DNA from: Branchiostoma floridae
Taxonomy: Eukaryota; Chordata; Leptocardii; Amphioxiformes; Branchiostomatidae
Direction of reading: 5' to 3'
NCBI RefSeq assembly: GCF_000003815.2
Contig: NC_049983.1
Span: 20,639,858-20,703,857, forward strand
DNA length: 64,000 bases
The notes below the pieces were generated by a model. The model saw only the letters and a program-made list of their open reading frames with translations, did not search any database and was not told the origin of the DNA. The first letter of the stretch is position 1. Every line of letters starts with the position of its first letter. A program made the translations under genes and the position numbers. This document shows positions 1-64,000 of the stretch, piece by piece.

Positions 1-3000
1 TGTTCAGCCCCCTGTGGAACCGGGACCATGTGCAGTGTGTTGTCATCACCTTCAAGGAGCCATTTGGCACCATGGGCAGGGGGGGATATTTTGACGAGTC
101 TGGAATCATCAGGTGAGGGCTGTTGAAAGTTTAGATAACGAGTGATGATGTACCTCTTTTACTCTTAGATGGAGAGATACATAATCATGTATTCCTTTGT
201 GGATTCCTTTCTGGCAAGGTAATCTTGTTGGTGGCAAGGTAGTCTAGTAGCTAGGGTCCTTGACTTAAGGATCTAGATGTTTTAGTTTAATCTCTAGCAG
301 GCTGCAATGTTGCACCCTTTGAAAATGCTTTTTACTTCCATTTCCTCACTTGACTGGGTGAAAATGTGTACCTCCTGGTAGCTAGCTTCACATAAGGACG
401 TTCTCTCAGATGTAAAGCTGGAGGTCCTGTAGTCAAGGAGCACACCTCAAACATGTTTAAGTTCCCACCACACTTTTAAAAAGAGTCTTGGTCCATCCCA
501 GTTTGAGCAGTCTGGTTTTGCACAACTAATACTTGTTGTACTTGCGTGTTACACTTGAAGCAGTTTACCAGCTAACAAGAAAATTCTTTGTTTCTGGCTG
601 TCCCAGATTCACCATACTGTGAGTTGTTACCATTCTCATGACCCCTGAAATGTTTATCTATATGTAACAAGTTGTCCCATTTCCTGTAATCCCAGAGATG
701 TGATGCAGAACCACCTGATGCAGATCCTGTCCCTGGTCGCCATGGAGAAACCTGCCTCCACTAGTGCAGAGGACATCAGAGATGAGAAGGTCAAACTAAC
801 CCTGCATCATGTTACACTATTAATAACATAACCCTACACGATGTTATACTATTAACCTAGCCCTACATCATGTTACACTATCAAGCTAACCCTACATCAT
901 GTTACACTTATTAATCTAACCCTACATCATGAGACACTATGAATAACACAAGCCAACATGTGTATATCATGAAACACTATTATCTTAACCCTACATCATG
1001 ATACAGCATAAACCTCTCTTCAATAACAGTCACCTTTTGCAAAGATGATCAGATTACAAGCTACATTAATCATGTTGCTGTGTGTGTTCCTACATGAATT
1101 ATTACAGACATGTCCTTGCATATCTATTGGAATGACTGTATGAATGTTGATATGGATAGGTTCCCATCAACCATATATAGCCTCTTTGCATATGTTAGAT
1201 TACTGTAAATGCATTTAAGTTTGCGGGTATTAAATTTTGCGGTAGTGGGGAAAATGACTTTTTACTGTGGTTTTAAGTTCGCAGTAGCACTATGCACTGT
1301 AGTCTCTTACTGCCATGGAAATTTGTTCGTGGTGGTTTAACCACCAACATTAAACCACTGCAAAAGTTTCTGCATTTACAGTATTTATCATCTTGTAAAG
1401 ACCATAATATAGTTAGTTAACTCACTAGTTAGGCATCATCATCGTTTCAATTCATCATAGAATGATGCAATGATCTTTGTTTTGCTTGAGCTGATTATGT
1501 AATTAATCAACATAATCTGAGCTGATTAATATGTCATTATGAAATAATTGTTATCAACACATCAAATGTCTTGATTAGCATATCATCTCAAATGGTTTAG
1601 CATTGTATTAAGCTATTCATTTAGTATGTTTTACTTTATGTTGAGGATATAAGACCATGTGATAACCCTTCAGCACCAAGGACAGAGAAACAGACATGGC
1701 CATGTAGTTTTGCCTGCATGTTTGACTGACATGGGTTGATCCTGTTGTACAGGTGAAAGTGCTGAAGTGCATGCCTCCCCTGGATCTGGACAACGTTGTG
1801 GTTGGACAGTACACCGGGGACCCTGAGGGGCAGGGCGATGCCAAAAATGGCTACCTGGATGACCCCACTGTGCCCAAGGGCTCAGTCACCCCCACCTTTG
1901 CCACAGCTGTGGTGTTTGTGAAGACAGAGAGATGGGACGGGGTTCCTTTCATCATGAAGTGTGGGAAAGGTAGGATGTCCTCAGATTACCACTATTAACT
2001 TTAATATAGTAATCTCATGATTTCATTCCCCAGCAAAGATATAAGTACACACAACACCACATGTGATGTGTTCTCAATACTAAGCTTTGAATTGGACAAT
2101 GCCATTTTCTAGAAGGTTGGTCAAAAACGTTTTCCAGAGGTTGACTGAAAATGCAGGGCAGGGTACTTTAGACACAATTTTTGTGTTGACTACTCACTTT
2201 AAGCTGCACCCAAATTGGTGAATGTTCAGTGGTAACAGGTGCATGAGTCACGTTTGATAGTACTGGTCAGTGCTCTGGTGTATACTCTTTACCAACTTTT
2301 TGTTCTAAATGGCATTGTTCAAATCCCACCCAGTATTGAGTACACTTTGGGACCGTGCCATGAATTCTGGGGAAAGGAGTTTGATGGTGTGTGAATCATT
2401 GAAATGGCAGCAAATCTGTATCTGAAAACTGTTGCTCTCAGCAATTCTCATGAATATTGTGTCTATCTCTCCTCATGCAGCTCTAAACGAGAGGAAGGCA
2501 GAAGTGCGGATCCAGTTCAAGGACGTTCCCGGTGACATCTTCGGCGGACAGTGCAAGCGTAACGAGCTGGTGATCCGTGTGCAGCCGCAGGAGGCTGTGT
2601 ACTGTAAGATGATGGTGAAGGCACCCGGCATGAACATCAACCCAGAGGAGTCAGAGCTGGACCTGTCATATGGGGCAAGATACAAGGTTTGTACATGGTC
2701 CCTTGTCTCGCCTTTTCTGTGTACTTGTTTTATCTAACAGTAACACTGTTATAAACCCATGTGGAGAAGGTGTAGGGAAGAAAAAGAGTTAAAAGGGGAG
2801 GTCCTGGAAAAAGTTTAATATGGAGCTTAAATGCATCAAAATCGCTTCTGCAGTATCTCTGATAAAGTAACATGAAAGAGTGCATATGTAATTTTGCAGT
2901 GTTAGTAGCATGTTCAGTTACTGTTGTGTTTTGTATGTTTTATTCATTCTTGGTGACTGTTGTGTTTTGTGTTGTTGATACGTCTGACTGTATTCTATTT

Positions 3001-4189
3001 CTGTCCTGTACAGGGGGTGAAGATGCCTGATGCATATGAGCGACTCATCCTGGATGTGTTCTGTGGCGCACAACTCCACTTTGTCAGAAGGTACTCTATC
3101 ATGTCCAGCAATATCTGAGATTTTTTTTTTCTTTTCTTAATGGAATGATTCTGCTGTACTATATCATGTTGCTACCTTCACCAAGAATATTATATTTTGG
3201 GGTGCTTGTCTGTGTGTGTGTGTGTGTGTGTCTGTCTGTATCTTTATGATATTTTGGTGTTTTGGTAATTGTTTGAAAAATGAAGAAATGATTACATTAT
3301 GGGGTCCCTGGCAGCTTTCCATGGTACTGCAACAGGACTTCCTTTTTCAAAATCTTGTGTTCTGGACTTGTATGGTAATAATTTATTGATGTTAGATAGT
3401 TTGGATCTGCTTGACGTGAGTCTACTTGTGTTTTATAGTGATGAACTGCGAGAGGCCTGGAGGATTTTTACACCACTGCTTCACAAACTAGAGAAGGAAA
3501 AGATCAAGCCTGCACCTTACAAGTATGGCAGGTGAGTTGGCTCTTTTGAAATGGCTCCTGCTGGTGTACTGATGCTGTTGAGCAATTTTGGTTGCTGAGT
3601 GGATTTTATCAATGCCCTTCCCAAGGTCTCCCCTTCCCCACAAGTGCAAAGCAAAAAACATTGGTTGGTTAAGACAGTTGGTCACTTAGGCTTAGGTCAC
3701 ATTTCCAAACCAGGGCCCTGTCGGATAGCTTTCGGGAGCACAAAATGCCCAAATAAGATTCATGGGCATGATTTGTGCACATTTCTAGGGATACATTTCA
3801 ATTTTTTGTTTCTTAAAACATCCTGGCCAGGCTGCGGTTTGGAAATGGGACCTAAGCCTCAGCAGAGGTCCTATGAAGTTGGATGTGGCATGTTACTGGA
3901 GATGGTTGTCTGTGCCAGATGTACCAAGCTGTAGGATTGGAATCCTACAAAAGCACATCCACTTTCAATAACAAACAAAAAAGCACAATTTTTTGTGTAC
4001 TAGAACTACATTGTAAACCTTGCTTGAACTACACTGGTACCTTAAATGTGTATAATGCATGATAACAGATACTAAGCTGTCTTGTTTACTGATTTTCCCA
4101 GCCGAGGCCCCCAGGAATCTGACGACCTTGCCAGGAGGTTTGGCTTCATTTTCTCAGGCACCTACAAGTGGACCAAGCCCCAGCTGTGA
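1..4189 (+). CDS. G6PD: Glucose-6-phosphate 1-dehydrogenase, 3' part (7 exons; 5' end outside window)
   Basis: G6PD oxidises glucose-6-phosphate to 6-phosphogluconolactone with NADP+, the cytosolic entry step of the oxidative pentose phosphate pathway. Coding exons: <1-112, 696-789, 1753-1969, 2481-2686, 3014-3090, 3439-3531, 4102-4189 (stop TGA 4187-4189). Every junction is GT/AG and keeps phase. The translation matches the animal enzyme from its middle to its C-terminus. It has FKEPFGT and GRGGYFDE, then DVMQNHL, whose His is the catalytic base in the family (His263 in human). It continues with [54 protein letters not shown] and [13 protein letters not shown], and ends in [10 protein letters not shown]. 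No frameshift or missing key residue is visible in this part. The N-terminal NADP-binding Rossmann region must lie to the left of the window. The gene converges with CERK. The identification is very secure. Confidence 0.97.
793..1010. repeat. Degenerate minisatellite in a G6PD intron
   Basis: Five to seven imperfect tandem copies of a roughly 35-40 bp unit with the core CTAACCCTACATCATG followed by TTACACTATTAA. They lie just downstream of the exon ending at 789. The copies differ by point changes and small indels. Confidence 0.8.
1203..1381. mobile_element. TA-flanked MITE (family A, copy 1)
   Basis: A 179-bp element in a G6PD intron. It starts CTGTAAATGCA and ends TGCATTTACAG, a perfect inverted match, with TA on both sides (1201-1202 and 1382-1383). 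The interior has TTTGCGG and a tract related to ACTGTGGTTTTAAGTT, both also seen in the copy at 24735-24900. It has no coding capacity. The TA duplication suggests mobilisation by a Tc1/mariner-type transposase (inference). Confidence 0.8.
3687..3858. mobile_element. Inverted-repeat MITE (family B, copy 1)
   Basis: Starts with TTAGGCTTAGGTCACATTTCC followed by AAACCAGGGCC. It ends with the imperfect complement around GGTTTGGAAATGGGACCTAAGCC. It lies in the last G6PD intron. A second copy with the same ends lies at 46089-46299. The interiors differ, as is common for MITEs sharing only their termini. Confidence 0.8.
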
Positions 4190-5479
4190 ACAGATCAGGA
4201 GGAGGAACTTCCATGAAGTGAAGACATACTCTCCAGGCAGAGGTTTGGCTCCGGCTGTTTTATGCGTCCGCTGGCCAGCGGATATGAAGAAAATGGAACA
4301 AAATAGAATGCCTAACAAAAATATGTCAAAAACAGATATTGTCAAACCTCTGTTTTGATAGTATGCATGTAGAAGACACACACAGCAGCTTACAGTGATG
4401 CTGCAATTTCAACTCCGTCAGTTGATCCATTCATTGTGTATGTTTAGACTGAAGAGCCCTTCTATAAGAATAGATGTTACTTTTTTCCAATAGTCCAAGT
4501 ATCCCAACAATTATTTGGTTATTACTTTAAAATTTATGGAATTGTGTATACATTATACCAGAATATACCTTTTCATTTTTGCCATTTGATATGCTACTGG
4601 TGGCAGCTTTAAGAAGATCCTGGTAGCATCTTCTATGTTACTTCTAACGCATATCATTGCTACTTGTATAACCTTTCTATTTTCTATATTGTTTGTTATG
4701 CTAAGATTATGCTTTTTATACGCTAAATGTACACTGCAATGCCTTGGATCACTCACATAACATCATGCTTTCATGATCACTATGCACAAATTGATTTTAC
4801 TGTCTGCAGTCTTTCAATACACATAAATATTGTGTTAAAGGTACAAAATGTTAAATATGTTTTCCATCATAATGTAATTGGTATTGGGCTCAATCTGAAT
4901 CCATGGTGTTCCTTTTTGTACGAATGGATGTATGTAACAGTTTCAAATTGACAAAAAAGTATGAGCAAATTTGTAATATACATTTTGCACTGTACACTAC
5001 AACTCTTATTTTCAACTTCATATGATATAAGACATTAAGTGTAGACGCTAAGTACACTGCAGTAAATGTTCAAAGTAACACAGAAGAAAGTGTAGCTCTT
5101 TGTCAACTAATATAACATCTTTGAAGTGTATGGATGTTATGTGCCATCAGCTGCTACTTCTGTACTACTACAGTAACTATAATGTCAGAATGTATGTTCA
5201 ACCTAACAGAATACAGGTGGAAAATCTTTCTGTATTTCAAGCTGTGTTTAAAGTATTACACTGGCAAAACTAGTTCTCTATCAACTGAACACAATGCAAT
5301 TACAAAGACACACAAAAAGACATAAAACAATTACTTTCATTTTCATTTCAATCTCCATAATCAGACCTATCAAGTGATGTGATGATACAAAACATGTCAG
5401 AACTCCTATCCATCCCGAGAGTGTAAAAAAACTCTCTTCTGTTCTTCCAAACATAATCAGCATTACTCTACATGACAGA
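4190..5479 (+). other. G6PD 3' UTR and convergent intergenic DNA
   Basis: AT-rich non-coding sequence after the G6PD stop. It includes a small foldback repeat at 4238-4354. I see no canonical AATAAA on the + strand here, so the G6PD cleavage site cannot be placed. The short ORFs have no recognisable protein character. Confidence 0.5.
4238..4354. mobile_element. Small foldback repeat in the G6PD 3' UTR (family C, copy 1)
   Basis: The ends GCAGAGGTTTG and CAAACCTCTG are inverted complements. The centre is a palindrome around TCCGCTGGCCAGCGGA. An interior tract, AAAATGGAACAAAATAGAATG, closely matches AAAATGGTACAAAATAGAAAG in the hairpin at 62919-63064. It begins about 50 bp after the G6PD stop codon, so it is probably transcribed in the 3' UTR. 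Confidence 0.65.
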
Positions 5480-5485
5480 TTTATT
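5480..5485 (-). promoter_or_regulatory. Candidate CERK polyadenylation signal
   Basis: TTTATT on the + strand, i.e. AATAAA in CERK orientation, about 2.6 kb downstream of the CERK stop codon. If used, it gives a long 3' UTR that nearly abuts the G6PD 3' UTR. Other AATAAA-like hexamers exist nearer the stop, so the choice is uncertain. Confidence 0.35.
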
Positions 5486-8085
5486 ACATGAAGAGCTGGT
5501 CAACACTACAAGCTGGAAAACCTTTACCTGGCCTTTGGAACTATATAAACATACAAAGCATCTACATATACCTTATGTACCTAGCATGCGGAAATACCCT
5601 GTTGGGCAGTCTTCCGTGTGATCTGATCAATGAACATTCATTTAGCTGAAACAGCATTTGTTGTTGTTTTGTCAATGGTTGTCCAATCTGAACAGTTTCT
5701 GAGATAATTGGAATAGATACATTTGTATTCTTGTATCTTTGCCCTGGTTACTGCATATAGCACTAACATTATAGATACAACACAAAACATATCACTCTTG
5801 CATTGAAACGTTAGGATATAACTCAAATTATTACACTTAGGTTACTACTCAGTAGTACATAACAATGATCCAGTTAAATATATTATAATATCTTTAGATG
5901 CAAATTATCATATAAACACCAACACACCGTAAGCTTTACAGCAAGAGAGCAATAACAGCAGTTGCAATTATATAGAGAAAGAACCAATTTCAACCAAAGC
6001 AAAACATACATGTTCCAATTCTCTTGCACTGATAATTCAACATTGCATTGGAGTTGCATGTGTTTCAAAATACAATCAGACACTTGTCTTTCTATCTTTA
6101 ATCAAGAATGCTATTTTGCCTGAAAAAATCAGTGCTGAATGTGAGCAGAGTAGATAAACCATGTATAATTAACACATTTTCAGGTCTACAACAATACAAT
6201 GCAGCGATATCAGATGCATTACCCAACACTATTTCAAGCAATTTTACACAATATATTCCTTGATGTTAAAAAGTTGGTGACAGAAATTACTTATTGAACA
6301 TGAACTGCAGTCAATGTCTTCTACTCACGAAAACATTTGACTTCCTGTGCCGACTGTGGAATAAAGTGTGAAATATACTGCAGCATGTCCCACATGACGT
6401 TACATACAAAACAGAAACATTGCCTTCATGACGTTGGCAGCAAGACGGTGCATCCCACAGAACTTGCAAAGTACAGTCCAAGATTGATTGCCAAAATGTC
6501 TGTTATATCAGTTTTAAAGCTCACAAATAGAACCCATGTAGTCTATACACTAGCATTTGCCTGACATGTACATGTATCAAAAGCCACATACCATCATAAT
6601 TTGTCATCCTCTGACATCCTTGACACCAAGGAGGTTACATGGGCTCATATAACCTTGGGAATTGCACATACTAAACATTTCAGACAATCAAGCATCAACT
6701 GCACAACTTAAGGCCACAAATGCCCCCTTTCCATCATACATGGCACTGCAGGCAGCAACTGAGGTTGCAATGCAGCACCTTTAAAAGCAGCAGTAACATG
6801 GCCTGAGATGTGACAATCAACAGTGAAATTATTGGTTTGAAAATGCTACAGGGGTAATGACACCATGGTTGTCAAAAAAGGACACTAAAAAGTAATGGGA
6901 AAGCGATGTGGGAAATACTATTTTGTAGCCAACACAACTAACGTTACTGGTGACTGTGCTGGCTACATGTGAGACTGCTTCCTATCTGGCATGACGTGGG
7001 TAATTTCACTGGGAATCAGACAAATCTATTTTTGACTACACAGTAGACAGTAATAGAGAAAGTTTAATCCTATCAAATATGACAATTTTTCCTTATTCTA
7101 AAGATTTAAAAAGCTAATAAAAGCATGAATTATTCCCAAAGTATTTATCATGTGGAAAAGGTGTTGATTCACTGACAGATGTGTCATCATAACATTGGAT
7201 ACATTTTATTACTATCTAGGCTATCTAAAACAATTCGTAATTTTGTATATGGACAGAAAAACTGTTATATTTATGAGCAGGATGTAAATATCCTATCACC
7301 CAGTCAGTACATCTTCAGGTTTTATGAAAACCAGCCATGTTCAGTATAAGCTGTTATCAGACTTGTCGGCAACATGCAATTACTCTACATACTGGTGCTC
7401 CTGTTGGAAGACCTGGTCAGTAGGGTCTGGAAGATACCCCCGATCATCAGGTAATTTGCAGACCAGCTTTGTTTGGTCCTCCTGACACATGACACCATTG
7501 TCCATGTCATCTCTACAACTCCTTGCACAGTTTGGAATTGCAACACGAAAGCCTGCAGCTGGCATACCCGACCTCATTGCACAAGCAAATTGCGTGGAAT
7601 CTAGATATCTAGGGAATGTTACCTTTGTGATGTAACAAGAATGTGTCAAGCTTTGAAAGCAAAAGTCTCCACTATTAAATATGCAGGGATTTTAGAACCT
7701 CTTTTGCAGAGGCGATACAGGTAATAGAAGATTTGATTATCTCTATAAGGCTGATTGTACTAGCAGCAATTTCTTATTATAGCAACTGTCTCTAACCATG
7801 TAAGAAATAGCTAACTATTCTCCATAGAATGTCGTGCTCTTAAATCTTCTTTGCCTTTGGATAATAACAGTTTTGCCTGTTCAAAAGAAGTGGTTAATAA
7901 ATTCTGTGATATACTATATTCAGAAAAGCTTTATCCTGCATAGGATACATCTAGGCTATGCTAAACCTACATAATCTCAAAGACATACATTGTTACAATG
8001 GAAACAATAGTCTTAATTGGCTGCACCCTGGTGCCACCTATTCCAGACTCTGCTATTGGCTACTTGCATACTAATCCCTGATTGG
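5486..8085 (-). other. CERK 3' UTR / downstream region
   Basis: AT-rich sequence after the CERK stop. A cysteine-rich minus-strand ORF of 89 codons at 7380-7649 is the only stretch with protein-like composition. No splice context or recognisable family supports it as a gene. Confidence 0.5.
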
Positions 8086-11000
8086 TCAGGCACAAAAGCA
8101 TCCCACTGGCCAGCAGGAGGACTGCTTTGTCTCCTCGATCCCTCGGGCAAACAGCTTGATCAGCTGGCAATGGACTCTGCAAGAATAACAAGACAGTATT
8201 ACTATTAGGTACACTGCTATTTCTGCATTACAAGTAATCTTAGGTTCCTCAGTTTTTGGCCCATGCAAAGGGGGTGGCTTCGTGACGGGATTGAGGTTTC
8301 CTTTCCATCACTACTAAGACTGACCAGTAAAACTTTGTACCAACCCCAACCCCACCCCACCCTGCTTTACATCTAGCTGCGCGACATCCCTGCAACTTCT
8401 AGCACAGCTAGTTTTTCTTGTTTGTCTGGTGCAGGCATAAACATCTATCTTTGTAAAGTTACTCAGACACTTAAGAAATCTGTACTACATGTGCTGCAAT
8501 CATGTGCTGTTAAGCTTTTCCAATATCAGTGGATTACAGTGACAATAGGCAAAATTACTCAATCAGTGTCACTGGTGCGTCAGACAGAACTCACTTGACA
8601 TCGATTGCTGGCTGGTCGATGATTTCTCCGTCACAGTTCCACACACTGTTGCGCCGTGTGTTGCGTCGGTAGTTCCGCCTGGACAACACGCCTGCCTCCT
8701 CATCCTCCACCATATCATCTTCCGTTTCTTCAATAATGACCGGTCGGAACTTGAACTCTCGGACTCTGTAGACCTCTATGAAGCTATGATTGAACTGCAA
8801 GACATAAACCACAGCTTTAATGACATATCTTAGTTTTGGATGTTACTCTACATCTTATGCAACGAGCTTAGAGTACCAAACATGTAATAAATTGGGACTG
8901 AAGGTGAGTTAATCAGCATTTTTAAAGAAACGAAGACCTCAAAGTGAGTGCTAAGCAGAAAAAGCAGCATATACCACTTTTCAATGTATAACGTGGCCAG
9001 TATTACGGTACATCCAACAACCTTTAAAATAAAAAGCGACTACTCTATCCCTTATGCCATTGCACAAGCTTCAGCACTACAGTACTGATTGAGATATAGT
9101 ATACATCGAGTCGCGTTCGTATCGCGTTTCTGTCGCGTCGATTACGCGTCACCGTCGCGACAGAATTTTATTGGAGTCGCGTTACAGTTAAACTCTGACG
9201 CGTTCGGGTTTACCAGACGCAGAGTTAATGAGATGGGGTCAAATTTCATGTTTGTTTTACCAGCCTTTAAAACAATGGGGACCTGACACCTTGAAGGATG
9301 TCATGTGGTGACGGCTCCACCTGTCTCTTTCGTGCTACCCTCTGCGAGGAAAACATAGCGGGGGACGAGAAGCGGGATAGTGGGGCGGGTTAACTTCGGG
9401 CGCCGATGGGGTGAGGGATCGGGCCGGTAGCAAGTCGGGCGCGCCGACTCACGGGGTCTGCAATGCCACAAAAGAACTTGCAAATCTTGCCACCATCGGC
9501 GTACCATAATACGTGTCGGTATTTTAGTGCATAAAAGTGTGGGATATGCTTATTTTCTTCCATAATTTGGGCTGGGGGGGGAGCATTCTGCAAGACGACA
9601 AAATGCTATCTAAAACGGTCGGGAGACTTGTGTTTCACGTTGGACTCTTCTCGGTGCACGTCGCAAATGGGTGTGCTTGGTGAGCTCACGAGACTCGCCG
9701 CAATGTTCGGTGACAAGATGAATATTTCCTTACGGGGAGGAAAGACAACAGAGTCATTTTTCGCGCGAAATAACAAAATTATGTGAAAACATCGTACATA
9801 ATTGATTAAATTTGCTAAACCAGGGCATGGGATAAAAAAAATTGGATCCATGCCTTTGTAAATGTACATTTTTAGTATCAGTTTATCCAAATTATGAATT
9901 CTTTTAGAATTTAGAGATCGTTTCTACTCGGACATGACAGACATCCGGCGCGGTAGTGCTGTCAAAATTGATTGATTTAGTCGCCGCCGGCCTGGCACAT
10001 ATGATACTAGATCAAAGGACCGCCGCCCACTACAACTTGGATGTAGCGAACTTCTGACGTTCTGTACTGGAATGCATTCCCACGATTTAGGGGACGTTCT
10101 TATAGTGACAGCTGGGGACAATCTTATAAAGAAATGTCAAATAATTTCTTTTTTCAACAGATAAGTAATTTGGCCAGCTTCCTTGGAACATATAGCAACA
10201 TCTAACAACCGTTATGGAATATCTAAGTTGGTATTCATTTTTACTTCAATGAACTTTAACGAGAACAATCACCCCATACGAGACGTTTCCCCCATGTTAT
10301 AATAGGATGTTCCAATAGTTACTGGTACCGGCTACGCTCAGTTCTCGAAGTTTTTACAGCGGGCGGCGTACTAGTAAGTTTTCGGTGCTAGATGTGGTGT
10401 AGCATTGTGGTGAAAGTCTTGATTTGGTGACGTGTTTTGAGACGTTGTTAGAGAGCCGGAAAACACCGCCACAGAAGTACAAGTTTTGTTGATCGATTGG
10501 TAAAATTTCATTCAAACAGTACCTGACTCAAGTATGACCAAGGACTTTGGCACAAAGCAATACCACCGACTCAAGAACGGGGTGTGGGTGTGTGGTCATA
10601 ATGTAGTATTCCCACTACAAATGGATCGCTACGTGCGAAGTACTCAATGAGTATTAAATAGATCTGTGAACTATTTCAAACATGTATGGTTCGCGTAACT
10701 GGACTACTTGTACGCATAAATTGACTACATATATATATGTATGTAATATGAATAAAGGATATTGTCATAAGTTGCTAAATTAGTATTTCTAGATAAATAG
10801 GTTTTCGGCTTTTCCTGGAAACACCGCTGCTCGTCGAGGGCGCAACTCGACATGAAGACCTACTTTGGATAAAGGGATCCAGGTTTCCATCCGTTAGCTT
10901 CCTTGGCACAATGATGATCGTCGAGGGTGCAGCTCCGCCAACAAGACCTACCTGTTCCTGACGGAGCTCTGGGGACAGAACATCGCTGATGGCCGCTCCT

Positions 11001-14000
11001 GGTCGTCGGACAGTCGACCGACGAAACCAATACAGGGCACTCTTTCAACCTTATGTGTTTTTAATGTAACGTTATTTATTATTTTAATCGTATTTTGTCT
11101 GTTCAAATGTTGTCATAACTAACCGTTCCTGTTCAAAGTTGTGTTGACAAAACTAACATTACATCTACTTCTACTATGTATTTAGACATAGTTAGCTATA
11201 TTTCTAAGTCAGAATAAAGGGATTCGGGTTTCCATCCGTTAGCTTCCTTGGCACAATGATGGTCGTCGAGGGTGCAGCTCCGCCTACAAGACCTACCTGT
11301 TCCTGACAGAGCTCTGGGGACGGAGCATCGCTGACGGCCGTTCCTGGTCGCCTTACAGTTCTGAAGGATTTGGACTATGAAATGAATACACTGCGAGAGA
11401 ACTTATATAGATATGTGGACTATTTCAAACATGAATGCCGGTTCACATGAATGAACTATTAGTACGCATGAATTGACGTATATAATTACGTATAAAAGTA
11501 TGAAATATAACAAATAAATTTATAAATATATTTTCCTTGAAACACTACTGCTCGTCGTGGGTGAAACTCAGCATGAAGACCTACCTGTTCCTGACGGAGC
11601 TCTTGGGTCGAAACATCGCCATTGGACACTCCTGGTCGTTCGGGCAGTCGACCAGGCATATTCCAAGCTTATGTGTTGTTGAATTTATTTAATAATTTAT
11701 TAAGCGTGCTTTCAGGTCTGCTACTTGTTCGGAGCTCCGTTCGCCTTACTGGTTTAACTAACATTTACTTCTAGTTCATTGCGTATCTGTTAAAAGTTGC
11801 TTTGGCGTAACTAACATTTCTTCTACTATGTAAAATTTCTAACACGTTTTACTAAGTGTTAATGTTATGGACTGTTCATTGCCTTTGAAATATGAAAGGT
11901 AAGTTTATAACAGTTTTATCGATCATCATTCGGCAGCTACTACACCTAGCCGGATCGACCATGACGACCAAATGTTGAAAATACGGTAAGTGTGTCTATC
12001 TGTGTATGAAGGAACTTGATAAACTTTGAATATTGAGGCACGTTAAAACACATTACAGAACTGTTTCTCGCTACTCAGATTATCCACGCCCTTCGATTTT
12101 GCCACGAACTTAACTGTAGATTTTGATTGCCGAGGTCTCCTACTACTTGCGCTAGAAAAGGTCGACAATATATCGCACATTCTGTCAACACAAATGTGAC
12201 CACGTCTTAATGTAATATGATACATAATATATGCACACCGTGTGTCATTAATGTAGCAAACATGTCTGCATGAAACCTTAGACTCGCATGAAGTGCGGGT
12301 GCGCCACTTGATTAGGATTGACAGGCTTTGTCTTTGAAGTCCACGCCGCTGGCCCGACGTGACAATGTGTAATCGCTTGGCGCATCATAACATTTACGGA
12401 AAATTTCTCATTGCTTGCTCAAATAGAAACAGGACAAAACAAAACTGGCGGACTAGTGAGGATTCGGTTCAAAATGTGTCATGACTTTGCACTGAACGGA
12501 CAGTCTGGAATAAAAAGGGATTTGCCGTGTACTTTGAAGTTTGAGAGCCAACCAGGGGTCACCATATCAGTTTCCGGCTTTACCATGCTTGCAGGAGACT
12601 TTTTGGCCTCTTAGTGACAAATTTGTGGCATTTTGTGGGTTCTTACTCAAGAGCCATTGGCGTAGAATGGAGTATTCACTTTCACTGCAACAGATCGTCA
12701 ACGTTGACATGGCTTGGAAAGCAACAAGTGTTACAGCGGGCCTCGACGGAGATTTACGCACGGTCAAAAATTACATGCAATACGATGTCGAACTCATAAA
12801 CTTACGTCCGAAGCTAGAGGGCCTCACACACTCACACCCTCCGTTACATATGTTAACACCCCTTGTCTGTAATTTTAGAAGGTAAAAGAAGTAACGATAG
12901 ATGAACATTGCATGTAGATATAAAGCAACGGTAAGGACCAGGGTCAGTCCAATTTTTGCTACAATTCCACCGGCATCAGAACAATTGTATCGCGCACTCA
13001 CACGCACAAACCAATGAGGTTTTATCTTGATAAAACTCCTTGCACAAACGTACAAAACGTTCATTTATTTTTATCGCAGCGATGTTTACTTCATACTTGC
13101 CATCAAACCCCCAAAGTTTTGACAAAATGCTGCACGTTCTGGTCCTCAAACAAACTGTAACGATACGTGTCATAATTTGTTACGATGTGTGCACGCAACG
13201 TTCCAAGTTTCAATCGGTTTCCGTGGCAGTTTTGCGGAGCTGTAAGGTATTGTATTTGGGACCTCCGAGATATTTCGCTACTTGACACCGCCGCTCGCTG
13301 TAGCGCGGAAGTCCGGCCCCGCTCGCAGTAGCGCGGAAGCCCGGCCCCGCTCGCTGTAGCGCGGAAGTCCGGCCCCGCTCGCTGTAGCGCGGAAGTCCGG
13401 CCCCGCTCGCTGTAGCGCGGATGCACGGGCTAGTCTATGCGAAAACAAGTTATGATTTCCAACACAGACAAATACAGAATTTATGCTGGATAACCACCGC
13501 TGCAACAGTTGTAATTTTGCTGACCAAGCCGTAAATTTCAAACATTCCAGTTGTACCTAACGGCAGGCCATGAAGTTGTTTATGTTCCGCCCAGCACGGG
13601 GCGGATTAGTGCTCCTCCCAAGTGTCTTTGATGTAACCGCCGCCTGCATATGAATGGCCGGGACAGTCGCGACAGGGAAAAACTCTGACGCGTTCTGGTC
13701 GGTGGCGGCGCTAAACTATAACGCGACTCGCACGCGACAGTAACGCGTTCGTATCGCGTTTGCGTTTGTCAGAGTTGCATACTATGTCGCAATCAGTACT
13801 GTATGTAGATGTTACAGTGAAGAATGGAGAACTAACCCTGTCGGAGTCGGTGAGATGCTTGAGGAGGTGCCCCAGGAACCTGTATCTGGGCGTGGCGTGG
13901 ATCAGGATCAGGTCTGTGCAGCCGTCCGCCAGGTGGGCAGATGGAGACACGCCCTTCGGAGTCTTCTTACAGGCACAGGAGTTGGTGGCTGCGTTGATGG

Positions 14001-17000
14001 CGATGAAGCGACCGCGTACCCGCTGCCATCCACCTGGACCTGAGCATCATGAACACACATGTCAGAAATGTTCACTTCATGGGATTCCAGGTGGTATGCA
14101 AAAAGTACAAGACAACCATGTTGCTTTGTGTATCTTGACAACATTAATGTTTAATATTTCTCTTTTTTCTCTCTCTTTGAGGTCAAGTAGAGTAGTTCAA
14201 TGCTGCTTCAATATTTCTCACATTTTTAGACATTTACCACACTGGGTCATCCCTACTCTTCTTCAAAAGTGTAAGTGTGCAAGGTTTTTAATAAAACAGG
14301 AACCTACCAAATGTCTCCACAGCACGAGGCTGTTCCGAGGGGTTAAATGGGGTCGGCTTGTCTTTCTCTCCAGCCTGCTTGCACACAAGGCACCTGCAAA
14401 ACAAATATAATACCAGTAATCTATCCAAATCACTCTGCGACAAGCAAACGAAATGTAGATTTTCCACAAGAATGACAGTATTAACGTAATACAGCTGGAA
14501 ATGACTCCTATCTCTAGGCACCAAATAGATATGGTAGCATCTTAGCAGCAGTTATAATATGATATACGTGTCACATGTATATGACCTAACTTTATTTAGA
14601 ACTGAAATAAAGATATTAAAAGTCATTTCAACCATGAATTTAAAAGATGTCCCATGCCTTACCCTTCAGTGCATCTGATCTGGTCATACGGGCTGCTGCC
14701 TTGGTCTGAGCAAGGCAGAAATGCCACCTCCCCCTCGTAGATTTTCCTTCTACAAAACTTTTTGAAACCTACAAGGGAAAATGCAACTTCTCTTGTAAAC
14801 CATTCTTGTCGCTTTATTGAGAATGTCGAGCAAAGTTGAAGATGATAAGCAACATTTCTCTATCCTCAATATACAACTTTCTATCTAAATCAACATCAAA
14901 CACAAGGGGATTCAGCATAATAACTGTTATAGTCAAGGTTAAAGAGTTCTCAATATCATAATGCCTTACTGTGACATATATTGCAATTGGACATGCACTG
15001 CGCTTTAAATTTCTTGCACACCTTAAGCCAGTTGTTTTACTTGTGACAAGAATGCTGGTGCACCCATGGTAAAAGATGGACCAGGTAAACACATACCGGA
15101 GTAGTCATATCTAGTGGGACCCATCCACCTGCGCAGGTCGCTGTCTCTCACCACGTCGCCATAGAAACCATAGCCCAGGAACGACACGTTGTACCTCAGC
15201 AGCTGGCTACGGTAGTGTACAGAGGACACGTCCAGGGGCTGACAGTCACCTGGAATAAATATGACATGTTTGACACACATATTACCAGCTTGGTATATTA
15301 CTGAGTCCAAGCTTAAAAAAAAAATTCCACTTTGTCAAAGAACAATGGGATGTGAATGTTAGAAAGTGCATTTCTTTTCAGTAGGTCAAACAGACACTTC
15401 CAGATAATACACTGGGGCACAACACTTTCCATCAAACTATTCCTACTCAATTCTTCCCACAAAGGTCAGAACAAGGTCACTGTTCTTCACATTGGATTTC
15501 ATGGTGGCACTCTAAGCCAGATGGCATCTGTTCAATAGCACTTAATAGATTTCTATTAAGTGAAGGTCTTTTAGTCAATACCTCGAGCATTGAAATCAAT
15601 TAAGGCAATCCCCCATAAAATGATTTTAGGAGAGATGAAAGCATCAGGGGAAATGATTACATTGATGCAGATTATACTTTGCAGGTCACTTCATCCTTTC
15701 AGTGGCTGGCAAAGCCTATTGATTTCAGCTCGGAAAGTAGAGACCCCTATCTAAAAATGTCAGAACTGCAGAAGTGCATGATTCAATCTATATTTGTATA
15801 GTACCCGGTATTTCTAAACCAAACTTGCTTACCAATGATTATGTGCAATGCTGAGGTGACGGGGTCATTCACACCGACGGTGGCATAAGAAACAGCATCT
15901 GTAGAACCTGTAATGGGCAAACAGAACAAATGCAATAGAACTGGTGTCAACAACAATACAGCCTAGCATACAGTCCACCTCGATTTTTTCCATACTATAT
16001 GCAAATACAGCAATTAGGACCTATAACTAAGTACAAGTGTGCATTTGTCAATATGTGGATGTCTAGGCATTTCATTCCTTATTCAGTCATTCATGCAACC
16101 ATAAGCAATCACCAGACAACATGGCTTCAAATTGATTGATACACCAGCCTACTGACTGTATCATTTCCCAGGTGGGTCCAACAATATTGGCTGCCAGGCT
16201 CAGGTAGCCGTTCTTCCCTTTTTATTTGGTGTAAGGCCAAATCAAGGCACAATACCCTTGCGATTATGCCTGGTCTGTTTATCTACAGCTTTTAAAGGTA
16301 AGTTTTGCACAATTTCGGCAACAAAACTGCAAATATTCTGAATTCAAAAATATTCATTTAATTCAACAGTTGCAACAACTTGTGCAGCATTTCATTTGCA
16401 TTTTGTTGCTTTTTATATCACATATCCATGTCATGGTTTTATGCTACCAGCTTGGTTAACGAGGCAAATGCAAGCCACATGAAATCCCCTAGCCTCTGGT
16501 AGCACCTAAAAACTCCCCAAAGCTCACAACTTAAGCAGCAGCAGGAAGATGTGGAATTCCATAGATCAAACTTATGATATGTCTTTAAAATAAATTTTTT
16601 TTAGCAAAACAGTGACTTTGCAGATTCTAAAATAAATCACCAGGAAGTTTCATTTGAGGCAAGGCTTAGCCCAGAAATGACAGATTGTTAGCGTTTCCTC
16701 AGCGTACCTGCAGGAATGATGCCAATGCGGAGGTGAGGTCTGACCAGCTCTGCGGCCAGCCAGTCCTTGTCCACACCAGCCTCCTGCTGGGTTCTGGTGA
16801 TCAGGCCATTGAGGATCTCACTGAACATGCCATCTCCTCCAACACACACAATCCTGAGCAGACAGGAAAGTACTCATGTCAGATATTATATATATATATT
16901 TTTTTAATGTATGTATGTATGATACATTTATTGAAAATACATGCCAAGAGGTAAATGTTACATAGTCATAATAATGATAAATACAATGATATTAAGTCCT

Positions 17001-20000
17001 GTGTACTTGGCCACAACGAAAGGAGTGATGGCCAGTATGAAACCAGAAGCAGATTCACATGTAGTACCCACAGCATACTACTTTTGTACATTGAGTTAGT
17101 TTTCTTGGATTTGACATATCCTTCACTGTTCTATGTTGTACCATAAAAGATCAGACTTTCTTTTATTATCATAGATCTATATTTTCAGAAAGTCATCATG
17201 TATGGTCAGTCCAAAACCAGTTTTATTTCTCAACAATTCATTCCCAGATTTGTCTCCTCCTGGCAATGTTTGTCAACACGAGCTTAAAGAAAACTAACTA
17301 CAAATTAGTACAATGTACATTTTTGTATACTCAGACATTTTCAGACATCATCAATAATCACTTTCAAAATAATACTAGTAAGAAAATATGTTGGCAATCA
17401 TTCTCCACTGTGGTATCACAGGAAGTTGTGCACCTTCAGCCGGCCTCCTATAAATAAAGGTCTTTCATATAAATAAAGGTCTTAACATATTGGACATCTT
17501 AACAATGAGAAGATGGCAGCGAGTGCTAGCCCTGACCTGACCTCACAAGATACATGGGTCTATTGTCATGAAATGGGTCAATCTGCAATGGAGGAAATTG
17601 TTTGGATAGACATCGAATACAATTTGATATATATACAATGTATTGAAAGGGCACAATACTACAGAAAAGAAGTATCATGCAGCAGAAATAAATCTGTTCT
17701 GCCTGAGCAGTTAATAATGCAAAATACATCTGATGGACCTTTGTAAAAGACTTCCATAAGGATGGCTCTTAAAATATTTATGACCATGGTAATTTTACCT
17801 TATTTGGATAAGAACTGAACATTAAATTGGTGGACTTAATTGACACAATTAAAGTACCTGGACTTTCATAAGGTCCTCTACTACCATTCATGTACATATT
17901 AGATACACAAAGGCAGGTCAAATGATTTTAACATAGTAATAACAAGGTATACCAATATCAAACTACAGTAAAATGTCAAAATCTGAACATTCTCTATTAC
18001 CTGTATTTGCAAACTACACAGATTGTCTAGTACTCGAAAAATATATTGAATTTATCTTTAGAAAAAGAGTATCTAATTCTTTTAAGCATATGGAAAGAGG
18101 ATCATCTTCATGATTGTCCAGCACCATGATTTATGCAATATGTCCTCTCTATGTATTACAGGTAGGCACTTGAGGCTTTTCTCACAAAATGTTGCCAAGC
18201 AATTCTAAAACATGTTCTAATGCAGAACTGTAGGAAGCCTGCAGGATGCCTATTCCTGAACTTGACCTATATCTTACCGAAATCAACATCCACAGCTTCT
18301 TGAGATATGCTATTTCCATCAGACGCACATGCATCCACAAGTATACTCACTCCTTTACATCAAAAACAAAAACATATTTATCAGTAGCTTCTTTGCAGAG
18401 ATAACAAACTACCCAGGGTTTTACTTCAGACATTTAACTACAGGCAATGAATCAAACATATAATCTATATTACCTTCAGAGTAAGAAGTTACCAAATGAA
18501 ACTGTCCAAACTTTTCGGCCATGACAAATGTCCAAATCACAAGACTTCCAGTTGGGGCAATTAAATAACCATATAGACTGAAATGGGTCCAGTAATGGCA
18601 CATAGCCTGCCCTGATTCAATCACAGTAAGATTAGTCATATAAATATGGAGGAATCAGCCCAGGGATATCATTGGTCAAATAAGACATGGAGAAACCAGT
18701 GCAGGTATTTGGCATCAATATAGTATGTTATCTTACCCCTCGGATATAAGTATGGCAGACACTTTCTGGCATAAAAAAACATGTAACGTTATCATGATGC
18801 AGATTTCTTAATATTTAGCCAGGAATTGGCTTCATTGTATACTGACAGTACAATATAATTCAGTTTCATGACATAATTTATTTAACCAGGAAAAACACTC
18901 TCAGGCTACTGCCTGCTTTTCAGGTGCCCCTGGGCACATATGCATACATAAACATAGTACTTACAACATGATTTCAAAATACACTGAAATTAACAGACTA
19001 GATGCTTGGTAAACAGGTATCTAAATATATCTAGTTGTTTCAGCAACTGTCAGCTTATGTATCTACAGTTTGTAAAGGCATTTCAAACTCTGCACATAAA
19101 TATATCATATCTTCAAACTGGATCCTTATGATGCCTATCTCATTCCGTCAACACCCATTGATTGGTGAGGCCACAAGGGACTGCAGGGTTACTGATGATG
19201 AAAGACCCAGCTACTACCGATTTTCAAATTAGTGCCCTGATGACTTTTTCTATTTATGATATCAGAAAAACAGGTGGCATGATTTTAGATTGGTTCAGCT
19301 GGGCCCCAAGCAATTTGTTTATCTGTCTTGCTGCTAGTAGTGGTAAGCTTCCAGGTAGATACTGAAGGAAATTTCTATTTTGTCAGGAGGGACTATGGCT
19401 AAGATGCAAAACATATTCAAGTTTTATCTGCTTTTTGACCTTTGAGTCTTATATATGTACGTGTGAGTGTGTGTGAGAGAGTCCAGTACTTAGTCTGAAA
19501 TCAATCTACATAAATCCAAATCAAATCCTTCTCTCGTAAACATTCAGGATGCCATGGCAACAGATAATCACAAAATCCCAGTTTATACCATTACCTGGAA
19601 CAAATGGTCTCCCTATCCATTTTTATTAAGCTTTTCCTACTAATCCTTTGTTATGCAGCTCAATCCTGGTGATTATACTGTAATAACAGGAATATATTTG
19701 GAACCATTCAAGCGAATAATATGCAAAAAAAAGTTTCTCTTGCACATTCCAGCACCAAACCAAGGAGGTTAACCTCCTTAATCAAACAAAACACATATCC
19801 CTTGCCACCCCATAGCCATTCTCTGAAGCAGAACGTTTCCAATTGACTGTTCAGTGTAATGGTTTTCCAGCATTCTCACTAATCCTCTATGAGGGTCTGC
19901 ATACCCATCATCAGTACGCCATAGGCAGCCTACTTTGATTTCCAATAATTTGTAGGGAAAGCCATCTTATTCAATTCTAATTCATAGCGAGGTGATTAAA

Positions 20001-23000
20001 TTTTACATACATGTAATTGCTTTCATTGACTTATGTGTAATAAGTATGGGGTTCTTCTGAATTCAACATGAAGCACTGTGGAGACCCCCATACAGACCCT
20101 CTCCTATCAGTACCTAACCCAGATACAGCACTGTATCAGCAATCGTTCACCGAAAACACTTCCATCCATCAGTCCTGCCCACTAATGACCTGTATTGACC
20201 CAGATTCCCAACCATGATCAATATCAATTTAATTATGACCCTTCACACCACTGGGTGCAGACAGATGGGGTTTTAAAAGGGGACCAGTACCATCTCCTAA
20301 CAGGCATCGCTTCTTGGGCGTTAAGGTCATCTCGGTCGTATTGAATGGTCAGCAGTATTTTCAACTCTCTCAATGGCAAATAGGGAAAGTTCCTAATTGG
20401 CATGACAGTGAGAAGACATGTGACTGGCATCCTTAAAATGTCATCAAAGTTCACACCTTTCGCATGCTATAGTTTATATCTGTAGGATAGGCACTAACAA
20501 ATTCAATTTACTTTTTTCAGTGGCTTCAGTTTATGTTAGGACAGAGAAGGGGGGGTCAAGGTGTTTTAAATTAGATTGTAGTTGAACCAATTTTAGTAGT
20601 ACAGTAGTTGCAGAAAACAGGTATATTCGTGGTGTAATGAATTTGCAATTAAAAGTTCACCACAAAACAAACAAAATAACAAAAGTTTACTGCAATATCT
20701 ACATGTGACTGACAGCAATGAAAAAATATTTCAAAAGCAGATGATATTCTGGGCCTTTCACATAAGAAGAGTTGGTGCTATGTTAAGCTTCATCTCCCAA
20801 TAAATGACAGCCAAAAGGGAACTTAGCTAAATATATAAGTTACATTTGCCTGTTACATTTGCATTGTGCCTGGCATCTAATCTCTACAATTACATAGTAA
20901 AACTCTATTTACTCCTACTTACAGAATTATTTACTGGTAATAAAATGACATAGTGTAAAGTCCTCAAATAAAATGTTTCTTGTAATTCATCATGAAAGGG
21001 AATTAGTCTGCTTAGGAATGAGCCAGAAGACTTGAAATGACTTGAGTGGAAACATTTGACCTTGATACTTAATGACAGGTCAAATATCTTAGAACATCTA
21101 AAAGTGATGGCAATGTCTGATACCCCAGTCTTCTGACCACAGAAGAAATGGCTGGAGTTACATGTGATGAGGCTGAGCCATGCTGCCGGCATTCTAATCA
21201 TGACTTTCAGCATCATGTGGAGGTGGGCTGATGATCAAATCTTGTTAATAGGAAGGCTACATCATGGGCAATCTATGCTTCATTATTTGTGTTTAAGTTC
21301 AAATAAAGTGAAATTTGATGTATCATTAACTATTTTTGGCTTTTCTGAAAGCATCTGTGTAATATTTAAATCAATGGCACTCTCTGATGGTACAAATTAG
21401 CAATGCAGACATTAAAGCCTGGTGTGTTACGTTGAACGGCGGTTAAACTGGCTATATAGATACAGATACAGAAAGCCATACTACCTAATGTGGAGTCCTT
21501 TCTGTGATGTCATGACCTATTGATAATTTTTCCTACAAAAGAGACACAACTTACATGTAGACAACATAGACGTTTTCAGACAAGACCAAATTTTCATTTG
21601 AAAAATAGAGCAAATTTCATTTCTCTAGCACTTGAAGCCATTTTAAGGCACTTTGGTTTCTGTACCACCACAGTAAAAAATGATAAGAAAAAATAAAAAA
21701 ACTTAACTATTTTTGATTTCCCCAAACAAAGCAATAAAAATCACGATAAAATTTTTCATTAATGTTCTGTAGGATGGTGATATTGGATTCATAACCCTGT
21801 ATGTCTTCCATGTCAACCGAGTGTCTACACAAGAGTAGTAAACCACAAGGGCAAGTTTGTAATTGGCCCACTTTGCACTTCATATGTCATACTTTACAAC
21901 CACCATAAATATCAGTGTAACAGACCATCTGCCTTAATGGAAATCATTACAATAATCAACTAATGCACAGTCAGGGTGACCCCAAGGTGCCATACTGGGG
22001 CCTCCAACAGATGGCCACCCGCAGTGTGAGTTTCGGTGGAGCTGCCAAGGTTACACATTAGCTGAATTACACAGCCCTGCGGGACTACAGGGTGCCCTTC
22101 ACACAGCAGGGGGCTATACTTCACTTCCCCATGGACATGTTGGACCCCTGCCAACCTCACATACATACCACATATATCTGTACCCACAGGTCTTTTCAAC
22201 ACCACTTTATCTTATCAGTCTTGCTGGAAACAAGCAAGAGGCAAGTAATCAACAACGATGCCGTCGCTGGATGCCAGAAATGCGCTGCCTCAGCATGTAG
22301 GAATCGCCCACTCAGCGCCCAGTTTTCACATCTATCATCATTTGGGGGCCAAAATTTGCATTTTCATCTTGCCAGCCATTTTGAGATTTCCCTGCTTATG
22401 CCTCTGCTTTTCCTGTACATAACAAGTATTCTGAATTCTTACTTCTATACAGTAGTCACAAATCATGCTGACTCAGCAAAGCCCAGTAATGTAACCCCAT
22501 GGTGATATGTGAGATACATGACCGGAAGTGCGCAGTTATCTTAAAATCCTAACATTACAGAAGTCAATATTTTAGGATCTTCCACAATCAATAGTATTGA
22601 ATAATCTGCATGAATCATAAAATGAAATTTTACTGTTAGAATAGAGGCGGGAAAAGGACTTAAAATGTTAAACAAGATGTCACAGTCAATATATATATAT
22701 ATGACTTGTCAAGATTTAGAAGTTAATTTTTGGGATATCTATAAGACATCATATTACTTTTTTTTATTAGACATGTTTTGAAAACATTAAAACATTAGCA
22801 AAGATATAAGATTCCATTATAAAACACAGAAAAGGGTGCTCTCCCCAAAAACCCAAGACAAACTCACTCAAGGTAACTCTAATCAGAGCATATATCCTCA
22901 TTTTGTGTTGATTGAAAGCAAGCTGACAGGATAGTTGCTAACCTGAGGAGGGTGCCCAGGTTGAAATGCTGATAGCATCTAAACGTACTCTCCCCAAGCA

Positions 23001-26000
23001 AGTACAGTCAAACCTGTCTATAGCGGCCACTCAAGGGACCGGACAAATTTGGCCACTATAGACAGGTGGCCCCTGTATAGAGGTGGCAACTTGTAGATAA
23101 AATACCCAAGGGACCGACAAAAAGTGGCCACTATGGACAGGTGGCCCCTCTGTAGAGGTGGCCCCTAATACAGGTTTGACTGTAGCTTATGGAAGGAGAC
23201 TACTTTCCCTCTGGCTGATTATATCTCTTCCGATTTGTATTGATTTGCTGGGGACAGCCTAGCGGGGCTAAAGAAAGGTTTGAAACAACAAGACTGTTCT
23301 GCCTCCTTTTAGGGCCATGTTCACAGGCTTGTGATGTACCAGGCAGTTAGTTACTTACCCATCAAGTTTGTTGAGTTCCAGCTCTTGTAGTAGATCACGA
23401 GCATGGCCAGCACGCTCTGTAACTGTAACAATATAACATTCTTAATAACATATAACTTGTAGGTATACCATCCAAGAGCTATTTCATATTACAAAAATCG
23501 AACAAGCCTTGCAATAAAGATACATTGAAATAGCTGATTTTAGAATTTCATTCCAAGAAGTTGCTACCTGGTAACCACTACCTGTAATTTACATACGTGT
23601 ACTAGACAAATTGATCCTGCACACAGTTAAGCACTTCTGGCTTAACCCAGCATGTCTTAGATTTTATGTCATTAGGAAGAATTTCAGACACTGTCATACC
23701 TTGCAAGGGTTGTGTAAGCACTTGTTGTGCCTGACACAATGCCTTACCTGACCAATGCCTTACCTATGACATCTGCCTTGATCCTCGCCAAGTCAAACAG
23801 AGGAGCTACCTTCTGCTGGTAGATCTGAACCCCCCTCTTTTTCCCACCAAAAGGGTTGACAAACACCAGCAGACGGCGCGGTCTGAGGTACTCTGAGGGA
23901 AAAATACAGCGCATGTGTCAGAAATTCTGAATGCCTCATGATATTAGCAAAAGCACCACATGAATACAGTGTCATCATGTAAAACTTGTTGTTCCTAGCT
24001 GTATTTCATTTGTGTTCCTCTCTTTGCTTTTATGATGTTCCTGGAGCTAAAACTCAGAAAAATGCCATTAACCTCAGTGTACCATTTGACTTCTACGATG
24101 TTGGCATGGGGTTATAATAACATTGTTTGATTGGTGGACAAGTCTGTCTTTTCGTTCTGGCTACAAATGACAATAAAAGGTGTTATCTACATGTCGTAAA
24201 ACATCTAAGGTACCTTAATGAATGGTTTATCACATATTTACATTTACAAACAATAGCGAAAACGATTTACATTGCCACATTATCGTTTGTTGTCAGAAAT
24301 CGAGAAAGTTTATACCTTGGTTCAATCTCTCCTGTAGTCTATCTATCCACTCCCTACACACCGTAGGGTCTGGGCACTTGAAGGTGACCTTGCCAGGCCG
24401 CCAGATCCGTCCCCGTTTCTTCTGTACATAATGTACTGCAAACCTGGAGCAGCTGATGGGGGTGAGTTCGATATCACTGAAACCGTCCTTGCTCCTCTGA
24501 CAGCGTTTCTCCACTGGAGTTACTGCAATCACCTCTGACAGGTCTACTGCATTTGCGTCTGATGCTGGAAAATACAACAGGAGATCAGTTACACATACTC
24601 AAGGCAAAACTGCATATTCGAGAAAGTGGCAATTGATTTTCCTCCATCACTGGTATTTAGATTTTGAACTTACATGTGTATGTCACATATTAATCATTCT
24701 AATCACTGGAGACAAAGCAAATACTGAATACCTTCTGTAAATGCATTTCAGTTTGCGGGGATTTACTTTCGCGGTAACAGGAAAATGGAGTGTTCACTGT
24801 GGTTTTAAGTTTGCGGTAGCGCCATAGACTGCTATAGCTATCAAAAAATAAAAACAAAACATAAAAACCACCGCGATAATTGCTGCATTTACTGCAACAG
24901 TATTTCAAGTATGTGCAAGCGTAATTCTATTTGATGGTGGTGTCTATACTGCTGATCTGATGCGGATGTTTTTGACAGTCTATATCCTGCTTTTCTTACT
25001 CTCTTGCCCATAAATTCTGATCTTCTGGAGAATGAAGCCTAACAGCAAATGATTTCTCAGCACATTACAAATGGTGAAACATGTAACTGCATTAAACAAA
25101 ATAAAGCAGATCCATTATTTCAGTAGAAGCAGTTTGGAGCTGGTCCATATTTATCTGGTGCCACCAGAAGAGTGCAATCTCACACAGGGGTGACCTTTTT
25201 TTTTCAAATTGACTTTTTGAACAATCCAATTTTACATGGGGAGGGATATGGGTGAAATATCCTGTATTTGCTTGCAAATGTTGCTAGTCAAGTCTTTTAT
25301 TTACTCATTAAGATTCATAGATAACGATCTGTGAGATGCTGACAACAGAAACTTAAGACATTCCCATACATGGTCACGTAGTCCTTCAGCATAACTGTAG
25401 GGTATTTGGCCCAGAACAAAGTCTCTGGGAGTGGGAGTCCCCTGTCATGCTATCGATCTTGTGCCCTTGGGAAATGCACTTAACACTTAAAATATACAGT
25501 CATGCTACAAGTTCAACAACTAACAATCATACTTATCAAGAAAAAATAAGTAAAAAGGTTTGTAGCACTGTAGCAGAGACAAATGTGTACACGCTGACAC
25601 GACAACCTGCACATAACACACTCATGTATAATACATGTACACACTGGTTCCTGAGGCGCTGGAGGGTGTGGCAACGTTTTACGTTTCAGAATTGATTACT
25701 GGGAAATAAATCCTTCCTTCAACTCATCAATTCCCCAGGAAGATTTTGCTGGATAATACCTATTCAAAGCAGGGAGACACTTAAACCTTTCATGTGATTC
25801 CATCAAAGCCACGATGCTAATGCAAAGCACGAGGGCGCTAAGAATAGACAGTAATGGCTTCAGCGAACTGATAGCAACTCTTTTGGAACGACTTCGTCTA
25901 CATCAGGGAGCAAAAACTACTTTGTGTAATTCTACAAATGCGCTTATAGCATTACTGGAGGATTTAAAAAGTAGATCATACTTTATTGACGCTACAAAAG

Positions 26001-29000
26001 AGTAATGACTTTCCAACAGTGAAGTTCAATAGAGTCTGACTAGAAATGGTGCATACCTGATTTACCTATTGCTAGGTTAATAAGTAAAGAGGCTGATTAA
26101 ACTTTAAAGCTTTTAACTTCATCAGACTAATGGAGCAACCATCAAGCCTCAAATGACAGCAGCAGAGACAGTGTTATAGTAACTTGTACACTGTTATTGA
26201 CACCATGTGAGAATTGAACCCTGAAAAATATGACATTACTTCAACACCCAGACCATAGATACATCACAGGCTTATCAATATAATGTATGAGTCCTACTGG
26301 ATCAATCTGCTATAACAAAGCCAATCTGCTTCATGAAGTTTGATGGTATGGCTGTTGGGGACTAGGGAGTCCTGTGCTGATACAATGGGTCTCCCAGGAC
26401 TGCCTGTGTCTCTCACGTCACTGTGAGAAGTCGGGTGCAGAACACAGGAGAATGCCAGAATCAATACAATATACCGACACCTTCAATTGTTCTATTGGTA
26501 AATGGGCAGAGCCACCATCTGCTGAGAATGTATTTTTAGTTTTCTGCCATGCTTTCACAAAGTTTCAGCAGTTTAATTACATGGCTATTCCAGAAATGGA
26601 AATGGGAGGTGGAGGTAATGAAAAAATAGCTATCATATATATGGCTGTGACCGCAGGGAAGGAGGTTATTTTCAAATTCGTTCACTTCTTTGACTTGTTT
26701 CTGAGAGAAAAATATTAATCAAATTGAGGGAATGAATCACAAGCATCTAGCACTTGACACAGATTTTAAGATGATGGTTCTCATTGATGTTGTAGAGATA
26801 CAATGTATATTGTACAACCATGGTTGAGTATTGTAAAAAAAATTAAAATTCAATGTTCATTCAACTGGCATACTGCCATTGTTAGTGCTTTAACCATGGC
26901 ATCTAGGTTACTTCATTGCTATCCAATCAGACAATCATAAATATTCACAGTACCCCAGTTTTTGCTGGAGTAAACACACATATGTGTACATTGGTCAGCC
27001 CTCAATGACATCCATAATTGATCTGTACATTATTGATCATATCCATAATGACTCTGCCCAATGTTCTCTAAGAACCCTCCAGCTAGCTTCCAAAAAACAA
27101 AAACAAATCATTACCCAACATATTTACGACGTCATAAACCGATGATTTGTGATAATGGGCGAGACGATTACGGAGGTCTGTACTTTGTGAGGATACGTGC
27201 ACCCCAGGCACTGTTCTGATATGTCCTCCTGGGGAAATAATGCCGCTGTGTTACAGGATATCATCAGTCATGTAAGCTTGCAGCCACACACAGGCAGCAT
27301 GGCAATTACCCCACTGCTGCTGATCATGTCAGGACTAGCATACATCATTCCTCGCTACACACAGTGAGGGGCGTAGCGCCCTCCGCTGTGCTTAATGCTC
27401 TCTTTCTGAAACGTTTTTAACTTTTAGATTGATGAATATTGAATGTGTAATCAATCAAGATGGAGGCCAACAGATATTCATTATGTTTCTCGAAGGAGAA
27501 ACATATAGCATCTCTACAGATATTTGCATATTCCAACCAGACCAATCAAAACTTAGAAAAAATGGAAGATTTAACATGCAGTCTACGTTTCCAGCTTTTT
27601 GATTGGCTAAAATCTGACTTTCTTGGGGATACGTCGGAAGTAAACCTATCAACGCATAGGACACAAAATGGAACTCCGCATTGTTTTCATTCTGGCAGCG
27701 AAAATCTCGGGCGTCAGCCAATCGGCCATACCTTCAAGCAAACCAAGCAGGCGCTCTAGGAAGAAGTTGCCCGCTATGGAACGAACGAGATCACTAACTT
27801 TTCACACAAAAACATTTATCTTCAGAAAATTGGACCTTGGAATCTTGGAAATTATGAACGGACCTGTTGCAATATATTTGTATACCTGTTAAAAGCCCCT
27901 GAATGTGGTTATGCGCCTAGTGGCCGAATCGTCAGAGTATCTGATTTGTATGCTTTTGTTGCTGGATCGACCCGGGTTCGAATCCGAAGAGGTACACTTT
28001 TTTCAGTTGTCTTTTTTTTCCTCTTGAAACATATATTTGATATAAGAATACTTTTGTTTTGCGACTACAACATCAAACCCCGCATTTCGGACTTTTTTGT
28101 TCTGCATTTTTTGGTAAAGAAACAGAGCTTGCTTGTGAATGTACCACAGTAGTAATCAGTGCCACGGTAAGAGGGAGGGGGGGGGGGTGACGGGGGTGGA
28201 TTCGCAAAATCAAAAAGTTGCTCCAATGAAAATTTAGCCGGGAAACATTATGCATTTTCACGAAAATGTTGCCTCTCAAGTTGTTACTATTTGTTAGCGG
28301 TGGCTGTCTTTGGACAAGACTGACATTGTACATATGTGCATGCAATGCCCCAACATCTCCACCAAACAAATGGCATTGATTCCTAGCCTAAAACGTTTAT
28401 TTAAAAAGTGATTCAAAAAATATTCTTACTATATAAGGTTGCACCAGTGATACCGAATACACACAAGAAAGTTGATTGACTTAATTAAAAAGAATTCTGA
28501 CATCCTTTAGATTTGGCATAGCTTAATCCAAATCTAAATTTGCTAAATCTCTGTTATATATGAATACCATAATATCATATGTATGCAGTTGCTTTCTTTA
28601 CATACTAGTAGGTAAAATGTATGCAGTTGCTTTCTTTACATAGGTAAAAGACTTGGAAAAAACAAAAATATTTTGAATAAAATTTAACAGAAATATCATC
28701 AACAGTACTTCTGCGTACAATGTAATTCTCTTTTTCCTAACAGCCTGTGATAGCAGCATATTTTTGCAGTAGGAAAACTATGGCTGAAAATAGAACATGG
28801 TCACTTACATCATAGATCTGTTGACACAAGAATGACAACAAACAAATCCCATCAAGCAATATCTATCTTTCAGATTTGATGAAAATCTGATGAATGGAAG
28901 TAAGGATACTAAGATAAAATCACATCATCCAATTGGATAATTAGGAAACCTGTCATTTCAGGAACCCATAAGGGGGCAGTTACATGTAGAAAATGATAGG

Positions 29001-32000
29001 CATGGGAGCCATGTGTTGAGAGGTCTTTATATTATTATCTGTATAGCAAGACACCCAAGCAACATGAGATATTTATAGATGGTCCTATACCTAATTACTA
29101 AGTAATGATGAATTCCCTAACCTTTATAGTATTTCATACAATACAACCTTTTCAGCTTGATGTGTACGTGTAAATTGTGACACTGAGCTCTGCATTTTTG
29201 ACACCTAATGTTGTCCAAATAAAGCTTTAGTGGAGAGCCTGTAGTCAGCACAACCCAATTAGAGCATGTTTCAGACTGCTAACAAGGTTAGGTCTGTGCT
29301 TAATGCTGTAGGGTCTCTGTTTAGGCCGCCAGGACGGTGTTCAATGGGTATAACTGTGCCCAACAGATCGATGGGCTGTCCAGACAGAATTGCAGCATGA
29401 CTTCTTTTCAGGCAATGACAGAGTTGTGCTCGTAATTTCTGAACCTTACATGATAGCTGTTGTGTCCATGGGGTTACAAGCAGTGTTTTGCAACACAATT
29501 TGAACAACACCTGTACTGCTGTAGTGCTTGCACATGTATGGTGTTACCTATACATAGTACAGTATTTATATTCCCTGTATTGTATTGTACATGTACTACC
29601 TGAATAAACGTACTGAGACTCAAGCATAGTAGTGCGTGGGAAAGTTGTTGAAAACAACAAAGGCACAACTAACCACCAAATACAGAGCACAAGGTCATCA
29701 ACATTGTTTACAAAATAAATTCCCCTATGAACTTATTGGTGGTTTTGTTGCACAAATGTATGCCATAATGGTGTGAATCTTTTCTGAATAGTGCAGGATT
29801 TTATCCAAGAACCTTCTTATGCATCTAAGTGATGTATCCAAAACATATTACATAATGCTGAGTTGGCTCATCTATTATCATCTGTAACCTTTCCACAAAA
29901 TCAATATAATTATATACTAGAAGGATACAAGAAGGATACTTGTTCATACTTAATTTGTTCCATCTCTGAGCCTAATCCTTTTATGTTCAAAATTATCAGA
30001 GCAGAATTTTTACCTTATATCTTTTTATTATTAGACTCACTGGCAGTCAGAGATTGTGAAATACAGACTACTTTATTTGCAATGGGTATCACAAGTTCTT
30101 CTATAAAACAACACAGCAAAACCATCAAATTTGTACACAGTTTGGTTCCACATTGTTTCATACTGTCTGTCTGTCAGACTGTCACTGTGGAAGAAAACAA
30201 ATTTGACGATCTGGCACCAAGGAAACCATAACCACAAGACCATGAAATTAAAGTGTCCAGGTGGTACCATGGCGCTGATCTCCTAAATCTGACTTAACCT
30301 GTCTTCTGATAAATCAATGGCAACCATTGCAACACGGTTTACACAACATGCAGCAGTGACATGGCAATCTCTTAGGTGCTTAAGTCACCACTGTCCAAGG
30401 GGTAAGACAGCATACACAAGACAATGCATGCATATGTGTCATTACCACTACGTTTGCAGTAACAGTAGGCAGAAACTGACATTCTGGCTGGATTTGATCA
30501 AGTTGTTTCAAGCATATCATCACGTATCTGGTAATGTGAATCAATTTGTATCACTTTTCATTTTGCAATCTGCCACATGACAAATCTGTTTGGATTTTAT
30601 GCATGTGCACACTGTACGCACATAGTACCTTTGACCTTTGATAATGTCAGACAGGCAGAACAGCGTACAACCTACAACACATCTCATGATCAGGCAAAGG
30701 GCATTCAGTTTACTCAAGAAGCCCAAATCAACTGTGAACCTGGACACAACCTCACTACTGATACAAATATGTGACATTCAACACCGACCAAGTTAAAATA
30801 GGCTGTTTGATTACGTGAACATATACACACTGGTTAGTCAACATTCTGTCTTTATGTTGCTGAGGTAATGATACATAATCATGTACATGATTGTAGTTAC
30901 AAGCGGGGATGAAGGGAATCTGCCATGGAGTGACAGGCAAAATCTAATTGCAAAGATAAACAGTTTTATACTGTAGTTTAAAGATTATACTAGCCTGGAT
31001 ACCAGACCTCAGATCTACTAGTATCTCAAAAATATCTATCGCCCACACAAAAGATATTTTTGAGATCAGGCTGGGGTCTGGTGCACAATAGATATTTTTG
31101 AGATCGGGCTGGGGTCTCGTATCCAGGTTTATACAGTGTGAGTCAGCTAAAAATTTGTCATCATCTGAACCTTTTGTGTTTACAAGCAATTTTGATAATT
31201 GATGGTGTGCAAAAAACATTCTAACCAGGGTTGAGATACATTGTAATAGCCAGGGTTGAATGATATGTAGGATAATAGGTAGGATACTTCGTGGGCAAGG
31301 AATTAAGTCTGATGAAGATGTCTGTAAAAACATCCTGCTGAACCTTGCATCTTGGGACAAATGATAGATAATGACTTCCTGTCAAAAGCCTCTCATCATC
31401 TTAAGATATCGTTACCAGTAAGACAGTATCACAGATTCACAGTGATGACTTATCAACAAGGAAACACTCTTTGATAGAGTATGCATGTACATGTTGACTT
31501 TTTCACCACTAGACTCCATCTGGTAAAAAATCAGACAGATGAGATAATATTTAAGATATTCTAGTATTTTCCCTCTTATTTTTGGCATGCCTCTCACCCA
31601 ATACAATGTACTACAATTTATCAGATACAGACACTGAACCATTAAAAAAACGTAAATACAGGCCTTAACCCAAGAGCATTTTCCCAGGACACGCTAAATG
31701 AAGCAGCATCCAAAAAGAGGATACCCGGAAATTCTATTTTGAGAATGAAAACAGCGTCATGCCCTCCACATGACTTTCCCTGAGTTGTAAACAAAACCAG
31801 AACCATAATTCAGCTACATTGTGGTTCAAACATAATACATCTGAACACCATGTGGACCAAAGTCACCAGATGGCTATATAGCCTGAGGCAAGTATTGCAC
31901 AAATATTCCGGTTTGTAGGGCAAACGTATTTGCTGACCGTTCCCTCTGAGAAGACTGTCTCCCTGGTCATATGGCACTGCTTCCTACTGTCTGGACATGA

Positions 32001-32773
32001 CGGATCTATCAAAGGAAAGAAGTAGCCCTATCTCCGACTAACGATACTGTACATGTCCTTTCTTTCAATTCAAGTTCTTACCCTTTCCCACCATTGAAAT
32101 CATTTATTAAACAAAAACAAACAAAGGATTTCCACCCTGGGTTCTTGGAAAGACGACTGGCCTACTGTGCATAAATCCAAGGGGCGCGACTACCAGATGA
32201 ACTACGTTGTCACGACTTGAAGGCTATCCTGTCGTTTCCCTGTCTTAAGTTGATCGTGACTGAGATAAGCTTCTGCTAGACGTCACTCAAGTGTGGATAA
32301 TCTTTACGGGAAGATATGGAACCTGTCCCACCGGCTATGTGTGAACGTGAGAAACATAAACAACACACAAATTATATGCTTCCCGTATCTTCCTGCGCAT
32401 TTCCTAGGCATGGGGCTGAGTAAAATTAATGACATTACATTACATCACATATCACTGGCAATGCTATGCCACATCGATGGGTGAGAACTTCAGAAGACAT
32501 CGTCAGCCGTAACGTTACAGATCTTTGTTTACCAAGGATTCGCACTGTGCCGGGTCAACTGTTGATTCGCTTGGGTGACAAAACCGGGTACCCCACAAAA
32601 ACGACGCCATATCTCCGAAATGAAGGAATAATCACAGCGGCAAACGATATCCTACCGTGGAGTGCATCGCCAGCTGTAAGCGGGTACCAGGACAGTCTTG
32701 TCGGTGATAGTGTGACGTCGACCTGGCGATTTTTCAGGAGGAACGTCTCCCTCGCCAGCACCTGGTCCGCCAT
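8086..32773 (-). CDS. CERK: Ceramide kinase (12 exons, 539 aa)
   Basis: Ceramide kinase phosphorylates ceramide to ceramide-1-phosphate with ATP at Golgi and plasma membranes. Exons in transcript order: 32773-32656, 24564-24316, 23892-23764, 23422-23359, 16853-16708, 15907-15833, 15249-15097, 14768-14663, 14393-14308, 14039-13837, 8794-8595, 8176-8086 (stop TGA). The sum is 1620 nt, 539 residues; the human enzyme is 537. All junctions are GT/AG and in phase. Residues 1 to about 122 form the N-terminal PH-like region (KVTFKCPDPTVCREWIDRL). The lipid-kinase catalytic domain follows, with LLVFVNPFGGKKRG, the nucleotide-binding GGDG at about 192-195 (VCVGGDGMFSEIL) and GIIPAGSTDAV. The family-typical CxxxCxxC (C344, C348, C351) spans the exon 8/9 junction. 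The C-terminus has NCDGEI and VHCQLIKLFARGIEE. Start: the first ATG of the exon, giving MADQ. Intron 1 is 8.1 kb, and intron 10 hosts a 4.7-kb transposon-like insertion. Confidence 0.96.
10810..11665. repeat. Three diverged copies of a GC-rich unit inside the 4.7-kb element
   Basis: A block containing GACCTACCTGTTCCTGAC, GAGCTCT and CATCGC followed by CTCCTGGTCG recurs at about 10910-11010, 11260-11350 and 11570-11640. Between copies lies AT-rich sequence that also repeats (AACTACTTG/ATTGAC and TATTTA tracts). The first two copies share the preceding tract TTCCATCCGTTAGCTTCCTT. The spacing is about 340 bp. No long ORF is conserved among copies. Confidence 0.7.
13291..13422. repeat. 28-bp GC-rich tandem repeat (about 4.7 units)
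   Basis: Nearly identical tandem copies of CCGCTCGCTGTAGCGCGG followed by AAGTCCGGCC, in the right part of the CERK intron 10 insertion. Open frames across it encode only the repeat and are not credible genes. Confidence 0.9.
16854..23358 (-). other. CERK intron 4
   Basis: About 6.5 kb between exons 4 and 5. It is mostly AT-rich unique-looking sequence. The clear features are a MITE at 23005-23182 and a possible eroded relative of family A near 20600-20700. No additional exon is needed, because exons 4 and 5 join in phase. Confidence 0.6.
23005..23182. mobile_element. TA-flanked MITE (family D)
   Basis: A 178-bp element starting CAGTCAAACCTGTCTATAG and ending ACAGGTTTGACTG, with TA at 23003-23004 and 23183-23184. 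The interior consists of repeated variants of GTGGCCACTATAGACAGG and GTGGCCCCTGTATAGAGG in both orientations. It is non-coding and lies within CERK intron 4. Confidence 0.85.
24735..24900. mobile_element. MITE (family A, copy 2)
   Basis: Starts CTGTAAATGCATTTCAGTTTGCGG, and near the end has TGCTGCATTTACTGCAACAG. It shares TTTGCGG, CACTGTGGTTTTAAGTTTG and the GCGGTAGC tract with the copy at 1203-1381. The right end is eroded or has an added segment, so the boundary there is approximate. Confidence 0.7.
27911..27995 (+). repeat. tRNA-like Pol III segment (tRNA pseudogene or SINE head)
   Basis: Contains an A-box-like TAGTGGCCGAATCGTCAGAG and, about 45 bp on, a perfect B-box GGTTCGAATCC, followed by a T-run. 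The acceptor stem pairs poorly (GCGCCT with AGGTAC, about five of six positions allowing G-U). It is therefore unlikely to be a functional tRNA. Confidence 0.5.
28575..28646. repeat. Short direct duplication
   Basis: ATGTATGCAGTTGCTTTCTT followed by TACAT occurs twice, about 43 bp apart, in CERK intron 1. Confidence 0.8.
30990..31131. mobile_element. Foldback MITE-like repeat (family E)
   Basis: Ends TAGCCTGGATACCAGACC and GGTCTCGTATCCAGGTTTA are inverted. The interior has inverted and direct copies of AGATATTTTTGAGATC. A similar end, TAGCCTGGAGTCCAGTCC, begins at 63983 and is cut by the window edge. Confidence 0.65.
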
Positions 32774-34071
32774 GTTACCATTGTACTGATGCGCAAGGCA
32801 CCATGGGAGAGTAAAAAGGCAATGACGAAACTTGCCTGATGTTGATGTAACACGATACATAACCAAAATTATGATAATCATGAATTGATAAATTGCGAAA
32901 CAGCACCCTCAATTTATAACAAGCACGTTTGCATTTAGAAACGTGGCACAAACTTCACATGGCTAAAGTTGAATTTGGGCGAGGTCAAGTTTTTTTTTTA
33001 TTGCAGCATAAGTTAGTTAACACATTATAACGTTATTAACAAAACATGGTGGCGACACACTCAAGTCGTAACTTTTATTAGTGCCGCCACCGAAAACGAA
33101 TAACGTTACAAGTACATGGGTAACAAGAAAACAAAACAAGACAAAAGAACAAATAAGCCTTGAATAAGCAAAGCAATAGGGCAAAATCAAGGAGGTTAAA
33201 AAAAAAACAATTGAAAAGTAAGATATGATAAGTCCCTCTACTACTGAGACTGGTAGAATACTAGTATATTCAGTCGTCATGGAATCGATTGGTATCTAGC
33301 AAGAAAGTTTGCACATACATTGATATTTGTTTCGGGCCCGAGGACAGAAAAGAATACCCTTTTAATAAAAGCAACTGTACCCAAGTGTCACGCACGTTAC
33401 TTCGTGACAAGCATAACGTTAACCTTAAGCTTTATCATTACCGTTGCTGGTATAATTACCCTCGAATATTTGGAGGATAAATAAGATGGAGTTACCTTGT
33501 TTATTTTATCAAAAATATATGGAAAGAATGCAAAAGATGAATGGAAATACCTCGACTTCTCATAAGGACCTAGCGTGCATTTAGCGTTTTCGTGGCATGG
33601 TGATGCCTATTGCACCAAATATAACTAGTAAAACCACAGAGGCAGAATAATATTAGCACAGTAACGTTGGATGTTATCATCCTTGGGGCACAGAGTCGAT
33701 GAACCTTATCTTGACATCGTGATAATGATTATAGATTATTGAAGCTCAAAGCTTTCAGCATGACGCGTATCTGTGATGGCCTTATCCGCCTAGTGACTGG
33801 CAGCAGCACATCAGTCATGCTTTATGAAGCTTAAGTAGGACGAGGCAAAACTTACGGTTATTTTTCAAAACTACCCGTCAGCAGTCAATTTCAACCGCAT
33901 AACCCGCTGAGGGACTGGACAGCATCGATTGTAGACCTCATGATACTCAACTTGCCATGTCTCTTCCACGTACACAGCAAGTTTCTCGCAATCAACATCA
34001 TCAAGATGGATGATTCTTTTTCTTTTTAATACTCGGGGTCACAATATTACACCCGGCGGTGGTTGGCCGGT
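32774..34071. other. CERK 5' flank and spacer
   Basis: The presumed CERK promoter lies immediately right of its ATG (32773). I see no convincing TATA box and no dense CpG island. The rest is AT-rich spacer without recognisable genes on either strand. Confidence 0.4.
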
Positions 34072-34264
34072 TTCGCATAAGGTTCGTGCAAATCACATAA
34101 GGTTCGTGTGTGTCACATAGTGATTCGTGCGAATCACATAAGGTTCGTACGTTTTCGCATGGTGATTCGTGTGATTTTCATATTAAAGGTTTGTGCGTTT
34201 TCACATAGTGATTCGCGCATATCACATAATGTTCGTACGAATCTCATAGGGTTCGTGCAAATGC
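34072..34264. repeat. Degenerate short tandem repeat
   Basis: About ten imperfect copies of a roughly 19-bp unit, consensus TTCGTGCGAATCACATAAGG with variants CATAGTGA and CGTACG. It lies in the spacer upstream of CERK. Confidence 0.85.
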
Positions 34265-35754
34265 TTAGGCACCCCTGATCGACGGACATTGGAATCAAAG
34301 ATGTAGAACGAACTAAATTCAACAACACCCTTTTCCCGGAGGCAACAAGAGGAATAAAAACGCCCCCTATCAATCATAAATCAAAATGCAGAGCATGGTA
34401 CAGTATGCCAATATTCATGTGGGCGCCAGCCTGTTCGGATGCGAAAATTCTAAGAAGTAACGGAAAACATCTATGCATATGTTTTTTATTCAAAATTAAC
34501 TCATTTATCTAACAAGATACATGTATGAATAAAGAATGATAGAAGAAAAGATGTTCAAAACACCAATATTAAACATATCATCTATCGAATAATACCAAGG
34601 AGGTTGAAAGAGGGCTCCTTGATAATACGTGCATAAATTATGTTATATTAACGTTAATTGTCGCTCAGACAGTAACGTTAGCGTTCATTGTTCTAAATCC
34701 GGAACCAGAAGTTCTGGTCCCTGTTAGAATTTTTTTCTTCTTCTTTAGTTTCTTGAGTCGTCTATTATATCTTTCGGATTGATTTCTGCATTTCTAGGCG
34801 CTTGTAGGCTATACTGTGATTGGATGATATCGACCCATCGATTAGTTTTTTTAGGGGGGAGGGGGGCGTCAAATTCTGCGTTTCAATTAGACAATTTACG
34901 AATCTCAGAGTAAAACATGTAGATGGAGTGTTAGTCAAAGTACATATTTACTGGTCCTAAATATACTTTGTATATATTTGTATCTAGCAAACGTAAACGA
35001 TCACTGCAACCTATGTGTATAACCATAGGTATAACGTTACAACAAAGTCAGTCGATGAAAGGGAGTGGATGTAGGACAGAAAAAAGATGACAGAGAACAC
35101 GTAACGTTAACTATTTCTTATTCTGGGCAAGAATGACATGGAAGAAGCATTTACTGACACATGTCTTCATATCTGCATCTTTATTACAACGTGCCTTAAC
35201 TGCCTTTACTTCATACTAAAAACACACATTTTGTCTACGATTCACAAGCCAGAAGTCACAACAGCTCTGGCTCAGCATGATTGCATTGGCTCTTCTACCT
35301 TTGAGCAATAACCTATGTCTATCTTTGCAAAGTTAAAGATTATTTGAACACAGCGTCAGAATACAATCACGAACTTAACCAATGAAGACGAAAAATCACA
35401 CATCGTTCTACTGTTGCAGACCATATACCAGTTTATACCAGTTTGACCAAAACATGCTTTGCAAAGTAAAATTAGCAGCACAATGTTCTTTCTAATTTAT
35501 ATTTCTTTGTTTATATTTCGGACGCCCCACTACACCCCCCCCCCCCTCGCACAGAGGCTTGAAGGTTTCGTTTTATATAAATGTCCATGATTTTTTACGG
35601 TGGACTGTAACCATGGTAACGTTATCACTGCTCATTTTGCCATTTGACAATGACGGCGGTGCTCGCTGGTCCCTCAGGCATAGCAAAAGGTAACTCAAAC
35701 AGTTTTAGCAAACCCTCGAACAGTTTTAGCCAAACCATCACCATATTGCTAATA
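34265..35754. other. Gene-free spacer
   Basis: AT-rich DNA with a poly-C run near 35536 and a G-rich run near 34855. No ORF with recognisable similarity and no clear inverted repeat was seen. Confidence 0.5.
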
Positions 35755-36583
35755 CCCCCCTCACATTAGGCGAAAATCGATCGGAAGACTAGTCTACGAG
35801 CTCTAAGTGACATTTTCGTGAGTAAGACGTCCGGTGTTCTCACGATAATCTTGCGATTTTTAGGGATCGCCGGCGATTTTCAGGGGTCGTACGATGGTCG
35901 CGGTGCAGCGAAACATGTTCTTAACATAAGCGACACGTCGCAGGAGATATTTGAAATCGCAGAGCTCGTTTATAATACCGAGTTGCAGATCGTGCGTGCA
36001 AATCGTGCGTACCTCGCAAGGGTATCGGTCAATAGCCTTGCGTCAATCCAACGATTGAAGACCGATAGGCGAGCACAGACATAGTTATTAATCATCGAGC
36101 GCAAATAGGATGGCGAACGCCCGTCAGTCGGGCCCTGAGTCGGGCGACGTTCGGGCGACGTTCGCCCGACTTCCGTTTGTTTACTAACATTGAATTTCTG
36201 GGAATGTGAGGGTAATTCTAACATTGTGGCCCCTTTGGTAGTATGTAGGCTGGCTTTCTGATACACCTTCCTTTCTTGTGTCATTTCTTTTATGCCCGCG
36301 CATTCCATTTATTGGTTAAAAAGATTCCGACAACGAAATAAGCAACATTTATTGATCTCTAGCCTTTTTTGAGGAACGTTTTGTGTTACCTTGTCCGCGT
36401 GCAAGAGGTCATGGGAGGTTCCTTATCATAGATTTATTCACCGTCGGTCGCACGAGCCTCGCTTATATGTGACGGGGACAGTTTTTGGGCGAAAAATACG
36501 CAAGACCATCTTAAGATTTTAAAATCAGCCGACCTTCCTGCGATCGCGAAGTACGTCCGAAGATCGTATATAATGTGAGGGGG
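35755..36583. mobile_element. 829-bp TA-flanked inverted-repeat element (family F)
   Basis: Left end CCCCCCTCACATTAGGCGA and right end TAATGTGAGGGGG are inverted complements, with TA at 35753-35754 and 36584-36585. The interior is rich in GATCG and CGATCG words and contains a CGGGCGACGTTCG repeat near 36140. No transposase is seen, so it is non-autonomous. Confidence 0.8.
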
Positions 36584-36585
36584 TA

Positions 36586-37914
36586 TAAAGTATAAAGTAA
36601 AAACTATAAAGAGACACCTGCCCGGCGCACCATGACCCAATTCTTGATGGATGATTGACACTGAGATTATGCTAAATAATGCATAGCCCGCACACAATAG
36701 ACCAGCTCACCCGATTATTCGTCGTCATCTTGATATATCATACAATGTATTACCCATAACTATCATTTCTGAAGACACTTGGGTTGCGGCCAAAAAGCCC
36801 TTATTCCGACACATCGATTTACAGTGCATTTGATAGTACATACACAAACGGTGCAAGCTGGGAATCGGAGAAAACCCCGAGGACACGGTTGACCTATATC
36901 CAGGACATTCCGTGTGACGCCTCATGTTTGTTTGTCCATCAGTGGGGCGAAACCTAAAATGTTTACAGCAAGGTTCCAAATCTTCAGCAGTCCGACTTTT
37001 TCTGACCGACCAACAAGTTAGCGTGTTTCACATCAACTGCCAAAGAAATAAAAGTATAGATGTGGTGTTTAAAGATTGTTTTGGTGGAACTATGGAAGAC
37101 TATACGTAAAAAGGATCAAAGGAAAGGTACAATAAAGAACAAAGAGGGGCACCATTTCAGTGTAGCGTTTTGATTGGCCGAACTGGCCCATCATGAGATT
37201 TGTCATAACGATCTATCCTGGTACGACTGGTACAACGGTCCAGGTCATTTGCACCTCCCGAGCAGTTGCTACGACAAACAGCGGGTAAGTAGTATCCTTT
37301 CTGTACCTTCTGTTCATGGTTACTTAGACGTCACAATTGTGAAATCCTTGCAAAATGATTCGATGATCATGACTTACATCTTTCGTCATGTCCCATGAAA
37401 CGTACTGATACGTACATGTACATCACTGGGAGACGAGAAAGGTTCTTAACAAGTGTCCTGCAGAATCCCTACGACCTGTAAAACCTCATCACATAAGCCT
37501 TTCAAGTACGATAGGATGATGAACGCTATGTGAAAAAATACCACTTATTTAATCAGAAAATGATCGAAAATGAACTGAGAAAATCGTTGTCATGTTGTGT
37601 ACCGTTTATAGTCAGGCCGCGCCCTCATGGGAACGCCCAGTCACTTTCTGAACTCGGCTGACGTTTACTAGTTCCAACTGTCCCCAAAGTATGGCACGTT
37701 TATAGCCATAGTTTCGACTAAAGGGTTCAGAAGTTTGTCCCCACTTTATTCTATCTCCAAGAGTGAGCCACACTCATTGGAAAGGCAGTGTACCCGCCTG
37801 TAAACACGTCTTTTTTCACAGCGGTTCGATGGAGGGTCTTTGTTCATGGCAAAACCTCCTTACGATGACCAATTATCATTGGCGGAAAAACGGGGGGGGG
37901 GGGGGGGGGGGCTG
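36586..37914. other. Gene-free spacer ending in a poly-G run
   Basis: No recognisable coding sequence. A 20-base G run at 37892-37911 directly precedes the sequence gap, a likely cause of the assembly break. Confidence 0.5.
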
Positions 37915-38014
37915 NNNNNNNNNNNNNNNNNNNNNNNNNNNNNNNNNNNNNNNNNNNNNNNNNNNNNNNNNNNNNNNNNNNNNNNNNNNNNNNNNNNNNN
38001 NNNNNNNNNNNNNN
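37915..38014. other. Assembly gap (100 N)
   Basis: Exactly 100 N, the usual placeholder for a gap of unknown size. The 5' part of the retrotransposon relic to its right may be missing here. Confidence 0.98.
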
Positions 38015-38548
38015 TCATTCAGGAGCTATACACAGACACTGTAAGTTGTGTCAGAGTTGGAGCCAACTACTCTGATTGGTTCGAGCTTTGCAGCGGTGTC
38101 GCCAAGGCTGTGTCCTAGCCCCAACACTTTTCAACACTGCCATCGATCACGTGATGTCCAGGACGGTTGGGTGGGGAATGTGGCATGTGCGGTACCACCT
38201 ACGCAGACCATATTTATCTTTACCGATATGGACTACGCTGATGATGAGGCACTACTCGCAGAACTCCTAGGAGCACTGGTCAGTTCCCTCGAGATCTTTG
38301 CTGAAGAGAGCCAAAGTCTGGGCCTTGAGGTTAGCTGGCTGAAGACAAAGCTTCAGTCCCTCAGTGACTTCTTGGACGAACCAGTATGCCCTACCATTAG
38401 AGGACAGTCAGTCGAGGTGGTCCAGTGCTTCAACTACCTTGGAAGTCTTATCACATCAGACTGTAAATCAGACCATGATATCAAGAGGAGAGTAGGTATA
38501 GCCTCTGCAGCTTTTGCCCCACTTGACCGAGTCTGGCGTTGCAAACAA

Positions 38549-41500
38549 GGGAGGGTCTTTTTAGCGAATGCCCACAAACGCCCACTCTAGAGAAGTCAGC
38601 GCTGCACGAATCTCATTTTTTTTGCTTGGAATATGTCCACGTTGTGCTCCCATGTATTAATCCTGAGTTTCAAGTCAATCCATTGACCCGAAGTGACATA
38701 AATCAAAGTTTTCGATTCTCGATGGTCTTTTTAGCGAACGCCCAGCAAAATGTCTTTTTAGCGAATGCCCACTATATCCACAAAAATATCGGCCGTCGCG
38801 CAACGACACCTAAACCTACCGCCACAAACATGTTCAAGATGGTGTCCCATTGATGTGTACGGAGTTTCCGTGCTTTACAAGCATTTTAAGTCCCTGTTTT
38901 TGGTCAAAATGTACGGCGACGATACTACCATACTTTAACTATAGCAATTCAAAATGGCGGGCACTAGTCATGTGACCTCCTTGTGGGACTGTTCTATAAG
39001 TATCGCGGGAGGGACTGTTGTAGCATAGCTTCTCATACAACCAATTTAGAGTGAATTCTGAACAAGATTTTCATTTCATAGTGCTATCATCTGACTGATA
39101 TTTACAATGTGGTCATTTTTTCTGTGCTATTATTACCCAGGTTTGAGGAACTTAGTGCAAATTTGGATATTGATTCACCTCAGTGCCCAATTAATGTACA
39201 AAAGGCTCAGACACATTAGTGTTATAAACCTGAATAGGGGCAGGTAACCAATACTAGAAAAACATAGCTATTTATTATTAACAATACTATTTACATTATA
39301 ATAATAACTCTTCACCAAACTGGACTTTTCTTATCTTTATTTATCACAGAAACATTGTTACAATGAGGATTTGATTAGATGAGTATCTGTTACAGTGTGT
39401 ACAAACTTATTTCAAATACAAAAATGTATTTCGTTTCACTTCCTAAATATTTTTAAAGTATTGGAAGAAGTTGACACATAAACAATATTAATTGCATTAT
39501 TTATGTGCAGTAAAATGTGACTACATGCTATCAATAGCCTAATAAAATGTTGGAACATGGCACAAGCGGGCTCCTCTTCTGAGTACAGAAAGGAAATGTT
39601 TTATAACATTTAGTTATGACGTAGAAAATTTCCATTGTAAAATGTACATTTATTAACATTTACAAACAAATTGTTTTTTCTCTTCTTAATAAATGACAAC
39701 AATACAGGTAAGTAAGGTGTGTTTCCTTTTATAACAGGCCAGGTAAGACGCCGTACAGGTAAGTAAGGTGTGTTTCCTTTTATAGCAGACCAGGTAAGAC
39801 ACCGTACAGGTGAGTAAGGTGTGTTTCCTTGACTACAGACTAGGTAAGACACCTTACAGGTGAGCAACGTGTATTTCCTTTCATTACAGACCAGGTAAGA
39901 CACCGTACAGGTGAGTAACGTGTATTTCCTTTGATTACAGACCAGGTAAGACACCGTACAGATGAGTAAGGTGTGTTTCCTTGACTACAGACTAGGTAAG
40001 ACACCGTACAGGTGAGTAAGGTGTGTTTCCTTGACTACAGACTAGGTAAGACACCGTACAGGTGAGTAACGTGTATTTCCTTTCATTACAGACCAGGTAA
40101 GACACCGTACAGGTGAGTAACGTGTATTTACTCCCCTGTTTAATACCTATCTGGTCTATAGGCAAAGGAAAGTTGCTTTACTCACCTGTATAATACCCTG
40201 TCTGGTCTATAGGCAAAGTAAAGACATCTTACTTACCAGTATAATGGCTTATCTGGTCTATAGCAAAAGGAAAGACACCTTACTCTCCTGTTTAATGGCC
40301 TATCTGGTCTATAGACAAAGGAAAGACACCTTATCCACCTGTATAATGGCCTATCTGGTATATAGACAAGGGAAAGACACCTTACTTACCTGTATAATGC
40401 CCCATCTGGTATATAGGCAAAGAAAAGACGCCTTACTCACCTGTGTAATACCCTATCTGGTCTATAGACAAAGGAAACACACCTCACTCACCTGTACGGT
40501 GTCTTACCTGGTCTGCTATAAAAGGAAACACACCTTACTTACCTGTACGGCGTCTTACCTGGCCTGTTATAAAAGGAAACACACCTTACTTACCTGTATT
40601 GTTGTCATTTATTAAGAAGAGAAATAACAATTTGTTTGTAAATGTTAATAAAGGTACATTTTACAATGGAAATTTTCTACGTCATAACTAAATGTTATAA
40701 AACATTTCCTTTCTGTACTCAGAAGAGGAGCCCGCTTGTGCCATGTTCCAACATTTTATTAGGCTATTGATAGCATGTGGTCACATTTTACTGCACATAA
40801 ATAATGCAATTAATATTGTTTATGTGTCAACTTCTTCCAATACTTTAGAAATATTTAGGAAGTGAAACGAAATACATTTTTGTATTTGAAATAAGTTTGT
40901 ACACACTGTAACAGATACTCATCTAATCAAATCCTCATTGTAACAATGTTTCTGTGATAAATAAAGATAAGAAAAGTCCAGTTTGGTGAAGAGTTATTAT
41001 TATAATGTAAATAGTATTGTTAATAATAAATAGCTATGTTTCTCTAGTATTGGTTACCTGCCCCTATTCAGGTTTATAACACTAATGTGTCTGAGCCTTT
41101 TGTACATTAATTGGGCACTGAGGTGAATCAATATCCAAATTTGCACTAAGTTCCTCAAACCTGGGTAATAATAGCACAGAAAAAATGACCACATTGTAAA
41201 TATCAGTCAGATGATAGCACTATGAAATGAAAATCTTGTTCAGAATTCACTCTAAATTGGTTGTATGAGAAGCTATGCTACAACAGTCCCTCCCGCGATA
41301 CTTATAGAACAGTCCCACAAGGAGGTCACATGACTAGTGCCCGCCATTTTGAATTGCTATAGTTAAAGTATGGTAGTATCGTCGCCGTACATTTTGACCA
41401 AAAACAGGGACTTAAAATGCTTGTAAAGCACGGAAACTCCGTACACATCAATGGGACACCATCTTGAACATGTTTGTGGCGGTAGGTTTAGGTGTCGTTG

Positions 41501-41753
41501 CGCGACGGCCGATATTTTTGTGGATATAGTGGGCATTCGCTAAAAAGACATTTTGCTGGGCGTTCGCTAAAAAGACCATCGAGAATCGAAAACTTTGATT
41601 TATGTCACTTCGGGTCAATGGATTGACTTGAAACTCAGGATTAATACATGGGAGCACAACGTGGACATATTCCAAGCAAAAAAAAATGAGATTCGTGCAG
41701 CGCGGACTTCTCTAGAGTGGGCGTTTGTGGGCATTCGCTAAAAAGACCATGCG
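38549..41753. mobile_element. 3.2-kb palindromic foldback element inserted in the retrotransposon
   Basis: The two halves are near-perfect inverted copies: arms of about 1.27 kb (38549-39830 and 40470-41753) around a tandem-repeat core. Termini contain GGTCTTTTTAGCGAATGCCC and its complement. The 9-bp direct repeat TGCAAACAA flanks it (38540-38548, 41754-41762). Removing the element and one repeat copy rejoins the host retrotransposon reading frame. The 9-bp duplication resembles Mutator-like (MULE) insertions, but no transposase is present, so the superfamily is inference. Confidence 0.92.
39690..40615. repeat. Mirror-image minisatellite core of the foldback element
   Basis: About nine units of roughly 50 bp on the left (39700-40130), for example ACAGGTGAGTAAGGTGTG followed by TTTCC...ACAGACCAGGTAAGACACCGT. 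The same unit runs in reverse orientation on the right (40130-40605). Both strands show open frames of repetitive peptide, produced by the repeat period and not by a gene. Confidence 0.9.
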
Positions 41754-41818
41754 TGCAAACAATTGTCCAGACAGACCAAGCTGAAGCCCTACAACACCCT
41801 GGTCCTCTCCGTCCTCCT

Positions 41819-42098
41819 ATATACATTTATCACGCCATGCAAAAAAGAAACTGTACCATTCCTAAATAACTTTTGACAAACATTATGTCGCTAGTAGTAT
41901 AGAAACAGCCAACCTGATGTATGCTAGAGTTCCCTTTAATACCTACCGTAGATTCCACTAGTACTGTATTAGCCGAAATTGTTGCAATATACCATATATG
42001 TGTAGTATTAGACCATACCTTTTGTTGTATATACATCGCCATACATTACTAATGCAATTGTTGCGCAATAAACCATCGTATCGTATCGTATCGTATAT
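41819..42098 (+). mobile_element. Short insertion with ATCGT tail inside the retrotransposon
   Basis: Interrupts the reverse-transcriptase frame between CTCCTATAT and GGGCGGAGGC. It ends in about five copies of ATCGT after CAATAAACC, as seen at 3' ends of some LINE/SINE elements. ATAT/TATATA at both edges suggests a short target duplication. Confidence 0.65.
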
Positions 42099-42543
42099 AG
42101 GGCGGAGGCTTGGACCCTAACAAAGTCACTAGCACAAAAACTGGATGCTTTCAACACCCAGTGCCTCAGAAGGATAGAAGGCATACGTTAGCATGACTTC
42201 ATCTCCAACGAATCTATCCGCCTTACAACAAAACAGGTGCCACTCAGTGCCAGAATCGCCAAACAACGGCTGACTTTCTTAGGACATGTGGCCAGAGCAA
42301 CCCCCACACAAGAGGTTATCAAACTGACAACATCTGATCCTGGTCCATCATGGAAATGTCCTAGAGGCCGCCCGAGAGGGAGATGGGAAGATCAGGTCTT
42401 CAACACACTCCAGGAGCTGGGGGTTCCCAGATCCGACTGGACTGTCCACGCCCAGTGTAGAACAACGTGGCGAGAACTGTCTGTAGCCGCCACGCATCAA
42501 CATATGATGCATGCGAACGATTGATTGATTGATTGATTGATTG

Positions 42544-43073
42544 GGGGGGGGGGTGCAAACTGTAGACAATAGACGGTTCTCTCCAAACAGATATAATCTG
42601 ACGTGCCTACACGTATTAGGGAGAGGATGATGATAGAAAAAGCAAAACATTTCAAACTAGAACAGAGACGTACAAAATGACGTAAAACTACATGTACCCT
42701 ATACTTGGAGATTAGTAGGAGCAATGAGAAAGGTTGGTCCCAAGTAAGTACAATGTACATATGTAGGTAAGTAACTATCTATGTACGAAAACTAACTTCT
42801 GCCAACATAGGTAAACTTTCAAGCAAATCACACATTTGCTGTCGACATGTCGCATAGATAGCATTCTATAAACAGTAAACTAGGCCAGTCCTAGTCCGGA
42901 TCAATAATTTAGTGACCCCAATCCCATTGCCCGCTAAAGGCTGTGGACATATCGGTAGCATGTAAGATGACACCGATGTAACGTGTTATTAAAAAATGAT
43001 ACTACTGGTGGGTAAGACGAGAACACGAATCTAATGTGCTGTGAAAATGTTGTCCATATTTCAAGGTTACAGC
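42544..43073. other. Methyltransferase 5' flank
   Basis: Starts with an 11-12 base G run directly after the retrotransposon tail. The rest is AT-rich, presumably including the promoter of the methyltransferase gene. No clear core promoter element was identified. Confidence 0.4.
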
Positions 43074-46000
43074 ATGGAGACGACCCAAACTCAGAGCAAT
43101 GGTGTGCGCGATCAGACTGAGAGGATCGCCAACATAAAACAACGAATCCGTTGTAAGTAAAAGACAAAATTTTGTTTTCCTTCAGGGACAATTTTCATCA
43201 CTTTTGAACTGTCAAAAGGAAAACTGTGACAGTAATTCGTCACATCTTTTGTTCATCAATTTGGGGCCACCAAGGACTCAACATATCTCTTTCTCTTTCG
43301 GTTCTCGCAAATGATGTCATGTGTGAGGATTACAAACGTATGGAACACCAACAATATGCAGGGCCAACACGACGTGATCAAAGTTTAAACTAACTTTCTT
43401 GATTAAACCACCGAGCAAGGAGGTTGAACCGAGTGACTGTAGGCCCCACCTAATGAGCTGCATAGACTCAAGATTCCAGAGTAAACCTGAAAACCCGTTC
43501 CTCTCCCCACAGATCGCCATACGAACAAAATCTACATCGACCTGAGGCAGGTGAGACGTTGAAACTGTACTCTGGTCGTACGTTCTGTTGTCAAGGACTG
43601 ATTGCTGTATCTATCTATAGAAACAGTTGAAAAATGATTCTTACCATTCAATCTTCCCTAGCACTATACATATTACTTAGCAAATGAAGTCAGTGTAGCC
43701 TAAGGCCTAGATCTGATACAGTAACGGATTATGCGGATATTATACATACTCTCTGTTGTGCCAAAATTTATCGAAATACAACGTTTAAGGTTCAAGGTGC
43801 TGTCTATCGTGGTATCGTCTCCCACAATATGTCTTTGTTTTGTAGCGTTACGTATAAGCGGCCGCACCAGTAAGGATAGTTTACGTATTGTTGTTGTTGT
43901 TGTTTGGTCAGCGCGGCTACAATGATGATCAGGGCAAAATCGACATCGCCGATCTCATTCAGCTGGACCAATGGCACTACAATGGAACTGAGCCAATCCA
44001 AATGGCCATCGACAAGATCGGCATCGGGTATGTATCATTTTCTGCATAGATTGACAAGACGATGTGGTTTTCTATGCTTTCGTTAGCGTGTCACTTTACA
44101 TGGGGATTTGTGAGGATACGCATAGCTGAATACAAGAAGTCTTCTGACATTATTAATATTTGACTAGACAAATAGCCTTGTCCCTTGCCTCATATTCCAT
44201 AGAAAGTATATGATAAATAAATAGACTTTTCGGAAATACATTGCTACTTGCCTTTTTTGAAAACACGCACACACCAGACGTTTTCGCCAATGCACAACAA
44301 TCAAAGAAAATTGTGTATAATCTTGTAGTTTCAGTATCATACGGGGGTGTCAAAAGTCTGGTTTATCACACCTGCCATCACATAACATACGACACGAAAA
44401 CCTAGTACAAATGTATTATCGTAGACCAAGTTAATGTTGTAGAATCTGCAGTCGGCAAAGGTCTGCAACTATACCGCAGAGGAAGAATGCCCTTTAAAAC
44501 GTCGACCAACAGTTTTCAATACTTTACGTATCTGAACTATTTTTCTCACAATGTGACAAGTGTAAGAGATGTTAGTCTGTCCGCACTTGAATACTAAATG
44601 GAATCTTTCTAGGATCCGGCGTTTGCTGTGTCTGTGTCTCTAGCATCCACAGCTTACGAGGCTGTGTTGCTAGAGTGGTGGTGAGTACAGCTTCCACAAA
44701 GCGCCATTTCTTCCTCATCTCTCCCTATATGATAATATATATAACGTTATATACATAATTATATACCTGTTATATTTGTGTGTGTTATGCACCTATTTCC
44801 AATGCCAATGCAAATGTGCATACTATTATCGAACTCCAAACAGGACGTTGATGTACTAACTTGAAATGGATCCCTGATTGAAGTTGATGTGTTTTTTAGA
44901 GCCATATATACAACAGAAACAACATATTTCTATTCGTCATCGGATAGATCTACTGAGTAAAAAAAAAAAAAACAGCGCGGAATGATATAGGCATCGTTGA
45001 TTTTTTTTTAAAACTACAATATTGTCGAGAGAAAAAGTATAGGTAACTTTGTCATCTCTGTCATATTCATCCTTGAATATTTTTCCGAGCGGATTTCTAT
45101 GTTTCTCTCGGCAGGGAGGGTGATAAGGTGTTGGACGTGGGTTCCGGGATCGGTGGCCCCGCGCGCTTCCTCGCCCATGCCACCAAATGTGACGTGACGG
45201 CCTGTGAGCTCTTACCGGAGAACCATGACATCGGTGTGGACCTGACTAACCGCTCAGGGATGGGCAACAACGTCACACATGTGTGCGGAGACATTCTCAC
45301 TGCGGACTTGGGTAGGGCCGAATCAGAATACTCTCTGTTTGTCTTTCTGTCTTTTTATATGCCTGAACCATCTTTCTGTCAGACGTCTTGACAAGCAGGA
45401 TCATGCAAATTGATCCATGATAATATGAGTCATGAACGTATTCAACGTAAGTCGATGTTCTCTCGGCAAAGATCCAGTTATATCGATCGTTACATGCAGG
45501 TGGAATCCTTGGCTCTCAACTTATGTTATCATCCTTGTGTACAATTTGGCAGGTGAAGAGTCCTTCGATAGTATCATGAGCATCCAAGTCTTCTTCCACG
45601 TCAGCAACAAGGCAGCCGTGTACAAACGATGCTTTGATCTACTGAAGCCAGGCGGTGCAATGTAAGTTTCAGTCAACTAGATTTGTTCAGCATCTTCATT
45701 GAGCGTCACAAGAATCGGACAGTTGTCCACCTGTCATCTGATAGTGCTACTGATGTTTCGCACTGGTTCAAGTAATAACAGAAAATGAGCATAATTCTTA
45801 GTCATTATGGCAACAACGTATTGCGCGTTCTGGACAAACTACTGCCTTGGTCGAGGCCTCAATACTTATTCATTTGTCATTCTCAGATATATCGAAGACT
45901 TTTACCGGATGAAGGACATCAACCGCGAGGAGCGGGAAGTGCTCACCGAGTTCCTGAACAGCACTGATGACATGGTGACCATGACGGAGAATAAGTGCCT

Positions 46001-46628
46001 ACTGGAGGACGCTGGATTCACTGTCGTTGAGGTAAATCATCCATCTGCCCGTTACATCAGACAGACACCGTGGCTGATAAATTCATCTTAGGCTTAGGTC
46101 ACATTTCCAAACCGGGCCCCGGCCGGGATGTTTGCGGAAACGAAAAGTAAAAGTGTTTACCAAGGCATATACACTTGCCAATTATGCCAATGACTAATAT
46201 TGTTTACGTTTTGTGTGTTTTCACCTTTTATATCACAGTTTTCGTTTCCGATAGCTAACCGGCCGGACCCCGGGTTGGGAATTGTGACCCAGGCCTTAGT
46301 CAGAATGTGTATGCACTGAGTTCAAATGGGTGTGCCAGTCCTAATAAAGAGTAAACTTCGCAGCAAGGAACAACGACGAGTAGTGAGTAATTTTCCTGTT
46401 TAAACCATGTGTATCAATTTGTTTCCGCAGATGAAAGATTTCTCGACCAGCTACCGCCAGTACACCTACAACCGCTGGGCTGACTGGATGAATAATCCCG
46501 ACAAGTACGTCCAGCTGTACGGGCAGGACAACTACAACGGCTGGCTGGGACAGGCCAGCACCACCAAACAGCTATGCCATGATTTCGGCGTCATGGCAGG
46601 GGGGTACTTCGTCGCAAGGAAGGCCTGA
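43074..46628 (+). CDS. Class I SAM-dependent methyltransferase (7 exons, about 293 aa)
   Basis: Probably transfers methyl from S-adenosylmethionine to a small soluble substrate. Exons: 43074-43152, 43513-43550, 43912-44027, 45115-45311, 45553-45661, 45887-46031, 46431-46628 (stop TGA). All are GT/AG and in phase, 882 nt including the stop. Residues about 83-93 hold motif I, VLDVGSGIGGP, the SAM-binding glycine loop. CDVTACEL supplies the acidic residue after strand 2. FDSIMSIQVFFHV and FDLLKPGGAIYIEDFY are later Rossmann-fold motifs. The upstream LDQWHYNGTEP resembles the region before the fold in sarcosine/dimethylglycine and phosphoethanolamine methyltransferases. The C-terminus is GYFVARKA. 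An in-frame ATG at 43047 would add nine residues. No signal peptide is seen. The exact substrate cannot be told from the sequence. Confidence 0.88.
46089..46299. mobile_element. Inverted-repeat MITE (family B, copy 2)
   Basis: Starts TAGGCTTAGGTCACATTTCC followed by AAACCGGGCCCCGGCCGG. It ends with CCGGCCGGACCCCGGGTTGG then GTGACCCAGGCCTTAG. The ends match the copy at 3687-3858. It lies in the last intron of the methyltransferase gene. Confidence 0.85.
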
Positions 46629-47497
46629 AAATCGGCCAAGCCCCTATAGCAAAGCGTTATCTCAAAGAAAACCGATTGATATGGTGATAAGAGTATACAG
46701 AACGATAGATTCTACTTTTTTGTTCTTTTACATCTTTGACATTGGAAAGGTAGCCTGTACTTTTAATAGCAGTGTTATGAGACTTCTTATGAGATCATTC
46801 TGATGTATCACTGAATCACAATGGAAGCCCATTAAAAACAGCATATGATAATTTGACTAGTTGATTGAAGAAGGTCTATTAGTCTCTGTCATAGTTGGCT
46901 AAAAATGAACAATACAGATTGTGATTTGTTGTAAAACTTTTAATCTGTTACAACCTTGATAAAGTGCAAACAACATATGTACACATGCCATTGAACCATC
47001 AGCTTTCATAGTCAAAAATTCTTTAATGCTAGTACCTCACATATACATGTATACTGCCAATGCTTGAAACATATATGTGTCCTTTTCTTTGCAAGTATAA
47101 ATCATTCTTATGCTGCATAAGAGGAGAACAGCAAACATTGATGATGCAATGAAATAAAGTTTCTATGCCATGACTATGTCTGTAAGCCCCCAAATTTATG
47201 CTTATAGTAAACTGAAGAACCATGAAGGTTGCAGTGCCCATTTTTGTATGGAACATTTATGTAAGACCTAATAATCTATTGTTATGAAGTTCTACATACA
47301 TGTATGTATACCTATATTTCAGTCCAATCACTCTAATGTGTGCAACCTTTTCAAATATATACATGTTAATATAAGTCCTATATTGAGTTACTACACGTAC
47401 ATGTATATGTTAACATAACTCTACTTGTCACACAATTTCAGCCCTCAGGTGCCTTAAAAACTTGTCATTTCTCTGTATGTACTCATGTCCAACTGTC
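46629..47497. other. Convergent 3' ends of methyltransferase and EFCAB10-like genes
   Basis: AT-rich sequence between the two stop codons. On the + strand, ATTAAA (46831-46836) and AATAAA (47153-47158) are candidate polyadenylation signals for the methyltransferase. The two 3' UTRs may overlap. Confidence 0.45.
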
Positions 47498-49761
47498 TCA
47501 CTGCTTGAAAGATGCAGTTGACTTTGTTACACCATGTTTCCTGCAACGTAAACAAGATAAACATCATTAAACAGGCATCTTAAAGAAATGTGATCATGAG
47601 CAAGTGGCTAAAATGGTAGAAGTGTGTCCTGAATAGACTTTATAATGATGTAGTTGGAAGAATGGTTGAATATGGTAAATTTCTGACTGAAATCTGGTTA
47701 TCTGAATCTCAGCAAAGGAGCACACACATAGTAAATGATAACGGATACTTACGCCTCCCTAACAAAGGTGTCCATGTTGATTTGATCAGCGTCTGCTCCC
47801 ACTGGATGTGGGTCATAGTCCAGCGCCCCTAGATTATCCATTGCTTCAGGAAGAGACCAATAAACAATGCTCAATTAACCCCCAGAGATGTGCTTCTTGC
47901 TTTCTTTCATTTATAAATGATCCTTACGACCACCCAATTTTTTAAATAGAAAAACAGCTATTGATTAACAATATAACTTAACAGACTTAATTGTATTTTG
48001 TCTAGTTAAACCAGATACACATGTATTTCTGTAAGATTCATACTTGACCTACTATACAGTAAACGGGGAATGGTACCTCATTTTAGGTCCTTAGCCATCT
48101 AAACTTGAATCCATTTCCTCACCATGTTTGTACTCTTCCAATGTGATGAAGCCCTTCCTAGTGGGGTCCAGGATTCCAAACAAGGCTTGCAGGTTGGTGT
48201 CATCAAACAAGACTGGATAGTCCAGCTGACTCAGCTTGGACGTACGTAACCTTTCCAGGTACTGTATCAGGTACTGCCTCGGGTTATCTACAGATGGAAG
48301 GGGGAGGTTACTACACATACTCTCTTACTAGGTGGTGTTGCATGTTGATCTAAAGTCATAAAGATCATAAAGTAGGACTACCCTTCATTATTACCAACTC
48401 GGCCCAGTCAACTTGGCCCATCTACCGGGACAACTCGGACCATCGCCGGCGGTTTGGGACGTCAAAGTCACAGCTAGAAGTTGTTTCACAAAAAGCCGCT
48501 GTCTCTAAAAGTCTATTCAAAGTCACGTTGATTGCCTTAGCGCCGGCGGTTTGGAACGTCAAAAACGTCAAAGTTAACAGCTAGAGGTTGTCGGACAGAG
48601 ACCCAGTGCATGCTGCTGGGAACTTGTCTTGGGTAGAAAAATCCGCCATTGTTCGTAAGGTAAAAAACAAATGAGCGGAAACAAACGTTGTGTTCTATTT
48701 TGTCCACACTACATACACTAGTATATGAACAGTTTGTTGAGGGAAATCATCTCAGTAAGCAGAACATTTCACAAAGACCAGGTATATCTAAGTATAAATG
48801 TATCTTTAAGCTTATGTACAACTTGCGCCGGACACAGCCGGCCGACGTGACGTGACTAGGCCCGCCGGCGAGTTCGTCGCTTAATATATACATGTCGAGT
48901 GATTTGCTACATTTTGTGTAAATATTGTCCGTGGGGATCGTCCGACTTGTCCATTGGGATGGTCCGAGTTGACCAGGGGGTTGGTCCGAGTTGACCAGAT
49001 TTCCAATGGGCTGACTTGGTAATGGTCCGAGTCGTCCTGATTCCCTATACACCCTCGAGACGAAGGTGGTTAGAGTTACATTTTGCAACAGAACTGAGTC
49101 AGCTAACAGATGTGACTTTGTGGCAGAGACTGTCATTATCGAATAGGACTGTTTAAGCATAGCCCAAACTGTAGGGCTGATGTGAGTCTTCCATCAATAT
49201 CTATATTGACTGACAGAGGCCATATAGTTCAGTACATTTTCAAAAACAGCCCCTGGCTGCAAAGAAAGAGTAGTCAGAAAGAAACGTCCTGGGGGAAACC
49301 GAACTGGGGGAGGGGGGTGGGGGTTGATACCACGGTAAACATTGGAATATTTTGTCAAGCAGATATTAAGTCGTTCTTTAATACCGGCTTACGCTTGGTT
49401 CGAAGGATGACACGTACACCGAGTGCTAATCATTGCTTTGTACAAGTCTAGAACACAAGAATGAACATAAACCCGGAGGCCACTAAAATATTTCAGAAAG
49501 CAACATACGAGGGCGACATGGCAAATTCTAACGAACTCACTGGATTCGGAGTTTGGTCACAAAGCCTCAAAAACATTCAAACTTGACTGCCTCGAAGACA
49601 GTGCATGCAGCCACTCTTTATACAACAAGAAGGAAATCTAAGCACATCCTACACTCACCTGGTCTGCTGTACACAAGTTGGGCCGTAAGGTTGTTGAAAA
49701 GCTCTATTATTTTGTGTTCTTCTAGGTAGGCTCTGGCCTCTTCTTCCCTTGGTGCTGCCAT
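47498..49761 (-). CDS. EFCAB10: EFCAB10-like protein with RIIa-type and EF-hand-like regions (4 exons, 133 aa)
   Basis: Small protein resembling EF-hand calcium-binding domain-containing protein 10. Exons in transcript order: 49761-49659, 48287-48123, 47843-47753, 47540-47498 (stop TGA). The phases agree and total 402 nt. Residues about 5-50 (AYLEEHKIIELFNNLTAQL, then RPDNPRQYLIQYLERL) look like the dimerisation/docking fold of RIIa-type proteins. LFGILDPTRKGFITLEEY resembles an EF-hand, but its loop (DPTRKGFITLEE) has Thr and Lys at ligand positions, so calcium binding is doubtful. If the GTAAGT at 47752 is not used, the frame stops two codons later (GCG TAA) and the protein is about 13 residues shorter. 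The gene is head-to-head with INTS13. The name rests on remembered resemblance and domain order. Confidence 0.82.
48374..49038. mobile_element. About 665-bp inverted-repeat element in EFCAB10-like intron 1 (family G)
   Basis: The left end AGGACTACCCTTCATTATTA, continuing CCAACTCGGCCCA, is an imperfect complement of the right end, which in reverse reads AGGACGACTCGGACCATTAC then CAAGTCAGCCCA. Each side has several AACTCGGACCA-like repeats. Internally a roughly 107-bp segment with CGCCGGCGGTTTGG and ACGTCAAAGT is duplicated in tandem. Confidence 0.65.
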
Positions 49762-50347
49762 CTTGTTTGACTGTTACCAACACGACGGAACCTGGGAACA
49801 AGAATACAATTAACCTTTAACCCTTGGTTAGGAAAACCTATTATTGTGACGAAAGTGTACTTGTTGTATTGCCTGTGTTCAATTGCATTGAATAGAAGTA
49901 TAAGACAAAAAGAATTGACCCATATAATGCTACTTTATTGTAATTTTTTGGCTGCTTGGGTACAAATGTACAAAATGTGGCTAAATATTCCTGGAAACGA
50001 GAGCCGCAGGGCATAGTGGGATTGCAATGGCGCTGTCATGATCAAAATTTGGTATCCTAGCTCTGAAAATTGTACTTTTACCCTCGTTTGGTTTATAGGA
50101 GGCCTGTGCTGTATACAGAAAACGAGAGAAAATAGCCTGAGGTAAACTTTCACAGATCGAGCGAGACCTTAGTAGGTTTACACAACGACAGGAGTACCGA
50201 AAGTGTGCCCATTAGTCCCTCTTGATCTAGGGGTGGGAGGGCAGTTGTTGGGCTGACTGTGCGTGCACACATATAAATTGTGTCAGATTCTCTCTGAGAA
50301 TAGACCTGTTTAAGCCTCTAGCGTATTGCAAAAATACATACAGTTCA
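49762..50347. promoter_or_regulatory. Shared intergenic region between EFCAB10-like gene and INTS13
   Basis: Only 586 bp separate the two start codons, which point away from each other. The segment must hold both promoters and 5' UTRs, so a bidirectional promoter is likely (inference). No TATA box is evident near either start. Confidence 0.55.
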
Positions 50348-53300
50348 ATGGCAGCTGAAGGAAATGCGCCTAAGATTTTCCCATCATCTCACAAAACGGT
50401 CGTTATCTTGGACCACAGTCCCTTCATGGCAGAGGCATGTGGGCAGACCGTGGACTTCGATATCCTGCCAAAGGTAAGGTACAAAGAGTCTGTAGAAGGG
50501 AAAACTATGGATAAACTGAACAGTTATTAAAGTCCAGAAAATAAAGGAAGGGACATAGTCTAGTACATGTACTTTGTATGTCATTCATAAGCCCTTTCAC
50601 GGAGATCAGAACCCATGTGCGGTGACAGGAATTCTAGGTAATATAAAGGCTCAGAAAGAGAAAACAAAACCCATCTGGACATTGCTATGCAAATTAAAAC
50701 AATGGTCAAGACTCAAGGACTGTTTTCTTTCTGGAGGCTTTAATCTTTGACATATTATGCAGGGTTAGCCCCTAGTAATAGCCATAGGCTAGTTGGGCAG
50801 CCCTGGCTGTGTGTTCTGAACAGCCAAACCAAAAAATAAATAAATCCCCGTTGCCGCACATGCGTTCTGATCCCTGTGACTCTGTGTGAGAGAGCTTATT
50901 GAATGAAACTGTCAATACAGTCAAACTTGGTAACCCTCTGCACAAGACGGCCATTGCCTCAGGACTACCAATTTTCACGGTCCTGAAATTTTCCTCCAGA
51001 AGCATTAAGTGACCACTTGCGTATTGCATCCCTGACCACCCGTAATCCAGGCCGCATGTGAAAATGTTGCCTAAGACAACCGCATCATTGTCAAGGGTGT
51101 AGCGTTATCGTTAGCAAGCAAAAAGATGAGCTACAAGTTACTATAGAGGATGGCACCCAAGCAAAAAGATTGAGCCAGCAGTACCCAGGCTACTGATCTG
51201 TAGCATGAATGTATCATAAGCATACTAATTGATTCACACCAGTTGTCAAAAGATAAGTTTGTCAGCCATAGATTTGTTTTTTTTACCAATAACAGTTGAC
51301 TCAATGTTAAGAAAAACAGATGTAAAACTTATCCTCAACACAAGAATAACATTCACTTGTTTCGCACATGTACTTTATGACATCTTAATCAACACTGTTT
51401 GTCCCCAGCAGTCCCGCGCAGCGCCAGGAATCATCCCGCTGGCACCCCTGGCCAAGTCTCTGTGGACATGCACTGTGGAGGCAGCTTCTGAATATGCCAG
51501 GGTTGTGTATGATGTCTACCCACCCAGGTCCAGAGACAAGCTAGTAAGTTGGGCACAATATTGATGGTAAAAATACTAGTAGGTGCTATTTAGAAAGAGT
51601 CCTACATATTCCATTACTTTCTTTCTTTTATTGTTATTGTTACTACAATGTATTATCGTTATTGGCAGGGTGGGCTGACTACTCTCTCTTTGTAGCCAGG
51701 GGCTGACTAAAATGTAAAGGTCTGTAATGGCAACCAGTATACTGTGCCTACTAGTAATGATCTCAATACCAAAAGTCAAATTCTAGTGGAATTTGATAGT
51801 TTGCCTGGTTGGAATGAATGTAGATATAATAATTAATTACAAATTGTACTACTAGTAACCAAAATGCTCTTATAATGTATTTCCCAACTACAGCTGAAGT
51901 TTGTGATCACAGACACAGAAGCCAGGTCTCTAAACAGCTGGTTGGAAGAGGAGCAGTCTTTATCGAATGTAAGTACATACAGGTTGCACAAAATATGGAC
52001 TGTTGGCTTTAATGCCCTCTGTATTGCCTTTTTGCAATTTCAATAAATAAAATATGGACTGTTTGCGGTGATTATTATGCTGAAATAGTCATGAAGCTCC
52101 CAGCTGCATCCGCCCTGCCTGAATTTTAATTCTTACTATGGCACATACATAGGTTCTTCAAGGCCTTGCAGTGGTTGGTCCTCCCTCGGACTCAGACGAT
52201 GCTGAGAACTGCAGCGTGATGCATGGGCTGGCCATGGCTGTGGAGTCCCTGTGTGAAGGCAGTGAGAAACAGCTAGAACACAAGGCCTCCCTGTCAGATC
52301 CAGAGGAACCAGTAGTGAACAAGGGAAGGGTGGTCTGCATCACCACTGTGAAAAGGTACAATCTAGTAGCTTATAAATTGATATAATTATATATACATAT
52401 AGCTACAGATACCAGTATAACTACCCTTCAGCATCTGTATAGACATACTAGTATAACAACCCTTCAATTACTTGAAAAGGTACAATCAAGTAGCTTATAT
52501 ATACATATAGCTATCTGTATCTGTACCCTTCAGGATAACAACACTAGATTTGCTTACTTCTTCTTGTGGCAGACTGACTACTTACGAACATTTCATTTTC
52601 CTCCCCAGCCAAGGCCATATCCAAATGTTGGAGGAGTGTATGCAGGAGGCCATTGTGCAGCATAACAAGATTGCAGAGGCAGCTGATAAGTGAGCAACAT
52701 CTTTATATTCACACAACCTTCAGGACATTTTGATCTGTAACAGACAGTCCATTATTCACTAGATGCCATTATGTTGATGTATAGAATGAAGATTATGTAT
52801 AGACTATAGAGTAATAAATCACCTTTACCTGTATTCAGAATGATTTGGGATGACATGTAGAAATGGGAACAAGTCCAACACGGAAATGAATTTTCCAAGA
52901 CAGGCATTTCTAGTAATGTCACTGCTGGTCTATTGATTTTTTGATACAGTAAACTTTACACTGTGCTTGTCCCCACAAGAGAGACTTTGATCAGATACAG
53001 TACAGTCTGTTTCTGTGATGACAGGTTACCCATCACCCATTGTGAACTGGTGCTGATTCACACCGTCCCTGTGGGGGCAGACAACAACATACAAGATCAA
53101 CCAAACAAAGAGGTCAGTTTCATGGTCATCTCATTATGATAATGGATAAAATCATTCACTGTCTTCTATATCTTTAATTGCCAACTGTCATATAATTTGC
53201 AGGGGTTGTTGTAATGTGATTGTTTCCACTAGGTATCCTCTCTGTTGTCGTGTGAGGTCCACTCTGTCCACTCCGGCAGGCACATTGCAGCTAAGCTGGC

Positions 53301-56300
53301 CTTGTTGGTACAGAAGCACTTCCACCTGACCTCCACCACTATCACTGGGATACCCATGAAGGTAGAGTTACCCTACATGCTTGTCTAATGTGAACTTGTT
53401 ACATTCATGTAAGAGGAAGATAAGATGTGGTAAAAATATCTCTTATGCTACTTAAGTTGCTGTAGTACCTTATTCCTATATTTCTTATGTTGATATTTTA
53501 TTGCAATGATTGTTATTGATTTAATGATGATTTAAAAGTGGAGAAAGTAATTCCATTTAATTTCAACATTTTTATCAGCTTGATGAGCAAGTATGATAGC
53601 TGTATTTTTCTAAACACTACATCTTGTCGGGATATTTTACCCAGGAGGAGCAAAATGCGTCTACTTCTGCAAACTATGATGTGGAGATCTTACACAGCAA
53701 AGATGCACACATCGAGATCCTTAAAATGGGTAAGTATTGTTTGCCACTATAACACATTGCCTAAGGAAGGTCCATTATGATATCTCACCTAATGGTGAAG
53801 CGGCTTAGTTTGTCATGTAAACATTTTACTCTCTCTACTGTGATTGAACCATACATCTATCAGCTTGTGTCATTTCATGGTGTGCCATTTAAAGTGCAAA
53901 ACATGCATGTGGCTTCTATCGGGTGTGTCGTGACTGCATGTGCTGTGTTGTTGCTTGTTTATGACTTCTGCATGGCATGTTCTGTTTGTTATAAAGCCCC
54001 TTGAACCTGTTTTCTTACCTCCTCATGGGCTGCCTCACGGAGCAGGCAGCACGTCCCAAGGTAGGTGTAGGTGCTGGGTGATGGGACCCTGTCTGTGCCT
54101 GTTTTATCAAGTGTGTGTCTGTGTGCAGTTTGATGAGTCACTAACACTTAAAACTAGAGCAAAAAAAACAAGGGTTGCCTTTTTAGCTCTTAAAATGGAG
54201 AAGTTACAAATTTTGGTGTAAGAGTGTATTGAACAATGACTCGCCCTGTCATATGTGAAAATGAACCCCATGGGAATCGTGTTTAGCAAGAGTCCTAAGG
54301 GTAGAAAGGGCAACATATTCATTGTCAAAGGAAAACATTCATGTCAGCAAAATGTTCATTTATATTGTGGATTTGAGTGCCATCATCATCATCATTGCGT
54401 GCCAATGGGTAATGAATTGAGTGCTTGGAGTAATTGTAATACACTGTTTAGTTGCAGTGTGCTGATGGCAAAGTTACTCTTCAACAAAAGGTTGGCAAAG
54501 TACTTAAAGCAATAGTTATAGAATCATTCGAGATTCAGAAGTATTGTACATCAGAGACCAGGAGCTAAGTAGATGACTGTGTGTAACTGTAGGTTGTTAT
54601 AAGTGGAATAACATGCTGTGTTGCAGGCTATGACTCGAGTGGATTTGCCTGCAGTAAGGACAGTTTTGGCAGAGAGACTGTCATCTTGAAGTGGTGTACT
54701 CCTAAGACTAATATTGTTGGTAAGGAAGCACATTGTATTCTTCATCAAAGGGAGTAATGCAATTGTCATAAATATCAAAATTCTTTAATGCAAGTAAAAG
54801 TTGTTGCTGAGCAAAAAGTCTGGGCAAGGTATTACTGGTAACCAGGACTGGATGACTCGTAGAATGAATAATGCCATTAAGAGAGTGAACTGTTGACCAT
54901 GCATTTGAGTGCATACATGGAGACATATTTGACCATTTCTCTGTGTGTTCGTCCAATAGAGCTTCAGTACTGTACAGGAGCATACAGAATCACCCCAGCA
55001 GATGTGAGTAGAAATATTAAATATGCATGCTTTGGTACATAACATACAATATAAATAAATGGGTTTTGGAAATTTTGTTTAGAGCAAAAATCCTCAATCG
55101 AAGATGAGTTATTGTTATTGCTTGCGTCTTTTGACACCAGGTTAACAGCAGACCATCTTCCTGCCTCACCAACTTTCTCCTGAATGGTATGTACCATGCT
55201 ACTTTTAGAAATCCTGACGTAGTATGAATTATATCTTGTGGCAAGTATGTAGCAAGCTTTGGTTTTAACTACTTTGGCTTAGATAACGTTAAGTGCCAAT
55301 GAAAGATTTACAACCTGCAGAATGAAGAATAAAGATTGACTGAAGAATGTTTCTGTGTTCTTCAGTATTGTATTAGGTAATGTTAAGTGCCAAGGAAAGA
55401 AGGTGGAAAAGAATGAATGTTGTTGCAGGATATTTCCAAGGTTTTAGATGGAGAAAAAATTGGATGATGATGATGTTAAGAAAGGAAAGTTTCACAACCC
55501 ACAGAATGAATGTAAAGCCTGTCTGAAGAAAATTGTCTGTGTTCCTCAGGTAGAGCAGTGATGCTGGAACAGCCCAGGAAGTCTGGCTCCAAGGTTATCT
55601 CCCACATGCTGGCCAGTCACGGAGGAGAAATCTTCCTCCACTGTCTGGGCACTGGGAGATCCCCCCTGGAGGACCCCCCTTCTATCAGTGAGGGGTCAGG
55701 GGGGAGGGTCACAGACTACAGAATAACGGTAACTTCAACATGATGTTGCCTACATCTTCATGTAGACTTATTGTACTAGTATTTCTATCTTCCACCATAG
55801 TAGGATAAATTGAGTGGATCCATTCCTAACCAACCACTCCGCTAGTCCAGATGACAGGCAGAATTAAAGTTCTAAATGGGAACTTTGTGGGCCCCAGATG
55901 TCTCACTGAGGGAAGACTGTTGTTGAAAAGATGTTGGCTAGCAGAGGAATGAATCCGCTCGATATATATTTTATTTCCACTTCAGCTGTAATTGTTACCT
56001 TGTAAAATGTGTAACATGCTATATGCAGGAATGACACTGATGTCTGTCCCTATCCAGGACTATGGGGACTTCATGAAGGAAAACAGACTGATGCCGTACC
56101 CTGCTCCACAGGATGGACAGATCCTGCCTGAAAAAGAAGGTCAGAAGCTTTGCAAATCTTAATCATTGTGGGATATGGTATTCTTCCTGTTATTATTGTT
56201 CAGTTTCAAGGGACGTCATGCAGTTTATTTTATTGGCTTCTTGTTTCTGTAGCTATTGCCGTGTTGGAAAGAACCACCCGCTACTGGCCTCTGGTCATCA

Positions 56301-59300
56301 GTGACACCATCATCTTCAACATGGCCTCTGTGAGTCAGCAAAGTCTTATGTTTACAACTGTTATCCTTCTTGAAAGGATACTAGGAAAACATACAGCCAG
56401 TGTCATTCTACTTACCTAGTGGATATCCATGTTAGAGTGCACAATCATTTCCAATTACAATATTTCCAAACTTAAGACAAATACATGTACATGTAGCCCA
56501 GTTGTGTAAGAAGCCTTTATCATTCAAAATGTGGTATTTATGCAAGTTCAGTGAAGCAAATATCCAGCCAAAGGTTAGATGAATAAATCTACATTCCTAT
56601 TTTATCCCCAGCACACTGATCCCTTACCAACACTCATCACTAAGGCAGCACTGACAGAGGATGAAGTTGTGGAATGTCAGAAGGTAGGTTGGATTTTCCT
56701 TGTGTCTGATAGTTTGAATTTACTGTGTGTCTATTGAGTTACAATGATGAGAGCCACTTGTAATTGTGATAGTCCAAAACTATCCTATCTATATAGATTA
56801 TAATTGTTTAATGAGCAAATGTTATTTGTACATATTGTAATTCCTTAAACAGCTTCATGTCGTATTGATAACGTTGCGCTAGTTTCACTGTATAAGTTGA
56901 TTGTAAATTGGCGCAATTCAGTTTTTTTTGCTGCAAAGCCAATTTGACACATGGTGTCTTTTTTGTCAATAAACCAATTACTACTACTACATGAGAGGAT
57001 GACACTTTGGTTGTTGTGTTGATGTTTGTTGAAACAGGCTATCTATCACCTGGTGGGAATGGAGTCCAGGAGTGAGCCTCTCCCCATACCTGCCATGGGC
57101 ACCAGGGGGAAGGGACCCAAGAGGTGAGCTATAATAGCAACTGATGGAACAGATTAAAATGAATTGAAGATGGTACATCATTTGCATATGTACTCAGGAT
57201 ATCAGAATTCCTTAGACAGGTAAAAAAAAGCCAACTCTCAGCCCATTATTCCTTTTTGTGTACTTATACCAAGGACATCCCTAGTTATTTATGTAATCGG
57301 AAGAAAATGCAATATTATTTCTGTTTGAAGTTGAGAATCAAAGCTGTATTGGTAGAAGCACTTTTATTTATTTACTTATTTTTTTATTTATTTATTAACC
57401 TTCCGTTTCCCACAAACTGATTTCCAAGGGAGCCCTGCACTCTATATTGATGCTACAAAATGTAACAATTAGTGTTGATGAGCATGTAACGAAAAGAGCC
57501 AAGGGTAGTTTGTAGGATGGTGAACCCTGAACACAGCCCATACAAGAATCACATTTGTACATTTGTATGTCCTCTGCTGTTCCACAGGGATGAACAGTAC
57601 AGACAGATGTGGGCAGAGCTGGACACCCTGCTACGCGCTCATGCCTCCACGTCCATCAACCACCAGAAAGTCTTGGAGTGTCTTCAGGAAATAAGGAGAC
57701 CTGCAGAGGAGGCTAAAGAAAGTTCCAGGAAAGCAGGGAAGAAGGAGGAGGTGGTGGTGAAGGAGGAGAGGGTGATGACGGAGCAGAGTACCGCAGAACT
57801 GGCCTGGCAGGAGATACAGAGGTACAACTAAGGAAATTACTGTAAAGTGGTCTCACCACTTCTCACCCTCACGCCTCTAGGCCACAGGGCCTGTAAGTTG
57901 TCAGCCTCTGTACAAAAGATCTCTATTTTCCTCTCTATAGTAAAGAGATAAAGTATGTAAAGTGGTAGAGACCATAATATTTTAGCGGGGACTTAATTTC
58001 CAGTAGAAGGGGAATGGAGCGTTTTGCAATGTTAAGCTTGCAATTAAAAAGATTCTATAGTAAAGTGGTAATACATTGCCATGGGAAAAAATAATGTCTG
58101 TGTTGTCATAAATTTGCAGCAGAGAGGTCACCACAATAAACCAACATTACTCAATACAGTACTCAATAACAAATTTGTCCAAAGAAACTGTTTGCATACA
58201 AAAGTATATGATTGCCTTTATGTGTCATTATGATTATGGGTGTTTCATTTGCAGATACAAGGCCATGTCAGAAAGAGAGAGGTCGGACTTTGAGAGAGGG
58301 AACACCAACAATGACCACTTTAGACACAGACAGCAGACGGAGGTGTCATCACCGCCCATCAAGAAACTCAAGACTTCTCTGGAAGATTCACAAGGAAAAC
58401 AACAAGGTATGGGCTTAGCATTGTATACAAAAAAAATTGTTTTAGGATGTTTTGTGCATTTTGTGTCAGGTGTCACAGAATTTAAAGTGCAATGACTAAA
58501 AAGATTAAGAACTAGAGTTCAGTGACCTCATACCTCCATGAAATACTAGTAGATTACTCACTCAATAGCATTAATGTATCATGGAGATAATTTCTGCATA
58601 CACATGTATGCTTTTGAAACTAAAACTATCACCCTTGTTTTTACTCCTATCATTATTTGTGGCTGTTGTTTAGTTCTATTAGACTCTACCAGAAAGAAGT
58701 TTTATCATCAATCCCAATTGGTTCATAAGTATTTGCCATAACCCTACTTCTATCCCCAAGGTGGCCCACCGTCCCTGCTTGCCATCTGGACCAGTAGGAT
58801 CAACAGTAAATACAACTCTCGGCACTGTGAGTTTGCAGGCAGGCTGACAGCTGAAGGGAACAAAGCTGAGCTGTACGTTAACCTACAGAAGGACGGCACC
58901 AACGGGTGGGTACACCTGTCTGGATCAGTTCTTGATAAGGGATACGTTAGGTACTGACATATAGGCCACAGCATCTTCATCTGATCATTGCTAAAATTTT
59001 TGCTGGTGCACAGGAGAAGCGGGTCAATGGATGCATGCATGGATGCATGCATGGATGCATGCATGGATGCATGGATCAAGCCCTTCTTGTCTTATCCTTT
59101 GTTGGACCGCAGCAAAAGGCCTGTTCAAAGGGAAAGTCACACAAAAAAAACGCAATAAATGATATTTCAGCTGTCAATATTTGCATTTCATTCTTTAAAG
59201 ATGATTATTGGCGAGAGAAGCGGTTAGTTCAACCAACGAATGCATGAATGCATGGATCCACTACGACTCAATTTAACCAAACCCTTCTATACGCCCTTCT

Positions 59301-59789
59301 ATACGCCCGATGACGTAATGGTGTCACTGTGGCTTAGCGGCCCACGGCACTGGGTGAAGGTAGCAATTTGCTTCTGCAGCCGTAAATCGTGGGTTCGATC
59401 CCCACTTATGACATTTTTTTTTCTTTGTTAGACAAATCTCAGGTAATGTTTTTTTTAATAGAAGACAGACCAATTCAGTAATTCGATGTTTAAAAACTCT
59501 TTTTTCATGTGATTTTGTTTAACATCCAGGCTTTTTCCAAAATACGCACCAGCCAGCTTTTTTCAGAAGCTTTCTTGTTTAGGTAAATACAGGCACAATG
59601 TTGGAAAAATTGCATTATATATTATATACCAAAGCAAATCTGGTTAGTGGTCTAATTATGTTACCTAATATAAAGTATGTTTTATATATCATGTTATGTT
59701 GATGGTTCTTGACAAAAAATTCTTTTCCGTTTTTTTCCAGGACCTCTGACAAGCCTAGTGGTGTGAAGCAGGAAAAGAGAGGGCCCTGA
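50348..59789 (+). CDS. INTS13: Integrator complex subunit 13 / Asunder (20 exons, 726 aa)
   Basis: INTS13 is a nuclear subunit of Integrator, which cleaves nascent snRNA and other Pol II transcripts; it was named Asunder for its role in dynein localisation and mitosis. Exons: 50348-50473, 51409-51543, 51894-51968, 52153-52355, 52609-52689, 53025-53112, 53233-53361, 53645-53729, 54627-54719, 54960-55003, 55141-55186, 55550-55728, 56058-56139, 56253-56329, 56612-56683, 57038-57123, 57588-57821, 58255-58406, 58761-58905, 59741-59789. The total is 2181 nt, in phase throughout; the human protein has 706 aa. The N-terminus (KIFPSSHKTVVILDHSPFMAE) starts the VWA-like domain. IIPLAPLAKSLWTC, STTITGIPMKEEQ, YCTGAYRITPADVNSRPSSC, EQPRKSGSKVISHMLASHGG, MGTRGKGPKRDEQY and LAIWTSRINS are family hallmarks. 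KKLK is a possible nuclear signal. The conserved C-terminal segment corresponds to the region that contacts the cleavage module. Confidence 0.96.
59031..59075. repeat. ATGCATGG microsatellite in the last INTS13 intron
   Basis: About four copies of GGATGCATGCAT in tandem, with a related AATGCATG tract at about 59237-59257. Confidence 0.85.
59321..59413 (+). repeat. tRNA-like Pol III segment in the last INTS13 intron
   Basis: A-box TGGCTTAGCGG and B-box GGTTCGATCCC are both near-consensus. The T-arm stem pairs perfectly (GTGGG with CCCAC). TGTCA at the 5' end pairs with TGACA at the 3' end, followed by a T-run terminator. The length of about 93 bp suggests a long-variable-arm tRNA, but no standard anticodon stem-loop could be drawn. 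A tRNA pseudogene or SINE is therefore more likely than a functional tRNA. Confidence 0.6.
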
Positions 59790-61168
59790 TCCAATAAAAA
59801 TGAGAGGCTTGTAATAAGTTGTATCATTTTGTACAGTACATCTATCCCAACCACTGCAGCTTCAGTAGATGACCTGGCAGTCTACAGGAAATATCAAAGC
59901 TAGCAAAGTTGTGTTGGCATTTCTGAAGACTGTATTGTGTCTGCTGAGGACTTGTTTATAGATTAAAAGAAAACATTGTTATCATGACCCTGTAACCCCA
60001 AAGTGAGGTTTTAGTCCAAGACCTACATGTATCTAAAGACTGCGAGTCAAAACTTTTTGTTCTAACCTGTATGTCCTGCCAATGGCACAACTGAAGCTCT
60101 GTAAATAAAACTATCTCATCTCATTGTTGTTTTCTGAACATTGTTCTGCCTTACCTTAACTCCAGAGTGTGGTCTTACAGTTTTCATTCATTAACAAACT
60201 TTGTCGGTCTATTATGTGTACTACTAGAGGATGTTATACGATGAAAAAAACAACCAAAACCACACAATTTAATAACTTATTCAAAAATCTTTATTTCCCA
60301 TTTTGAAAAATCTCTTGATTCTTTAATCATCGTAAAATCTACTTCAATATTACTGAGCAACCTGTGCTACAGGAGAAAGGAAATGTACAATCTAACCACT
60401 AGGGACCAACAAAATATATACACAAAACTTTCCTAGAAAGAAATAATGCTTTTCAATCTTGATTTGAAAAAATATCAAGATGCTTTGCTCTACCAGAGAG
60501 CTAGGCTACTCTATAACAATGATCAAAGAATTCTTGACAGGTACCTGGTACTCCCTGTTATACCTATTTAATGACAGTAAAGTTTATACAGAAGCTACAA
60601 GACTTCAGATTGTCTGGATTCAGGTTAGTACCACTTCTGATCTTTATCACTGGGGAAGTAATAAAACAAAGGTTGTTCAAAATACATTTGGACCAATCTG
60701 TGTAGCTTAACTATTTCTTTCATCATCACAAGTATGCTTCCACACCTTTGAAAAGGCCAAGCAAATACTGTCATCTGGAATGTGTCAAGATATGTTTCAC
60801 TTCACTGAATACAATCTTGCATAGATTGGCTTTTGCAGCCTCCAATGTGATAATTATATACACAAAAGTACTGAAGACTGCTAGTCTTTAGGGTCAGTCA
60901 TCACCTGCCACTTTGGTCCACTTAGAAACTTGCATAAATTATGTACATGTATCTACAAATGAGTTTTATTGGAACAATACAGAAACGACTGTCACTAAAA
61001 TGACACCATTCTTGTACATGTGGTAGGATACAGTTTTCTGATCTGTGTTCTCGGATATATTTTAAAAGGGTAATTATATCATGACCTAGCATCTGGACAC
61101 TACCATGATTATATATACTGCAATCCTCACACATTTATCATACCATATTGCTTATGGGGATCCCTTCT
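59790..61168. other. Convergent 3' ends of INTS13 and dystroglycan
   Basis: INTS13 has AATAAA at 59793-59798 and 60104-60109; the latter, about 315 bp after the stop, is the more plausible. On the minus strand, AATAAA occurs at 60970-60965 and 60295-60290 as candidates for dystroglycan. Otherwise AT-rich and non-coding. Confidence 0.55.
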
Positions 61169-62820
61169 TCACACTTTGGTGTCGGCAAAGCTGAGCGGCG
61201 CCGGCAGGGGGGAGGCACTTGGTGTGTAGGGTGGGGGGAGCCTGTAGGGAGGGGGAGGCTTCCTGGGCACAGCCGCTGTGTACCTGGGGGGTGGGGGGAG
61301 GGCAGAAGCCTGGGGCTCCATCCCGCTCAGTAGCTGCTGTGTGTCCGGGATCCTGTAGGGAGGCGGGGCGGGCCTCCGTGTCGGCAGCTGGGTGGCTGGC
61401 GGCTTCTCATCGGGGAGAACGATTGGCTTGCTGGGCTTGGTGTCCTTCATTTCTACTTCGTCTTCCAGCACGATGGGCTTGCGATTTTTGGTGAGCGTTA
61501 GCTTGTCGTATTTGGGGAGCTTCTTGCCGGGCTTCTTGTTTCTGTAGAGACAGCAGGCGACGACTCCCAGTAGCAGGATTATGGCAGCGATACACGCAGC
61601 AGGGACGACAGTGCCCAGCAGGTGGTTCGAATGGCTGAGTGGGACGGGGGCGAGAGTCTCGGCAGTGGTGGGGACAGGTGAGACCACTGCAAGATCACAC
61701 ACGCCCTGATACCTCACCCTGGCCTCAGTCACAGGATACTCCGGTAACAAGGACGCCACAAAGGTAGGGTTCACTGTTCCGTCTGGGTTTATCAGTTCCT
61801 CTGCAAGTCTCTGTATGGTAGTGTTCTGGCAGGTGGTGGAAGACAAGGAGATATTGCTCCACGAAAACACCACCGAGCCCTCCTGTACCGAGTCGATGAG
61901 GATGAAGTTGGTGGTCCTGTCACGGAAGTGGGTGGAAATCCTCTCTGACAGACTGATCCAGCTGAGGAGGTCAGGCTGGAAGGTGGTGTAGTCTATGTCG
62001 ATGATAGCAGTGAAGATGTGGGAGGGGGTGGGGGGCTGAGTGACAGTCAGCTGGAAGGAGTCGCGTGTGGCCAGGCCTTGGGAGTCGGACGCAACCAAGA
62101 TGAAGTGGTAGATCTGGTTGGCTGAGTCCTGAAAACACAACCATACAAGTTGATGACAGTTTCAATGTTATCTAAAAGACTTAATATGTTAGTTACAAAA
62201 TCTAAACTTAAATACACGGTTGTAATGTAACAAGAAGCTGTCTAGTTTATTTTGGATTTGTTGATTTATATTGTATGTAGGGAAAACACATGAACAACCA
62301 AGACTCACAAAATGTCAAGTTTACAGATTGAACACTAAAAGAAAACATAACTAAAAATATACCAGTGGTAGAGATCAAAGACAGTTCTCTGAAAATTGAG
62401 CCCACAGAGGAAAGGACAACTGTTACCCACAACAGCAGCAGGATGTGTTTACACAAGACAGAACCGGAACAACCGGTCGGGCATTAGCATAAATTTAGCC
62501 TGGAATGTTCCATTCTGGTTTCAGGGGAGCATTTTAGACAACAAAACAGAGGTGTCAAGAGACAGAGAAAAGATTTCATTGCAAACATGTAACTGTTCTT
62601 ACCAATGGAGGAATCCCATACAAAGCTTGCCAATCATCATTCAGTAGCAGCCATGTTGTGCCATCCAGTGCGACCAGCTCCAGGGTCAGCCCGCGGGTGT
62701 TCATGGCGTCCTCCATGTCATAGAAGGTGTCGTAAGGCACGCGGCTGTAGTACACCTGTCCTGCAGCCACCTGCAGGTGGTCCAGGTGGTTCACCAGCAA
62801 CGGGGGCTGGTTCGGTGGAA
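61169..62820 (-). CDS. DAG1: Dystroglycan, C-terminal part (two exons; 5' part outside window)
   Basis: Dystroglycan links extracellular matrix to the cytoskeleton through dystrophin. Exons: 62820-62603 and 62128-61169 (stop at 61169-61171), GT/AG, joined in phase. The first exon enters with one base carried over from an unseen upstream exon. The upstream part (about 72 codons, GLTLELVALDGTTWLLLNDD and WQALYGIPPL) looks like the cadherin-like domain. IYHFILVASDSQGLATRDSF ends that domain, and the SEA-like region follows (LAEELINPDGTVNPTFVASL). The transmembrane helix is LLGTVVPAACIAAIILLLGV, followed by basic YRNKKPGKK. The cytoplasmic tail is proline-rich with PPPY motifs (PPPPYRLPPPYTP), which in the family bind dystrophin WW/EF regions. 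Unlike vertebrates, the tail continues about 17 residues past the last PPPY. The Gly-Ser autocleavage site of vertebrates is not evident. Confidence 0.9.
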
Positions 62821-64000
62821 CTGTGGGAGGGGGGCAGGATGGGAAACAAGTCAGATCTCAGCTGGAGTTGACGGAGGGATGCTGTCTAGATATGACAGAA
62901 AGATCTACTCTCCATGGGGTTAGGCACTGGCTGTTTTTTAAACGTTTTTTATGCAGTTTTATTGGGCTTTCTATTTTGTACCCTTTTGTTGATGTCTTGC
63001 GGCATCAACAAAATGGTACAAAATAGAAAGCCCAATAAAAATGTTTTAAAAAAGGAGCCTAACCTCTGCTGGGAGAGCGAGAAAGATCCTTTTCTAGCTA
63101 TCATATCATCACCCACATCTTATCCTTCTGTCCCCTGGTGGGGGGTGAAAGTGTGAGCAGACATACACTACACAAGGCTGAGTAACAACCACAAATAAAC
63201 CTTCCAATCCCAACTACTGTTAGATGGGGAGAACATCATTAGCTTGCATCAGTTGCTGGGGAATGGAGAAAGTTAAGAGACAAGATACATGCCACCAACA
63301 CCTAAAGGTATACATGACATAACATTACATGTACATCTTGATACACAGAAAACTCATTCCTTTAAGTGGATTGTGGAAGTGTCAACATAAAGCACATAAA
63401 TGTGTTCAACATTCAACAACACATGACATGAATAAAAAGTGGATGTTAAATTCCAACCTTCATGCTCAAGAGTGTATATTGTATTCCCACCTTCATGCAC
63501 AAGTGTAAGATAGGCTTATAAATGTCATCCTAAAAAGTCACCCAAAGTGCGATGTTAGTAAACATGGCCTGGTGTAGCCAGGCAGTGTCTTGATAAGCAG
63601 ATATGCTGGTGGCAGGAAGCCCTAGTGGCAAATGGAGACTGCTTTGGCCCACGGATACAACCTCCCTGCCACCGGTAGATCTGCTTGGACTTAAGTGTCT
63701 TGATGTGCACAGTTATAGTGAAGATGAGGATACTTGTATTGGTGTAATGAAACAAGAACTACTGGATATCTCGAACTCTCCATCAGTTACTTGTTCTTTC
63801 AGCTATTATATATATACATATATATGCTCTCTATCCACTCCATCTCACTATTTCAGGAGGGAAGGGAACAGCCTTGTATCTGTAGGCTTAGAAAGGACAG
63901 CATCTCCAGATTCTGATGATGAGAGCAACATATCTTGTACTTCACCTTGTGTTACAAACTGTGTACTGTTGACTCGTGGTATTAGCCTGGAGTCCAGTCC
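62821..64000 (-). other. Dystroglycan intron, right window edge
   Basis: No further dystroglycan exon was recognised. The stretch holds a hairpin repeat at 62919-63064, an AT microsatellite near 63808-63825 and the start of a family E repeat end at 63983. Confidence 0.5.
62919..63064. mobile_element. Hairpin MITE (family C, copy 2)
   Basis: Ends GGTTAGGC and GCCTAACC. The arms pair almost perfectly over 50 bp or more (TTTTATTGGGCTTTCTATTT then TGTACC on the left, complement on the right) around the loop TCTTGCGG (62995-63002). It shares an interior tract with the repeat in the G6PD 3' UTR at 4238-4354. Confidence 0.85.

Follow-up and report, generated by a model that had tools for sequence, protein, structure and literature searches.

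A probable Mutator-superfamily foldback transposon family with unlike ends, and its candidate coding partner, in the Branchiostoma floridae genome

A 3.2-kb inverted-repeat element that interrupts a retrotransposon-like reading frame raises the question of what kind of element it is, what moves it and how its two arms stay alike. We addressed this question for an element in the window, the whole stretch of 64,000 nucleotides of Branchiostoma floridae contig NC_049983.1 analysed here. In our reading it is very probably a non-autonomous foldback DNA transposon of the Mutator superfamily, which would be moved in trans by a MULE transposase.

The element measures 3,205 bp (window positions 38549–41753), with the borders given in an earlier note on this DNA. 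As that note also described, it is a foldback element with a 9-bp target-site duplication, TGCAAACAA, which lies directly outside the element on both sides (38540–38548 and 41754–41762), and it has no transposase of its own. The outermost 5 bp are not inverted: the left end (38549–38553, plus strand) reads GGGAG and the right end (41749–41753, minus strand) reads CGCAT inward, so that the palindrome begins 5 bp inside the element. Across the 21 end pairs resolved below, GGGAG is found in all 21, CGCAT in 20 and TGCAT in one. A gapped alignment of the two arms of 1.15 kb (38554–39702, plus strand; 40599–41748, minus strand) shows 6 differences over 1,209 positions. Without gaps, 38616–39830 and 40471–41685 pair over 1,215 nt with a complementarity of 100% (rounded), and the 70-nt outer stretches 38554–38623 and 41679–41748 are 99% complementary. 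The earlier description as a near-perfect palindrome thus fits the arms, but neither the outermost 5 bp nor the middle 640 bp of 51-bp tandem repeats, which pair more weakly (~70–95% in short pieces). The window copy contains no N.

Within the window copy, a repeated terminal motif containing GGTCTTTTTAGCGAATGCCCA (38551–38574, plus strand) has further direct copies at 38721–38744 and 38748–38771 and inverted copies at 41530–41552, 41557–41579 and 41728–41750, and a motif TCTTTTTAGCGAAYGCCCA occurs three times per arm. The repeated terminal motifs are probably transposase-binding sites. The centre consists of a forward type A array of about eight 51-bp units (39703–40125, plus strand), a type B array (40128–40496, minus strand) and a reverse type A array of about three units (40457–40598, minus strand), which overlaps the B array in the repeat-finder output.

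The interrupted host frame, named by eye as non-LTR reverse transcriptase-like, runs on the plus strand from 38048 to 38539 and resumes at 41754 to about 41821. When the flanks were joined with a single target-site duplication, the frame was open across the join. A genome search with the joined flanks gave 86 candidates, and 7 of the 40 scored matches span the empty join: five at 96, 96, 94, 89 and 80% over most of query positions 1–220 plus a shorter pair at 87 and 82%, with small length differences in some of the seven. The remaining matches were the window's own flanks (2) and a different high-copy repeat (31), which starts in the retrotransposon's right flank some 60 bp past the join. As paralogous empty sites span the join, the insertion is younger than its host retrotransposon copy, just as had been proposed. 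The accompanying claim that removal restores the host frame is correct through the join, but the other repeat begins about 20 codons further on, near 41821.

Next, we looked for relatives of the element throughout the genome (513 Mb, 431 contigs). A 35-bp terminus was found in 139 + 142 copies at up to 3 mismatches, while a reversed-pattern control gave none, which excludes chance. At up to 1 mismatch there were 119 left ends (GGGAG) and 123 right ends (CGCAT), and the family therefore comprises about 120 copies by end counts. We fetched 20 further loci and resolved both ends of 20 elements including the window copy. These elements account for 21 rows because one locus, L046, has two left ends; its second row (L046b) was omitted from element counts, and L051, whose right end is absent from the fetched 8 kb, from the resolved set. 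At L046 (C221:328500–338400) the two left ends, separated by 2.6 kb and bordered by one and the same 9-bp sequence, share one right end, reflecting either a local duplication or an assembly duplication.

Sixteen of the 20 resolved copies carry an exact 9-bp duplication, the count that the earlier note had suggested making; two others match at 8 of 9 positions, L052 has a duplication of 10 bp and L040 has none. The first position of the duplication is T or G in 14 of the 16 exact cases, among which no strong target consensus was seen beyond that position. The earlier note had held that other duplication lengths would speak against its reading; one copy of 20 (L052) shows such a length, which falls within the 8–11 bp range given for MULEs (PMC6446971).

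The ends follow a rule that the earlier note had missed. Among 200 exact ends listed (100 of the 119 left and 100 of the 123 right ends), 158 form 79 inward-facing pairs and 42 are unpaired. Every one of these 79 pairs joins one GGGAG to one CGCAT end, and no like-ended pair occurs among them. The pairs span 1.1–30.2 kb (median 4.1 kb), with 58 of 79 at 3–5 kb. In a separate pass over 42 pairs from the 35-bp terminus search, 40 contained exactly one listed GGGAG end and two contained none.

The search for an element sharing these termini, likewise advised earlier, led to a candidate. A pattern excluding ordinary copies was found at six genome places, two of which face each other 30 kb apart on C8. 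The stretch that they enclose (C8:18762861–18793053; 30,193 bp) has the ends GGGAG and CGCAT, which are 99.4% alike (2 of 359 positions differ) and about 95% like those of the window copy. When the genome was searched with the left end (356 candidates), the right end was the best other match at 99%, followed by the other 38 scored at 95%. Since its ends are 5% unlike those of the foldback copies, the C8 element did not directly give rise to these copies. We examined about 11.8 kb of the 30.2 kb. Among seven samples of 1.3 kb, one contained a MULE-like frame and another (L063, 7.4–8.7 kb from the right end) consisted of 51-bp units like those of the family.

The C8 frame, of which 761 codons were examined, extends over 995 codons without stops and is of MULE type. 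A 433-aa part matches positions 1–99 of the profile PF10551 (MULE) with E 2.4e-5 and 25.1 bits, below the curated cut-off of 27.6, and gave no FLYWCH match in the same scan. Aligning six MULE-like proteins showed D117, D186 and H210 to be invariant; the glutamate in TNNNCES, which we take to be a catalytic residue, occurs in all five rows that have data there. A search of solved structures with the transposase part returned no match at E 1, nor did this part match any of 22 other family loci (L036–L057). The transposase is single-copy; the nearest other genome place, 40% identical, is a MULE-like frame of 970 codons at C17:13036034–13037146, which may be a sister family member. About 6 kb upstream of the C8 frame and on the same strand (~C8:18781.25k, minus) lies an ATG-started stretch ending in CxxC-x12-CxxC-x4-H followed by a GTAAGT donor. 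This may be one half of a PHD finger, encoded by a first exon; a Pfam scan of the stretch gave no match at E 1.

Altogether, PF10551 matches mark 27 places in the genome (L009–L035). We compared 28 MULE places with the listed end pairs, namely 26 of these 27 (the one on C139 left out) together with the C17 and C8 places, and the C8 frame alone lies inside a pair. The other PF10551 genes compared were consequently rejected as partners, and the exact terminal motif is absent from the fetched parts of all 27 loci. On these sequence grounds, the C8 element, which the earlier note had missed, is likely the coding partner of the foldback family. Of the nine PF10551 places scanned, L013 also has a FLYWCH finger above cut-off, L009 and L020 match ZSWIM1-3 RNaseH-like domains, and the open frame around L023 has 1,748 codons, some N included. 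Two family right ends, C18:7781488 and C18:7856908, are each located 3.6 kb outside a MULE frame; these places, 75 kb apart, resemble a segmental duplication.

The most serious alternative, unlikely in our judgement but deserving attention, is that the C8 stretch is no working transposon. Its ends, both of one subfamily, would then bracket unrelated DNA or belong to an old rearranged copy, with the real transposase elsewhere or lost from the assembly. The absence of a 9-bp duplication at the C8 element would fit this explanation, as would the 5% divergence of its ends and the single copy of the transposase. However, its two ends are each other's best match in the scored set of 40 among 356 candidates, they enclose a long MULE frame as well as 51-bp repeats like those of the family, and no other MULE place compared falls inside a listed pair. 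The other long pairs also bear on the question. Seven listed pairs exceed 7 kb: C8, 9.2 kb on C4, 8.4 kb on C5, 11.2 and 7.5 kb on C16, 18.2 kb on C14 and 7.9 kb on C17. Besides C8, the sequence examined covers the C4 and C5 pairs and part of the 11.2-kb C16 pair, and another coding copy among the long pairs is possible.

Three of these pairs were considered as coding copies. The C4 pair contains a nested reverse-transcriptase-like frame and the C5 pair consists mostly of N (6,365 of 8,501 bases), so neither was retained. In the 11.2-kb C16 pair, the locus L051 (C16:4849518–4857518) has a left arm 99.2% like that of the window copy and, at its positions 1–5332, at least 5.3 kb of other DNA inside the array. 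This DNA holds a 487-codon frame, whose Pfam matches reach no better than E 0.017, together with a DUF6589-like stretch that scores weakly (E 1.6e-4, 21 bits, cut-off 27) and has a C2H2-like finger, features that could favor a transposase elsewhere than on C8. Against this, the frame has 33 genome matches including itself, and the nearest one (89%; C10 at 2.2 Mb) is away from the listed family ends there. It is therefore more likely a nested foreign element than part of the family, and was rejected as the coding partner for its 32 other matches.

With the C8 element as the likely partner, we turned to the relationship of the family to known transposons. The copies examined show the features of foldback elements, i.e. 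long arms, internal tandem repeats and a middle domain. The Drosophila FB and FB-NOF elements have long inverted repeats partly made of short repeats and a 9-bp target-site duplication, and the present family is like them in these described features. Galileo and other P-element foldbacks encode a P-type transposase and make 7-bp duplications. In the present family, the duplications are of 9 bp and a MULE frame lies in an element with the same ends. That our family is a foldback of another superfamily, either of the P-element type, like Galileo, or of the Merlin type, is hence quite improbable, even though the foldback shape arises in several superfamilies (PMC3169594). For membership in the Mutator superfamily, the duplications lie in the expected range of 8–11 bp (16 of 20 exactly 9 bp), and the C8 element appears to provide a MULE-type DDE transposase between the same ends, which would act in trans on the other copies.

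We found no published description of this family in titles and abstract openings (Repbase was outside the comparison). Among the published families found, Tm1 of root-knot nematodes (PMC3169594) comes closest, and since the same combination of features is present, we regard the family as a new member of the Mutator/Foldback kind. As reported for Tm1, most copies have a 9-bp duplication, unlike short end motifs lie outside the inverted repeat (7 bp in Tm1, 5 bp here, with GGGAG and CGCAT in all 79 listed pairs), the arms contain tandem repeats in unequal numbers on the two sides, and non-coding copies occur beside a single MULE-coding element. A like-ended Tm1 copy is reported to be without target-site duplication (PMC3169594). 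Differences exist as well: the coding element Tm1-A is 2.5 kb long with the FLYWCH finger of the Phantom clade, whereas the candidate here measures 30 kb (PMC3169594); our family has 1.15-kb arms and 51-bp arrays; and Tm1 is called inactive by its authors, while two identical-armed copies described below point to recent movement in B. floridae.

Two further families resemble ours in part. Rehavkus (PMC6446971) shares the 9-bp duplication, an internal minisatellite, which in Rehavkus lies next to the 3′ TIR, and a MULE-like DDE transposase; its PHD finger may have a counterpart in the possible half PHD finger upstream of the C8 frame. It differs by its TIRs of 26–400 bp and its arthropod and annelid hosts (PMC6446971). 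Tetris (PMC4079207) is likewise a foldback, with 8–10 bp duplications, tandem repeats of ~220 bp in its arms and an assignment to Mutator by its duplications, but its authors report three structurally complete copies only and found no coding element.

How the arms stay alike was analyzed in 17 copies (34 arms); L040, L043 and L055 were left out because of interrupted arms. The mean left–right difference inside one element was 0.84%, compared with 1.35% between left arms, 1.68% between right arms and 1.56% between left and right arms of different elements, and none of 10,000 permutations gave a random left–right pairing as low as the real one. Of 57 variants present in exactly two of the 34 arms, 48 occur in both arms of one element (expected share 3%) and nine in two elements; in the 11 gap-free copies, same-element sharing stood at 18 versus 15. 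These results support an exchange of sequence between the arms within an element, the extent of which may be inflated by assembly or polishing. None of the 48 arm-shared variants lies in the outer 300 bp, in contrast to 19 of 103 one-arm variants (Fisher p 0.0005). With 0 of 18 versus 11 of 73, the difference is not significant in the gap-free copies (p 0.11), and a sparing of the outer 300 bp by the exchange is suggestive. The nearest relative of an arm was its own mate in 16 of 34 cases and an arm of another copy in 18, as expected if whole elements descend and exchange acts occasionally.

The earlier note had attributed the likeness of the arms to recent formation or gene conversion. The arm-to-arm transfer seen in 48 of 57 two-arm variants agrees with the second, subject to the assembly caveat, whereas formation by rebuilding of the whole palindrome from one arm does not accord with the 79 unlike end pairs. 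Such rebuilding, by hairpin-templated repair or template switching, would account for L054 and L047, whose arms differ at 0 and 1 positions while the nearest other copies are 0.8–0.9% away. Copying of a whole arm, however, predicts identical ends, and with 79 of 79 listed pairs unlike we rejected a de novo hairpin origin of whole palindromes. Furthermore, L039 (C13) and L045 (C3), whose arms are identical in the compared columns, share both the left and the right arm version and were therefore inherited as whole elements. Rebuilding is thus largely refuted and highly improbable as a general explanation, with copying limited to the inner arm as its possible remainder. The identical arms of L039 and L045 would at the same time point to a recent movement of the family.

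Least probable of all is an assembly artefact, in which one arm was duplicated in reverse or two arms were polished to one consensus. In its favor, palindromes are hard to assemble, several of the 20 resolved elements contain N, arm-shared variants are possibly polishing errors, and sharing between arms is weaker when the 17 copies are narrowed to the 11 without gaps. Against it stand the 79 inward-facing pairs among the listed ends, the 9-bp duplications, which lie at different sites and are exact in 16 of 20 copies, the unequal unit counts on the two sides, the different outermost 5 bp and the N-free window copy.

The unit maps of the copies read, in order, arm, forward A array, B array, a 20-bp spacer, one reverse B unit, reverse A array and arm, with unit numbers often unequal between the two sides of one element. 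Despite their identical arms, L039 has 24 forward A units and L045 has 16, so that the arrays change faster than the arms. In the 18 copies with a readable apex (L049 and L055 being unreadable), the B array is forward in 15 and inverted relative to the ends in three, as read from the unit maps. Those three are the gap-free window copy and L047 and L052, which contain gaps. Each 51-bp unit in the window (39703–40598) combines a donor-like CAGGTGAGT/CAGGTAAGT with an acceptor-like TTTCCTTTnnnTACAG, an outline common to A and B. Since the intron-like part is no better conserved than the rest of the unit (0.885 vs 0.951 in A, 0.862 vs 0.923 in B), we do not claim a splicing function.

Based on the proposed in-trans movement, the following scenario can be drawn. 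A MULE transposase, most likely from the 30-kb C8 element, would bind the repeated TCTTTTTAGCGAAYGCCC sites and join one left and one right end. The element would then be excised and reinserted with a 9-bp staggered cut, i.e. by cut-and-paste in trans. The arms might fold back on each other or cross over at the repeat-filled centre, and this pairing would invert the loop and copy sequence from arm to arm, leaving the outermost bases of the two ends unlike. One step further, and with somewhat less than even credence, we envisage a palindrome that homogenises itself, with a transposase that requires two unlike ends and with hairpin or cruciform intermediates through which the arms exchange sequence and the loop is inverted freely. 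Like-ended elements would then be absent because exchange reaching the last bases yields immobile left–left or right–right elements.

Some foldback families, such as Tetris as described in PMC4079207, are without a known coding partner. In the present case a single genome contains about 120 copies by end counts together with a candidate coding element, and the ends in the listed pairs obey a clear rule, so that the way in which transposase, end asymmetry and maintenance of the palindrome are connected is directly testable. The 27 PF10551 places and the C8 frame also change the statement in PMC6446971 that no MULE transposase is detectable in Branchiostoma floridae. In addition, near-perfect long inverted repeats at many sites could be substrates for double-stranded RNA and for chromosome inversions.

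Finally, two loci show other coding sequence within family copies. In L056 (C4:18378800–18388100) the central array of a foldback copy contains a nested reverse-transcriptase-like frame of 1,188 codons, which is adjoined by a second partial copy. L057 (C5:28294900–28303400), the 8.4-kb C5 pair with its 6.4 kb of N, encloses a creatine kinase-like segment between the two family ends, and the solved structures nearest to this fragment are M- and B-type creatine kinases.
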